Below are positions 1 through 64,000 of a stretch of 64,000 nt of DNA, piece after piece. The notes beneath the pieces are model-generated. The model made no database searches. It was not told where the DNA came from and was given only the letters and a program-made list of their open reading frames with translations. Position 1 is the stretch's first letter; each line of letters begins with the position of its first letter. This DNA comes from Symbiodinium sp. CCMP2592 (lineage: Eukaryota > Sar > Dinophyceae > Suessiales > Symbiodiniaceae), in assembly GCA_905221615.1 (NCBI GenBank), contig CAJNDT010000591.1:1075825-1139824 (forward strand), written 5' to 3'. A program made the translations under genes and the position numbers.

Positions 1-21
1 ACGTGGTCAGCAGTGAATCTT

Positions 22-294
22 TTAGACGTAAGCTTCGTCTCGGCATCGACATCGACAGCGCTTTTCGTCATAGCACTGCTGACTCCCTAATGCGTACACA
101 TTAATTAGGCTTTGGGCCACAAACCGCTGTGATTGATCCAGATCAAAGCCACTCATTGTATCGGCTCCGGTCTGTGAGAAGCCATCCTGAACCCTCTCCC
201 AAATCACGATTTCTATGGTTTTCCATGGTTTCTGTATGTATCCGTTTTTCGCATACGCAAGGCCAAAATCCATAAATGTAGCCTTCAGCGGCAA
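22..294 (-). CDS. Possible orphan exon, unrecognised protein
   Basis: An open frame of 90 codons on the minus strand reads as ordinary mixed protein (for example WERVQDGFSQTGADTMSGFD) and ends in an Arg/Cys-rich tail before a stop. The other frames are interrupted more often. I recognise no family and see no clear partner exon. It may be a terminal exon of a minus-strand gene that continues off the left edge, or chance. The Arg/Cys run comes from a GACATC-type simple repeat, which weakens the case. Confidence 0.22.
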   Translation of the reverse strand: MPLKATFMDFGLAYAKNGYIQKPWKTIEIVIWERVQDGFSQTGADTMSGFDLDQSQRFVAQSLINVYALGSQQCYDEKRCRCRCRDEAYV

Positions 295-334
295 CGTACG
301 CGAATGTAGGCAAATAGCGCCGACATTGGAGCAT

Positions 335-2019
335 CAGGGTAAGTATTCACCGGCCAATAAAACCCACATAGTGATGCAATTATAGGGGCTGGCAGAGCTT
401 GCAGCGGTTTTCGTAACACCGTCACCGACAGAGAAGGAATCACATCACTTCGGAAGTACAGATTAGGTAGCTTGTTTGGAAATCCCCAATCCCAACATCG
501 CCGACCTTACCGAGCAAAGCCAGTGCCTTCTCCTCTGCGAGGCGTTTTAATGGACTGCACTAGGTGTTTCTTTATCCATAGCAAAAAGGCTTTGGGCTCT
601 GTAAGTAAATGCTAACCCTAAACATTGTGCAAGGTTAGCCTTTACCGCAGCTGCCGTTTCATGGCAGGCCTACCATCGGGCAGGTGTTGTTTTTTTAGGG
701 TCATGGTTTTCGGGTGGTTATCAGGTTTCGATTCCGGTTTTAAGGTAAAGGGATCCGCAAGCAACTCAAAGTTTTGAGCATCACCAGTATCGGTTAGTGT
801 GGCACTCCATTATGTGAAGGACCTACTCATCTACGGTTAATATTGAACTGTCTAGTGAAGCCTGCTTTCAGTTTGGGGCACACAAAATTACGACGTACTG
901 CGTTATGCCCTTCTGCACATCCACTCTCCCCTGTATCATGTGAACCTGCGTGAAACTCGCCCTGGACCCTAAACCTACTTGAACTTCACCCTTTGAACCT
1001 AGACCCTAAACTCCATGCAATTGAATCCACGTTGAATTGCACTCCCACTCTACATTCAGGATGTAGTCCGTTCTGCATCGGAGGTTCACTCTTAGGACTG
1101 CATGAGGATTCGGGTCTAGGGTTTACAGTTAGTTTATTAAGAACCTTCGGATCTCTGTGTTTAGAAATGGCTTGGACAGCTGCAGCATACCCGCAACCGC
1201 ATGAACCCTCCCCCCCCATCTTATACAGTTCTGAACCTAGGTAGCTCAGGGTCTAGGGTTTAGTGCAGTTCCTTTTGGTTTTGTAAGTGGGTCTAAACAG
1301 GAATCACCCAACCTCTGACAAGCGGAACCCTAAACCAGGCGTGTAATTGCGCTTCAACACTTTACAGAGCTCAAAGTTCAGAGTTAAATGGATCCAGACC
1401 CTGAATTCTAGTACCTCGTTGGGGGTTTCATTTGGAGAGCTTGTTCATGGTCAAGATATTACCTATTGGCTGTAAACTCAACTTTTCAACTATTGGGTTT
1501 CTTATAAGGTAGTCGATTCTTAAAGTTTCAGCTTTTATTCCCTTGGCTCATGGTCAGGCTAGTAAAAGTATTGCAGGCACATAGCTTTCGAGGATCTCCG
1601 GATTGACTGTCGGCACCCTAAACCCTAGATCCTAAGGTTCAGGATTTAGGGTTTAGAGCATCGTATCAAAATCTATCGTCCCGAAGCTGTTTATACTGTT
1701 CTCTGGGCCTCACGCCTTCAACCATATATACTTATAGTATATACCTTATATACCTAACTGAATATCGAAACCTGAAATGACCCTAAACTATTCGAATTGG
1801 AGCCTCTGGATCGTACGCTGCGTTGACATGGACTGGCTTCCTCCAAAGTGTGATTCGGGTTTCGAGTTTAGGGTTGAGGTGGACATCCCTATGCCGGAAA
1901 GTGCTACCTATAAACCCTAAACCCCAAACCCTTCTGTGAGGTTCATACTTCAGAACGGAACCCCAGGCAGGGGCCAATCCGACATCCCCAAGCCTCGAAG
2001 TGCGCTCAGATGCAACGTT
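335..2019. other. Gene-poor stretch with degenerate telomere-like heptamers
   Basis: No convincing exon is seen. Single and short runs of CCCTAAA or TTTAGGG and one-base variants recur every few hundred bases (for example around 970-1020, 1255, 1620-1655 and 1915-1930). A dispersed repeat shared with 22.9-23.1 kb lies inside and is listed separately. Confidence 0.6.
1425..1545. repeat. Dispersed repeat, copy 1 (shared with 22960-23100)
   Basis: The segment holding GGCTGTAAACTCAACTTT and then CTTATAAGGTAGTCGATTCT recurs with few changes at about 23012-23092. The two copies also share weaker flanking similarity. I see no long terminal inverted repeat, unlike the hairpin families here, so this is a different class of dispersed element. 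Confidence 0.7.
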
Positions 2020-2026
2020 GCAAAGC

Positions 2027-2240
2027 CTACTTGGAGGTTCATGGGTAGTTATAAGGGTTCCTTTAAGGGTCCCCTGAAAGGGATCTATAGGGATTCTGTA
2101 AGGGTATGGGGCTAAGAGTCTACTTGGAGGTTCATGGGTAGTTATACGTGGGGTTATAAGTCCCCCAATATAGGTTATAACCATAATAGCTATCCTACTT
2201 ATAACCCTATACTTCTAGCTACCCATGAACCTCTAAGTAC
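2027..2240. repeat. Composite hairpin element, family B copy 1
   Basis: Bases 2120-2240 form an inverted repeat: the arm CTACTTGGAGGTTCATGGGT at the left is matched by its complement (ACCCATGAACCTC) at the right around an AT-rich centre. Directly before it (2027-2119) lies a second copy of the left arm in the same orientation, followed by GGGTTCC/CCTTTAAGGG-type sequence. The whole composite recurs at 6049-6255, and the first half recurs inverted at 41809-41916. Confidence 0.8.
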
Positions 2241-3290
2241 ACCCTCAAGCCGAAACCCCTTACATCCCACGTCAGGAGGCAGCCGGTCGGCCAATTGAGA
2301 CGAAACCCGCAGCTCCTAAACCCTAAACCCTAAGCCCCGAATCCCTAAATCCGAAAGTTCCAAACTTTGAACTCCTGAACTCCGAATCTCCCAGCACTGC
2401 TCATTGAGGTTTACTCTAAAAACCGCCTTGTGGAATATGGTCGTTAGGCCCAAAAGCCTGAAATTATGTGTCCTTAGAGCCTTTGGGTTAGGGTTCAGAA
2501 CGTGTCATCGATAACTACCAGTCGGGGGTAGGGGTAGGTGTAGAGCTGGTGGACACTCCACTACCCGACATCCCAAACCGCCACCGCGTTGTTGCAGGGC
2601 AACAAGGAGGTACAAGAAGATCGGTGCGACTTGGGTAGGGCCAGGGGCGGGTCTGCAAGGGGCAAGGATGCAGTGTGAGGGCTTGGGGGGACCTAATGTT
2701 TAGGTCTTCGGTGTTGGCGTTTCTTGTTCTTGTTGTTGTTGTTCTTGTTGTTGCTGTTGTTCTTGCTGTCGATGTTGCTGCTTTTGGTTCGTTGTTGCTT
2801 CTCTTGTGAAAAGGGGCACACGCAGCCTTGAAGGCTTGGGCTTAGAGCCGTTAGGAAGGTTGGGGTTCCTTTGTACCACGATGCGACAAGATCTCAGACC
2901 TATCTGTCTGATAAGGGCTTCTTCTATACTGGGTCCCGTCGTCTCTGCCGACTTTGCTTCAAATGTTAGGAACACGTGAAGCCAGAATGCATCTCATCCC
3001 TAGACCTAGTGACCATCAGCATCCCAGTAACCCATGATGCCAAATCCCAGACTCTACATCGTCAGTGCTAGCTTGAATCAAAGAAGTCGCACCTCTTAGC
3101 CCCACTACCCTCAGCACTACTGCCACCATCCTCACCCCCAAGCTCCGAAACCCCGAACCCTTCCCACTGCTATGAGTATCACCGCATAAAGCGTTCATCC
3201 ATCTACCGAACACACCCATGCGTTTCGTCTGGGTCTTCGCCGCAGCATATGGGTCTGCCGCATGGGCCGAGGCAGGCAGTGCTTGGGCTG
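2241..3290. other. Intergenic, heptamer remnants and a TTG/CTT-rich low-complexity tract
   Basis: No supported gene. About 2706-2795 is a low-complexity TTG/TTC tract that gives a Gln/Glu-rich artefact on the minus strand. Heptamers occur near 2318-2335. Around 3225-3300 a Gly/Ala-rich open stretch precedes a hairpin element, but I cannot assign it. Confidence 0.5.
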
Positions 3291-3412
3291 TACTTAAAGG
3301 ATCATGGGACTTAGTAACTAGGGTTACAATTAGGGTAGCGCTGCTTATAACTACTTACAACCCCAATTATAAGGTACTTATAACCTTACTAAGTCCCACG
3401 ATCCTCCAAGTA
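3291..3412. repeat. Hairpin (MITE-like) element, family C copy 1
   Basis: The left arm TACTTAAAGGATCATGGGAC pairs with the right arm GTCCCACGATCCTCCAAGTA around about 80 bp of AT-rich sequence. Other copies with the same arms lie at 18637-18754, 24174-24303, 25845-25970 and 34718-34845. No coding capacity; presumably a non-autonomous DNA transposon. Confidence 0.8.
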
Positions 3413-3616
3413 GGCTTGCACATTGTGGTACTTCGTGGTAGTCCGTCAACGGGTTCTGGAAACAGTTGTAGAAATTCAGGAACAAAGCACGTCACAAGCT
3501 TGTACATAGCATGCATGAGTCATGCGTGCTATGTACAAGTTTGTGTTTTTTTCTGTAAATACGTATGTACACATATGTATACTTCATAATTGTGCATCTA
3601 GATATTGCATCTGTGC

Positions 3617-3989
3617 TTGCGTATGTATGTATGTATGTATGTATGTTTGTTTGTATGTATGTATGTATGTATGTGTGTATGTATGTATGTATGTATGCAT
3701 GTATGCATGTATGTATGTATGTATGTGTATGTAAGTATGTGTGTTTGTATGTATGTATGTGTGTGTATGTATGTATGTATGTATGTATGTATGTATGTGT
3801 ATGTGTATGTATGTATGTATGTATGTATGTATGTATGTATGTACGCATGTATGCATGTACACAGGCATGTATGCATGTGTGTATTTATGTATGCATGTAC
3901 ATTTACACCATATATATATATATATATACACATACATAGACATATACATATACATATACATAAACATATACATATACATATATATATAT

Positions 3990-4053
<64 letters not shown>

Positions 4054-4279
4054 GCATATACATATACATATACATATACATATATATGTATATGTACATG
4101 TACATGTACATGTACATGTACATACATACGTACACATACACATACATATATGTATATGTACATATACACATGTAGTGCATGCATGCATGCATGCATGCAT
4201 GTATGTATGTATGCATGCATGTATACCTGTACGCATGTATGCATGCATGGATGTATGCATGCATGGATGTATGTATGTC
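3617..4279. repeat. Large compound microsatellite (TATG, ACATAT, ATGC)
   Basis: About 660 bp of tetranucleotide and hexanucleotide repeats: GTAT runs at 3617-3850, TA and ACATAT runs at 3910-4085, GTACAT runs at 4095-4125 and ATGC runs at 4175-4265. The GTAT block is partly complementary to the later ATAC block, so the array could fold on itself. Long open frames rich in Cys/Met/Tyr/Val or His/Ile/Thr on both strands are products of the repeat, not genes. Confidence 0.95.
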
Positions 4280-4689
4280 AAGTTTAGGGGCAGATGGGTA
4301 AATGCCTACTGTGCACCTTTCCACCCTTCTCAGGGCTGGACACGGGGTGAGCACGCGGACTGCGTGGCGCAGTTCCCCGACTGTCGCATGTTCGCAATTA
4401 ATTAAGCATGTGGATGTTGAGGGGTAGTGACGGGTAGTGCCTAAGCCCCAAGCCCAAAACCCCAAGCCCTAAGTTAGACAATGCTTTAAACCCTAAATTG
4501 AACCCTGGCTTCAAACTTTGTAACTTGAAAATCTACAGAACCTTGAACCTTATATGAACACTAAGCCCTAAACTACACCTGCAACCCTAAGCCCGAAACC
4601 CGAGAAATACGCATGGCCCTCAGTGGTGCGTGGCCGCTGTGGACGTTGAGACCCCACTCCTCCAGGCGCCGCTGTTGAAAAGAAAAGAA
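4280..4689. other. Intergenic sequence with heptamer remnants
   Basis: CCCTAA-type fragments are abundant from 4440 to 4610. The sequence at 4300-4400 is less repetitive but gives no convincing exon. Confidence 0.5.
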
Positions 4690-4798
4690 CCCAGAGAGCC
4701 CATTAGCCCTTAATTAAGGAATATGGCTTAAATTATACAGGGCTTCATATTACGATGTAAGCTATATTCCTGAATTAAGGGTATTGGGCTCTCTGGGA
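4690..4798. repeat. Hairpin element, family E copy 1
   Basis: The left arm CCCAGAGAGCCC followed by TTAATTAAGGAATATGGC pairs with the right arm (CTATATTCCTGAATTAAGGG, then GGGCTCTCTGGG). The second copy, with an insertion, is at 8432-8640. Confidence 0.85.
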
Positions 4799-4978
4799 AA
4801 AGCAGCGGCAAGATAAAACTCATGTTGCTCAAGGTTCCTCAATTTGTTCGCTCGAGGTGCATTACTTGATTTGGGTTCTGGCTGATCAATACGGCCCCGT
4901 ACGGCCTTAGTGTGTTTCCGAAGAGGTCGAGCCACCGAAACAAGGTCACCCAAAATTGGCCCTGATAAAGAGCCCCTT

Positions 4979-5089
4979 GCCCAAAGGGTCCAAAGTACCG
5001 ATATAGTAGAATGTAGGGTTTCTATATTAGGAATTACTATTATGATTTTGGGAAGTAGTCCCCATAACAGTACATAGGACCCTTTGGGT
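4979..5089. repeat. Hairpin element, family N copy 1
   Basis: The arms CCCAAAGGGTCCAAAGTACC and GTACATAGGACCCTTTGGG flank about 70 bp that includes GAATGTAGGGTTTCTATA. Copy 2, at 13107-13223, has the same arms and a similar core. Confidence 0.85.
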
Positions 5090-5099
5090 TGATCTTGAG

Positions 5100-5850
5100 G
5101 CATTGATGCCATCGTCGCCCAGGGACAGCCCGAGGCACTCTTGACATGACTCCGGGTTCTGGTTGGGGTTCAAGGAAGCATTAGGGTTTAGGGTTTAGGG
5201 TTTTACCCGAAAATGCAGGCGGAGAAGGTATTGGCAGCATTCCCATCGAATTCCAGTCCCTGACAATTGAGGCTTGAGGGCCTTGTTGGGATCAATAAGC
5301 GTGTGAGGGTTTCGGGATGTTTCGGGTTCAGGGTCCAAGGCTTACGGGTCAGTGTTTTAGGGTTTAGGGATTTCTGTTGCCAGAGTCTAGAGTTAGGCGT
5401 AGCACTTAGGGTTTAGGGTAATTTTCTTGTCGGGGTGTGCGGTTTGGGACCTGAGGTCAGGAATTTACACAACCAGATTCCAGCGTTTAGGCTTCAGGGT
5501 ATCCTAGAAGATCCATGCGCTGCAGCTCCAGCACCCTAGACCCTAAGTGGCGCCGAGAAGTCCACACATCGCATTCCACCCGATTCGTTCTGAATCCTCT
5601 AGACCGCCTCTCATAGCCTTATAGTGGGTAGTCCAAGGCGGTTTAGGAGAAAAGGCGAGGTTCAAGTTTAGGTTCATGGTTTAGGATGTCGTCTAGCGGG
5701 TGCAAATATGAATACAAGGGTGACGCGGTGACGCATGATTGTGTAGTTTTCGTGAACTCTAAACCCTAAGCCCTGAACCCTATTCTGGTACAGGCTCGTA
5801 AAGCAGACCCGTGTAGATCGTAAAGCCTGAAAACCCTCGAATCTCAAAGC
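5100..5850. other. Intergenic, heptamer-rich
   Basis: TTTAGGG-type units cluster around 5165-5205, 5320-5425 and 5640-5690. No exon that I can support. Confidence 0.5.
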
Positions 5851-5978
5851 TTCCTTTTTTTTTAGGAGGCCAAAAGGGGTTTTAGCCTATGGGGGTTTAG
5901 TACGCGTCATAGGGATCATATTAAGGAATCCCTACCTCGAGAATCTTAAACCCCCCCTTTGGCCTCCCATCCTTTTTG
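5851..5978. repeat. Hairpin element, family M (single copy here)
   Basis: The left arm around TTTTTTTTTAGGAGGCCAAA, then GGGGTTT, pairs with the right arm around AAACCCCCCCTTTGGCCTCC. The centre is short and AT-rich. I see no second copy in this window. Confidence 0.7.
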
Positions 5979-6048
5979 TCAGGAGGCGGTGGCCTACGGA
6001 ATCCTGCAGGCGCGGTGCTTGAGTTCCTTGTTCTGGACCTTTACCCAT

Positions 6049-6255
6049 ACTTGGAGGTTCATGGGTTGTTATAAGGGTTCCTTTAAGGGTCTCTTTAAGG
6101 GGATCTGTAGGGATTCTATAAGGGTTTGGGGTTTAGGGTCTACTTGGAGGTTCATGGGTAGTTCTAAGTGGGGTTATAAGTCCCGTACAGGTGGTTATGA
6201 CCATAGTTATCCTACTTTCCACCCTACCTTTAACTACCCGTGAACCTCCAAGTAG
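6049..6255. repeat. Composite hairpin element, family B copy 2
   Basis: It has the same organisation as 2027-2240: a lone left arm with a GGGTTCCTTTAAGGGTC-type spacer, then a full inverted repeat (6140-6255) with arms CTACTTGGAGGTTCATGGGT and its complement. The shared half-plus-whole structure shows that the composite itself has been copied. Confidence 0.8.
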
Positions 6256-6342
6256 GCTTCATAGTAGTTCCTTTTTGGGGCTTCCTATCTAGACTCTAGA
6301 CTCCTATAAGGTAGCCCCCCAAAAAAGGAAGTACTATGAAGT
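6256..6342. repeat. Hairpin element, family D copy 1 (abutting family B)
   Basis: The arms GGCTTCATAGTAGTTCCTTT and the complement of it at 6320-6340 surround CTATCTAGACTCTAGACTCC. The element starts exactly where the family B element ends, so one may have inserted at the end of the other. Confidence 0.8.
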
Positions 6343-6983
6343 CTATATGGCTACAGTGAGCGCCAGAAAGTTTTAACATGAAGTAAGGATTCAGGATGAT
6401 TAGAGCAGCGAGGCCCCATACTTCACTCTAAGGGCATAAGGATAATGATGTCTGGCTCCTACGTTAGAGCAGCTCGTATGATACATGAGGGGGCTTGTTT
6501 GGATTACGGTTGACGATTGAATCTGCGGTACAAAAACGCCACTGCCATAGCTATAAACAGCGTACTCTTACAATGGAGTGAATTAAGGAACCCCCGACCC
6601 GTGCGAGTGCGGCCGGAAATCCTGCGATAGTCTTGGAGTGTTGCTGGCTGAGGGGACAAGGGTCTTGATCTTCATTGCCGTTCGGAGGATTCTTATTACA
6701 AGCACCCTTAACCTCCAGATCGGCACCTAATGGCCCTAATAAGCAGGAACCTCCACACCCCAACACCTAAACCCTTAACCCGCATATGCCATGGGCATGC
6801 AGCGCATGAACCCCAAACACTTGCCGGCCTGGCCGTAATCGGAACATGCTCATCATTGCTCGCTCAGCCTTGCTTGAACCTGTTTCGCAAGTATGATGGA
6901 GGAACGGGTGAGCCGTTTCTTTGTGTTTCAACAAGTAAAGGGTGGGTCGCTCTGTTTGTCTGTGTGTGTCTGTCTCATGCGAG

Positions 6984-7148
6984 GGGCACACGGAAGATGT
7001 ACTCGGTCTGGTTGTTCGTCTACTAGGTGCAGAGCTGCATGCTTATTGGTGTCTGCGCAGTCCTGGCTGGCTTCACTTTACCTCGATGGAGAAGGTGGGC
7101 GATTCACGGCAAGATGTCCATGCCGTGTTTTCGTTGGAAGAGGGCTAG
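6984..7148 (+). CDS. Possible terminal exon, unrecognised
   Basis: After a plausible acceptor (ATGCGAG then GG) the plus strand is open for 54 codons to a TAG. The reading is well mixed: it begins GHTEDVLGLVVRLLGAEL and contains SMEKVGDSRQDVHAVFS. No family is recognised, and the upstream sequence is a TGTCTG-type low-complexity run, possibly the intron end. Another plus frame is also open here, so the frame choice rests on composition only. Confidence 0.3.
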   Translation, partial: GHTEDVLGLVVRLLGAELHAYWCLRSPGWLHFTSMEKVGDSRQDVHAVFSLEEG

Positions 7149-7149
7149 T

Positions 7150-8430
7150 GACGGCTAGTGGTCAGGTGGCATGAAAGCAAAGCTGAAGCCGAAGCTGCAC
7201 ACCCGTATGAGCCCTAAACCGTGTAAGCCCTAAACCAGACTCTAAGTCTCTATTGCGAGGAGTGGGGTTGATGCGATGGGTATATCGGCGCATTCCTGCT
7301 TGTGCCTGGTTCCGATCTTCTCCGTTCTCCTTCCGGGACCCACAGAGGCAGTTGAATGTAGAAGGTATACGGTATCCATATTTCCGCGTCTCTCCTAAAC
7401 TGACTCTTCTAGGGTTTGCCTAAACCCCGAACCCTGACCTACGGTCTTCGATCGAGTCTTCGTCCGTATGGCCTTGTTTGTGTTGTGGTTTAAAAGGCTC
7501 AGAACCGTATCAACCCCCCACAAGATATTATGCATGACCTGCAGTGAACACATGAAGGTCCTCAGCTGGTCTTCAGGGCCCAGTAAGCTTCTGCAGGATC
7601 CAAGGTTCGGTCAAGAATTCTGCAATGCGTGTTCATAGCCTTGTCGTGATTCTTATTCTTAGCACGGTGGTTGTTATTCAGGAGTTTCGAATCGTTTTCA
7701 TATTACGAATCTAATATAATCCTATGATCACTGCTAGCGGTGCTGATCTATGCTGTTATCATTGTCAATGTCGTGATTACTATCACATCATATATGGACT
7801 TTACGGTTTAGGGTTTAGTACCAGGCTAAGCCCTGAACTTCTAAACCCAAGAACCCTTAAGCCCCAAACCCTGAACCCGAAGCAAACACAAGAACCCGAA
7901 ACCCCCAAACCTCTAAGCCCTAATGAAACCCTACACCCGATCCTGAGCCGCTAAGCCCCAAACCCTAAACCCGAAACACATGAGCCTCTAAACCCTAAGA
8001 TGCCAATCTTGCAGGCGGGGCTCCTTCTTTGGCGGAAGATCGGGATCTCCGGAAGGCTGCAACCTCAAGCTTCATAGCTGGATTGGGGTTCCGTTTAAGG
8101 ATTCAATCAAGGGGCTCGATGATCGAGCTCTAGAAATCCCTGAATTCGAATAGGTTCTCAGGTCATTATATAAAAACATTGTGGTGGCAGGTACTTCACG
8201 ATACTACTACAATCAGGAACCCGAAGGAATCAGACTTGAACGTGCAGCTGCGGGCAGGCACATGTTCACGGTCCAGCAAGCGGCATTATCATGAAAGAGT
8301 TTGTGCAGTTGTAACCACATTGTAACCCCCTCGGGAGGTGTAGATTTGGGATCCAACAAAGCTTCACCCGAAATTCTAAACCGCAGACCCTAAACCATAG
8401 CTGAGCCCTGCCATCGCAGCCACCTCAAAA
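7150..8430. other. Intergenic, heptamer fragments
   Basis: Heptamers are dense at 7800-8000 and around 8380. No exon supported. There is one palindrome-rich patch near 8125-8160 (CTCGATGATCGAGCTC). Confidence 0.5.
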
Positions 8431-8431
8431 G

Positions 8432-8640
8432 CCCCAGAGAGCCCAACACCCCTTAATTAAGGAATATAGCTTAAATAACAATATGAAGCCCTGTATAATT
8501 TAAGCCATATTCCTTAATCAAGGGATACTGGAGCCCCGTAAACCCTAAACCCTATAGATCCCTTAACGGAACCCTGAAGGATCCCTTTAAAGGAGCCCCC
8601 GGTATATTCCTTAATTAAGGGGATTAAGGGCTCTCTGGGG
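8432..8640. repeat. Hairpin element, family E copy 2, with nested insertion
   Basis: The outer arms CCCCAGAGAGCCCAACACCC and the complementary right end (GGGCTCTCTGGGG) match copy 1 at 4690-4798. Within it, about 8530-8600, lie CCCTAAACCC and a CCTTAACGGAACCC / CCTTTAAAGGAGCC stretch absent from copy 1, so this copy looks interrupted by telomere-like and other repeat sequence. Part of the inner arm (CCTTAATTAAGG) occurs three times. Confidence 0.75.
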
Positions 8641-8731
8641 CCGTCGGATCAGGGCACGCTGCAGCACCTCTTGCGACTGGCTGTGGCATGACTGCAGACC
8701 AAAGCACAAACTCGATTGCTTGAAGGGTCGA

Positions 8732-8831
8732 CATATGGGAGTTTCCGAAATTAGGGGTACCTGTTTGGGGAGGAAGGATCCTGCTATTTAGGGTACTATA
8801 TTAGGGTCCCCAATTTTCGGAAACTCCCATG
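8732..8831. repeat. Hairpin element, family G copy 1
   Basis: The arms ACATATGGGAGTTTCCGAAA and the complement (TTTCGGAAACTCCCATGT) surround a centre that includes AGGATCCTGCTATTTAGGGT. Further copies are at 39155-39266 and 42067-42165, sharing GGTACC-type and AGGATCCT-type core motifs. Confidence 0.85.
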
Positions 8832-9334
8832 TCGGTTTAACGTGTTTAGGGCGCGGTTGAGGGTTGTTCGGATTTGGTGGTTTTTGAGTGTTTGGCGTCT
8901 ACGTGTTAGGGACTCGGGGTTGAGAGGTTCAGGGTTCAGGTTTAGCCATTCATCGTTTAGAGCATCGCGTTTAAAAGCCCTAAGCCCTGGTTTCAGGTTG
9001 CTGTGTAGCCTGGGGCCACTGTTTTGGTGCACACCTCAAGGAGGTAGGTGCTGGACCTGCTGGCAAGCGGAGAAAGGGCCACTGCATCTTGAAAAAAAAC
9101 CCCGAACTCTAAACCCCCAAACTATCTAAACCGCAAACTTCTCGGCTTTTAAGATTTTGCACCGCGGGATGGCTTGGGGCTTGGGGTGTGAAGCTTGCTG
9201 GGAGTGTCCGCCCTTCCTAAGCCCGGGTGGTATTCGGGACCCCCCTCAAAGGGGATAGTCGAGAGGGCTTATATCAAACCCTAAACCCTAAACCTCTCAA
9301 CCCTCAACCCTGTCTATATCCCCAACCCCCAGCT

Positions 9335-9372
<38 letters not shown>
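9335..9372. repeat. (CA)n microsatellite
   Basis: About 19 CA dinucleotides, uninterrupted. Confidence 0.95.
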
Positions 9373-9376
<4 letters not shown>

Positions 9377-9681
9377 CTAAACTTTGCAGCGATGACATAA
9401 TCACGCCTGAACACCTTGAGCAATCTGGGGTCCAGGTACACCCAGAACCACAAATCATGGTCAGGTAGGCCCTTGATCAAGAGTCAGTTTCCAAGTTAGT
9501 AATTCAGGGGTCATAACAAGGATCCAGCAGACAGGCCCTGAAAGAAAAACGGATTGGTTAATCGGGGGCTCAAAATTAACCCGCACAGTCCTCTCTAATC
9601 AATCATACGCCCTCGCGGCTTTGGTGTTGGTAGCTTTTGCGGATGTGGCTGGATTTCGGCGAGGAATCAATTGACTTCTGA

Positions 9682-10070
9682 GCAATTTTGCCAGCGCGAC
9701 TTATACCGCTTTTGCAGCTGGTGGCATGCGTGGGCACGCAGGTCTTGCTCTACCACCTGGCCATCCGACGCACCGGCTGCACCAAATCCAAACTCGTCTT
9801 GCGCCGGGCCATGGGCACCTCGTCTGGGTGAAGTCCCTTCAGATGAACGGGGCTCAATGGTAACTACTTCCAAGGAAGGCCTGTCGCGACGGCGACATTC
9901 TGTTCGTTCTGTACGCTCACTGGCCCTGCCATGCAATCCTGTTGGCGTCCCGGAAGCTGTCTAAGACCAGCTCTTCCTTGGGCTTGAGCTTGTGGCCACT
10001 CTACCGTGGTCAGGCTGCGGCCATGGCCTTGTGGCCGAGAAGCCCCAGGATATCCGTCGGCCGGCTTTGA
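9682..10070 (+). CDS. Probable two-exon gene fragment, hydrophobic, unrecognised
   Basis: Exon a (about 9682-9807) reads as a hydrophobic segment (LIPLLQLVACVGTQVLLYHL) followed by a basic stretch. A GC donor after CGCCGG at 9808 and an acceptor GGAAG before 9879 keep phase 0 into exon b (9879-10070). Exon b is open for 63 codons to a TGA (DGDILFVLYAHWPCHAILLA, then a Ser/Leu-rich stretch). The splice style (exon edge followed by GC; acceptor AG then G) matches the better genes in this window. The minus strand is also open across 9667-9936 and 9864-10100, so the strand is not certain. I recognise no family; two membrane-type segments would fit a small membrane protein. Upstream exons would be needed. 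Confidence 0.38.
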
Positions 10071-10089
10071 AGCGAAGTCCCTTAACCCC

Positions 10090-10435
10090 TCAGCCCCCAA
10101 CCCTAAACCCCAAAACCCGTAGATCCATTATAAGCCCTATATGCCCTAAAACCCAAAACCCTTAACCCCTTCGCAAACCCCCCAAAACGTACACCCCCAA
10201 ACCCTGAACCCTTAAACTTTCAATCCCTAAGCCCGAAACCGCTAAACCCCGATTCCCTAAATCCCTAAACCCTATAAGCCGTTTTAGGGTTTAGGGTTTC
10301 TAAGCCCTAAGCCAAGGTCATCGCCGAATCTCGTTCTGGTCTGGCCTTGGCGGAAGCTTGGCGAAACACGGGGAACAAGACAACGGACGATAGGCGTAGG
10401 TTTAGGATTTAGGCGTTAGGGTTTAGAGTTTACCC
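10090..10435. repeat. Degenerate CCCTAAA array
   Basis: At least a dozen CCCTAAA, CCCCAAA and CCCGAAA units lie in loose tandem at 10090-10300, ending in a small inverted junction (CCCTAAACC ... GGTTTAGGG) at about 10267-10290. Confidence 0.8.
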
Positions 10436-10500
10436 TAAGGCCCCAAAGTAGTTCCTTTTTGGGGTTCATATATAGAAAAAGGAACTACTTTGGGGCCTTA
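10436..10500. repeat. Small hairpin element related to family D
   Basis: A near-perfect palindrome of about 65 bp: TAAGGCCCCAAAGTAGTTCC with its complement at the right, enclosing TTCATATATAG. It shares GTAGTTCCTTTTTGGGG with the family D elements at 6256, 17246, 18821, 36024 and 37865. Confidence 0.85.
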
Positions 10501-11279
10501 GGGTTTAGGCTCCCCGCTGCAAAGTAAGAAAACTGTTTAGGCCTCTGGGTCCGGTTTCTCGGGCTTTTGGGGTTCAGGGGCTTCCGGTTGGCAGGTTTAG
10601 ACCCTCGGTCGCCCCCCCCCTAGCCTAAGATATGACTTCAAGCAGCGGCGGAGAGGCTAAAGTCACAGGCTTGAGCTTCAGAAGTCCTTCAACCCTAAGC
10701 TAGCGGTAAGTCAGAGTCCTGAAAGATTTTAGAGAGGGCAGCGTTTTGTGGTGTCATAATGTCGTGATGCACATACAAATCGATTAGTGTCTTACACTAA
10801 ACTCGAAACATTAAAACCCGAACCCAAAAGCCTAAGCCGCGAAACTTTGAACTTGTTTCTGTGCTGGGGCCGTCTTAGGGACCGGGTTGTAACCTGTCAG
10901 TTCTCCTTGCACAGTATTCTTATTTTTAAGGCCCCCATACTATAGAACCCTACTGTAGATGTTTTGTAGTAGCCCTTATAGACCCCTTTAAAGGGAACAG
11001 GTACTCCAATGCTACAGAAGTTGAGGTTTCGGTTGTGTTGTTGATTCTGCTGACTTATTTTAGCGGCTGGGGTCGGCTTGGCTCTTGAAAACTTCAAATC
11101 CCGCAAAACCTTAAGCCCCAAACCGTACAGTGCTCTGCGGCTTTGCGATGGAGTGGCTTTGACCGAGCCAAGGTTGCACAGATGCTTGTGAGCTTCTTCT
11201 GGCCCTGTCCTTAGAACTTGACGGCTACTACTAAATCTTGGCTGTTATTGCGACTCTTACTGATATTCTTAATATAAAT

Positions 11280-11358
11280 TGCTACTACTACTACTGCTGC
11301 TGCTACTACTACTACTGCTACTACTACTACTACTACTACTGCTGCTGCTACTACTACG

Positions 11359-11434
<76 letters not shown>
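11280..11434. repeat. (ACT/CTG)n trinucleotide microsatellite
   Basis: About 150 bp of CTA/CTG triplets. The resulting poly-Tyr, poly-Leu and poly-Val frames are artefacts. Confidence 0.95.
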
Positions 11435-11499
11435 TCATGGATATCATCGTTTCAGGATTGCCCAGAAAAAAAGGTTCCAGGTACTCTTCCAAACTGCAG

Positions 11500-11546
11500 C
11501 AGTATTGGTAGTGGTAGTGGTAGTGGCAGCAGCAGAATTTGTACTT

Positions 11547-11583
<37 letters not shown>
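11500..11583. repeat. (GTA)n and (CAG)n microsatellite
   Basis: A GGTAGT run precedes about 15 CAG/CAGCAG triplets. The poly-Ala/Ser/Gln frames are artefacts. Confidence 0.95.
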
Positions 11584-11584
<1 letters not shown>

Positions 11585-11617
11585 TGTTGCTTGCTTTGTT
11601 CGTTCGTGCTCTATAGG

Positions 11618-11810
11618 TGGTCGTGCGAGGACCCCAATTCAAAGATCCTGCTTGCAACCCCTATCAAAACATAGCCTGATAGCCGACGATGTACGGGTTG
11701 CTGCAAGTACCTTCTTGGATGTGGATGCCTCTAGCAAACTGGATTTCAAGCCTAACGCCCGCAGACACCCTATCAGAAAGGCTTTATCCGCTTGCACGTC
11801 AAGGCATTGA
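11618..11810 (+). CDS. Possible terminal exon, unrecognised
   Basis: After a plausible acceptor (TCTATAG then G) the plus strand is open for about 63 codons to a TGA. The last 40 read as normal protein (for example LIADDVRVAASTFLDVDASS). The minus strand is also open over part of this region. No family recognised. Confidence 0.25.
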
Positions 11811-11989
11811 ATCCTCGACTCAAAGAACTTGGTCCATGCAAAACCATGTTTAAGCAACAAGACTCCGGGTCGGCGGGTGCATGTAAGCCGTGGCAAGGGC
11901 CCTGTTCGATATTTGAACCGTTGAGTTGTCCTATCCTTACATCCTGGCCACCCGACCTTTCGTTTGAAGCGTAAGCTCTTCAGGTTCGA

Positions 11990-12400
11990 CCTACACCCTG
12001 ACCATCCCTAAACTCTAGCCTAAACCCTAAACCTCCCTAAACCCTCGACCTTAAACCCTAAACATCCCTAAACCCCTCTAACCTAAACCCAAAACCTCCC
12101 TAAACCCTCTAACTTAAACCCTAAGCACCCCTAAACCCTCTACCCTCTAACCTAAACCTCCCTCAACCCTCTAACCTAAACCCTAAACCTTCTACCCTCT
12201 AACCTAAACCCTGATTACGAGGTGGGGTGGCGCCACGGATGCCGATGTGACGCCGGGCCCCAGTGCCTCGCAGAGTATCGATACCGATTCGGCTATGGTT
12301 CTACTAGGGTTAAGGGTTTAGAGTTTAGGGTTTAGAGTTTAGGGTCTAGGGTTCAGGGTTTAGGGTTTAGGGTTCAGGGGTTAGGGTTTAGGGTCGTAAT
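11990..12400. repeat. CCCTAAACCTC array facing a TTTAGGG array
   Basis: From 12000 to 12215 the units are mostly an 11-14-mer (CCCTAAACCTC, CCCTCTAACCTAAACC). After a 90-bp unique spacer the opposite strand polarity appears (TTTAGGGTTTAGAG units at 12300-12395). The two halves form a large imperfect inverted arrangement of telomere-like units. Confidence 0.85.
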
Positions 12401-12819
12401 AGGACCAGACAGACAGTTTTATTGTGGGCGAAGTTTGTTTAAATTCTCTTGGAGTATGTGCTCAGACAGAAGGCCTGTATCCTAAACTTAGGGTTTAGGG
12501 TGTTGGGTTTAGGGTTTAGGCAAAGGCGACTCTTGACGAGGAGCAGCTGAACCGATCCGAGGTTGGGTCGAGCCATATGAGACAGCAACGTGCGAATGTG
12601 AAGTCACAACCAGGACCCCCCCCAGTGACCCTTTAATAGAGCCCGTACGGTCCTTCATAGTGGATATTTGGGGGGTATAATAGAGGGTACTAGTTACGTG
12701 TAGGAGCATAAAAAAGATCGACCCCACCCCCCAAAACCTAAAACTGAAAGGCCTTCCTCAAGCCGATGACCTGAACCTGAACCTGAAGACCTCAGCCCAC
12801 AGCTTACATTGAACCTTAA

Positions 12820-12935
12820 ACCCTGAACCCCTAAACCCTTAACTGTAAACCCTAAACCCTGAACCCTAAACCCTAAGCCCTAAACAGTAAAGCCTAAACC
12901 CTGAACCCTATACCCTAAACCCTAAACCCACATTA
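12820..12935. repeat. CCCTAAA array
   Basis: About 14 CCCTAAA or CCCTGAA units in tandem, with single-base variants. Confidence 0.9.
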
Positions 12936-13106
12936 CATGGCATCCCAAGGTCCCGAAATAGCCTCGGCGGCGTTGCGCCTCCAGCAACTGGCTGTGGCGC
13001 ATGCAGGCAGGTTAAAGCTGGGGTTCTCGCGTTGCCGTTGTTACGTTATTCTGGGGGTGTGGGAGTGCGCGAGTGCAGGTCGGGTCAAAGCTACGAGTTA
13101 AGGCTA

Positions 13107-13223
13107 CCCAAAGGGTCCTAAGTACCTTTGTAATCGAATGTAGGTTTCTATACTACTGTAGGAGATACTATTATGATTTGGGAAAGTATCCCCCACCATA
13201 TAGTACCTAGGACCCTTTGGGCC
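13107..13223. repeat. Hairpin element, family N copy 2
   Basis: The arms CCCAAAGGGTCCTAAGTACC and GGTACCTAGGACCCTTTGGG-type complement flank a core with GAATGTAGGTTTCTATA, as at 4979-5089. Confidence 0.85.
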
Positions 13224-13400
13224 ATAAGGTCAAGTATTATCGGATCCGAAGCTTCGGTGGTTTGGGGTTCCGCGGTTGTACGGTGCTGGGCTTACAGCTT
13301 CCAGGATTTGTGCAACCCCTATACCCTAAACCCTAAACCCATAACCCTGAACCGTAAACCCTTAACCCTAAACCCCTCACCCTCAACTAACAGTGTGAAT

Positions 13401-13505
13401 TCGAAGTTGGGCCAGAGGCTGCTATGCCGCCTCCACGCCCAGGGACGACTTTCTCAAGAGGTTGGCCGCCTAAGTTGCAGGGCATCGGACAGCCCCCGAG
13501 CCTAA
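13401..13505 (+). CDS. Possible terminal exon, unrecognised
   Basis: An open frame of 34 codons ends in TAA with protein-like composition (LGQRLLCRLHAQGRLSQEVG). It follows a CCCTAAA-rich stretch that would be an intron. Too short for family assignment. Confidence 0.28.
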   Translation, partial: SKLGQRLLCRLHAQGRLSQEVGRLSCRASDSPRA

Positions 13506-14133
13506 GGAAGGTGTGGGTGGCTTTATGCGTTGGAATCTAAACGCCACGGTTGGCACTGCCACTCCATGCATCATTTTGCACCCGAAGCCGGGCACATACT
13601 CCAAGGATTGCCGTAAGAAGAACTATAAGTCTAGCCCTTGATATTCGTAGCTTTGAACCCAATACACTTTAACCCTAAACTCCGCAACTGTTTGGATTCA
13701 GGACCCACCCTGAGCCCGAGGTTCTAAGCAGCCCGAAGTAGGGTTTAGGGTTCAACTCTACATTGCACTGGCATGCAGATCGTTCCCGAGACCCGAACCT
13801 GAAGCATTAGACAGATGCTCAGATGAGATCGAATCTTGCCGCGGAATTCCCTTGAATCCAACGGCCGCATTTCGATTGTCTATCGATCTTTTGGGCGTGC
13901 CCAGAACACCGCCAGACTAATTACATGCGTCGATGCCGCTGACTCCTGTCTTGCATGTGCAATCGAGGGACACCGGGAATGACTGGTTTTGATGTGTTGA
14001 AATGCCACGGGCGCATCTCGAGTGGGTGGGTGCTTGCGGAATCCAGCTCTGTTCATGCTCTTCGCTTGTGTAGCCTCTCGCGAACTCAAGTCAACGCAGC
14101 AGTCCGCTTCGCCTCCCCTCCCCAGCTCTCGCC

Positions 14134-15380
14134 ATGCAGCTGCCAGAGACACAACGGGAGCTCGGCAAACTTGGAGAGTGCGGGGACACGGAGGGCTGCC
14201 TCTGCAGTCAGTGCTGCCGCTCCCTGCCCCCCGTCTCGCCGAAGCAGGTGCGGCACGCAAGCAGTCAAAGAAAGCTGCTCACAAGCCATTCTTCTCCGCA
14301 GGCCTTCCACGTAGTCGTGCAGGCTGCGCAGACCAACATGGAGCAGTGGAAGGAGAAGCCTCCGAGCCCCAAGGCCGCCAACCGGCGACAGCTCTGCCTC
14401 TTTTGAACTGAAACGGAACAAGTGACAGGAGCTCCGCAAGCACGTGGCGAACCTCTGCGGCAAGGCCCCACACGCCTTGTGGGAGCTGACGCCTCGGCTG
14501 AATAAGCTACTGGAGTCCATTATGTTGGAGGCCAGTGTTCTGCACGGCATCGAGAGTGCTGCAGTCTGCAGTGAATGTTTTGTTTTGGCCAGGTCCTGCC
14601 CATAAAGCAAGCGCGGCTCCTTTACCCTTGGTCGCCGGCCGCTGAGCCTCGCCCGCCCAAGCCTTCCACCAACGCCATGTCCCGCCTCCTCCACATGGAC
14701 ATGGTGATGGCCATGCAGGCCGAGCTCGAATGGGGGGGCGAAAGAATTGAGTGAGTGGGTGTGTTACACGTCCCAGGCCGGCAAAGGGCAAGCGACCAAG
14801 AAGGCTGTCGACCCCAACAAGAAGGCACCAGGAGATATATGGTGAGTGCTTCTGTAATAGTGCGATGCAACACGCGCAGGCACTGCGCGACACAAAGAAG
14901 GTGGCCAAAAAGGCGGAGGAGGCAGCTAGGCGAGCTCCCGCACACCTCCACGTAGATGTTGCTTGATGTATATGTTTGCGCGAACAGGAAGAAAGACAAG
15001 AAAGCTGCCAGGAAGGAAAAGGCAGAGGCAAGCTTGACGGCGGCACGCGAGCAAGAGCTCAAACGTGCGGAGGAGGCAGGGCCCGAGGTGCCTGAGTTCA
15101 GAAAGCGCGGTGATGTGATGTTTCGCAACTGGAACGATGCATGCAGGCGCTCAAGGCTTGGAAGAAGCAGCAAAACGAGAGGACTTGGACGAAGAAAAAA
15201 GCTTCGCTCGCAGCACTACGGCAAAAGGAGAAGGAGGACGAACAGGTGCATTCATTCTGAAGCTGCATCGTCGTGTGCACAATGGGAAGCTGACAGGCTG
15301 CGCGAAAGCTCCGGGACAAGAGGGCGGCCGACAAAGAGAACGCGGCCAACAGTCGCGCTCGTAAGAAAGGACGACCCTAA
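14134..15380 (+). CDS. Nine-exon gene for a Lys/Glu-rich coiled-coil-like protein, unrecognised
   Basis: Exons were traced by eye: 14134-14247, 14302-14373, 14429-14530, 14593-14718, 14777-14824, 14880-14929, 14988-15087, 15147-15245, 15297-15380 (TAA at 15378). Every junction keeps the reading frame and gives about 264 residues. Donors are GT (four) or GC (four), and each acceptor is AG followed by G, as in dinoflagellates; introns are short (about 50-65 bp). The N-terminal part has a Cys-rich stretch (CLCSQCCRS). The middle contains ELRKHVANLCGKAPHALWEL and SRLLHMDMVMAMQ. The C-terminal half is strongly charged (TKKVAKKAEEAARR; ARKLRDKRAADKENAANSR), which fits a coiled coil or nucleic-acid-binding helix ending in a basic tail. 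The start is the first ATG after an in-frame stop, but an upstream exon is possible; the exon 5 end could be 9 bp longer using a GA donor. No family recognised; not an obvious repeat product. Confidence 0.72.
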
Positions 15381-15539
15381 GGTTCTGCTTAATTTTAAGT
15401 CGTAAAGAACCTTGAATTCTGAACCCAAAGCCCTACAGAACCATACTGTACGAGACTTTTGTGTTACTTGGATCTTCAGCTCCAACCCCAACCCCAAACC
15501 CTTAGTGCACAACTCCACAACCCCACCCCCAGACCCTAA

Positions 15540-15828
15540 ACCCTAAGCCCTGGAGCCCTCAACCCTGAAACGAAAACCTAAAACCCTAAACCCTAAACCC
15601 CTTATAGGAACCCTTGTAGATCCCTTTAAAGGAACCCTTAGGGATCCTTTCAAAGGGAGCCCCACAGATCTGAATGCCAGGTCCTGCCCCTGGCGGTTGC
15701 GCTTTCTTTTGCTCCTGGGTGCCCTCGATCTCAACCTAAGGGTCCATGTACCCCAATAGGGCTCCTGTAAGGGTACCATAAGGGTTCCTTTAAAGGGATT
15801 TCGAAGGGATACATAAGGGTTTGGGGTA
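15540..15828. other. Heptamers and CCTTTAAAGG-type repeat sequence
   Basis: CCCTAAACCC units at 15535-15600 lead into repeated CCCTTTAAAGGAACCC and GGGTTCCTTTAAAGGGA motifs (15605-15800). This motif also forms part of the family B composites and of the sequence at 26330-26510, 35690-35740 and 36820-36890. Confidence 0.6.
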
Positions 15829-15931
15829 TAAGGATCCATGTACCTAAATAGTAGATACAAAGGCCTTAAAGTACTCCCTATATGGGTACACTGGGCCCAA
15901 AGTATATACTATTTGGGTACATGGACCCTTA
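15829..15931. repeat. Hairpin element, family A copy 1
   Basis: The left arm GGATCCATGTACCTAAATAG pairs with the right arm CTATTTGGGTACATGGACCC. The centre has AAAGTACTCCCTATATGGG. Other family A copies are at 18016, 23119, 31563, 36715, 38282, 40628, 58877 and 59074. Confidence 0.85.
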
Positions 15932-15959
15932 GGGTCAGTTGGTGTTTCCGAGCAGACAC

Positions 15960-17245
15960 TGGGATTGGAGGGTTTAGGGTTTTAGGGTTTAGGGTTGTTG
16001 GCTTTTTTAGGGTTTAGGCTTAGGATTCAGGGTTTTAGGGGCTAGGGCTGAGGGTCAAGGTTTAGGACCTGGGGTTTGGGGGTAAACCCTAAACTCTACA
16101 GAGTTGTGTCGGACTTGGGTACATCCCGTCAAGGCCAGAGCCCGATACTCTTCGAAACTTGAAGCCAGAAAAGCAAATAAACTTTCGCCCTATCCCGAAC
16201 TCCTGAACCCTGAACCCCGAACACCTACACCTAAACTTAAACCCTAACCCGAAACCCGGAACCCTAAACCTAAACCCTCAAACCATAAAGCCGAAAATCT
16301 GAAACCCTAAATCCTGAACTAGAAACCTAAAACTTTCCAAAGCTTACGTAACCCTTTCGCAGGTACAGAGCTGGGACAGAAAATGGCCACATCCATGCAC
16401 GACCTTCGACAGGCCCGAGCTGGGCTTTGCAAGAATTTGTTGTTTTTATTGTCTGCTTGTTAGGGTTCCCTTTCATCTATAGGGGTATTACATGGATATT
16501 ACAGGGTTTGGGGTTTATAATTAAGGGTCAACCCTAAGCTGAGGGCCCGGAGGACCTTTACAACGTTTGTGTAGAGCACTTCTAGAGCCCTTATAGCACC
16601 CTCCCTTGAGGTTTGGTGTAGCATCAGCCCTGGTAGAGCCGTGGAGGCTGCAGAAATGCTGCAGCTGACTCGCCTGCGCTGGCATCGAATTCAGGAGCTA
16701 CCGTTCTTCCGCCCCCTGGCTGTGCTATCCACCGAGGGGCTTCGGTTTACTCGGCTTTAGGGTTTAGGGTTGAAGCACGCGGATATGGGGTATGCTGCAT
16801 GTACTGCAGCGCAATGGCCCGCTCTTACAAGTGATCTTGCAAGCAGTAAGTTCAATAGGAGTGGCGTTTCCGACGGGTTGCGTCGGTACCAAGGTGTAGG
16901 GTGTAGGGTTTACAGGCATCGCAACGACCGTGAAACAAGAGTGACGGCTGATGGACAATCATACCTGAAGCACCCTGAACCACGGAAAACTTTGTTCTAT
17001 TCTGCATTCTGAAGATGTTCGTTCAGAGGTCGTTATTGCGACTTTTCGTGCCCCTGTTTCAAAAACCCGCGAAACTGTAAGTGAGGAGCCTTCATGATTG
17101 GTTAGATAAACGACCCGACTTTCTAATCCCTTGCATTCTGGAGCGGCCAGCATGGAATCGGTATTAGCATCGCCATGTCGTTGTGCTCAAGGCTTGAAAC
17201 TGCCTATGCAAAGAGTATCCACCGCCTTTTCGACCGTGGTTCTAA
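15960..17245. other. Intergenic, heptamer-rich
   Basis: TTTAGGG runs at 15968-16085 switch to CCCTAAA-type runs at 16200-16330. Open stretches near 16770-17010 and 17175-17240 are short and unconvincing. Confidence 0.5.
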
Positions 17246-17353
17246 CCTACCTATAGTCTCCATTGTAGTTCCTTTTTGTGGTTACCTTATAGGATCCTTA
17301 TTATATAATTGGTTAAACCACAAAAAGGAACTACGATGGAGACTGCAGGTAGG
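17246..17353. repeat. Hairpin element, family D copy 2
   Basis: The arms ACCTATAGTCTCCATTGTAG, then TTCCTTTTTGTGG, and the complement at 17318-17353 flank TTATAGGATCCTTATTATA. It is nearly the same as 18821-18933 and 37865-37967. Confidence 0.9.
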
Positions 17354-18015
17354 TCCCCTTATGACCCTGTGTTGTTCAGGTGAAGGAGCGAACACCGTGG
17401 CTCAGCTTGATGTTTCCTTAGGGCCTTAGGGGTACTTAGAAATAAATTGTAACTTCGGGTTAGTATAATCCCTAAGAAACAGGCAAAATTATAGTTTGTG
17501 CTAGGGTTCTAAGTTCAGTATAGTTTCCATCAGCGACTTGAAAGGGTTTCGGGTTTCGGGTTTGAGCTCCTTGATCGAGGCTTCAAGCGGGCGTGGGTAG
17601 CTGTCAGCAGGGCTATGACGAACTCCTGATAGCTGACATGGGGTTTCCCCTATAACCCCTAAACCCCTACAAACCCTAAACCCTACAACAAACCACTGGA
17701 GCTTTGAAGCCCCAGGGGCGAAACGAAAACTAGCCTAATCCTTGCATCTCTGGGGCCCCAAAACAGTGATCTCTCATTTGAGGCCCTAAAGTTAAACCCT
17801 ATAAACCCTAGACCCAAATTGTGGGAGATCGTTACTTCGCATCTGAGGCCCCTAAACTTAGACCCTACGCCCTACACCCAAATTGTGGGAGTGAGGTATT
17901 CCTCGTCTTGAGGGCAAACCCGCTGCAGACCGGCGGATTGAAGAACCCCCGGTTTTCTACCACAAGTTTTCATCGGCTGAAACTGTACATACTTAAGGGC
18001 TCTCAAAGCTTACCC
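17354..18015. other. Intergenic sequence with heptamers and a tandem duplication
   Basis: CCCTAAACCC at 17650-17690. Around 17760-17890 a unit containing TTGAGGCCCTAAA / TGAGGCCCCTAAA and CCCAAATTGTGGGAG is present twice. No exon supported. Confidence 0.5.
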
Positions 18016-18083
18016 TAAGGGTCCATGTACCTAAATAGTACATTCGGCCCAAAGTATATACTACTTGGGTACATGGACCCTTA
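18016..18083. repeat. Hairpin element, family A copy 2 (short form)
   Basis: The arms TAAGGGTCCATGTACCTAAA and its complement surround only about 25 bp (ACATTCGGCCCAAAG), so this copy lacks part of the centre seen in the 100-bp copies. Confidence 0.9.
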
Positions 18084-18636
18084 GGCTTACTTATTACCTT
18101 ACTTACTAAGTCCCACGAGCTTTTAATACCTTACTCATGTACTCGGTCCCATGAGCTTTTAAGTAATCTTACCCCCCCGGAACATCCCTAGAGCTCAGAC
18201 CGCACCAAAGCCAGACAAAAGCCCTGAACAGACGGTTGAGGGCACAGAGCAGAGTCTTTCGAGTTTAGGGTTCAGGGTTTAGGGTTTATGGAACCCAACC
18301 AAGAAAGCCGTGAATGCTTCAAGCCCGTGACCCGTCAGCTAAAATGCTTAGCCTAAACATCCCTCCGAAGTAATAGGGTGTAGGGCTTAGCGCTTCAATC
18401 ATCCGCCCCTCAAAGTTAATCTCCAGTGCCGTGATCCTAATCCGCAGACTCCTAAACTCCAATCCCTGTACCCCCAAGCTTCCTACTTAGACTACCCAAC
18501 ACAGAACTCCGAATCTATGATCTAGACACTTGGATGATAAGTTCCAAACAAGGCCCTATGTCAAACCCTGAACAAAGGCTTTTTCAATTATGAAGAGCTT
18601 GTGCAGACCTCGTCGAATTGCAAGGGACCTTTCTTC
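18084..18636. other. Intergenic sequence
   Basis: Begins with fragments of family C arms (ACTTACTAAGTCCCACGAGC and a second partial copy at 18145). Heptamers at 18258-18290. No gene seen. Confidence 0.5.
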
Positions 18637-18754
18637 ACGGATCATGGGACTTTGTTGCTATCGTTCTAATTTGGGTAACTCTACTTTTTTCTACTGATAA
18701 CCCCAATTAAGGTACTTATAACCTTACTTACTAAGTCCCATGATCCTCCAAGTA
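18637..18754. repeat. Hairpin element, family C copy 2
   Basis: The left arm GGATCATGGGACTTTGTTGC is degraded relative to the right arm CTTACTAAGTCCCATGATCC. The centre has CCCCAATTAAGGTACTTATA, as in copies at 3291 and 25845. Confidence 0.8.
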
Positions 18755-18820
18755 ACGTCGAAGGCTTCGTCACCGGTTGCGCACACGGTCTCCCACCGTG
18801 CCTTTGAGGAAGCTCTTCGT

Positions 18821-18933
18821 ACCTATAGTCTCCATTGTAGTTCCTTTTTTTGGTTAACCAGTTTTATGGTTAGGATCCTATAATAGAGATTTTGGTTAAC
18901 CAAAAAAAGGAACTACAATGGAGACTATAGGTA
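18821..18933. repeat. Hairpin element, family D copy 3
   Basis: Arms of about 45 bp: ACCTATAGTCTCCATTGTAG, then TTCCTTTTTTTGGTTAACC, with its complement at 18893-18933. Confidence 0.9.
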
Positions 18934-19460
18934 GGCTCTGAGGGGTTCTGGTTTTATAGGGGTTTGGGAGTTGAGGGTTGTGGGTTGATTTGAAGGCTTT
19001 GGATTTGCACCTAACAAGAGGTTTAGGCAATGCGGACGCAGGGGTTCCCAACTTGAAAAGCCAGCTAGAAGTGATGTCCCGCTGGGTGAAGTTGTAGGGT
19101 GTGGGACCTCCCAGAAACGCGCGGGACAAGCAACATAAGCATGCCGTAATGTAGTTTCGGAGCACCAGGGACAACGGCTCCTTATAAACCCTCTCACCTA
19201 CACGTATAGATAAGGCAAAGTCCTACGTATGCAGCAGGGTCTCAACAATGTCAACTGAGATATGGGCTGAGTTTTGGTGCTTAATGCTTTGGGTCAAGAG
19301 GGCCGAGAATCCTGAACACTTCTCACCGAGTTTTCATGCTTCTACCGAGGAGGGCCTTTGTCCTGGAATCAGAATCGCGACTTTCTCCCCAAGAGCGTGC
19401 ACCATCCGATTTGGCCACGGGAGGTAAGCTCCGGTAGGATGCGGGGGGGTTTCATGAATC

Positions 19461-19508
19461 CAGGGGTAAAAGGAGGGACCCTAAATAAGGACCCCTACGT
19501 ATATACCC

Positions 19509-19545
<37 letters not shown>

Positions 19546-19612
19546 CTATTATATACCCATTTTATAGCCCATTATAGGGTAGGGGTCCCCATCAAGGGTC
19601 CCTCCTTTTCCC
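19461..19612. repeat. Hairpin element, family P, with (TA)n centre
   Basis: The arms CAGGGGTAAAAGGAGGGACC and GGTCCCTCCTTTTCCCCTTT flank a centre with a 35-bp TA run at 19511-19546. Inner arms (GGACCCCTAC / GTAGGGGTCC) also pair. Confidence 0.85.
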
Positions 19613-19619
19613 CTTTGAA

Positions 19620-20005
19620 TGAAGGAAGGGTCATCGGCGCTTTCGGGGTTAGGATACCTCAATCTTCTCGGGTCTTTGGAATTTGTCTCTTTTTGGGGCT
19701 GGTTCCTGGCGTGCCTACATTAAGAAGGAGGGGCTCAGAAGCCACCAAGTAGATGCAAACGCGTGTGCAATAGTTGCTTATTACCCTGTCCCACTGGTGC
19801 GGAATAATAGTTAGTCACAGTTCCACTTCAACTAAACAACGATCAACCGTCCTGAACTCTGCACCCGAAACGGTGCCGTTGGCTGAATCTGTTTGAGATG
19901 TTCAGGTCACTAAGCAGGCTGCCTGCCCTTTTGCTGGTTGCGTATTCATCTTGGGTCCTGCGTATAATGCATAGCACAGAACCCTATAATCCGGTGTCAT
20001 GGTTT
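19620..20005. other. Intergenic, nothing assigned
   Basis: No repeat family and no convincing exon. A hydrophobic open stretch with an ATG at 19898 (LPALLLVAYSSWVL) could be a signal-like sequence but has no continuation that I can support. Confidence 0.4.
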
Positions 20006-20007
20006 GA

Positions 20008-20253
20008 ACCCTGGGCTTTCCGACTCGAAGACACGACAATGACCATGAGAAGGACATTGATGCTGGCGAACTTGCCGCTGCTTCTGTTCGTGACAATGTG
20101 CTCCAAGCGCTCATTTTGGCACGGCTAAGAGTACCAGAGCGACATGTCCCAGCCTTGCAACGATCTTCGAGCAGACACGCGAATAGACCTGGGCACCTTC
20201 GATCCGTAGTGAGTGAAGGCGCTGGGCATCAGTACTACATAAAAAGTTTGTAG
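20008..20253 (+). CDS. Possible terminal exon, unrecognised
   Basis: The frame is open for 81 codons between an in-frame TGA (20005) and a TAG (20251), without an internal ATG. It reads as protein-like sequence: DIDAGELAAASVRDNVLQAL followed by ILARLRVPERHVPALQRSS. A natural acceptor is AAG then G at about 20051. It may be the last exon of a plus-strand gene. An Ala-rich helix followed by a basic stretch is all that can be said. Confidence 0.38.
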   Translation, partial: TLGFPTRRHDNDHEKDIDAGELAAASVRDNVLQALILARLRVPERHVPALQRSSSRHANRPGHLRSVVSEGAGHQYYIKSL

Positions 20254-20775
20254 ACCCATGACCACCTCATTGCAAAGCCTTAAATTCAGAACATCGGCCC
20301 TATAGAAGGCATCTACTTAATTAATCCCACAGCCCGAGAAACCGAGAGCCTTATACTCAAGAACCCCCAAACTTATACATTAAAACACCAAAACCCAGAA
20401 CCCCAAACTCCAGAATCCTGCACCCCGAGCCCTAAAAGCCTCACACCCTTAGGGCAGTGTGCCCTGTAACTTCAAGGTTTGAACCGGACTTAAGTGCCGG
20501 CTGAGGTGCAAGATATGGGGTCAAGCTTGAGGGGTTAGACTGCAAGGGCTTCGCGTTTGCGTGTTTCCGGACTGTAGACCTACTGGTAGCATTTTCTTGT
20601 AGATGCAATCTGTAGGTCTTTCGCACTCTGGTCGGAATGACATCTTGAAGCTAACCTACCCAAGTATTCGGGGAAAGCCCTCCATCCCGAAGAAACCGAA
20701 TCCGGGGTTCGAGATTTGGGGCGCAAGCCATCAGCCCTCGACTCGGAAACCGTAGGATTAGGATTCAGGTTTCTG

Positions 20776-20845
20776 GACCCCCAAAGTATGCAGAATAACA
20801 GCCCTTTATAGGTTTTGTGCCATTATTTTACCTACTTTGGGGGGT
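20776..20845. repeat. Short hairpin element, family J
   Basis: The arms ACCCCCAAAGTATG and CTACTTTGGGGGGT surround TAACAGCCCTTTATAGGT. A related degraded copy may lie at about 32570-32635 (ACCCAAAGTAGGTAGAATAC). Confidence 0.65.
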
Positions 20846-20849
20846 TTAG

Positions 20850-21600
20850 GTTAGGGTTGGTTTCCATATGGAATACCCTGTAGAGTACCCTACAGACTAC
20901 CTTGCAGAGAAACTGTGTATATGGCGGGGGATGTTTTGACAGGCTTGGCCAGAGTTTGCCCATTTTCTGGAGAAGCACAGCGAAGTGTTTCGGGCAGGAC
21001 TGGACACGACCTCAGATTATGTCTGACGATTTCGTGCTTAGGGTTATGGCTCAGCATCGTCCATATATGGTAAAGCTTTCATGTTCAACCCATACAAGTC
21101 GCGAAACACCTCATTGAATATTCTATTCCCTGCAGGGATACCGAGGTCGCGAGACTTTCCTCCCTAAGCCCTAAACCTAAACCGGCTTCCTCAGTCACTA
21201 CAGAACCGCGGGTAACTGGAAAAGTTCACATGGAAGTTACGCGCCTTCTTGTAAGGAGGTTCGAATGGCTGTTGTAACCATAATGCGAACCTGCCTCATG
21301 GCATCGTATGGCTAGTTTTGGGACAGGTATGTGGAGCAACCACTGGCCGCTCACCTATTCATTACTTACCTGCGAAGGTGTCATCTCAAGGAAACTGAGC
21401 CATGCTCATGTCCGGTTTCGTGATTAATCTGATGCATATCGAGTGAGCAGTGTGGCTTCGGGGCTTCATGTCGCTTACATCTTTATACCGCGCTGCGTAC
21501 TCTATGGCAACTACAGTATAGACATTATGATGTTATGTTTTGGCTTTTGAGTGAACAGGTAGGGCTCGCTGCAATTCGGGTTTCGGCAGCAGAGCTTCCC
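20850..21600. other. Intergenic, nothing assigned
   Basis: Mostly unique sequence of ordinary composition, few heptamers, no hairpin element. Open stretches are short. Confidence 0.4.
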
Positions 21601-21628
21601 TGAGTCCTATATAGATCTTAGCAACCCC

Positions 21629-21727
21629 ATGGCTGCTATGGCCACCAGCAACTCAGCCGGCGCCTGGGAGCAGCTGAAACCGTCCATCGTCGGACCTCCA
21701 CGTGCCTTCGCCAAAACATGGATCTCA
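21629..21727 (+). CDS. Possible first exon, unrecognised
   Basis: An ATG in good context (CCCCATGGCTGC) opens 33 GC-rich codons (AAMATSNSAGAWEQLKPSIV) that run up to what looks like inserted repeat sequence. A GA donor after AAAACATG is possible. It lies upstream of the light-harvesting gene, but its sequence does not look like that protein's leader, so I do not join them. Confidence 0.28.
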
Positions 21728-22240
21728 GAAACATATAGAAGGGTCTGTGTACCCATAAGGTATAGATACACCTGCATACACTTTGGCCCAGGGTACCAAA
21801 AAAGGGGCAGGTATGTATGTGAGGATCTAGGTTTGTGCCCTCCCCTCTTTGATGGTCATGGTGCTGGTTCTGATGCAACGGCTTCCAAAACCTGTTCAGC
21901 CTTAGACCCCACAGCCTAAGAAGTTTGGGCACCATCCCTGGGCATCAAAGTAGCCCAAAAGCCTTGCATAGTATGGTCTTTGGGCCCAAAAGCCTTACTC
22001 GGTGGCACTTAGGGAAACTTTTTATATTTTCATTATGGTTCCGATAGAGGTACCGATTTACAAATACTTTTCAGAGCCCCGAAACTACAACCCAGCTTAA
22101 TATATGAGTCCTAAGAAGTCTGGCACCATGCAAGGGATCACAAAGGCTTCAAGCCTCTGCACTCGGAGCCTTGCGCCCTACGCCTTAAGCCCGAGCCGCC
22201 GTCCATGAAATCCCTGGAGGTTTTTGGGGTTTAGGGTAGA

Positions 22241-22346
22241 CTACGGTTGATGATATAAATCCTGCAGTACCTTAAGGACCCTAAACTATGGGAATTATGG
22301 CATAATCCTTATTATGGGTAATGCAGGATTTATATCATCAACCGTA
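22241..22346. repeat. Hairpin element, family F copy 1
   Basis: The arms CTACGGTTGATGATATAAAT, then CCTGCA, and the complement at 22322-22346 flank a core including GGACCCTAAACTATGGGAAT and TCCTTATTATGGGTAATGC. Copies also at 29676, 39508 and 42186. Confidence 0.9.
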
Positions 22347-22818
22347 TGAGCCCTAAACCCTGAAGACCCCGATGCTCTAAAGCCGGCAACTCAAAGGATT
22401 TGTTCCTTGCAAAGCCAGGCTGTAATCCTGGAGTTTCTTCGACGAGCAGCACAAAGAGTCGGACTGCCCGGTTTGCCCCTGTCGTTGCATCCGATCCTTG
22501 CTCCAAGAGTTGATAGGTCTTGGGGGCCTTGATTCAAAGATTTCGGGTTCATTGATTGCGTTTGCTGTAAGGGGGTTTAGGAGGTTAGGGCTTCAGTGCC
22601 CTTCAGGGTTTGCAGCTTTAGGCCTTGGCTTCAGAGTCTTTGTTTCCAAGAGGTGGGGGAGTTTCGGGCTCAAAGTTCCCGGCTAGAATCAAACTCAACC
22701 CCCAAATTCCTCTCTGATTCAGGCGGAAGGGAAATGGTGCAACAAACCTTATTCCCACGCCCTCAACTCCACCTGAACACTAAGTCTGCCCTAAGGGTCC
22801 CTTGTGGAGGTAGCTGTT

Positions 22819-23193
22819 GGAGCCTGGCCTATCCGTCAGCGAGCTCCTGCAAGGCTTCCTCTGAGAGCCTTCGAAGATGAGCTAGGGGCATCCTGGCTGC
22901 TTTACTTACTTAGCCTATTGGAGAACTTTAAACTTGTTGGCTTCATATATTTGGTCTAGCTTAAAAAGTTTGAACTTTGTTTGGGCCTGGTTATTGGAGA
23001 AGAGAGTTTACTTAATGGCTGTAAACTCAACTTTTCAACTTGCGGGGTTCTTATAAGGTAGTCGATTCTGAAAGTTTCAACTTGTATTTCCTTGGGTTTT
23101 GGGCAATTGAGTTAAACTCAATGCTCCATGTACCCAGATAGTATATACTTCTGCTTTAGAGGGGTTCTTATATACGTATTTTAAGGCTCAAGA

Positions 23194-23225
<32 letters not shown>

Positions 23226-23231
23226 ATATGC

Positions 23232-23262
<31 letters not shown>

Positions 23263-26200
23263 CACTCTATCGGTACATGGAGCCTTAGGGTTATTTCATA
23301 AGGATTTGCCGCTCAGGGTTGTGGGTTTCGGATTTAGGATTAAGGTTTTCAAGGGAAAACTTACATCCCCATGTGGACTTCCTCTTGTGATGCTGGTGGA
23401 CATCGGTTGGTAGACAACTTCAGATTTCATTTTCCAAAGTGGGACAGGACGTAGAGGAGGCCGTGTGTAAAGGTTTCCTGGGTTTGGCACCTTTGTTTGC
23501 ATGTAGTGTAATATGACTCGTGCACGTAATTGTACAAGTACAGCGTGTCTTATGTTTATCGTCACTGTGAGTGCTGCTATAGGCTTCGTCAAGAGCCGTG
23601 CTCAGTTGCGACTCCCTTAGCCCTCAACACTAAACCCCTAAACCCTAAACCCTATAAGTCAAAAACCCGATAGCATGGACACGCACGCCAAGGTTCAACC
23701 ACCTCTTGGATTTTGGGATCCTATGGGGTTCACTGACGACGGTGACCTGCTGTCCTATCGTCGCCGCCGATCCGTCGAATTTAAGCACGGGCGCATTGCG
23801 ATGCTAGCGACCATGGGCTTTATGACTCCCGAGATCGTTGGTCACTGGCCAGGACAGGGGTTCAGGGCACTTTATAACAGCTCTTATTGGGCTTCAGGGG
23901 ATCTTACCTACCGAGATTTTCCAAAGGCTTTAAAAGCACCTCCCAGTTTAAAGTGAAAGCCAGAAGTTGGAATATGATTATCCTAAGCCCTTTATGGTAA
24001 ATTATAAGGCATCCTACCCTGAAACCATATTCCAACTTTCTGGAGTTCCGTTTAGGGTCTAGGGGCTAAGGGTTTTGGGTTTAGCGGTTTCGGGGTCTAG
24101 GCTTTTGAACCTAAGAACTTCGTCGTAGAGCCCGTGACCTTTAAAAACCTCTTACCTGTTTTGGGGTACTATACTACTTGGAGGATCATGGGACTTAGTG
24201 AGTAAGTAAGGTTCTAAGTACCTTTATTGGGGCTATAAGTAGCTATATGTAGAGCTACTCTAATTATAACCCTTAGTTACTAAGTCCCATGATCCTTTAA
24301 GTATATTCCCTGAGCAAGCCCAAAAGCGATCTTTTGGTTCCACCTCGGGGCTTGGGATTTCCGGGTTCAGTCTCAGGTTCAGGGACTTGCATGCCCGCAG
24401 TTTGGTGCTGGCACTCTGGGCCCTTATCAATAACAGCAGCAGTTCATAATGTTAACAGAAGAAATAATAGTTATAAATAAGATACATTTAAAGAGACAAT
24501 GGTACCAATCATAATCGTATTAATAGTCCATAAGTCTATATGTGAGCTTCAGGAAAGCATGGCCCCAAGACGGATCCGAACGAGTAGGATGTTTGACATA
24601 AAGAACAACCCAATAGTTAGTCCCTCGTTGTCAGAAACACCTATGGAGCCCGAAAACTCCGAGAAATCTGTTATGCAGCCACAAGAACCTCTGAAAAAGG
24701 TACCCCATTCTTGGCAAACCAACATTTGAACTCGATCTAGCTGGCAGGTGTTGTCCTCGGCCGTCACCAGAGTGAAGCATCAGACGGAAAAGACCCGCCT
24801 TTACTTTCTAGGGCAACCACAAACTCAGTATTATTGCCCAAAGGTGCCGTAATTCAAGCTAGGTAACACAGGGTTTTTGTTTACACCGTCTCGACATTCG
24901 AATATGTTCTGGGTTTTAGGATTCAGGCATGCTGGAGGAGATCCGGCTCCGGGCATTCAGAGTCTTAGCTCGCACCAAACAGGACAACCTAAACACCTAA
25001 AGCCTAAAACCTGCATCACAAACCTGAACCGACATCTCTGAAGCACAGCGTTGTCTCGAGGATACATCTCGCCATCTTTGCAGCTGAAATTCGACGACGT
25101 TCCAAACGGTCTGCTTGCGCTTTTGGTGGTACCTGCACTAGGCACAGCCTTTGTGGTTAAAGGTTCAAGGTTTAGATTTGAGACTGTAGGGTTGAGGGCT
25201 TTAGGGATACAGTGTGCAGGGTTCTGTCTCCTAGGGCTTAAGGATCAAGGCATGGTTCGTTTCTCTGGCATTTCAGGCTTTCACCGGGCCATCAATTATG
25301 TTTTTTCGCCAGGAAGAATACTAGTACTCTGCAGACAGGTCGGGACGACTAGTGGATTTGGATTTGTTGGTGGTGCCTGCTTCGCATAGATGCTTCGATC
25401 GACCTTGACATCACAATGAGGCCGTGTTTTGTCACAGCCATGGATCTTGAGCGAGTTCGAAATTCACATTCTGGGGCTATAGACTGCAGACATTTTTGTC
25501 GTTACGCTCTGTCCCGACAAAGCATGCATAGGAACTCCCAAACCCTAAACCACAGCCCCTAAGCTCACAACTCCGAACCCAAAGCCTTTGATGAACCCAA
25601 AGCTCTAACTTCAAATTCAAAATCATGCACCATCATGGACTCCCAGTCCGATGCCAGACAAACCCAAGCAGGTTTCTAGGTGGTAGAGCTTTGACTTTAG
25701 GGGTTAGGATTTGAGGGTTTAGGCACTAGGGGTTAGGGTCCCGGGGTTTTACTTTAGGGGTTTGCCTGACCACATGGTATGCTGAGCCTTGCCAAGCCCT
25801 GGAGAGCCCACCCTTCACTTTCACCAAGTGCCAAACTCCAAAGCCTACTTGGAGGATCATGGGACGTAGTAAGTAAGGTTATACGTACTTTAATTGGGGT
25901 TATAAGTAGTTATAAGTAGAGCTGCCCTAATTGTAACCCTAGTTACTAAGTCCTATGATCCTTTAAGTACACCTTGTTCCCCAAATTCTAAAGCCAAAAC
26001 TCTGAACTCAAAGTCTTCCACCCTAAGCCACAAAACCACACAATCCGATCACAATCCTAGAACTTCAAGCCTAAACCCCAAATCTTAAACCCTAAACCCA
26101 AAATCCTAGAACCTCAACCCAAGAACCCTAAACCCCAAACCCTAGGCCCCAAACCGTGGGAATCAAAGCATTGATTATGTATTATGAATATACAAACTAT

Positions 26201-29087
26201 GCTTTTTATATTAATAGCGATATCAGAGTTTTGTTGAAGCCTGGTGCCAGAGGTCTCTCTCTTTGGGGATCATTTATAGTATGTTTATAGTAGGGAACCC
26301 CCCGAATAGCCCCTTAGTATCCTTATAGTGGCCCTTATATAGGACCCCTTTACAGATGCCTTTAAAGGGAACTCGCGAATCATCGGTTTCAGATTCTGAT
26401 CTACTTTGGACTCATTGAGTCTCTTCGGCTGAATTCCGAAAGTAAGGGGGTACCTTGGGGTTCCTTTAAAGGGCTACTCGAAGGGTACTATAAGGGTTGC
26501 TTGAAAAGGGCCCAAAAAGGGTTTAGAGGCTGAATTTGCGGTTTAATGTAGGGTTTTATGGTTTAGGGTTTCCGTAAACCAGAAACCATAAGCCGATTTA
26601 CGAGTTTAGGGTCTGCACTTTAAGGGTTGATGTTGAGGCTTACGTGGCCTGTTGATGGGGCCGGCGCAAGATCTGCCTTGGCATGAGGTTCATGTTGCAG
26701 ATATTGTGAAGGAAGCACAAGGGCGAGGCAGTGTAATGTACGGGCGCCTGGTAAGGCAAGGCCGAAGATTGTGATTCAGACGATGCAGCAAAGTATACTG
26801 CTATAATATGAAGCCAAGTCGGAATAGGTAGATAGAAGACTATGCAATGAAGCGCCGGTAAAGCAGCACCTTGCACGCTGTCCAATAGCATCGTCCTAGG
26901 TTGACTCCTGTTCGCAACAGTTGCAGGGTTGTTGCCGTTGTTTGCTTTGCATTCTTTCTTAGCAATGGCTTGACTTTGTTTATGAACACTGCTATAGGGG
27001 CCTAAATAACTACCCATACTATATTCTGGGGGTTCCTTTTGATATCTTTATAGTATAATGGGCCCCAAAACCCCTTCCAATTATTAAGGCCCTTACATTA
27101 CACACTCTACACCCAAACTCAGCATGCAAAGCACTGCCCAGAATCCTAAACCCTAAACCCCTAAACCCTAAGCCCCTAAACCCCTAAACCCCTAAACCCT
27201 AAACCCCTAAACCCTAAACCAGAATCCAGGTACAGTGCCGGCTTCGAGGACTATCGTTCCGGCACACCTGGTGACTCCGCTTTGATGACTGTTTGGGGCT
27301 TGGGAGTTGGGGTTTTACATGGGGGTGTGGGGTTTGGGATTTAAGGGTTTAAGGGTTTGGGTTGTAAGGGTTTTGGGGTTTGGGATTCTAGGGTTTAGGA
27401 GTTTGGGATATAAGGGTTTTGGGTTTCGGGGACAATTTGGGGCTAGTGGGGCTCACCGGATGGAAAACTTCCTCAAACTTCATCGACTGACTTCCAACAG
27501 TAGTACGAATGTGCGTGCACATGTTCAGCTTGCGCTTGGTGGTCTCGGGTCCGGATAGGGCAACCCGATTTGCAAGTGCTGTGCGGAAAGTCGTTGCAGC
27601 TGTTGCAACATGCTTATGTTCGGGTTTTGGCACAAGCACTAAACGCTAGCAAGGCCTAAGCCCCGAAGCCCAACATCAATCATCAATCAACCGCCGATGA
27701 TTCTGAGCCGACCAATCACGAATCTTAAGTTATTAGTGAACCCGACGAGGCCTTACATATATGTATATAAAGGGATAAAAGATACACATATACATAGTCT
27801 CTATATATATTTATACACAGAGATATACATGAGGTAAGTCATATGTCCATGTACAGACACAAGCACACACGCATCCACACGTGCTACAAGTACAGAGCAT
27901 AATAGCAGGTGATTATGGCTGGAAAGTCTTGACCTCGGATGATCCGGAAGAGCGCCGGCGGAAGCTAAATGCATCTTGCACTGCAGACCAACGGTTTAGG
28001 GTTTAGGGTTGAGGGTTAAGGGTTTAGGGATTTTCAATCCCGGACACATGTCAGCGTTCAAGTTTGAGGGTGTCGTTTTTAGGGCTCGCGGGCTTGGTTT
28101 ATCGGGTTGAGGCTAAGTAAGCCCGTGCACCCAGCCCGAACAACCTGCACCCAGAAACCTTCCCATAACGAGGATGTTGCTTTTTCCCGGGATGTCCTTT
28201 GACGTTCCAGATATTGTCAATGACTGGAAACCCCTAAACTTAACCCTAAACCCCTAAACCATAAACCCTAAACCGGGAAACCCGTATACTGTGGAGTTAA
28301 GAAGCAGGCCATGGTTCAGGATTCCTTTGCGGGCATTGGGCTTCTAATTCCTCGACCTGACCCTTTAGAGTTCAGGGGTTTGGTGTTTACCAGCTTAGGG
28401 GATTCCGATCCACAAGCCGAAGGGTATATGGATTGGGGGTTTTACGGGTTTAGGGGTTCAGGGTTTAGGGTTCGGTCGGGGATGGTTTGGCATCACATGT
28501 GGCAGGCTGTGGTTCTACTTGCTTCAAAAGTCTTCCCAAACTTAGGGCGTTCATGCTTTGGTGTGTCAGGGTGTAGACGGTTGAGGATTTAGGGTTTAGC
28601 ATGCCACCTCTATCGCAGTGGCTCTGCAGACCAAGGTTGTCTGAGCGCACCCACAAGTAGAGACTGCAGCGAAAAGGCGTTGATCAATTCACAAAAGTTC
28701 TGAGCACAAAGACGGATGATCAGATCACGGACATATCTACATCATCCCATGTGTTTGCCTACCTATGTGTTTTGCTAGAGCGACCCTGCTTGCAGGCTGA
28801 ATGAAAGCCCACTGTACAGCAGCCCGACACTCCAAATCCAAAACCCACAGGCATAAGCCATAAGTCCTAAAGCCGAAGGCCTATCATTCAGCCGTTGCCC
28901 CAACCCAAGACCCTGCGAAGGAACCCGTCGAGGATTCCTGAACACCAAAAGTCCCAAGACTAAGCCTTAAGTCCTTAAACCTCCTTCGACAAAGAGCCCG
29001 CGAATACAACGGAACTTGCACTGTGTGTCAGGCAGATTTAGCGAACGGTCGCTTGGCCATGGTCGCCATCATGGCCCTGCTCTTTCA
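22819..29087 (+). CDS. Chlorophyll a/c-binding light-harvesting protein (dinoflagellate acpPC/LHC family), multi-exon, partial
   Basis: A thylakoid antenna protein that binds chlorophyll a/c and carotenoid. Exons: 22819 or 22855-22887 (AFEDELG), 23693-23852 (VQPPLGFWDPMGF; first helix VEFKHGRIAMLATMGF with the E..HGR chlorophyll and salt-bridge motif; TPEIVG), 25061-25141 (LKFDDVPNGLLALLVVPAL), about 26375-26418 (second helix QILIYFGLIE), 27230-27270 (YSAGFEDYRSGTPG), 27909-27970 (GDYGWKVLTSDDPEERRRKL), 29032-29087 (third helix, DLANGRLAMVAIM). Phases agree at every junction except into the second-helix exon, whose left edge I could not place; a micro-exon or a lesion may be there. Donors are GC, GA, GC, GT, GT and GC/GT. 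Introns of 0.6-1.8 kb carry hairpin elements. Missing: leader peptide exons and the C-terminal exon after LLFQ. The usual Glu before NGR in helix 3 is Asp here. A real gene or a very well kept copy; identity is firm. Confidence 0.9.
22960..23100. repeat. Dispersed repeat, copy 2 (shared with 1425-1545), inside the first light-harvesting intron
   Basis: GGCTGTAAACTCAACTTTTC and CTTATAAGGTAGTCGATTCT match the copy at 1.4 kb with few differences. Confidence 0.75.
23119..23288. repeat. Hairpin element, family A copy 3, expanded by (TA)n
   Basis: The arms GCTCCATGTACCCAGATAGT and GGTACATGGAGCCTTAG remain, but the centre is filled by TA/TATG dinucleotide repeats (23193-23265). It lies in the intron between light-harvesting exons 1 and 2. 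Confidence 0.8.
23957..24043. repeat. Hairpin element, family H copy 1 (intronic)
   Basis: The arms GCCAGAAGTTGGAATATG and CATATTCCAACTTTCTGG surround CCCTTTATGGTAAATTATAAGG-type sequence. Copy 2 is at 37506-37594. Confidence 0.85.
24174..24303. repeat. Hairpin element, family C copy 3 (intronic)
   Basis: The arms CTACTTGGAGGATCATGGGA and TCCCATGATCCTTTAAGTA flank GGGGCTATAAGTAGCTATA. Same intron as family H copy 1. Confidence 0.85.
25845..25970. repeat. Hairpin element, family C copy 4 (intronic)
   Basis: The arms CTACTTGGAGGATCATGGGA and CCTATGATCCTTTAAGTA, with GGGGTTATAAGTAGTTATAA in the centre. Confidence 0.85.
26991..27092. repeat. Hairpin element, family O copy 1 (intronic)
   Basis: TATAGGGGCCTAAATAACTA at the left and TTATTAAGGCCCTTACATTA at the right pair imperfectly, with TATAGTATAATGGGCCCCAA near the right end. 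Copies at 30793-30907, 32363-32452 and 35392-35499. Confidence 0.65.
27140..27215. repeat. CCCTAAACC(C) array in an intron, ending 15 bp before an exon
   Basis: About ten CCCTAAA or CCCCTAAA units run up to the acceptor of the 27230 light-harvesting exon, so the telomere-like array is transcribed intron sequence. Confidence 0.9.
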
Positions 29088-29675
29088 GCTCTTCACCTCA
29101 AGAGCTTCAGGGGGGGCGGGGGGGTAGGGTTTAGGTGTTAGGGTTCGAAAAGGAGTTTAGTGTTTTTACCCTAAGTTATTTGGTTTCAGGGCTGAGGGAT
29201 TTACGGCCTACCTCGAGCAGACAACGCAGGTAGCCGGATTCCAAGTTTTGTTTTAGTTTGGGTCGACGATCGATGGGTTAAGGTTTTTTGGGTTGAGTTT
29301 AGGACCTAAGGTCTTGCTTCCGTTTACTCGGTTAGTACCAGAACGTGACCTATCGGGAGTTCTTGAAAGATCCTGGTATATAAACGAGGGACGATTGGAA
29401 ATATGCTTCCCTGCAAGGGGATGCTAGCTGCAAGACAATCCTATGGCTATTCGGGGGTTAGGTTCCGACCATGCAGATAGGTGACATGGGAAGACAAAAC
29501 CACTCATCCGTGAACCGGAAAACCTGAATCGGAACTACTAGGGCTATAACTTCACGGGCCAGAGGTTTCAAAGAAGAGGGTGCCAAAAGAAGGACATCCT
29601 CACCAAACGCAAAAGGAACAGAAGGATCCCGGCCCTTGCTCTGAGAGGCTGCTTAGAGGATTGCCATGCATCCGA

Positions 29676-29777
29676 CCGTTGATGGTCTAAATCCTGCATG
29701 ACCCATAATAAGGAATATACCATAATTTCCATAGTTTAGGTTCCTTAAGGTAATGCAGGGTTTATATCATCAACAGG
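29676..29777. repeat. Hairpin element, family F copy 2
   Basis: The left arm ACCGTTGATGGTCTAAATCC is degraded against the right arm GGTTTATATCATCAAC. The core has GGAATATACCATAATTTCC and TAGTTTAGGTTCCTTAAGGT. Confidence 0.8.
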
Positions 29778-30792
29778 AACACTGTCACGATAAGCTAGTT
29801 TCTTCCTGGAACTGTTGTGTTCTCTTTCTCTGCAGCTGATTTTGCCGTGCAGGCTTCCGGATTTGGTGAGGTCTATGGATCTTTAGGTTGGAGGGGCAAA
29901 GCCTCGAATAGTCGTGGATGAGACCTTCAGAGGCCCAGCCCCTACAAGTACACTACTTGTCTGCATACATGCTCCAGACAAGAAACAAGCCAGCGACAGT
30001 GTTTCAGATATGTTGACCAAGAAAGACACATGTCCGCAAAACATATCAAACAACTCCAGCTTGACCTGCGACTGCATGAATGCAAGACGGCACGAAATAC
30101 ACCATGCTAAGCGTAGCCCCAAACTCCTAATCCCTATCGGTTTGGCAAGGCATTGTAGACGGCCACAACTAGGTAGTGTTTCGGCTCGGAAGTATTAGCG
30201 ATTAGGGTTCTCAGTGAGGTTTGTTTCTGGTTCGCGCTATCTGGGGTTGAAGGCGCCTGGCATAGGATTCTGTACTCCAAAAAGCCAGGAATGGTGTTGC
30301 GGGCACCACGGGTCCTGAGATGTGGTTGCCACGGCTTTAACATCAAGGCGGCTGCACTGGGATAAGAATACGTTACCTACCTTGAACTATACATTATCTA
30401 CCTGGAACTACCAAAACCTACTTGTTAATGGGTTCCTTCTTAGTTCAACATGAGGTCTTCTAGTAAGAACCCACCAGAAAGTATATTATAGTAGTTTAAA
30501 CTGTACTGCCATGGTAGTCCCTTTCGCTGCTTCGTTTCTCGCAGGTACCTGTTTCCTGCACTCCCATGGTCGTGTTTTTGTTTGGATACTTTGCTTGTGT
30601 ATTGTGGAATCCCGATCCAAACCCGACGGTCAACCAACAAAATGAGCGACATCGGAGACTTTTGGCAAGGCCCGAAAGTGTTCCTCCCCGAAGGAGAAAG
30701 CCCTAAACCCTAAAACTCTGATTAAGCCGCATACCATCAACAATTATGGCCTACAACCGGGACCCGCAAGCCGTAAGCCGCATGCCATAACA
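29778..30792. other. Intergenic, nothing assigned
   Basis: Unique sequence with few heptamers. Short open frames occur on both strands (for example 29914-30198 plus) but none has a recognisable motif or clear splice partners. The C-terminal exon of the light-harvesting gene would be expected downstream of 29.1 kb and I did not find it. Confidence 0.4.
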
Positions 30793-30907
30793 ATATAGGT
30801 GCCTTAATGAGTAGAATAGGGTTTGGGAGTGTATTATACTATAATGATAATAAGGAGCCCCCCCAAACCCTGTTCTAACTGATTCTAACTACTAAGGCCC
30901 CTACATT
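30793..30907. repeat. Hairpin element, family O copy 2
   Basis: AATATAGGTGCCTTAATGAG and ACTACTAAGGCCCCTACATT at the ends, with TTTGGGAGTGTATTATACTA and AGCCCCCCCAAACCCTGTTC inside. Confidence 0.7.
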
Positions 30908-31382
30908 ACGCCCTAAGCCCTGAGCCGCCTTTGTGGGTCTGTTCGGATACCGGATGTCCCGCACTTTCCTAAACGCAGTCGTGCCTTCGCCCAGCCCTGA
31001 ACTCTCTTTGGCCCATGCCCTAATCATTTTGACTCGGGTAGATGTAGAGCAAGCCCCAAAAAGTTGGAAACCGGATTAAGGACAATTACTGTAGTGCCTG
31101 TACATTGCTCTTGAGGGTTGAGGCCTTTGGGTTTCCAACTTTTGGGCTTCTACTGTAGAGAGGTTCCGACTTGGCTCTGATTCGCTGATCCGCACAACTA
31201 CTTCGGAGATTCAAAAGCATAAGAGACCCCTGTCTAGGAGTCTAGGGCCTGTCGGGCTTAGAGGTGGTAACATAGTACCCTGAAAGGGGGGTGGGCTCGT
31301 CACCAGTTCTGTATTCGAAGGGTTTGTGTATTTCGGCTATAGAGCTTAACAGCAGGCCATGAGACTTTATAGAGTATGTGGG

Positions 31383-31544
31383 GCAGAGACGCATGTTGAA
31401 AATCATGGGCGAACATCGCCTCTCCACGGGGATCTCCGACAGTCTGGTGTTGTCACCGTACCCAAAGACCCCGAACTTCCTAAGCTGGTACAAGCTCTGG
31501 CTGCCAGGGACAACAGCAGGGAGCCACGATGCAAGTGCATTTAG
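31383..31544 (+). CDS. Possible terminal exon, unrecognised
   Basis: An open frame ends in TAG at 31542 with protein-like content: RQSGVVTVPKDPELPKLVQA, then an Ala/Arg-rich helix and a Cys-containing end. Another plus frame is open across the same stretch, so the frame is chosen on composition alone. A family A element begins 19 bp after the stop. Confidence 0.3.
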   Translation, partial: AETHVENHGRTSPLHGDLRQSGVVTVPKDPELPKLVQALAARDNSREPRCKCI

Positions 31545-31562
31545 GCAGAGAATTTGCAAACC

Positions 31563-31690
31563 CTGAGAGTCCATGTACCTATATCGTGTATTAGTAGTAC
31601 ATTGTCATACACTTCGACCCCGAAGTACCTAAAGGGGAGTCCCTGTTTAGGCCAGTGTACAGCAGTACAGGTACGTGGACCATGAGGGTT
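31563..31690. repeat. Hairpin element, family A copy 4 (degraded)
   Basis: CTGAGAGTCCATGTACCTAT and GTACGTGGACCATGAGGG form the ends; internal pairing is weaker than in other copies. Confidence 0.7.
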
Positions 31691-32362
31691 TGACCGAGAC
31701 TTTGCAAAGGCATCGTGAGCTTCGAGGCAAAGTGGCGTTTCAAAATTCGCGCGGCTAGGCAAAGCATTCTAGCCATAGTTTTTGCCTGCACTGGCGACTG
31801 AAAAAGGCAGACATGGGTTGAAATACAGCATTCAAGATGCAGAGAGCATGTTCATACACTTGCTAGCAAGAAGACAAGAAGAGCCCTGCATCTGTATCGT
31901 GGCCGGCTCAGGTGCGATGCTACTGCACTGCCACCTATGCTTGCCCTGAAACTCGAAACCCTAAGAATTTGGATTTCGGGTCACAGCCAAGCCACCAAAT
32001 CGTTAAAATAGCCCTTATAGTAGCCCTTACAGACCCCTTGAAAGGCACCTTATTCTAAACTAATCCCAAGCCAGAGCCTTCCGACCAAGCAAAGGCCCAT
32101 CCGAAAAAGCGCTGATGAAGCGCAGATCCATAAACCATGAATCCGACACGAGAGCCGTAGAAGCCCTAACTGTATCCCTAAGCCCTATAACCCTAAACCG
32201 CACTAACCCAAAACCTGCCCTCCCCAAACCCTGCAGCTTGAAAGGGCCTAAATCTATATCTATATATATATATATATATATATAAGCCCCAAACCACAAG
32301 CAAGTCAAGGATGCGCTGCTCGAGGCTGATCCGGAAGGCCACCTCTTTGAGGCGCGCCTCCT
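31691..32362. other. Intergenic, with a short (TA)n run
   Basis: No exon supported. A TA/TATC dinucleotide run sits at about 32253-32284, and heptamer remnants occur around 32180-32240. Confidence 0.45.
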
Positions 32363-32452
32363 ACTATAGGGGCCTATATCAATAGTATGTTGAGACTTTC
32401 TGATTATAAATGAAATATACTGGGCCCCAAAACCCTATTCTAATTATTGAGG
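32363..32452. repeat. Hairpin element, family O copy 3
   Basis: ACTATAGGGGCCTATATCAA at the left and CTAATTATTGAGGTGAC at the right, with TGGGCCCCAAAACCCTATTC inside, as in the other O copies. Confidence 0.65.
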
Positions 32453-32788
32453 TGACTCCTGGCGGAAGTTTGCCCAAGACTGGTTTGAGAGGGTTTAAGT
32501 TTAGGATTCAGGGTGGCCGGAGATTTACTTGGGCGGTCCAGGGAAACCTATACCTAAACCACCCAAAGTAGGTAGAATACCGTCCCACTACCCTGTAAAA
32601 GGCCATTGTCCTACATACTTCCGGGGTCCAGGTAGGGCGTAGGAGATGGCAAGATTTCTTGGGTTCAGGATGGCTGCCGGTCCATGGTTCCTGGGTTTAG
32701 GGTTGAGGTTTTAGAGTTTAGGGGGGTTTAGCGTGGAGGGATGAGAGTTTAGGGTTCAGGGTTTCTTCTTCGTAGTAACTATACCTAG

Positions 32789-34215
32789 GCGTAACTTCAC
32801 GATGATCAGCAACAAGTACACAGCGTGGCCGCATATGAAGTATGTGCCGAACGAGGAGGACATCGGCCCCGGCACAGATCCCATCGCCATCGCAGCTCTC
32901 CTTGCCCAGGCTTTATCTTTGAAATGGAGGTCTGCACATTGACGGTTGGCAACACCAACACGATACCGGTCGCAGAGTGGTGCCAAACACTTCGCAAGCG
33001 GCAGCAGCGTTCTCCGAGCCCGAGCGAGTCCGACGCGCCGTCGTCGATGCCCGCGGTTACACCGTTGTTTAGGGTTTAGGGTTGAGGCTTTAGAGTTTAG
33101 GGTTGGGAGTTGAGTTGAGGGTTTGGTGTGGAGGGTTGATAATGCAGTGGAGGCCACCTATCCCAGACCCTATAATCCCTTAGCCTTAAAGACTCCCAAA
33201 GAGCCCTTTAGTAGAGTCCTTATGACCTTAATAGTGGGTATTTGGGGTATAATCCCGAACCTACTAGAATTTGAGGAATATTCCTTAATTAAGGGATGTC
33301 GGAGTCTTCGGAGCCTGAGCCCCAGCTCCTGAGCCCCAAATCCTGGATCCCACGCATTAGACCCGAAACCCAGAGCCTTCAACCATGAGTCTGCAGAGCT
33401 TTGGGGCTAAACCCTTAACCCTAAGCCCTAAATCCTATACCCTAACCCTAAACCCTAAGCCCTAAAGCCTAAGCCCTAAATCCTAAACCCTAAACCCTAA
33501 ACCTAACCCTCAACCCTAAATCCTAAACCTGAATCGAAACTCTGGCCCAAAGGATTGAGGTTTCGGGCCCCAAACCTGCCGATCGAAGGCCTGTACTCTC
33601 GGCGCCGTGCAGAGGGTTTAATAACTTACCTGGTTAGTAGGGGATGGAGGAATGTGGTACAATTATAAATACTATTACTACCATTCTTCCATTCGCTGCT
33701 AGCCAAAGGTAAGATAAAAAGGCTTGTTTTCCAATATACCTAAACAAGGCATAAGCCGAGAACTACCGTTACCTAGATGTCCGCTTCTGAGGCTCGCCTA
33801 GTTGCTCTAGGTGTACCCTATATCTATCTATATATATATATATATATATACATACATATCCATATCCCCAAATTCCCAAATTGCGCAGGAGGTGGCCAGG
33901 CAGCAGCCATCAGAAATGGCGCCCAGCCGAACAGGTTGGGTGCGCCTGGATCTCATCAATGGCAACTTGGATGCAGGTTAGTGTGAGTTACAAACTCCCA
34001 AATGTCCAGGTCGAGATATCTTTGATAGAAGTTCGGGCTGTTCTGCTGCTGGCGGTGATTGCGATGCTGGTGATGGATTGGAGACGCTGCTGCTGCCGCC
34101 GCGCCGGAGGAGGAAGGGGGAGGAGGAGGAGGACGAGCACGAGAACGGGGACGGGGACGAGGAAGAGGACTATGACGATGCTAATGATGAGGCTGATGTT
34201 GATCGTTTGTTGTGA
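32789..34215 (+). CDS. Three-exon gene with acidic C-terminus, unrecognised; contains an apparent 33-nt intron
   Basis: Exon 1 (32789-32909) reads NKYTAWPHMKYVPNEEDIGP, then an Ala/Ile/Leu helix, and ends at a GC donor in phase 0. Exon 2 (33889-33976) starts after GCGCAG and reads EVARQQPSEMAPSRTGWVRL, then DLINGNLDA, ending with one extra base at a GT donor. Exon 3 (34010-34215) completes a Gly codon and continues RDIFDRSSG, Gly/Ala/Asp-rich, LLLPPRRRRKG, then an acidic run (EEEEDEHENGDGDEEEDYDD) to a TGA. All junctions are in phase. Intron 1 (979 bp) holds heptamer arrays and a degraded hairpin. Intron 2 is 33 nt (33977-34009), extremely short. An upstream 5' exon is likely. The basic patch followed by an acidic tail would suit a nuclear or chromatin protein, but I recognise no family. 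Exon 1 is also open on the minus strand. Confidence 0.5.
33405..33530. repeat. CCCTAAA array
   Basis: About 16 units of CCCTAAA, CCCTAAG and CCTAACC in tandem, inside the first intron of the 32.8-34.2 kb gene. Confidence 0.9.
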
Positions 34216-34717
34216 TGAAGGCGAAGATCAGAAACAGAGATCATATGTGAATGGTAGAGGGATGATAGTGACCAATTTTGAGGTGTAACTGCAACGCAGC
34301 TTAGTTTCATGATGCTGCCAGGGATGATTATGACGGCCGTGGTCGCTGCGATCACCGTTTGCAGGATCTCTGTTCACTCGGAGCAGAACCCCAGGCCCTG
34401 TGACCAAGTGCAGATTGCCCCTGCTGAGCACCCGACGAACTGTTTTGGAACCTGTTCCGAATCCACTGCGCCCCCGCGATGAGCGGAACGGGGAAAGGAG
34501 TGCAGTGAAAAACTCGCAACTTCCGACCCTGTAGACACTGTAGACATAAATGCCTCTAGTCATGTATTCTCGAATCCCCAACCTAAACCCTTACTCTTAG
34601 AATCCTCGTACTTAGACCCCCTAAAGCCCCAAACCTGAGTTCAAGGACCGGGCTTCGGCCAGCTTTGTTCCTTGGCAGCCCTGCGGCCGACTTTCGGCGG
34701 AGTTCAGTGATGCATCC
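34216..34717. other. Downstream of the acidic-tail gene, nothing assigned
   Basis: Unique sequence, open in parts on both strands. It could include a 3' untranslated region. One plus frame from 34300 to about 34400 is open after an AG-GG, but I cannot join it to anything. Confidence 0.4.
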
Positions 34718-34845
34718 CTACTTGGAAGGGCAGGGGACTTAGTTAGTCGTTCATAAGTAGGGTTATAATTGGGGTAACTCCATTTCGGGTACTTATAACT
34801 CGACATATATAACCTACTTACTAAGTCCCCTGCCCTTCCAAGTAA
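34718..34845. repeat. Hairpin element, family C copy 5 (variant arms)
   Basis: The arms CTACTTGGAAGGGCAGGGGA and TCCCCTGCCCTTCCAAGTA are perfectly paired with each other but differ from other C copies at the same positions in both arms (GGCAGGGG instead of GATCATGGG). Matching changes in the two arms imply copying from one another or selection for pairing. Confidence 0.85.
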
Positions 34846-34922
34846 GCTGTGTTCTTATTGTTGAGGGAAAAGTGTTTAGGGTTTAGGGGTTCAGGGTTTA
34901 GGGTTTAGAGGCACGAAAAGGC

Positions 34923-35111
34923 TGGGTTCTTGTTAAGGGGTCTAATTTAAGTTACCATAGTAGGGCTCTCTGAGGTTCCTTTGGGCTACTATAATCCTTC
35001 AAGGGTTTAGGGTTTGAGGTTTAAGTTACCATAATCAACAGGGATCTATAGTAAGTAATATGGTTTCCTTATTATGGTAACTTAAAATTAAATTCCTTAA
35101 CAAGAACCCAG
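34923..35111. repeat. Hairpin element, family I copy 1, with internal insertion
   Basis: The ends GGGTTCTTGTTAAGGGGTCT and CCTTAACAAGAACCC pair; TTTAAGTTACCATAGTAGGG appears near the left and again internally (35030), with CTGAGGTTCCTTTGGGC and TTTAGGGTTTGAGG between. The simple form is at 41230-41338. Confidence 0.8.
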
Positions 35112-35391
35112 ATAAGCTCAAGTCCTAAGGGTCCATATACCCGTTATATAGTATGTACTTAGAAGCCTTACTGCGATTCAATTGCAAAGGGTCCTTATTG
35201 CTATATGTGGTAGCTATGTACTTAAGCTTGAAAGGGTGCCTATACAGGTATTTTCAGGCCAAGGGCATGGGGTTGGGGTGCCAGGCTTGGTTTGGGGCTC
35301 GGGGCTTGGGGCTCAGGGCTTCTATTCGGGTTCAAGGTCTGGCGTGCGGCTCAGGCCTGAGGGGGTTGAGGGTTCAGAGTTTGGGGCTTTT

Positions 35392-35499
35392 GATATAGGG
35401 CCCGAAATAATAAGAATGGGGTTTGGGGGCCCATTATACTATAACTGTACGAAGGAACCAACCCCCAAAATAGTTTTGGTAATTGTTAGGCCCCTATAT
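35392..35499. repeat. Hairpin element, family O copy 4
   Basis: GATATAGGGCCCGAAATAAT and TTGTTAGGCCCCTATAT at the ends, GGGGGCCCATTATACTATAA inside. Confidence 0.75.
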
Positions 35500-36023
35500 T
35501 GGATGTTTCAACCGCGGTCTTGAAGAAGGGAACCATTACGACGGAACGGTGTCTTTCTCAGGGCTTAGGGTTACGAAGCATCTTCAACACTGAGTTTAAG
35601 CTCTCATCGGGGCGGTCATTTGGAACATGTTGTGGCAAGAAGCACTGCGAAACACTGAACTTCATAGAACTTCATAAATAATATCGGGGCCTTATAGATC
35701 CCTCAGGGGAACCCTTATAGACCCGCTTTCAAGGGACCCTATTCTAATTATTGAGGCCCCTACAAGAGGTGGTGTGGATCTGGGAGCTTTAAAGATGGAT
35801 CTTGTATTCATGATCGGCAGCCCAAAGCCCAGTTGAGGTGTTTGGTGCATCTAGACCCCCCAAACACTTGTCTCAGCCTGAAAATTAAAAGGCTTTCACG
35901 TCCCAGACTCTGAATCCTAAAGTTCACCTTCTGAGCTCATCCCTGGAAAAGCTCTCAACTTTCAAAAGAATCTTACCCAAACCCCTTTAATGGGCTTTCG
36001 GGGTTGTAGGCTTCACCCAGAGG
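35500..36023. other. Intergenic sequence
   Basis: No exon supported. A stray CCTTATAGACCC / CCCTATTCTAATTATTGAGG piece at 35690-35760 resembles the right end of family O. Confidence 0.45.
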
Positions 36024-36100
36024 CTCCATAGTAGTTCCTTTCTGGGATTACCTTATATATAGAATTCTGTATATGAACCCCAAAAAGGAACTACTTTAGG
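36024..36100. repeat. Hairpin element, family D copy 4
   Basis: CTCCATAGTAGTTCCTTTCT and CCCCAAAAAGGAACTACTTT surround ACCTTATATATAGAATTCTG. The arms are less perfect than in copies at 17246 and 18821. Confidence 0.8.
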
Positions 36101-36714
36101 TGTACAGCGCTTCATGGCTCAGAGTTATCTCGGGGCACCCTTCTGAGGAGTTGTGAGCTTCTTGCCTCACGGCCCGAGATAAATGGAAACTGCACCGCGC
36201 ACCTTGGGAGCAAAGCCGAAGTGGAGCTAGAGCTCTGAAGGGGGTTTATTTCTGTGAGGTGTAGGGGTTTTGGAAGTTTAGGGTTTAATTTCGGGTTGTG
36301 TTCGAGGGTAAATTCTTGGCGTAGTCTCATACCCCATACGCTAAGTCCCTTGCCTCAAAATCCCAAGCCTAAATCATCCATGTACATGTATAGATTCCTG
36401 CAGCTTCACAGCTCCTTGCACTGCGCAGCTCTTATTGCCACTAGACTCGAGTTGCAGGGTCTATAGGGCCAGACCCTAAACCCAAATCCTGACATGAATC
36501 GGCAGTCCTAGAGTCCTAGAACGAGAACTCTTACCCCGAATGCTAAAGCTCCAAGGGACCAATGCGCGAAAGAGACACATGTCTTCTCGGTCTTACAGTA
36601 TATCCAAAATTTTGCAACCCGAAGCCTCGAAACCTGAAACCGTAAATCCGACGTTTTGAACCCTAAGCTTCAAAAACCTAAAACCCGCAGCTGAGAATCC
36701 TAAGCCATAAACCC
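36101..36714. other. Intergenic, heptamer remnants
   Basis: No exon that I can support. CCCTAAGC/CCGTAAA-type fragments are frequent at 36470-36715. Confidence 0.45.
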
Positions 36715-36906
36715 TAAGGGTCCATGTACCCCAATAGAATCTACTTTGGCCTGAAAAACTCCCTATGTTTGTACTTTGGGGCCAAAGTATATACTATTTG
36801 GGTACATGGACCCTTATACCCCAAACCCTTATAGATCCCTTATAGATCCCTTTAAAGGAACCTTATGGTACCCCTAAAGGAACCCTATTTGGGTACATGG
36901 ACCCTT
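36715..36906. repeat. Hairpin element, family A copy 5, plus an extra right arm
   Basis: Bases 36715-36816 are a complete element (TAAGGGTCCATGTACCCCAA ... TTTGGGTACATGGACCCTTA). After CCCTTATAGATCCCTTTAAAGG-type sequence a second right arm, TTTGGGTACATGGACCCTTG, ends at 36906. The same whole-plus-extra-arm layout with the same CCTTTAAAGG linker occurs near 40628-40815 and, in mirror image, near 15735-15931. Confidence 0.8.
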
Positions 36907-37340
36907 GGGGATAAAGGCCCACCCGAAGTCGCAGGCCCGATCGATGTGGCAGGAAAAACGAACCGAGGCGGGTTTAGGGGTTTAGGGTTTGAGGTTCAGG
37001 GTTTAGGGGTTCAGGGTTTAGGGTTTAAGGTGACAAAGTTACCTCTATTGGGATAACCTCTATATGGCGTAGTTAACAGCATGTGTGTTGCGAACGGGCA
37101 ACACCAGTAGGCTGTGATAGCGCAAGGCTGGCACAAATCCAGAACGCTAACTTTGACGCAAAGGCCGATGGACAAAATAGACACATAAGACTTCCACCAA
37201 AAGTTAAGATGCAGATACACAGTAACAGCATATATGAAGAACATATAATTATGCTACATACGACCACGGTATGCAAAAATACAATTAACAGACATTTAGC
37301 AACACATACAGACAGATCTAACCTCAAGAACAGGTACTTA

Positions 37341-37438
37341 GCCGGAGCAGCCCTTGCACGACTGATGCCCGGCAGCGAAATCAAGCCGCACTTCGATACT
37401 CACTGCAGGCTACGGTTTGGCCACGGAGCCAACATGGG
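37341..37438 (+). CDS. Exon-like fragment similar to Asp/Asn beta-hydroxylase-type 2-oxoglutarate oxygenase
   Basis: The frame reads ALARLMPGSEIKPHFDTH, then CRLRFGHG. This matches the iron-binding core of the aspartyl/asparaginyl beta-hydroxylase family (small residues, PG.EI.PH.D with the HxD metal ligands at codons 37389 and 37395). Upstream is AT-rich sequence, downstream a heptamer-like stretch. A GC donor after CACTGCAG (37408) is possible, but the frame stays open and continues to resemble the related fragment at 61.7 kb (RFGHG in both). Only one exon is seen, so this may be part of a larger gene or a remnant. Confidence 0.45.
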
Positions 37439-37505
37439 GGTTCAGGGTTTCGGATCTAGGGCTGGGTGGGGTTCCGAAACTCAGTATATCTCAGTAAAGG
37501 GAACT

Positions 37506-37594
37506 CCAGAAAGTTGGAATATGGATTAATGGTAGGATCCCCTATAAAATTTACCTTAAAGGGGTTACGATAATGATATTCCAACTTTCTGGCT
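37506..37594. repeat. Hairpin element, family H copy 2
   Basis: The arms CCAGAAAGTTGGAATATG and ATATTCCAACTTTCTGG flank CCCCTATAAAATTTACCTTA. Confidence 0.9.
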
Positions 37595-37864
37595 TCTACT
37601 GTAATGCCTGGGGTCTTACACATGCATAAGGTGGTTGGATATGTTGTTGAACGGGCTTCTTGGAAATGAGGGCTCTCGACTTGGGTTTTATTGGCTTCCT
37701 TCGTTTCGCTGTATACTACAGGTCCCGTATATATACTATACATCATTCAAGGGTTCTTGCTATACCGCTTGCTGAGGCACATAGCATTGAGCCCTCTCTC
37801 GGATGTAAGAAGTTTTGCCTAGGTTTGCTGTCGATTTAATGTCCAGGGCTCAGAGTACAAACAA

Positions 37865-37967
37865 CCTGTAGTCTCCATTGTAGTTCCTTTTTTGGGCTAC
37901 CTTATAGGATCCTTCATATATAATTGGTAAAACCAAAAACAAGGACTCCAATGGAGAGTATAGGAAG
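37865..37967. repeat. Hairpin element, family D copy 5
   Basis: CTGTAGTCTCCATTGTAGTT and the degraded complement AAGGACTCCAATGGAGAGTA enclose TTATAGGATCCTTCATATA. Confidence 0.85.
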
Positions 37968-38281
37968 GATTTAAGTTAGGAGTTGAGATTAAAGGCGCCT
38001 GTGCTTCTCAGCGTGACGTTTTGGTGTTGGATCACAGCTTGGGCGGTCGGTCTCTCAGCAGCGTGCCGAAGCAACCCTGAACCCCGAAATCCGATTCAAC
38101 CCTAAACCCTTTCATGCTTAATCCCCTAGTTAGCCCTAGATTAAGATTCCGAGACCCCAAACCCTCATCAAGGGATCTTCCCTGACGAAGGCTCGCTGCG
38201 CATCTTGGGCTGCGGTCCGTGGCCGGGGCTTCCATGCGGGTGGGCGGTGAGATTGCGTCTTGGGAGGACCGGCCCTGTCCC

Positions 38282-38369
38282 TCAGGGTCCATGTACCCAA
38301 ATAGTATATACATTGGCCTTAAAGTACTCCCTATATGAAGTATATACTATCTGGGTACATGGACCCTTG
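38282..38369. repeat. Hairpin element, family A copy 6
   Basis: The arms AGGGTCCATGTACCCAAATA and its complement, with AAAGTACTCCCTATATGAAG in the centre. Confidence 0.9.
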
Positions 38370-39154
38370 GGGCTGTCACCGTGAAGGATTCTGAGACTCA
38401 CAGTTCCAGGGTTTGGGGTGAATCAGGCGTAGGGGCTTAGGGATTTAAGAAACAACAGCACCCATGCAACAAAGCACACAACAAGCATTACACTTGAACA
38501 TCCAGCCCCCCTCCGCAGCAAAAAAATGCATTCATGCACGCGCAAAACCTAGAATCCCCGAGCCACGAAAATCAAGAATGCGCCCACCCCGGGAAACCCT
38601 ACACTTCCACAAGCCCTGGGCCGTAAAGCCTTCTCCTTTTCCTATCAGCCTTCAACCCTAAATCCTTAGTCTTTGATCGGATCCTGCAAGACTGAAATTT
38701 GAACCTTAAGCCCTAAACCCTCTTTTCAATAGCAGGAGAACCCTGAAGCCCTAAGCCCTTAAGCCCTAACCCCCTCAACCTCGAACCCTAAACTAGAAAC
38801 CCTAAACCAGAGGAGGGGAAGGCTTTGGTCTTCGACGACACCTTCGTCCATTCCGTGATGCACGAAGGCCTCGAGCCGAGGCTTGGGCACTCCCTTCGAG
38901 TTCGCAGAACCAGATGAAAGTAAGGGGTTTAGGGCTTTTGAGTTATTTCAAACATTTGCGGCTTAGGGTTTAAGATTTATTTGTGTTTAAGTTCTTATTT
39001 GGGGTTTATGCTTTACTAATATTTGTGGTTCATGGCTTAGGGTATTTGAGGTTTAGGGTGAGCTCGAGGGGCCTGGGGCTTAGAGGGCTCAGGGTTTCGG
39101 CTTTCAGTTCGTCCTCGGTGCATTCAGCCGGTTCAGGGTTTGCGGTTTTGGGAT
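38370..39154. other. Intergenic, heptamer remnants
   Basis: CCCTAAACC-type runs at 38700-38810 and TTTAGGG-type units at 38930-39130. No exon supported. Confidence 0.5.
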
Positions 39155-39266
39155 ATAGGAGTTTCCGAAAATTAAGAGACCCTGATACAGTAATTACGCT
39201 GAGTAGTAGGATCCTTATTATCAGGACCCCAAAATAAGGTACCCCGAATAATCGGAGACTCCCATA
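39155..39266. repeat. Hairpin element, family G copy 2
   Basis: ATAGGAGTTTCCGAAAATTA at the left and TAATCGGAGACTCCCATAT at the right, with AGTAGGATCCTTATTATCAG and CCCAAAATAAGGTACCCC inside. Confidence 0.8.
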
Positions 39267-39507
39267 TGCTGATCTTGGATGCTGTTACGGTTGAGCTGAG
39301 GGGCGCAGAAGGCTTCCGCGAGGCTGCAAACGAATTAACCTTGCGATGTCTGAAGACCCTACCTAAAGCCCCAGAAGTCCTAAACCGTAAAACCTAAACC
39401 AATAAACCCCCAGAAGTAGGTAATAACCAGTAGTCTGCATACTTTTTAGGATTCAGGTACATCCTACATAAAATCCTTTGGCGTTTGCGATCCCCAAACC
39501 CTAAACC

Positions 39508-39613
39508 TACTGTTGATGATACAAATCCTGAATTACCCTTAATAAGGAATATACAATATTTTCCATAGTTTAGGGTCCTTAAGGTCATGCAGGATTTATA
39601 TCATCAACCGTAG
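39508..39613. repeat. Hairpin element, family F copy 3
   Basis: CTACTGTTGATGATACAAAT and ATTTATATCATCAACCGTAG at the ends, with GGAATATACAATATTTTCCA and TAGTTTAGGGTCCTTAAGGT inside. Confidence 0.9.
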
Positions 39614-39870
39614 GAGTGCTGCCTGCAAGGTATGTCCTCGTCTCCTGGTTTTGCCACCCGTGTGACCGAAATTTTCGGAGACAACTCGGTTCCGACTGGC
39701 TGGAGGTGCTCAGGTTAAGCGTTGTTGGGGTTTCGGGCTCAGTGTTTAGAGCTTCGGGTCTACATAGTGCTTAACGGCTTGGGGTCTGAGGCTATACGGG
39801 GTTTGGAGTTTGTGATCGCGAAAGCGTGTTTTTTCGGATTTTCCGCACCGAGCCATGAATAGCAGCTGGT

Positions 39871-40143
39871 TTGCATGCAAGGCGTATGAAGCTCGAAGCC
39901 ACAACGGCTTCTGACAGCTACCCAAGCCAAAGCCTGCAAAAGGGTTTGAAGACTGACAGAAGACATCTGCATGTTTTGGAGCTTGGAGCATGGACATGCG
40001 GTCTCGCTGCACATGATATCTACTTGGGTTCAAGCTTAGAAGCCTTGAACAAAAAGCTCCACACCAACCTTGAACCCTCAAGCCGTTCCGTCATGAAACT
40101 TGTTCGGGAAGAAGCACACGGACATCGATATCATCTATTCGGA
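39871..40143 (+). CDS. Possible exon, unrecognised
   Basis: A plus-strand frame open for about 90 codons, with reasonable composition (HVLELGAWTCGLAAHDIYLG; SSRSVMKLVREEAHGHRYHL), followed by TTTAGGG-like sequence. The minus strand is open too. No family or splice partner recognised. Confidence 0.25.
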
Positions 40144-40627
40144 GCTTCAAAGGCTTTAGGGTCCATGGGCTTAGCGTTCAGGTTAGCTCTTTGGGGTTTA
40201 TTGGGTTTCTGGTTGAGGGGTTGATGCGATCCAATACGAAGCCCAAATCCGGAAACCTACATGGCGAATCTCAGGCCTGAAGCCCTTCCGTCCGAAAATC
40301 CCTGACCCCTCCCCCCGATCTGTCAAAAGTCAAAATGTACAGCATCCCTCTGCTCCCCAGCCAACATAAGATTTACCGTCCCAAACCCAAGGGCCTTATA
40401 CTGATGTCCTTTGGACCCTTCGGGTTGCGTGGTCAGGCGAAGGGCTAAAAGGGTGAAAAACACACGCAAGCAACACCTTATATGAACTCAAACCGAGAAA
40501 AACCACTAGATACCGTAAGCACCAAAACACTTGGGGCTCAGGATTTAGGGTTAAGATGAAGCCGAGAATTGCAACCTAGTGTGAAGAGCCTCCCTTTGAT
40601 ATTCACAGATACCCCGCCCCTCCCCCA

Positions 40628-40815
40628 AAGGCTCCGTGTACCTCATAGTAGATACTTAAGCTTTAAAGGGGTCCCCATATAGGTACTTTAAGGCCTATAT
40701 AAGAATATACTATATGGGTACCATGGACCCTTAGACCATAAACCCTATAGAACCCTACATGGAACCCTTAAAGGAGCCATTAACGGAACCCCATTTGGGT
40801 ACATGGAGCCTTTTA
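40628..40815. repeat. Hairpin element, family A copy 7, plus an extra right arm
   Basis: 40628-40733 is the element (AAGGCTCCGTGTACCTCATA ... GGGTACCATGGACCCTTAG). CCCTTAAAGGAGCC-type linker then leads to another arm, TTTGGGTACATGGAGCCTTT, as at 36715-36906. Confidence 0.75.
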
Positions 40816-41229
40816 GGGTCCTCGAAGGCAAACCCACTGCCAGAACACTGCGGCGATGGCGGCGGCGAGCCGCTAGTGGAGGGCTACGGAGATCGGCTTT
40901 AGAGTTTGAGGTTTTAGTGAATGAGGTTTAGTGGATTTAGGGTTTAGGGTGCTCTATAAAGTCTTAGGGCCTATGGCGCAGACCCTAAAACCCTAAACCC
41001 GACCGACCAAAAGCCTTCGACGTCATCCAAGGCTTAGACTACCATAACCAGCTACTATCTTGTAGGTTATGAACCCTAATGTGGGATTACGGGTACTTTA
41101 CGACAAGTAGGTTTCGGTAGCTTACAGCTACACAAGCCCAAACATCAAATCCTTTTCGACCCGCTTTTGATCGTTTCGTCGTCTCAGCTGACCCCCGTTG
41201 TGTGTCCAGTTGGGGCACGAGACGTGTCT
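40816..41229. other. Intergenic sequence
   Basis: Heptamers at 40900-41005. A small inverted pair (AGACTACCATAACCAGCTAC / GTAGGTTTCGGTAGCTTACA) is weak. No gene seen. Confidence 0.4.
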
Positions 41230-41338
41230 TGGTTCTTGTTAAGGAATTTAACTTAAGTTACCATAGTCGGGATCTATAGTGAATAACAAGGTTTCTGTGT
41301 TATGGCAACTAACATTAAATCCCTTAACAAAAACCCAG
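41230..41338. repeat. Hairpin element, family I copy 2 (simple form)
   Basis: GGTTCTTGTTAAGGAATTTA, then ACTTAAGTTACCATAGTCGG, pairs with TTATGGCAACTAACATTAAA, then CCCTTAACAAAAACC. Confidence 0.85.
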
Positions 41339-41808
41339 CCTCTGTTCCAGGTATATATTCTGTTTATGGTGTGTCGGCCTCTGATGCGGGGGTTGAATAT
41401 TCTAGGCTTGGTCCGGAATGCTGGGGTGTCGCCCAATTACTTAAGCCCTGGCCCTGTGCAGGAACTTCAGAAGTGACCCCAAATAAAGACACTGAGTACT
41501 GGTAGTAGGATTTTTGCAATAAGAAGCACTAAGTAAGGTATCCTGTCGTCCAGAAGCGCAAACTGGTGAAAGGGTGGCGAGTTGGGTTCATTTCCGCAGA
41601 TGGTGTGTGGGCAAAGCAACTCCATCCCACAATGTACATATCTCGGGCGACAAAGCGGCGCCTTCAGAAGTGGATAATGCTATAGCTTGCGTCGAAAAGG
41701 GATGTGACAGAATGCTGTTTGCGGAATCTCTAGGTTAGCTTTAAAGGGGCTCTATGGCTACCGTAAGGCCAAGGTGTTTTGTTTTATTGTGGCGACTCCT
41801 GGGACCTA

Positions 41809-41916
41809 CCATGAACCTCCAAGTAGACCCTAAACCCCATTTGCTGATTGAATCCCCAGATCCCCTTAAAGGGACCCATAAAGGAACCCGTATAACTACC
41901 CATGAACCTCCAAGTA
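41809..41916. repeat. Half of the family B composite, inverted
   Basis: Two direct copies of CATGAACCTCCAAGTA (41811 and 41900) flank CCCCTTAAAGGGACCCATAA and GAACCCGTATAACTACC. This is the reverse complement of the lone-arm half found at 2027-2140 and 6049-6160. Confidence 0.75.
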
Positions 41917-42066
41917 TGGGCGTCACTACCATCCTGAATCCATCAGACATAAACCCAAGAAGATGTTGATCGCAGGTTCTTAGAAATTGACAGGCAGCCG
42001 GGCCTCCAGCTGACCCAGGGGAGCCCTGTTATCAAAGCCTAACTTCCATCCAAGCCCTACACCCAA

Positions 42067-42165
42067 ATGGAAGTTTCCGAAGATCAGGGGTACCTTATTT
42101 TGGGGTCCTTGTAACAAGGATCCTACTATTCAGGGTACGTGGTCCCGTATTTTCGGAAACTCCCA
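42067..42165. repeat. Hairpin element, family G copy 3
   Basis: TGGAAGTTTCCGAAGATCAG and ATTTTCGGAAACTCCCA at the ends, AACAAGGATCCTACTATTCA inside. Confidence 0.85.
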
Positions 42166-42185
42166 CACCCCTGAAGCCCTCCTCG

Positions 42186-42281
42186 CTACGGTTGGTGGTG
42201 TAAATCCTGCATTACACCTTAAGGACCCTAAACTATGGGAATTCTGGTATATTCCTTATTATGGGTACTGCAGAATTCATA
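42186..42281. repeat. Hairpin element, family F copy 4 (right end cut by heptamers)
   Basis: The left end CTACGGTTGGTGGTGTAAAT is intact. The right arm (GCAGAATTCATATC) stops early and runs directly into CCCTAAACCCTAAACCC at 42282, so heptamer sequence has replaced the last about 15 bp. Confidence 0.8.
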
Positions 42282-42449
42282 TCCCTAAACCCTAAACCCT
42301 AAAACCCTAAACCCAAATCCCTGAAGCTCCCCAAAAAAAACAAAAAACATCGGTTTCCCTTCGAAAGGTACATGCTGGATCTTGACTTGGAGTCTCCTGA
42401 GGGAACCAAAATCGCGGGGCCGGGGCCCGAGCCGACTTCCCGTTTTTGT

Positions 42450-42787
42450 TCAGGGGGTTTAGGGTTTAGGGTCTTTTGGGGTTAGAGTTTATATAGGGTT
42501 TAGGGTTTATAGGGTTTAGGGTCTTTTGGGGTTAGAGTTTATATAGGGTTTAGGGTTTATAGGGTCTTTTGGGTCTTTTCGGTTTAGAGTTTATAGGGTT
42601 TAGGGTTTATAGGGTTTAGGGTCTTTTGGGGTTTAGAGTTTATAGGGTTTAGGGCTTATAGGGTTTAGGGTCTGTTTGTTTTAGGGCATGGGTTTAGGGA
42701 TTTTGGTTTAGGGTTTAGAGTTTGTAGGGTTTAGGGTTTAGGATCTTTTTATAGGGCATGGGTTTAGGGATTGTGGGTGTAGGGTTT
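42450..42787. repeat. Telomere-derived minisatellite; insertion site of the retroelement
   Basis: Tandem units built from TTTAGGGTTTATAGGGTTTA and GGGTCTTTTGGGGTTAGAGT (unit about 60 bp, repeated about five times, later shortened). It ends with TTTAGGGTTTAGGGT, within which the copia element inserted. Confidence 0.85.
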
Positions 42788-42792
42788 AGGGT
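42788..42792 (+). repeat. Target-site duplication, left copy (AGGGT)
   Basis: AGGGT directly precedes the 5' LTR and is repeated directly after the 3' LTR at 56874-56878. Five bases is the usual length for Ty1/copia integration. Confidence 0.9.
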
Positions 42793-42954
42793 TGTAATTT
42801 GTGCACGTGTGAAGTATCATGTTGTGTGTATGGCATTGTGGCACAAGTGCTCTGAGTGAAAAAGAGTAGATGCCCAATGGTATAACTGCGTTATTCCTCA
42901 ACACTTGGACGGGTGTACAACAGTGCGTGTGTGCAGTGGTTTACAACAACTATA
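42793..42954 (+). repeat. 5' LTR
   Basis: Starts TGTAATTTGTGCACGTG and ends TTTACAACAACTATA (TG...TA rather than TG...CA). 162 bp, with no differences that I can see from 56712-56873. It should carry the promoter and polyadenylation signals of the element; I see no clear TATA box, as expected for dinoflagellates. Confidence 0.95.
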
Positions 42955-42966
42955 GGTTATCAGCCG
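42955..42966 (+). promoter_or_regulatory. Candidate primer-binding site
   Basis: GGTTATCAGCCG directly follows the LTR. It resembles TGGTATCAG, the site complementary to initiator Met tRNA used by many copia elements, with one inserted T. The same 17-base string beginning TAGGTTATCAG recurs at 43470-43486. Confidence 0.45.
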
Positions 42967-43536
42967 TATCGCTCGTGAAATCGATGCTGACTGCGAGACC
43001 GTGACCCAAAACTCCGGGGGGTCAAAAACCTGGACGGGCAGCCATGTGCTTATGAGCGCCTAACATGAGGGTCCGGTGGCTCACACCCTCAGGCCATGAA
43101 GCTCTGGCTGAAAAAGCGCAGCTTGGCGCCACTGGTTGTGCTCCGCCCTTTGCGGTGCTGCGAGTGCCTTACTTGGGGAGGCAAAAGCCCATGCCGAACA
43201 GCGGGGGCCCGTGTGGGGGGGAAAAGCTCCACATCAGTGCCTGTGGCGGGAGGGCAAAATCCTGCTAGTGTCGTGAAGGGAAACGGGGACTCGTTGGCGA
43301 ACCACGCTGTTGCTCACCAAAGCGGGGGGTGTTGATTCCCTCCAAGCAGTAGCCCTCAAGACGCCTTGCCGGCGTGCGTCTTACCTTGCTTGTAGCTGCG
43401 CAGTCCTGCAGTTACGGCTGGGTAAGGGTGGGCACATGCAAAGTATTGTTGGCAGAATTGCCGAGACTTTAGGTTATCAGCCGTATAGCCTACGGCCTGG
43501 TCACAACTGGTTGGTTACAATACAATCAATCAGCGC
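42967..43536 (+). other. Retroelement leader (untranslated, with possible packaging hairpins)
   Basis: About 570 bp before the gag start, without a conserved long frame. Includes a hairpin TGAGGGT ... ACCCTCA at 43067-43092 and the repeated TAGGTTATCAGCCGTAT just before gag. Expected to hold dimerisation or packaging signals and the spliced-leader acceptor; these are inferences. Confidence 0.5.
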
Positions 43537-46119
43537 ATGAGCGAACCGGAACTTATTCCTGCAAGTATGGATACAGTTACAAGCACCGTGAACCCTTTTC
43601 AGCCCCCGGTCACGGGTGGCCGTACAGGGAGCGGCGCCCCCGGCTTAGTTTTCCCGGCACCAGCCTCAGTCCAACAATTCAACGTCTTCGCACCACAGTA
43701 TAGTGTCGAAGTACACGTTAACCAGATCAGACTGGAAGTCGGAGAACTAGAGGCTCAGGCAGAAGCTAGACACAGGCAACACATGCTGACCTATCAAGAA
43801 GCATCCGCAATTCACACAGCTGACTTGGAGCACAGAGCAGAACGAAACCACCTTGAAGTGGTAGCAGAACTGCAAGCAGCCTTGGCACAAAGCGAGTTCA
43901 AGGCGGCAAATCGCGAAAGGCTCCTGTTGTCGGAAATGACTTTAAGTCAGGCGCATTCCTATGACGAAGATCAAAGGTTGCGTCAAGAGCTAGCGGAACT
44001 TCAACAAAGCCGAATCACAGACGCATTGGATCAACATCTGGCGGAATCACCCTTTGCACAGAACCTCGAAGAACAGGCGAGACGGCACGTCCAGAATTCC
44101 CAGGAAGTCATGGTTGAACAGTTCCAAGCACACTTTGAGTTGTTTAGGAACAGGCAGAAAGAAGAGTATGAGGCGTCCCTTGCTGTATGCAGGGAACAGA
44201 ACGAAGAGCTTCAGGACAGGTTGGATTCTGCGGAAACTGCACTAGAGAAGGTCTTGGATCAGTACAATCCAGCTACTCCAAAGAGTCAGCCAGTGCCTGC
44301 TCCAAGCACCCCTGCAGGTCCCTCTGTTGTCCCCAAAGCTCCTCAAGCGCCCATGTTCTCAATGCCGAACGTAATCCCCCAAGGTGCCAGATGTCTGTTC
44401 GAGTCAATGAATCCAGGAGGTTTGAATGCTCAGTCCATTCCGTCTGCAACAGCATCTTCAATCCCCAAGGCAGGACCTTCCCAGGCAGCGCCAGGAACAG
44501 CGGCCCCTCCAGCGGCCGACTCCGGCACGCCAGGGACGGAGGCTTTCAACACAGGTCTCCTAGAGACCCAAATGGCAATTCTTCAAAGCCTAAGAACCTT
44601 AAGGGGTGAGAGCAAAGGCGATGCTGACAAACCCAAAGCGAAAGAAGCAGAGTCCATCAACCTTCCGGATTTCCCAAGTCCAGAGTCGTATCGTTCATGG
44701 AAAACGGCAGCTAGGGAAGCGGTCAGGGCAGCATCAGATTCTCCTGATGAGGCGTTTAAATGGGTGATGAAGGCCTACGACAAAGACGCATCGCAGGAAT
44801 CCCTTCGAGACCCTGAGAAATTCCTCACCCTTGACACGAAACTTCTTGCTGCACTCACCAAAGTCGCTAGGGGAGAACTCTCCCGAGAAATCCTCATTTT
44901 TAAGGAGACAGAAGCGGCGAAATTCAGGGCGGTACGAGGACGACAGGTGCTCTACCTCTTCGATCAGTACTTCAAGACGAACGAGGAGGTTGGCTCACTG
45001 TACTCCGTGGAGGACCTGCTGAAAGTAAGGTTAATCAATGACGACCTTTCAGTGTTCATTAGCAACTGGGAATCTGTCATGTCTGGACTTAGCCACACAC
45101 CGGACGAAACGACCCTAAGAGACATTTTCCTTCGTGAACTCAGGCAGTCCAAGAGGCTAAAGTACGATCTTGAGATTTACGACAGGGCATCAGAGGGCAC
45201 GGATCAGCACACGTACAGGTTTCTTGTGAAGTCACTTAAGGATCTTTTGACCCGAGAGCGCAAACGCAAGAACCGTGACCGCATCGCAAGATCTCACGGA
45301 GATAAGTACGGTGCCCCTGCCTCAAAGTCTCCTGGCCGAACTTCCAGCCCCTCTTCAAGAGGAGGCCGTGGCAGATCGCAGAGCCCAAGGCCAAGATCAC
45401 CCAGCAAAGGTAGATCCCAGTCTCCCAGCAAGCCTAGGACACCTAGCCCAAAGGGAGTATGCTACGATTTCCTCAAAGGAACTTGCAAGCGAGGCAATAA
45501 CTGCCCTTTCCTTCACAAGAAGAGATCATTGTCCCCCAAAGGCGACAAACAGAAGAAGAAAATCAACGTGACATGCAAGTTCTGGAAAGAAGGCAACTGC
45601 AACAAGGGTGACAAATGTCGGTTCCAGCATAAGGATGTAGAGAAGCCGTCAGCTCCCGCACCCAAGTCCGAAGCCGCCCCGGCAGCTCCAAAGCCAGGGT
45701 CACCTAGGGCCAACTCCCCTGCCCCGCGCAGAGGGAGAAGTCCCAGGGCCAAGTCAAGTGACAAGGCTCCAAAGACGGCCGCATGCGCCATCGCGTTCGA
45801 GAATACAGCGGATCTTGAGATCTCGCCAAAGCTCGCTATGGCAGCGTCACATGACGAGGACTACTGGGAGGTAGACTTCACCGGCAACAAAATCATCCGC
45901 CATCACAAGAAGTACCGAACGGATTGGTATGTTCCTGACAATTCATGTCCTGTGAACCCCAAGAAGCTTAGGAGCCAAGCCAAGCTCGAGCAGGTTTTGC
46001 CGGTCTCCCCTTTTGTTGGAAACAAGATCTACAATCTACAACTGGAGGAAGACCCCAACCAAAGGACCCGGCAGCACATGGGTAGGAAAGACGATCTTCT
46101 ACATGCAAGAACTCCCTAA
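43537..46119 (+). CDS. gag: Retrotransposon gag with coiled coil and two CCCH zinc fingers
   Basis: 860 codons from ATG. Residues about 60-265 are Glu/Gln/Leu-rich heptads, a long coiled coil. A Pro/Ala-rich linker follows. About 365-580 is a capsid-like region (INLPDFPSPESYRSWKTAAR; LLKVRLINDDLSVFISNWES) typical of copia gag. Then a Ser/Arg/Pro-rich stretch. Two CX7CX5CX3H fingers lie at 642-660 and 680-698 (CYDFLKGTCKRGNNCPFLH; CKFWKEGNCNKGDKCRFQH). These replace the CCHC knuckle of ordinary copia gag and would bind RNA. Near the C-terminus comes DYWEVDFTGNKIIRHHKKYR, a motif repeated in the pol frame. The frame ends at TAA 46117, overlapping the protease frame by at least 100 bp. Acts in particle assembly and RNA packaging. 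Confidence 0.92.
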   Translation: MSEPELIPASMDTVTSTVNPFQPPVTGGRTGSGAPGLVFPAPASVQQFNVFAPQYSVEVHVNQIRLEVGELEAQAEARHRQHMLTYQEASAIHTADLEHRAERNHLEVVAELQAALAQSEFKAANRERLLLSEMTLSQAHSYDEDQRLRQELAELQQSRITDALDQHLAESPFAQNLEEQARRHVQNSQEVMVEQFQAHFELFRNRQKEEYEASLAVCREQNEELQDRLDSAETALEKVLDQYNPATPKSQPVPAPSTPAGPSVVPKAPQAPMFSMPNVIPQGARCLFESMNPGGLNAQSIPSATASSIPKAGPSQAAPGTAAPPAADSGTPGTEAFNTGLLETQMAILQSLRTLRGESKGDADKPKAKEAESINLPDFPSPESYRSWKTAAREAVRAASDSPDEAFKWVMKAYDKDASQESLRDPEKFLTLDTKLLAALTKVARGELSREILIFKETEAAKFRAVRGRQVLYLFDQYFKTNEEVGSLYSVEDLLKVRLINDDLSVFISNWESVMSGLSHTPDETTLRDIFLRELRQSKRLKYDLEIYDRASEGTDQHTYRFLVKSLKDLLTRERKRKNRDRIARSHGDKYGAPASKSPGRTSSPSSRGGRGRSQSPRPRSPSKGRSQSPSKPRTPSPKGVCYDFLKGTCKRGNNCPFLHKKRSLSPKGDKQKKKINVTCKFWKEGNCNKGDKCRFQHKDVEKPSAPAPKSEAAPAAPKPGSPRANSPAPRRGRSPRAKSSDKAPKTAACAIAFENTADLEISPKLAMAASHDEDYWEVDFTGNKIIRHHKKYRTDWYVPDNSCPVNPKKLRSQAKLEQVLPVSPFVGNKIYNLQLEEDPNQRTRQHMGRKDDLLHARTP

Positions 46120-46861
46120 GGTGAGTTTCGACAGCACAGTAGAAATGATTGCCATCGAACCGGAAGGAAAGCAGAGAAAGCATGCCTACCTTCCCAGGGT
46201 TTATGACGAAGTCTATCCCACTGTCGAGAAATGTCCACGCTCGAACCCTAAGGATCTGAAGAGGGCTCTTGTGTGGGCAAAGCAGTTTGCCACCATGATC
46301 GAATGCATGGTACACGACACGCCTGCGGGATGCGGGTATGAATGCATGGAGGAAGGCTTCCTCTGCGAGGAGTGCGAGCGACTTGCACGTCCGTCATGTG
46401 CAGGTCTGGTCCCCGGCTTAGAATTCCTAGCGGATACCGGAAGTGAAGAGGACCTCATCAGCAAGTCGGACTGCAGAACTCACTTCCCCGACGTACCCAT
46501 AGAACCCGCCTCACGTCCTGTCTCTCTGATCACCGCCAATGGGCCGGTAAAAGGTAATGAAGCCGTTAAGCTTGAGGTCCCTGAAATCAACAAAATCCTC
46601 GAATGCTACGTGCTAGATTCAACGCCGCCGGTGTGCTCTGTTGGTAGGAGATGTATGGACGAGGGTTTTGATTTCCATTGGTACGCAGGGAAGACGCCTT
46701 ACTTCGTGACACCCGAAGGCCGGAAACTTTACTGCAAGCTGCGCGGGCGAGTCCCGGTAATTGGGGATGGTACAATCGCTGTTCCCGCCAAGGATGAGAA
46801 GTCGGCTCATTCGCCAGTCATCCAGGCAACGTCGGGTTTTCCCCGTTCAGCGGCCTACTAA
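46013..46861 (+). CDS. Retrotransposon aspartic protease segment (+1 frame)
   Basis: Open frame in +1 relative to gag, without a natural start, so probably made as a gag-pro fusion by frameshifting or present as a frame-shifted copy. The retropepsin site reads LEFLADTGSEEDLIS, with the catalytic Asp at about residue 141 of this frame (codon at 46433), followed by LITANGPVKGNEAVKLEVPE and a Cys-containing C-terminal region. The upstream part (about residues 1-130) contains Cys pairs (CGYECMEEGFLCEECERL) that could bind zinc. Cuts the polyprotein. Overlaps the pol frame at 46799-46861. Confidence 0.88.
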   Translation: MLETRSTIYNWRKTPTKGPGSTWVGKTIFYMQELPKVSFDSTVEMIAIEPEGKQRKHAYLPRVYDEVYPTVEKCPRSNPKDLKRALVWAKQFATMIECMVHDTPAGCGYECMEEGFLCEECERLARPSCAGLVPGLEFLADTGSEEDLISKSDCRTHFPDVPIEPASRPVSLITANGPVKGNEAVKLEVPEINKILECYVLDSTPPVCSVGRRCMDEGFDFHWYAGKTPYFVTPEGRKLYCKLRGRVPVIGDGTIAVPAKDEKSAHSPVIQATSGFPRSAAY

Positions 46862-49800
46862 GGCACGCCAATGCAGCAGAATCCGAGCCGGAAGGCGAAT
46901 CCTCGGGCAATGGCCTCGACCCCAGGATCGAAAAAGCACTGAAAGAGGCTGCTCCGTTAGGCATAAAGGCGGAGTACTTGAACAAACCAGGTTGGGTTTC
47001 GCATCCTTCCTTTCCACAGATGATCGTGGGGCACTTTCCCAAAACCTTTAGAACGCCTGCTACAAGGTTTCCAAAGCATGTCATCCGGAGTACTTGGACT
47101 TATGTCAAGAAATGGCAGGAGATCGAAAAGGACGTGGATGTAAGGACGTTGGACAATCGGGTAGCCAAGCTCCCTTCTGATGCCTGCATTCTCAGTGTAA
47201 CGATCTTTAAAAGACCTGTTGATGACCCCGAGCCGGAGCCTGACAGCGAAAGAGAAGCTGAAGCTGACCCAAAGGACGAAAAACGTTCAGCCCAGCTCAA
47301 GCTGCAGGCCAACAGCCCGGAGCACAAATTCACCCACCGTCCTAAGAACCCTTTCTGCAAGGTATGCCAAAAGGCCAAAATGCTAGCGCCGCATGCCAGA
47401 AAGCGAGGGGGGAGCTCCACTATCTTTTCGAAGAAGTTCGGAGACCACGTGACAATTGATCACATTGTGACCAAGGACTTGCGTGATTTTGGGATCGAAG
47501 GTGAGAAAGTTGCTCTTGTGGTTAAGGACGTGTTCACTAACTTTCGTTATGTGTACCCTGCAGGTACGAAGGAGTCGGAAGAGGTTTATGATTGCCTGTT
47601 GCACTACTTCACCGTAGATGATGAACCAGGGATCATTTACTCCGACAACGCCCCCGAACTCAAGAATGCTACTGGAAAATACAAAGTTCGTCACAACACC
47701 TCACGACCTTACGTCGATGAGAGCAAGTCTGTTGTTGAGAGAGAGATCCGAACTGTGCTCGAGGGCACACGGGCGAACTTGCTGCAGGCAGGACTTCCAA
47801 CGAAGCTCTGGCCCTTAGCTGCTCAACATCACACTATGGCTCTAAACTTGTCCAAAAGGATGGACACCGCGAAGATCCCATGGGACGAAAGGTTCGGTGA
47901 AGGGTTTAGCGGTAAGCTCATTCCTTTTGGTGCCAAGGTTCTCTATTGGAACAATCCCAAAGAGAACATTACAAATGCATCTAAGTTCGACCCAAAGGCC
48001 GAAGACGGTATCTTCTTAGGGTACCACATTCAACCTGGCTTCATTTGGAGACAGGAATACCTCGTAGCTCCCTTAAAGGGTAGCCAAGATGCAATTGACA
48101 ATGACGACCTGAGAATCATTCGGGTCAAGCGCATGGAACTTCCGATAGGGGATATGGTTTTTCCTCTCGCGGTTTCCGAGGATCAGGGGGGTGATCCACC
48201 CAAGCTTCAGGATCAAGACTGTGTTTTCGCAGCTAAGGAGACCACACTTCCTCCTTCAGGTGGTATCGACGACATCTTTGGTCCTAAAGAACTTGACCCT
48301 TGGAACCCAGAGGGCAGAGACGTGGAGGGAGAGCTTGATAAGCTTAGGCAGAGAGCTTCCGAACCCATTTCTGTTCTCGATGAGGACAAACTCCCTGAGG
48401 CTGACGGTAAGTCAGGTAGTGGTTCCAGCCCCCCGGAAGGGGATGGCCGTGGATCATCAACTTACAAACCATCAGATAGCTCCAAACCGAAACCGCCTCC
48501 AGAGAGACATGATCCCTACACCATGCCCGACGGCAAACCTGTGCCTGAAGGATACAATTGGGATGGGATCAGACTGGTTCGAAACAAGAAGGGCTCGAAG
48601 CGACCCCCAGACACCTCTAGCGAGGAATGGCACATGATGTCCCGTAATCAGCGCGAGGCTGACATCGAAAGGTATCAGTCCAAATGCCGTCGCGAGGAAG
48701 CCGCCCGAGCAGAGGTCGAAAGGGATGCTTCTCCAGCTATGCCCGTAATGACATGTGAAAACGAGCCTCATCGTGTCAAGATGGCAACCCTCTACTGGGA
48801 AAAGTTAGGGGAACTGTCCGCTCTTGAGTATGCGTTGGTAGCCAGGGTCGTCAACCAAGCCGAGATTGATCGCACCCCAGCAGCCAAGGCAGCTATGGAC
48901 AAAGAGTGGCAGAAGCTAGTCGATAAGTCTTGTTGGTTGCATTCGAAGGTTCGTGAGTTTCGTGATGTTTCCGCTGAAGCAATCAGGAAAGGCATCAAAA
49001 CACACTTCGGAAGAATCTTCGAAATCTGCAGCATCAAGGGCGACGAACTTCCAGAAGGACACCCTGACAGGAAGTGGAAGGGACGTAGCGTGTTCCAGGG
49101 GAATCGGGTTTCAGATGAACATAACGATCATGCGATCTTCTCTGAACTCGGATCCAGCCCCGCTTCAATGGAGGCCGCTAAAGTCATCGACGTCTTCGGT
49201 AGCCAGCCAGGGTACTCGAAGCAACAAGCTGACGCGAAGCAGGCTTACACGCAAGCATTATTTAAAGGGGTAGAAACTTGGGTCAGACTCCCGCGCAACC
49301 GGTGGCCTAAGGAATGGCGAGGGTTTTCCGACCCAGTCGTGCCCTTAATGTTAGCCCTCTACGGACACCCGGATTCCGGCGGAATCTGGGAGAAACACTG
49401 TGAAGACCAGTTGAAGACCGTAGGGTGGACCCCGGTATTGCCCGAGATCTGGCAGTCCATTTTCTATCACGCTGAACTTGATCTTCTTTTGGTCATCTAC
49501 GTCGATGATTTCAAGATGGCTGGGCCAACTAAGAATCTCGCTAAGGGATGGGCGACAGTTGAAAGTGTCATAGACATGGATCCTCCTGAGCCTTTTGGTA
49601 GGTACTTTGGTCGTAATCATTTTGAGAAAACCCAGGTACAACTTCCCAGGTCAGCACATCCGTTTGCATACGTGTTCGACAAAAGGACGGCTGCTCCAGC
49701 CCGGGGTGACCCGAGGCCACAAGTTCGAGAAGACTTCTGGGAAGTCGATACCGAGCTCGGTGCAGTTGTTCGTCATCACGTGTATCCTAGGAAGAGGTTG

Positions 49801-52800
49801 TATGTTCCCACCAACAGGGACATTGAGGTTTTCCCAAACTTGTCAACAACCAGGGTAACCGCTTTCGATGAAGGTCCGATTGAGGAACACGATGTCAATC
49901 TTGACCCCAACCTTAAGCGCGAGGAGTGGTGGACCGGCCGATCCTTGTTCCCGTTACCAGGTCACGATGCCGAAAAGATCAGACACGCTCTAGCTGCCTC
50001 CAAAGGCAAGCCGTCTAGATCTAAGGCCGAGGCCAAAAGGGAAGCCAAGGAACAGAAGTTCAAGGGAACAGACACGATTTGCAAAGACGCTATTCCTTCT
50101 ATGGATAAGCCCGTGAACGTTATGACATATGACATGAAAGACTTCCTGATTTCTTGCGTGGACAGGTACTGTGATCTTGCTAAGGTCTCGAAGCAGTCCC
50201 TTACCAATGTTCCAACTCCGTTTTCAGAGAACAGAATTGCTAAGCCTACTGAGGGGGAGGAACCATCTGGTCGCCTCCAGCCAATTGCTAGCAAGGTTCT
50301 CATGAAAATCCTGTTTGCCGCGAGGATGGCACGATGGGATCTCCTGCGGGCTACTCAAAGCCTCGCCAGTAGGGTGACGAAGTGGAGCAGGGACTGCGAC
50401 GCAGCACTTCACAGGCTTGTCTGCTACATCAACTCTTCACTTGATGTTCGGATGCAGGGATTTATCGGGGATCGCATCAGTGAGTGTAAACTTTGGCTGT
50501 TCTGCGATGCAGATTGGTCTGGGGAACATGACCGCAAATCAACCTCAGGCTGTGCACTGTATCTCGTGGGGCCAAACACCTATTACCCATTGAATGCCTT
50601 TTCCAAGAAACAGACCAGTATCACGATGTCAAGCACCGAAAGCGAGGTCATCAGTGCTAACCATGGTGTTCGCGCTCAGGGATTGCCCAGCCTCAGCCTT
50701 TGGATTTTCCTATGGCAACAGGTTGAGATCAATTCAGCCAACCATCAGGTTAGGCCAAAGAGACCTCCACCCATCAAGATCGATGGTGTTCTAGCAAGAG
50801 TTGACCCCGAACTTGACGAGATCAGGTACGGGGGAATCCCAGGTGGACGATCGGTAGCCAATCTTCAGGGTTTGAATGTGGGCTTGAGCGATAAGTTTCG
50901 TGTTCAGTTCCTTGAGGACAACCAAGCGACGATCACGATCGTTCACAAAGGTGACAGTGAAAAGATGCGACACACTGATCGCACTCAGAACATCAGTTTT
51001 GGATGGTTGAAGCAGCAGTTCGAGATGGAACATTTCGATATGGTCAATGTTGATACGCTCGAACAGGTTGCCAATATCTTTACAAAACCTTTCGCCGAGA
51101 AGACCAAGTGGCTTCACGCTCTCAGGTTGATCAATCACAATCTGTGCCCTACTGTTGCCAACAAAGGTGGCAAGGACTCAGACAGTCATTTGGTTGCGAA
51201 ACCTCAGATTGCAGCCGCCAGCCATGGCCGGCCAGAGCTCGAAGCCACTGCTGAAGGTCTACTTCAGGCTAAGGATTTTAGTTTTGAGGGTTTGCAATCA
51301 GTTGCATCACAATTTCCAGTGAAGGTGAGCAAGAGACGCAGGTCTCGTCTTACCACGAACGACAATTCATACTATCACAATTGGGGTTTCTTTTCGTTCA
51401 GTGCCATGCAAGGGATTACCAACATTACTAAACGGTACCCTTTAGCGTGTAGATACATGAACGAGTGGATCAGCAAACATGCACGTCGCGACTTCACATG
51501 GACTTCGATCGCGGTGAATCGTGACGCTAAATCCTTGTTGCATGCGGATTCACGGAACCTTAAGGGAAGTGAAAACTTCGCGATTAGTTTCGGGGATTTT
51601 TCTGGAGGTTTGTTGTGGGTTGAAGGGATGCCGGGACAGGGTCCGGCCACCCAGACTAAGGACAATGGAAGCGTTGTTACTGGTGGAACTCACAACACGA
51701 AGCACTCTCCGTTGTACTTTGCCCCTGACCTACACCACTGCGTGATGCCCTGGAAGGGCACCCGCTTTGGATTGATCGCTTTCACTTCTTCCCAGGTAGG
51801 TAGTATTAACAACGAAGTAAGAGAACAATTGGAGATATTGAAGTTCAGGCTGCCCCAACCAGCTGCGGTCGCTGCTCCAGCCCGGCTTTTGCCGAGGCCA
51901 ATTGCATGCACCGATCAGGGGGGACTGAGTCTTCAACGGTGGTGGATTGCGGTTCGCCATGAAACTCCATCACAATGGTTACCTTTGACCCGCCTCATCA
52001 CTTCTGTTCGCGATGAGGGGGGAGCATTCATTATCACTTCACTTTCGTTTGTCACGGTGGTCATGACATCGCTCTCAAAGGGTGACTTGAGGAGGTTACA
52101 AAGGAGCATTGTTGAGATTGTTGAAATGGCTCACTTGTTTTCCAGTAACTTCTGTGTTCTCTTGTGTGGGCCCGTCGACGAATTCATGTTCGACGGAATT
52201 AATGCCGAAATTGCACGACTTGAAAACGCATATCTGGTGTGCGCAGGGCTCCAGGCATTGCCACTTGCGAACCGTGCTAAGGAAAGCTTCCGCTCAGGAA
52301 ATAAGCATCCGATCGCTAAGGCATCTTACAAGCACGAAGCCGCAGATCATGATGATTTAGAGGATATCACATCTTCACATCTTGCTAATCTTGCGAACTT
52401 TAGGAAGGTGCTTGCCTGCCCCTGTGCAGCGGCTCATCAGAGCACGCCAGAGATGATCAGTGATCCCCGAGTGCGAGCAGAAGGCGAGAACAAGCCGTCG
52501 GCGCCAGCGACGATTGCTGCATCGGGTGACTCAATCAAGCGGGAGTGGGCTCACTACCATATGTGGGCCGGTGTCTTCGGACACGAGCTCGGACTCAACC
52601 CAGACCGTGACTGGGAAGAGAGCGTGAAACAGCTCTACACAGGCGCAATCGCGCAAACCGCTTTGTCTACGTGTCTGGGAGATGTTGATCATGGCTATAA
52701 GGCCCTCCCTAAGGTGGCACGGATCAACGACGAGGGGTTGTCGCGTTTCCAGCCCGGCGATAGCCGAGGCCGCGAAAAAGCCTGCATCATTGTTTCCGAC

Positions 52801-53922
52801 TCTACCCTCATTTTCAAGGCTGGGGCGAGAACATTCGTTGAGATGGCGGACGACTTTAAAGCTCTGACGGGGCCTGGTCATATCCTTCAGCAATACACGA
52901 ATGTCCGACAAAAGGCGATTTGGGGAGGCAACCTCCACTCGATCGTTGAGGCAGTTCACACGCTCTTGCCGCAGATCATCAACGAATCGTTAAACCCCTT
53001 GCATCTCGAGGTCGATATCGTTGTGATTTGGATGGGCAACGAACTGTGCGGTCGTAGAGGAGTCTTCGTCGACCCAGGGACGCCACACTGGCAGATTGGT
53101 CCTGAAGGCGTTGCCGCAGAAGGGATCTGGGCGGACATTGCCGCACGTGTGTGCTGTGAGATTGGCCGTCTAGCCGCCCTTCAGGGCAGGCCAACGGTGG
53201 GCTCAGTGCAAATCCTCTCGGATGCCGACCCACTGGACTACGGGCTGCCAGCAGAGTACCGCACAGCTATCCGAAAATTCCTCGGATACGCAAGGAGTAG
53301 GGGGTTGTACACCGCCTCTCTCAAAGAAAGCGTATGCCAGATCCCGAAGCACGACCACTACCACTTCCGCGAAGACTCAACACATCGCGCAGCCTTGGCC
53401 TCTGCGATCGGACAGCGGATTAAAGTGTGTCAAGCTGACCACTTATTCGCGAAGATGCCCGCAGAGACGCTGGACGAGCTGGCCCGCCGTTTTCCTTTTG
53501 ATCCAGAAGGAACGCGGGTGTATTCCATGCAGTATGTCTTCGACAAGGCACTGTATCGTTCCCAGCTCTCCCGCCGCCTTTTAAGGCAGGCCGAGATTCG
53601 CGAAGCTGCGAACGAATGCCCTGATCCATGGGAATCCCCTTATGTTCCTCTACCTGATCTTCCAGTCACTGGAATGCGTGAGGTCCCTCAGGATGTCCTG
53701 AATTGGGAATGGGCCACAGCTCGCGAACAGGCGCAAAAGCGCAAGAGCAGGCGGAAGCACGTGCCCGTGCTGAGCGGACGGATCCAGCCCCACTTAGTGG
53801 TGGCCCATCTGGCAGTGCATCATCTCGCGACGTACCGGAGGTGTCCTTTGACGATGTCATCGAGGCCATCCCTTACCGCACAGAGTCTCACCGTACTCTG
53901 TCAGCGGCAAAAGAGGGCATGA
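46799..53922 (+). CDS. pol: Retrotransposon polyprotein: integrase, reverse transcriptase, RNase H, TET/JBP-like dioxygenase, SGNH-like domain
   Basis: Open from the codon after a TGA at 46796; there is no ATG near the start, so it is a -1 continuation of the protease frame. Positions below count from 46978 as residue 1. HHCC zinc site with first His at 116 (HKFTHRPKNPFCKVCQKAK). Integrase triad D161, D223 (YSDNAPEL), E254. RT with ADAKQAYTQALF and YVDD at 841-844. RNase H starts at D1177 (CDADWSGEHDRKSTSG; TMSSTESEVISANHG). From about 1460 to 1620 a double-stranded beta-helix dioxygenase: HADSRN (H1522, D1524), ISFGDFSGGLLWVE, APDLHHC (H1586 or H1587) and Arg1596, as in the TET/JBP family. 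From about 1840 to 2160 an SGNH-hydrolase-like domain: SDS at 1940-1942, WMGNE at 2018-2022, DHYH at 2126-2129. The last about 60 residues look out of frame. Copies and integrates the element; the two extra domains may modify DNA and hydrolyse esters. Confidence 0.92.
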
Positions 53923-56285
53923 CCAAGAAGGACCGGGACCCTTCCAGCGGCCTATTAAGGGCTCGCCCACACGACTACATTGGGGTAAAGTACCAAGACG
54001 ACTTGGACCTGATGGAAATGTGTGGCTTCGTTGACGAGGATGTGTGCCCAGAGGATCCGGAGGGGAGCGAGATCGTTCAGATCCTCCCCGACTCGATCCC
54101 GAAGGACCACCTCCCTGAGTTGGGCCTCAAACCTTACGTTGAGCGCTACCTCACAGGTGCTGTCCGAGGGTCGAACGTGAAGCTCAGCTCACGGCGCGGG
54201 AAATGGATTCGCATCCAAGAACTCATTCAGCATATGTGGAAGAGGCACCGTGTGGATCTGGGAACACGAGGTATCTTGTCCTTAGTCGCCTACGATAACA
54301 AATCGAGGTTCAACTTGGCAGGCCTCCCCACCGATCCGCGTGCTGACTTCATTGAGACGGACATTTGGCCCTCTTGGATTTGTGCTTCGCATGGTCACAG
54401 CGAACGCATCAAGGACCAAGTGACCGATGCCTCCATTGCGCTGCATTGGTTCACGAACGATACGCGAGAGGAGCTTGGACCTTCAGCCGCCTATCAAGGC
54501 AGGCCATTCCTTGCTCTCGGGGAGTTTCCCCCGCGTCTCTACCACAGGACGACGCATGATGCTGCCTTCAACATTCTCAGTTCCGGCTTTACGCCAGGGT
54601 TCAACAGGAGCGGCAAGTTCCACAATTACTTTGCCAAAGCCACCCTGAGCGAACTTGAGAATAAAGCTGGCAGCAGAGCGAACCTGCCCTACGAGATTGT
54701 GCTCGACACTCAGGAGGTCAATCGCTATGCATACCTCTTCGAGACAACCTCCGAAGGCATACTCACTCGCGATGCGGTGCCGGGGACATGTGTGCTATAC
54801 ATCCGCGACACCATCAAAGGCATCATCCTGTGGTCTCGTCAATCCAGCGAGGAGGAGGATACAATCATTCCGGAGACTGCTCAGGATCCCATCGTCGATC
54901 CTGGAGCAGCTGAGCCGGAGCAGTTCCCCGATGTTCCGGAGGAACCTTCAGCCCCACTTAGTGGTGGCCATGAAGAAGAAGAAGCAGCAGCGTCTGCAAC
55001 GGCAGACGAACCCATGGTTGAAGTTGAGATTGAGGAGGGACCGTCAGCATCTTTGGCACCCCTCGCTCTCAATGACGCCACGGCCTCCGACCTCCTTCCA
55101 GAGGAAACGGCAACATTGGACCAGGGGGGAGCATCACCACCAGATGTGCAACCTGAGTCCAGAAAGCGTATTCGTTTCCTCGAGCCGGAAGATCCCGTTG
55201 AGGTCGAGATCGAGATCGAGCCGGACGAAGGCGATGTGAAAAAGGAGGAAGAAGTCAAGGTTGAGCCGATGTACGAGCAAGCGCCTCCGCAGCCTACATC
55301 CACGCCTTTGGCACTCCCTCCAGCCCCCGTTACGGGTGGCCGCCACAGAGCTTGCCCCCACTGTGGGACGCAACACCTTGTGGGACAGATGATCTGTCTC
55401 AGCTGTGGCGTGCACATTGTGAAGCCTTCTCAACAGAGCGCTCGCAAAAAGGTGCGGACAGCCCGATGGTTCGCCGAACAAGCTGCAGCGGCCACGGCCG
55501 GTAAACCGCGATCCCAGCTCACTCCAGAGGAGGTCATCCACGAGATGACGAGGGATGCTACCACGCAACGCGGGACTACCTCCTTGGACGCAGAGGCACT
55601 TGACAAGGCGCGGCAACAGCTGAAAATGGCAGTGAAAGGAGGATACACCAGCATCGTCCACCGGTTCGATAATGATGTCGATTACACCATGAACTCCATC
55701 GGCAATGGATTCGACCGGGAATTTCTCGCCATTGAGGATGTCCTCACTCATGCTGGTTTGCCAAACCACGGACGTTCCAAGGAGCAGAGGCAACTCGCTA
55801 TCGGCACCTATGGCGGCGCAGACGGCCCTCGGAACCAGGAAATCGCAAGGTTGCTCTACCTGCACGAGTGCAATCCAGCCGCCCTTAGGGCAGGCCTGAT
55901 TTCCGCTGTCAGTGACGATCCTTTCTGCATCATGTGGCTTGGAGGGGCATACAGTCTGCGTAAGTTCGTAGATGTTTTCCTTCAGCACAAAATCGTGCGA
56001 ATGATCGTGACCTTCTCAGAGGAAGCACTCTACATTGACCCACGTGTCGGATATTCCGCTGACGAATGGGTCGAGTGGCTTCAGTCGAAGTTTGCGGATC
56101 AGGTAGGAGTTGCACGTCGTGCGTATGAAGAGCGCCAGCGCAATGCCGAACGCTCTCGCATTGCACAAGCTAAGGCTGACGCACGCAGAGTCGAACAGCA
56201 GCGATACCAACAGGATTGGGACCAAGGCTATCAGCGCGGGTCCCACCCCTACGGTCGCTCCTCTGGTTCCCGAGGATGGTACTAA
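53703..56285 (+). CDS. RNA 2'-phosphotransferase (Tpt1/KptA)-like protein with zinc ribbon, encoded by the retroelement
   Basis: Open in -1 relative to pol, overlapping it by about 220 bp. Residues about 135-370 follow the Tpt1/KptA order: a winged-helix-like part (VKLSSRRGKWIRIQELIQHM), ICASHGHSE at 226-234 in place of the usual IRA.QGHS, PPRLYHRTTHDAAFNILSSG (YH at 280-281) in place of LYHGT...I..GL, then a YFA segment and YEIVLDTQEVN, EGILTRDAVPGT. Known Tpt1 uses an Arg-His-Arg-Arg set; here His of the first pair and the IRA Arg are replaced, so normal activity is doubtful. An acidic linker carries PLSGG repeats. A zinc ribbon follows (CPHC and CLSC, about 547-566), then an unknown C-terminal domain of about 270 residues ending Arg/Gln/Ser-rich. 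Family would remove a 2'-phosphate from RNA using NAD+; role in the element is unknown. Confidence 0.78.
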   Translation: MGMGHSSRTGAKAQEQAEARARAERTDPAPLSGGPSGSASSRDVPEVSFDDVIEAIPYRTESHRTLSAAKEGMTKKDRDPSSGLLRARPHDYIGVKYQDDLDLMEMCGFVDEDVCPEDPEGSEIVQILPDSIPKDHLPELGLKPYVERYLTGAVRGSNVKLSSRRGKWIRIQELIQHMWKRHRVDLGTRGILSLVAYDNKSRFNLAGLPTDPRADFIETDIWPSWICASHGHSERIKDQVTDASIALHWFTNDTREELGPSAAYQGRPFLALGEFPPRLYHRTTHDAAFNILSSGFTPGFNRSGKFHNYFAKATLSELENKAGSRANLPYEIVLDTQEVNRYAYLFETTSEGILTRDAVPGTCVLYIRDTIKGIILWSRQSSEEEDTIIPETAQDPIVDPGAAEPEQFPDVPEEPSAPLSGGHEEEEAAASATADEPMVEVEIEEGPSASLAPLALNDATASDLLPEETATLDQGGASPPDVQPESRKRIRFLEPEDPVEVEIEIEPDEGDVKKEEEVKVEPMYEQAPPQPTSTPLALPPAPVTGGRHRACPHCGTQHLVGQMICLSCGVHIVKPSQQSARKKVRTARWFAEQAAAATAGKPRSQLTPEEVIHEMTRDATTQRGTTSLDAEALDKARQQLKMAVKGGYTSIVHRFDNDVDYTMNSIGNGFDREFLAIEDVLTHAGLPNHGRSKEQRQLAIGTYGGADGPRNQEIARLLYLHECNPAALRAGLISAVSDDPFCIMWLGGAYSLRKFVDVFLQHKIVRMIVTFSEEALYIDPRVGYSADEWVEWLQSKFADQVGVARRAYEERQRNAERSRIAQAKADARRVEQQRYQQDWDQGYQRGSHPYGRSSGSRGWY

Positions 56286-56703
56286 GTACCTGATCGACAT
56301 TTCGTGGTTCCGTCACGTTAACCGGTACTCCGAAATACAGCCCCTCTTAGAGGTGGCCGAATTTCCTTAAGACCAGAAAAATTTCATGCTCCATTTCCTG
56401 GCAGTCACTTTGTGACAAATCCGAACAGTCAGCAGCTCCAGTGGATGATGTATTCGTCCCACGCTGCACACGTTCCTGCGACTTGTATCCACGCCAACAT
56501 TCAAGGCTTGCTGGATCGTCGCCACTTTATAATGCATGTCGCGACTTTAAACTGCGCGCTAAAAGAATTCATCTGCTTCCGTATCTTCCGCTTTACGGTA
56601 GTAGAAACTCTATGAGCCCCAAGCCACAATCCAGCCGCCTTGATGGCAGGCCACACAGCACCAAGCTTCCGTGCATGTTTGCGCCTCAGACTGACGCTTC
56701 GGC
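56286..56703 (+). other. Retroelement 3' untranslated region
   Basis: About 420 bp between the last stop and the polypurine tract, with no conserved frame. The short open stretches have no recognisable motif. Confidence 0.6.
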
Positions 56704-56711
56704 GAGGGGGG
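56704..56711 (+). promoter_or_regulatory. Polypurine tract
   Basis: GAGGGGGG lies directly before the 3' LTR, in the place of the plus-strand primer of LTR retrotransposons. Confidence 0.85.
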
Positions 56712-56873
56712 TGTAATTTGTGCACGTGTGAAGTATCATGTTGTGTGTATGGCATTGTGGCACAAGTGCTCTGAGTGAAAAAGAGTAGATGCCCAATGGT
56801 ATAACTGCGTTATTCCTCAACACTTGGACGGGTGTACAACAGTGCGTGTGTGCAGTGGTTTACAACAACTATA
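56712..56873 (+). repeat. 3' LTR, followed by AGGGT target duplication (56874-56878)
   Basis: 162 bp, no difference seen from the 5' LTR. The right flank resumes AGGGTTTCGAGTTTA, consistent with an uninterrupted TTTAGGG-like site before insertion. Confidence 0.95.
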
Positions 56874-56878
56874 AGGGT

Positions 56879-58049
56879 TTCGAGTTTACAGGTTTTAGGG
56901 TCAGGGCTTGCGATTGCGGATCCGATTTGTTAAGGGGTTTCGGGTTTGGGGGCCTACAAGGGTTTCAGGCTCGGGGATGTTCATGGTTTAGGGTCAAGGT
57001 TTCACGGTTCCCTGTAACTAAGGCTTCCTGAAGAGTTCCATCAGGCATCTATGAGAGGGGTTGATGGACTGTGGGTTCGAGAGTCTTAGGACTTCAGGGA
57101 TTTAGTGATCTTAGAGGTGAGGGGTAGAGTTGAAGGGCTTCAAGGAGTAAGGCTCAGGGCTTTTAACCTCGGGGCTTTGTCAGGCTTGAGTGTTTCGGGG
57201 TGTTGGCTTCGGTTGCAGGGTTCCTCCCAATGGGGCATAGTGCCTCAAAATTCTCAAGTACAAACTTACATTACATTACGCCAGAGTACGTACCTAAACC
57301 ATCATCTCAGAAAGCCAACCTTGAAAACTATTATGCAGGAAGTCTCCTCTCAAGGCCATTTCAGAGAAGGCCTCTTCCGAAAGCAGCGTTATGAGTAGGG
57401 CGGTTTTAGGGCCCTTAGGGTTCCACTGCTTTTGGGCCTTTAGGGTATTGGTGTTGGAGCTTGAGTGCTTGCGACTTAGGGCTGTAGGTCTTTGCATTCT
57501 TCGGGTCGAGTGTTCATACTTCCAGCGTTTGTGGCTCCAGGTTCGTCGTTCTGGATGGCCACTCTGGCAGCCTCTGTTGAGAACTCGGATGGGAAGGGGA
57601 CTAGTTCAGGGATTCTGCATTTGTTGATTCTGAGCATAATGCCGGCTAGGAGCGTGTCATGGATATTAGGGGTGTTATTTCGGCTCTAAGGCTGTAGCAT
57701 GTAATCAAGGTTCAGGGAACAAGGATGTTGTTCAGTATCCAGGCCTGCATTGCCGCAGCAGAGCATTCAGAACAGCTCTGGGTTCTTAGCAAGACGTGTT
57801 GCAGTGCTGGGCGACGGTTTCTTGTAGAGGGGTAACAGGACGTCTTTATTCGGCTCAGCTGCTACGGGAGCAACGTAACAGCCGACTCTAACATCTTGCG
57901 ATATCTGGCGTTCGAGGCTGGCCATGTTCGTCGTGTAATGAAGTTTCTGCGTTTAGAGCCGCTGTTTTTTGTGTTCAAGTTTGCAGATTCAAAGTTTGGG
58001 GTGCTTATGCTTTTGGGCATTGGGCCTTTAGGTCTTCAGGGTTTGGGGC
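56879..58049. other. Intergenic, right flank of the retroelement
   Basis: Degenerate TTTAGGG-type units (GGTTTCGGGTTT and similar) dominate 56880-57210. Open stretches at 57390-57690 on the plus strand are unconvincing. No hairpin element. Confidence 0.45.
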
Positions 58050-58150
58050 TTACTGGAGGTTCTTGGGTAGTTATAAGTCGGGTTATAAGGCCCCCGATAT
58101 AGGTAATAACCATCCTTGTCCTACTTATAACCCTACTTATCACTACCCAT
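58050..58150. repeat. Hairpin element, family B copy 3 (simple, degraded)
   Basis: TACTGGAGGTTCTTGGGTAG at the left, ATCACTACCCATGCGGTCAA at the right, with GGTTATAAGGCCCCCGATAT inside, as in the 2120-2240 element. Only one inverted repeat, without the extra half. Confidence 0.75.
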
Positions 58151-58434
58151 GCGGTCAAGGGTTCTTGCATGAAAGCAGCCGTTTGTTGCAGTGTAGGCAC
58201 CCTAAGTCCTAAACTCGCAGCCGGGATGCTAATCACGATGAGAACACAAAACCCTCAACCCTAAACGGCCCTAAACCCTACACACAGGTAACCGAGATTC
58301 TACGGAGGATCTTCGAGCCTACATGCCAAGCCCTGATCCCCGAACACTCAACCCCAAACAGAGCACCTAAGCTAACTCTTCGAAGCCTTCAAAACTTCAA
58401 ACATTTCATTGGAATAAGCCTCGCTTGTACCCGA

Positions 58435-58545
58435 AGGGTCCAGGTACCTAATAATCATACACTCCCCAAAATCCTAACCTACATAACTACTATTCTAAAA
58501 TCAAGAATCAAGTACCTAATTAGGGGCCCTTTGGATCCTTGGGGG
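58435..58545. repeat. Degraded hairpin element (family A/N type)
   Basis: GAAGGGTCCAGGTACCTAAT at the left and AAGTACCTAATTAGGGGCCC, then TTTGGATCC, at the right pair imperfectly. Confidence 0.5.
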
Positions 58546-58876
58546 TAGTCAAACGGTTCTCGACCAGGCTGGGTTTACTTGAAACCCGGCTGCCAGTTTT
58601 CGGGGCTTCACCCCCCGCATCGGAGGACCGGGATCCACCGTTAAGGGGGGGAGTACAGGGGCCTTCGTGACTATAGGAAGGAGCCCCCAGAAAAGTATGG
58701 AAATTGCTTAGGCCCCTATAGAAGGTCTTCTGTGGTTTTCGGGTGCAGTCGGGGGTTGGATGCAGCATCCGTGGAGATAAGCGAAGCTGTGGGATTCTAC
58801 GGTTAAGGGGGCTACTAATATAGGGCTTCATCAGCATCGCATCTGCTGGCTCCGTGATGTGCCCCTGAAAACTCCC

Positions 58877-58979
58877 TAAGGGTCCATGTACCCAGATAGT
58901 ATATACTTTGGGCCCAATGTACCCATGTCGGGAGTACTTTAAGGCCAATGTATATACTATTTAGGTACATGGACCCTAG
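58877..58979. repeat. Hairpin element, family A copy 8
   Basis: The arms TAAGGGTCCATGTACCCAGA and its complement, centre GGGAGTACTTTAAGGCCAAT, the same core as 15829 and 38282 in reverse. Confidence 0.9.
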
Positions 58980-59073
58980 GGAATCTGACGGCCTTCAAAC
59001 CCAAGGCTGCGATCATCTTCTGGAGCGGCTGCCGGGGAATTTGCAGATACTCGCCTGCGACAGTCGATACTTC

Positions 59074-59183
59074 CCCAGAGGGTCCAAGTACCCAAATAGT
59101 AAGGTTTCAAGGTCCAAAAACCATTCAGAGTAAGGATTTGGGGGACCTAAAACCCTACTATTTGGGTACTTGGACCCTCTGGG
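59074..59183. repeat. Hairpin element, family A variant (copy 9)
   Basis: The arms CCAGAGGGTCCAAGTACCCA and TGGGTACTTGGACCCTCTGG are perfectly paired with each other but both carry the same change (AAGTACC instead of ATGTACC). The core differs from other A copies. Confidence 0.9.
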
Positions 59184-60309
59184 TTCCTGAACAGGTTATC
59201 TACATAATGTCGTTGGATATGCTGTAACATACTATAAAATGTAATGCTAGGCTATAGTACCGTACAAAAGCTTAGGCCGCAGTGTGTGGCAGGTCGAACT
59301 CAGAGAATGGAAGGATGTCTTATACGAGCTACCTGGATTATGGGGAGTACTCCTGATTCGAGAGTTTCATGAAGTAAGGACCCCTAAAATACAAATACAC
59401 CCAGGGTCGCACATTCTTTGCTACGAGCACCCCACCACACAGAACCCCTGATACGGCAGAACCCACCCGACGAAAACTCAGCTCCCACTAACCGGAAGCT
59501 CGAATTCCTAAAACCTTGCAACCTTAATCATGCTACATGGGCCCCCGAATGCACGACAATGGGTCTTTTATAGGTTTTGCACTATTTGTTTGCCTCCCTT
59601 TTGGTGTTCAATTCAAGGTGCACCCCCAAGCGCAATCAAGAGGTCAAATCAGCTGTACGGGCGCAAAAGGGTTTGGTTTGAATCTGGATTGGTGCCGGCG
59701 GGCTCCCATTCGCATTGCATTGCAACTGTGTTTAGATCAGCTAGGACTATAGAGAGCATTTCAACCCAGCACCAAGCAACAGTGCGCAGAGTCTATTCCG
59801 GTACCCCGGGATCCCCGGGCCTTGAGTTCTGCAGTATACCACTATTGTTACTAGTTTTGCCTCCATTGCCAGTATTGCTCTTATGATGTCTTCGATGTGT
59901 ATTATCATCTTCGCCAAAGTCGCAAAGAACTAGAACAAGCGGAACGCTTTGAACACCGTGACGGAAACCCAACAGTCCTTTGCATGCCCAATCGAGCGAC
60001 CTTATAGACCCTATACCCAAAAGATACACCCTCCACCCGAAGCCTCATCCCTGCACCCTTGTAAGCCCTTTGGGTTTAGGGGTTTAGGGTTTAATCCACC
60101 GTGAATCCTTCAATCCTAAAGGAAGTGCCTGAGCACGAAACCCGGCCTGTCTGAAGAGACGTTATCACAGGCTTTGCCGCCATGATTACAGGGTGCAGGC
60201 TCTAGAGCTCGACGGGATCCTTTAAGGGTTCCCTAAAGGGGATGTATAGGGGTTCTATAAAGGGTTCAGGTTTAGGGTTTTAGGGTTTATAAGGTTTAGG
60301 GTATACTGT
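59184..60309. other. Intergenic, nothing firmly assigned
   Basis: A plus frame at 59530-59886 is open but ends in a Leu/Pro-rich run and has no motif. TTTAGGG units and CCTTTAAGGG-type sequence lie at 60070-60300. Confidence 0.4.
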
Positions 60310-60466
60310 CGGAACCTGATTAAGAAACCTTCGGCCTTTGTTAGGGTACTATAATAATGTAGGAACCTGATTAGGAAGCCTTGGGCCTTTATTAGGGTTC
60401 CTTGTATTTATGAATCCTACTATTTTGGTGGTTATAGGCCCAGGGTTTCTTAATCAGGTTCCTACA
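60310..60466. repeat. Hairpin element, family L, with duplicated left arm
   Basis: CGGAACCTGATTAAGAAACC, then GGCCTTTGTTAGGGTAC, occurs at 60310 and again at 60363 as TAGGAACCTGATTAGGAAGC. A single right arm (GGTTTCTTAATCAGGTTCCT) ends at 60466. The extra arm repeats the half-plus-whole design of the family B composites. Confidence 0.8.
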
Positions 60467-61468
60467 TTTGGGCTCGAGGCTTCAGGCAGGTCTGGAGCCC
60501 TACTAAGGGCCTACTTGCCCATAGTGATGTAAGATAGGTACATGCACCGTAAGGGGAGGTAACAGTTGAAGCGCAGGATTTGTCAGGGCTTTGCGGGTTT
60601 AGAGCAGTGGGACTTATGGCTTTTACATGGATTACAGCTTCTAGGGTTATTAGCAGTTGATGCTCCTGGGTTTCGAGTATTTGAGCTCATGGTTTCGGAC
60701 GCAGGGTACAGGCTTTGGGCGGTTGCGCCGCTTGCAGCTTTTGGATGCATGTGGCAGCAGCCTCGCCCCCCCCATCCTAAACCCTAGCAGTCCAGAAGCT
60801 ATACGCACACAAGTAGACCCCAACTACTACCCAGTAGCCCAAACCAGGTTTAGGGTGACCCTTTGCACACGGCTTAGGTCCCAAGGATTTGGGGCATAGT
60901 GTACAGCATCTGAGGTTCTGGGTGTGGGGGTCTGAACCTTGCATTGTGGAGCGACGTCAACCATCCCGCGTAGTAACCCTGAGGTTCAGACCCTGTCCTA
61001 AAACCTTGAACCGCAGACACTAAACCCGTAAACCGAAACCCCTTGACTCACAAACCCTCAGCCCTGAACCCTCAAGTTAAAGCCGCTGAACCCTCTAAAT
61101 ACCAACCCCGAAGCCCTGGAACAAAGGAACACAAGACATGTAACATAAACCCGTGCCGTATCCGCGAAATGCTTAGCCTCAAGCTGGATCTCAGCTAATC
61201 TCCGCGGGCCCCTGCCCTCCAATTGAAGACCGCGACTATCGCACGTGGCAGTCTCAGCATTCTGCTGGGGCTTTACCCGAAGCCCGTGGCACCTGCCTGC
61301 CTGTTATAGTTCTCCAGCACCCCACCGTTTTGAACGTTTGGGGTTTGGGATGTCTAGCTAACGTGTCAGCATACCTGAAAGTTCAATAAGCCTCTTCCCT
61401 TTCGTGAAGGTTTTGATGACGTATGTCTTGAAGATCCAGTCTGGGTCTTCATGGGGCATACATGAGAA
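60467..61468. other. Intergenic, heptamer remnants
   Basis: Open plus frames at 60566-60787 and 60657-60899 overlap each other and have no motif. CCCTAA/CCCTGAA-type fragments are frequent at 60970-61090. Confidence 0.4.
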
Positions 61469-61554
61469 GGGGCCCCCACCCTGTAATAGTGGTATAATAG
61501 GAAAATAGTAGGGCCCTAATATAATCCTTATAGTCACTATTACAGGGTGGGGGC
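61469..61554. repeat. Hairpin element, family K
   Basis: The arms GGGGCCCCCACCCTGTAATA and TATTACAGGGTGGGGGC flank AATAGGAAAATAGTAGGGCC. Confidence 0.85.
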
Positions 61555-61696
61555 AGCGTCTAAGGCATACACTTAATCTACGGTTGGGCCCAAGCCTTTC
61601 CTGGACCCTAAATGGTACATATGGGGTATACAGTAGGTGTATAAAAGGGTCCCAGGGTTAAGGGCCCCCCATCAGGGGCGCATAGTTTCTACTTCG

Positions 61697-61858
61697 GACT
61701 TAAAAAAGGCGACTGCCCTAGGAGTCGGAGGATTCAGACAGATCCGCAAAGGTTCGACACTGCTTGCCGAGATGCCTCCTGGTGTCGAGATTTCGCCAGG
61801 GCTCCGATTGGGGATACTTTGCGAGTGCATGAGGTTTGGTCACGGTCAACGCTTCTAG
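61697..61858 (+). CDS. Exon-like fragment related to the 37.3-kb oxygenase-like fragment
   Basis: Open for 53 codons to a TAG, reading LKKATALGVGGFRQIRKGST, LLAEMPPGVEISPG, then RFGHGQRF. It shares PG.EI.P and RFGHG with the fragment at 37341-37438, but the HxD iron ligands of the Asp/Asn beta-hydroxylase family are absent (G.R in their place), so it is probably a decayed or diverged copy. Confidence 0.35.
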   Translation, partial: DLKKATALGVGGFRQIRKGSTLLAEMPPGVEISPGLRLGILCECMRFGHGQRF

Positions 61859-61859
61859 G

Positions 61860-62283
61860 TTCCCTCATGTTCCCTCCCATTTCCAATGCCTGCATGGGCC
61901 ATTCCGAATTTCCTGTGTGCTGAAGGTTGTACCAAACATCACTTGATGGAGGGGCTGAAACAATGCTCTATATGATTGTGGGGTTCCTTGGTTACGTATT
62001 AATTATATGATCTAATATACCCCAAAACCCTGTTCTAATCATGAAGGCCGCTTTAGTTTCGGAACTTCGGTATGAGAGTCTGCAAAACGGATCAGAGGCA
62101 CGGGGATCTGTGTACTTCGGAGACTAGGTCTGAGAGCTCTTTTGTTGTACACTCGGCACTCGGTTAAGACCTGCACTGGAACATGCATATTCAGGTTGGG
62201 TTTAACCACGTGCATACCATGCATACACGTATGTGTTCATAGAATTGGTTAGAAGTCTATCTAGTTGGTGAGATACTTCTGCT
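61860..62283. other. Intergenic sequence
   Basis: Contains a possible right end of a family O element (CCCCAAAACCCTGTTCTAAT, then CATGAAGGCC, about 62020-62048) without a clear left end. No exon. Confidence 0.4.
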
Positions 62284-62527
62284 ATCTATGTATGTATGTA
62301 TGTATGTATGTATGTACGCATGTAGGCAAGTATGTATGTATGCATGTGTGTATGGTATGTGTTGGTTTGTTTGTTTGTTTGCTTGCCTGATTGTTTGTTT
62401 GTTTGTTTGTTTGTTTGTCTGTTTTGTGTTGGTGTGTTTGCTTGCATGGTTGGTTGGTGGGTTGGTTGGTTGGTTGTCTATTTGTCTGTTTGTTTGGTTG
62501 GTTGTTTTTTGGCTTGTGTTTTTGTTG

Positions 62528-62574
<47 letters not shown>

Positions 62575-62610
62575 CTGTGTGTGTTTCTGTGTGTGTGTGT
62601 GTGTCTGTGT

Positions 62611-62642
<32 letters not shown>

Positions 62643-62930
62643 TCGTGCGGTCTTGTGTTTGTTGTTTGTGCCGTTGTTTGTTTGGTTGGTTGGTTGGTTG
62701 GTTGGTTGTTGATGTGGTTGTTTGTTTGTTTATTTGTTTGTTTGTTTGTTTGGGTGTTTGTGTTTTTTTGCTGTGGTTGTGTGTTTGGTTGGTTGCTTGT
62801 TGGTGTTGTGTGTGTGTGTGTGTGTTTGTGTGCTTGTTTGTTTGGTTGTTGGCATGATTGCTGGTGTGGTTGCTTGGTCGTGTGTTTGTTTGTGTGGTTG
62901 TGTGTAGTGGTTGTGTTGGTTTGCTAGCTG
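62284..62930. repeat. Large TG/TTTG/TGTA microsatellite
   Basis: About 650 bp, almost free of A on the plus strand after 62360: TATG units, TTTG and TTGG tetramers, TG runs at 62530-62640. All long frames here (Cys/Val-rich plus, His/Thr-rich minus) are artefacts. One strand is strongly G/T-biased, as in sequences that can form unusual DNA structures. Confidence 0.95.
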
Positions 62931-62999
62931 CTTGTATGGTTGTATGACATGGTATGGGAGCATGCATGTTTGTTTGCATATGCTATGTATGTGTGCGTG

Positions 63000-63345
63000 G
63001 ACATGCAGGCATGCACGTGTAGTGTCATGTACTGTAACATAACCTACTGCAATATAACGCAATACAGTTTGTTGTAGTGTATTGTAGGTAATGCAGTGCA
63101 GTGTCATGTCACGTAATGTAATGTACTGCAGCGTAACGCAATGTACTGCAATGTAATGCAATGCATTGCAATGCAACGTAATGTACGTAAATGAATTGCC
63201 ATGCATGTACTTTACTGTCGTCTATGTGATGCAATGATAGAAGTGGCATGACATGAAATGACATGTAATGCAATGTATGTTGTGCACTGTAGTGTATGGA
63301 GTGTCATGTAAGGCATGTCATGTATTGTAATGCAATGTAAAGCCT
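63000..63345. repeat. Degenerate TGTAATG/ATGCA low-complexity tract
   Basis: Irregular repeats of TGTAATGCAATG and related words, continuing the microsatellite in decayed form. Confidence 0.8.
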
Positions 63346-63394
63346 TTTTTTGGATGTAGTTACTTGTATGGTATGATAATGTAGGGCCACATGT

Positions 63395-63535
63395 ATGTAT
63401 GTATGCATGCATGTACGTAGCTGTATGTATGTATGTATGTATGTATGAATGAAAGTATATATGTATGCATGTATGTATGTGCGTACGCAGGTGGGTAGGT
63501 AGGTAGGCAGGCAGGTAGGTAGGTATATATGCTCT
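63395..63535. repeat. (TATG)n and (GTAG)n microsatellite
   Basis: ATGT units at 63395-63480 followed by GGTAGGTAGGCAGGCAGGTA at 63490-63523. Confidence 0.9.
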
Positions 63536-63551
63536 CGGGTCCCGGGCCGCC

Positions 63552-63588
63552 ACCCCCCCCCCCCCAATGGTATCCCCCCCCCCCCCAA
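63552..63588. repeat. Poly-C tracts
   Basis: Two runs of 12-13 C separated by AATGGTAT. The opposite strand has G runs, as does the last 40 bp of the window (GGGGGGGCGGGGGGG), which could form G-quadruplexes. Confidence 0.9.
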
Positions 63589-63743
63589 GCCGCCCTGCTG
63601 CTGCACGCCCTGCCCGCCCCGCCGCCCCCGGCCCGCACCTTGCCTGCCCCTTGACCTTGTGCGCGGATCGGGAGTGTCGCACTATGCCCTGCCGTGTGCG
63701 GAAAGCGGCATCTGACGTGAATTGCAATGCTGAATTATGAGGG

Positions 63744-63926
63744 TTGTATTGCGATGGTGATGGTGGCAGATCTTCTTTTGAAGGTATCAATGATGAACAT
63801 GACGACGACAAGGATGATGTTGAGCATGGTATGATCGTCGACTCATGTCCCGGTCTAGAGCAGCACAACATCATGAGCAGTATCACCGGTGCCACAACAA
63901 GAGGGAAGACAAGGAGTAACACATAA
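63744..63926 (+). CDS. Possible acidic exon, unrecognised
   Basis: Open for 60 codons to a TAA, with an acidic stretch (EGINDEHDDDKDDVEHGMIV) followed by a Ser/Thr-rich end. The minus strand is also open. It may be the end of a gene or chance from GATGATG-type sequence. Confidence 0.28.
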   Translation: MYCDGDGGRSSFEGINDEHDDDKDDVEHGMIVDSCPGLEQHNIMSSITGATTRGKTRSNT

Positions 63927-64000
63927 GAACGTCGTGGCAAAAAGAGTACCACCACAGGCCCCACACCACAGGGGGGGCGGGGGGGAAGGGGGGAGGATAC

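Follow-up and report, generated by a model that had tools for sequence, protein, structure and literature searches.

Mobile elements are already known to capture enzymes, and the described systems closest to the element reported here come from fungi and from dinoflagellates. In fungi, DNA transposons and Helitrons of several lineages carry TET/JBP dioxygenase genes, as the accessible part of PMC12730594 describes; these are likewise mobile elements with a TET/JBP dioxygenase, but whereas the fungal carriers are DNA transposons and Helitrons, the domain described below lies in frame within the Pol protein of a dinoflagellate copia element. The SymbioLINE-Dnmt and SymbioDIRS-Dnmt3 elements (available text of PMC5890265) are, like ours, retroelements of dinoflagellates in which a captured enzyme acting on DNA (in ours, a putative one) is kept under purifying selection; the captured enzymes are, however, cytosine methyltransferases and not an oxygenase. 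According to the same partial source, Symbiodinium copia elements lack DNMTs, and neither TET nor JBP nor dioxygenase appears as a word in its main text as available. Our literature search, which covered titles and abstract openings with subscription journals mostly outside its range, found, among the papers listed, no retrotransposon with a TET/JBP domain, and as far as the literature searched shows, base-oxidase-like domains at several positions inside LTR-retrotransposon Pol are unreported.

TET and JBP enzymes use Fe(II) and 2-oxoglutarate (2OG) to oxidise the 5-methyl group of 5-methylcytosine (5mC) or thymine (T). The domain studied here resembles TET2 and CcTet in its HxD...H iron site and in having a basic residue beyond the distal His, features also found in NgTet1, CMD1 and JBP1/2. 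It differs from TET2 and CcTet in that similarity is low, the alignment is confined to parts of the catalytic core, and the domain is lodged in a retroelement polyprotein. Neither a Cys-rich nor a J-binding domain was matched by Pfam in the element.

Organization of the copia element

The element lies in a stretch of 64,000 nucleotides of Symbiodinium sp. CCMP2592 DNA (the window), and measures 14,081 bp from LTR to LTR. A 166-nt direct repeat at 42789 and 56708, trimmed by inspection, gives two identical 162-bp LTRs, the 5' LTR at 42793-42954 and the 3' LTR at 56712-56873, both on the forward strand; the sole mismatch within the repeat falls in the flank, outside the LTRs. The 5-bp target-site duplication AGGGT occupies 42788-42792 on the left and, in the same letters, 56874-56878 on the right. 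From the identical LTRs and the 5-bp duplication, the element is a complete and recent copia insertion.

All coding features are on the forward strand. A gag-like ORF (43489-46119) contains two CCCH zinc fingers at about 45457-45516 and 45574-45630 (zf_CCCH_4, E 1.2e-12), and is followed in a different frame by a protease ORF (45956-46861) with the motif LADTGSEEDL (gag-asp_proteas, E 0.038, below the cut-off; DTG recognized by eye). The pol ORF of 2374 codons, as given by the ORF list, runs from 46798 to 53922. It contains the integrase core at 47500-47712 (rve, E 2.5e-4, below the cut-off, with SH3_retrovirus after it at E 5.8e-4), the copia-type reverse transcriptase (RT) at 49066-49545 (RVT_2, E 0.0015, below the cut-off; YVDD by eye), and an RNase H region with approximate ends at 50503-51000, recognized by eye from its motifs and without a Pfam match. 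The features of a Ty1/copia element are therefore present, i.e., LTRs, 5-bp duplication and the order protease-integrase-RT-RNase H, with the Pfam scores below the cut-offs and RNase H placed by motif, and the layout is that of an autonomous copia LTR retrotransposon.

Beyond RNase H the pol frame continues into the oxygenase domain and then into a further extension at 52561-53496, which by eye is possibly SGNH-hydrolase-like (SDS and D..H motifs). This extension had no Pfam match and a single PDB match at E 0.72, and is 38-59% identical to protein P0002 per 100-residue bin. The downstream ORF (53682-56285) has a Tpt1/KptA RNA 2'-phosphotransferase match at 54177-54761 (PTS_2-RNA, E 1.2e-9, above the Pfam cut-off) and a zinc-ribbon match at 55353-55409 (Zn_Ribbon_1, E 0.0032, below the cut-off). 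The window copy is split at this point, with the pol frame ending at 53922 and the Tpt1-like frame spanning 53682-56285; P0002 matches both in one chain. The Tpt1/KptA match recurs in a second family of copies (L051), and in P0002 it falls just under the Pfam cut-off.

Spacing worked out by hand from coordinates shows that the stretch from the 5' LTR to the domain (42793-51300) is about 0.5 kb longer in the window copy than in seven other LTR-flanked copies (8508 vs 7962-8031 bp). The window also holds 107 near-matches to two TTTAGGG units of the telomere type, between 1616 and 42791 and at 58252-58282, where a mean of 0.03 is expected, and none of them is within the element. A preference for inserting at such repeats was considered and rejected: because the near-matches are scattered over the window, the position of the element is no evidence for it.

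Predicted catalytic residues of the oxygenase domain

The earlier note had described an open frame with a set of HxD...H...R residues at 51301-51840, and this was confirmed: the segment (forward strand, frame 1) reads through 180 residues without a stop inside the 2374-codon pol ORF, and holds the motifs HADSRN, FGDFSGGLLWVE, APDLHHC and KGTRFGLIAFTS. The note's placement at about pol residues 1460-1630 was some 60 residues too early, since the conserved core, delimited by the alignment, the copies and the profile comparisons, spans 51370-51873, i.e., pol residues 1525-1692, downstream of RNase H.

We examined the predicted catalytic positions both in A1, an alignment of 16 retroelement domains used for column conservation, and in 40 copies from the same genome (L001-L030 and L069-L078; the window copy is L013, and 30 of the 40 are near-identical). 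The first iron ligand, His at 51541-51543, is found in 16/16 aligned domains and 39/40 copies, the exception having Tyr; the Asp at 51547-51549 is found in 16/16 and 40/40. The Asn at D+3 (51556-51558), which pairs with the Asn of TET2 HRDLHN, is likewise kept in all 16 aligned domains and all 40 copies. The distal iron ligand at 51736-51738 is the second His of LHHC; its column is invariant across the 16 domains and the 40 copies, and nearly but not fully so in two further alignments, A4 and A7. The Arg at 51763-51765, the predicted 2-oxoglutarate binder, is present in 40/40 copies, and the aligned domains have Lys in its place in 6/16 (the L055 group). The element copies thus retain the iron triad with one His-to-Tyr change in 40, whereas loss of these ligands among copies had been named beforehand as evidence against an oxygenase; the HxD...H triad is accompanied by a basic residue predicted to bind 2OG.

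Copies in the genome and selection

Searching the own genome (1.098 Gb in 5383 contigs) with 51301-51840 gave at least 151 matches (150 scored of 4678 candidates, hence a lower bound), and only 5 of the domain matches listed have internal stops. The domain is kept in many copies across the genome. Copies of the window's own family (family 1) are mostly 84-100% identical to the window, with one broken copy at 65%, and in 35 family-1 rows among the matches listed the open frame reaches 3086 aa or more. The second family, L051, is 41-42% identical to the window, its copies among the matches listed being nearly uniform. An LTR search of the same genome, with 40 matches scored of 230 candidates, grouped 32 matches into 16 pairs, each made of neighbours on the same strand of one contig, and every pair brackets a copy of the domain. 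Thirteen of the 16 pairs, the window's own included, span 12-16 kb.

The domain is kept under purifying selection. Comparing the window domain with ten other copies, taken from the lower-identity rows of the genome search, gives dN/dS of 0.04-0.12, values in which dN is biased downward because the copies were found through protein similarity. The upstream RNase H stretch gives 0.02-0.12 in the same ten-copy comparison. For one copy, L072, the domain value rests on a dS of 1.35 and the upstream value on 39 codons.

Relationship to the TET/JBP family

Taken alone, the window domain matched neither Pfam Tet_JBP nor any TET chain in the PDB, and the profile of the window family (A6) also had no Tet_JBP match, its one PDB match being a ribosomal protein at E 1.9. 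The Pfam search proposed in the earlier note accordingly produced no direct match. The relationship instead emerges through other retroelement domains. A profile built from the window domain, L051 and P0002 matches the 14 other retroelement domains of A1 at 48-125 bits (E 1e-11 to 1e-35), compared with 6.8 bits for the best of 1600 shuffled sequences, and we reject chance or motif-only resemblance on these grounds. Aligned by hhalign, A6 and the profile of the L031 type (A7) give a probability of 99.7 and E 4.3e-26, and GxR and all three ligands line up.

In turn, the L031 domain aligns with positions 73-162 of the 164-position Tet_JBP profile at E 2.4e-7, below the curated cut-off. Tet_JBP was matched by 14/16 A1 members, and it is the only Pfam family matched at E 0.01 by members of A4 (12/18). 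When the mixed profiles A1 and A4 were compared with the PDB at E up to 10, only 5 of 177635 entries matched, namely three of TET2 (E 6e-4 with A1, 0.0016 with A4) and two of CcTet/JBP1-TET (E about 1), and no AlkB or hydroxylase chain was among them. The TET2 alignment runs through HRDLHN and takes in the Asn invariant in A1; that of CcTet runs through HRD...G and HG...GxR. Because 14 of the 16 A1 sequences were fetched through a Tet_JBP search, there is some circularity in their Tet_JBP matches and in the matches of the mixed profiles to TET2; the closest solved relatives are TET/JBP for A1 and A4, which contain such sequences, and not for A6. Precomputed annotation assigns PF12851 (PF12851.14) to the database relatives P0006, P0009, P0028 and P0029; in the scans run here no sequence exceeded the Tet_JBP (PF12851.13) cut-off of 34.9 bits, the best reaching 30.6.

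To judge from these profile comparisons, the window family's link to TET/JBP appears to be transitive, running through intermediate homologues, but strong. Of the earlier claim that a TET/JBP-like DNA dioxygenase follows the copia RNase H, what stands is a TET/JBP-like 2OG/Fe(II) oxygenase, in frame and with conserved ligands. As the curated cut-off was not passed, we name the domain TET/JBP-like only.

Related domains in other retroelements

When the own genome was searched with Tet_JBP, allowing E values up to 10, 148 weak matches resulted, none above the cut-off and the best at E 2.2e-4. At this limit many of the 148 are at chance level; 30 have E 0.01 or better, and a match was also obtained in one of the 14 control genomes, that of E. 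coli. Many of the matches lie in frames of 1283-1285 or 2700-3400 aa. From the 148 places we chose 14 by eye, not at random, spread over scores and frame lengths. Near-duplicates (L060, L066) and broken or partial sequences (L053, L054) were left out of A1, in which L031 and L036 represent L031-L050 and L051 represents L051-L052. Seven places were followed upstream and four downstream. Among the seven, L084, L086 and L088 could be placed by Pfam matches to one or the other side of the domain; L087-L092 had no useful Pfam match, and at L085, L089 and L090 no long frame ran into the domain.

In the window and L051 families the domain follows RNase H. A second setting, between integrase and RT, is seen in L084-L055-L091 (rve E 0.078 before, RVT_2 E 6.6e-19 after) and in L088-L064-L093 (rve E 4.9e-4 before, RVT_2 E 1.9e-11 after). 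In L058-L094 the domain precedes GAG-pre-integrase and integrase (gag_pre-integrs E 0.0023 and rve E 2.8e-7, both after it). The fourth setting, L031-L083, is an element with RVT_1-type matches (E 0.0047 in the domain's frame, 3.2e-4 in the next frame) in which the domain lies upstream of a methyltransferase-like stretch; it may be DIRS- or LINE-like, its class not being settled by these matches. The domain therefore occupies three positions in copia polyproteins and is also carried by another type of retroelement. The L058 family has at least 6 matches and the L064 family at least 12 (E up to 1e-60), all of them stop-free.

The methyltransferase-like stretch of the L031 type was recognized by eye from FSGT... 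and PPCGTAS, and alone it had no Pfam match and no credible PDB match. Profile A7 had only two PDB matches, both methyltransferases with DNMT2 first, at non-significant E values of 0.46 and 0.6. The oxygenase is directly followed by this stretch in L031 (1387-2766) and L083, and by eye in P0034, P0036, P0039 and P0044. Together they could possibly form a write-and-oxidise pair.

A tree of 21 domain sequences unites the window, P0002 and L051 (95/96); since 13 of its 18 inner branches carry no star and several rows are long, it does not settle the number of captures. A viral or phage origin was considered and set aside, as two viral-contig scans (single proteins) and a phage collection, in which only close relatives are detectable, yielded no relative. 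One divergent copy of the domain, L068 and L090 (G000:C3212), occupies a short frame that is not immediately preceded by a long open one; it might be a remnant or an exon of a host gene.

Possible function and alternative explanations

The explanation we favour, with a probability of roughly 0.6, is that this copia Pol carries a TET/JBP-like dioxygenase that is packaged with Pol and hydroxylates T or 5mC to the element's benefit. Of this reading we infer the catalysis, DNA as the substrate, the base oxidised and the advantage to the element. The oxygenase domain would be made and packaged together with Pol, and would then hydroxylate thymine or 5-methylcytosine at the 5-methyl group, either in the cDNA of the element or where it has newly inserted, yielding 5-hydroxymethyluracil (hmU) or 5-hydroxymethylcytosine. 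A new copy modified in this way might resemble the host's hmU-containing DNA, or silencing by cytosine methylation might be blunted, and retrotransposition or copy survival would be higher. The residue at D+3 bears on which base would be oxidised, as it helps to read the base in TET2, NgTet1 and CMD1; in CMD1 we take it to be Asp350. The CMD1 authors considered that an Asn substituted for Asp350 might form a bond with O4 of T, but the D350N mutant was inactive on T (PMC7854593, accessible portion). Since D+3 is Asn here, as in TET2, the sequence favours neither T nor 5mC. Packaging and action on cDNA before integration have been proposed for DIRS elements with DNMT3 (PMC5890265, in the text available).

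A TET/JBP-like oxygenase could also act on RNA, whether the element's own, the primer tRNA or host RNA. The Tpt1/KptA-like RNA 2'-phosphotransferase encoded by the same element and the two CCCH fingers of the gag-like ORF fit an RNA substrate equally well, and the accessible part of PMC12344493 refers to an RNA-acting TET-like enzyme. On the other hand, the D+3 Asn that is conserved here has its aligned counterpart in TET2, which acts on DNA, the domain stands beside integrase and RT in other families, and in L031-type elements it adjoins the methyltransferase-like stretch, whose substrate may or may not be DNA. These points reduce the probability of RNA to a level we would call unlikely, though by no means negligible. 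The domain could also belong to another branch of the 2OG/Fe(II) oxygenases, such as the AlkB type or the prolyl and other protein hydroxylases, and have only superfamily motifs in common with TET/JBP. The missing direct Tet_JBP match of the window family points in that direction, as does one A1 member that also matched 2OG-FeII_Oxy_3 (E 0.0042). Yet Tet_JBP is the sole Pfam family for the A4 members, in a selection that is partly circular, and the PDB matches lacked any chain of those other branches, so that we regard this assignment as decidedly improbable.

It could further be argued that the domain is a non-catalytic relic or a structural spacer in Pol. It does change faster than RT: between the window and P0002 the two domain bins have 73 and 65 identical residues per 100, compared with 87-90 in the RT (bins 700-900). 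The Arg is replaced by Lys in one group, and some database relatives have lost ligands (P0008 has Arg at the distal His, and the D-N part of P0005 is deleted). Against this, His, Asp and the distal His are kept in every aligned domain and in 39-40 of the 40 copies, dN/dS is low, and the domain is present at several polyprotein positions, all of which makes a relic or spacer very improbable.

On the favoured reading of an active base oxidase in Pol, retroelements with such domains would possibly edit DNA chemically to help their own spread. More tentatively, and with considerable doubt, we suggest that dinoflagellate retroelements are a large reservoir of TET/JBP-like base oxidases, writing hmU (or oxidised 5mC) that marks repeats. 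If so, 5-hydroxymethyluracil would be at least partly a product of selfish elements, and oxidases would be lodged at three or more sites in copia Pol as well as in an oxygenase-methyltransferase-like retroelement.

Host genome and 5-hydroxymethyluracil

In the dinoflagellate Breviolum, MeDIP for 5-hmU shows roughly two-fold enrichment among multimapping reads, and the base is enriched on most repeats, with Maverick rather than copia elements ranking highest; copia elements are among the least accessible, and the authors put forward a possible role of 5-hmU in modulating repeats (PMC11071213, available parts). These are correlations, and they come from another species. No enzyme making dinoflagellate 5-hydroxymethyluracil is named in the available parts of that mapping paper or of a genomics review (PMC11453091). 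A retroelement oxygenase that is conserved, present in many copies and related to TET/JBP is a concrete candidate for such an enzyme.

The setting of the element in a dinoflagellate, assumed in the earlier note, is borne out by a 21-mer that we take to be the dinoflagellate spliced leader. While it has no match within the window, the genome contains 217 + 212 = 429 exact copies, compared with 0 + 0 for the reversed control.
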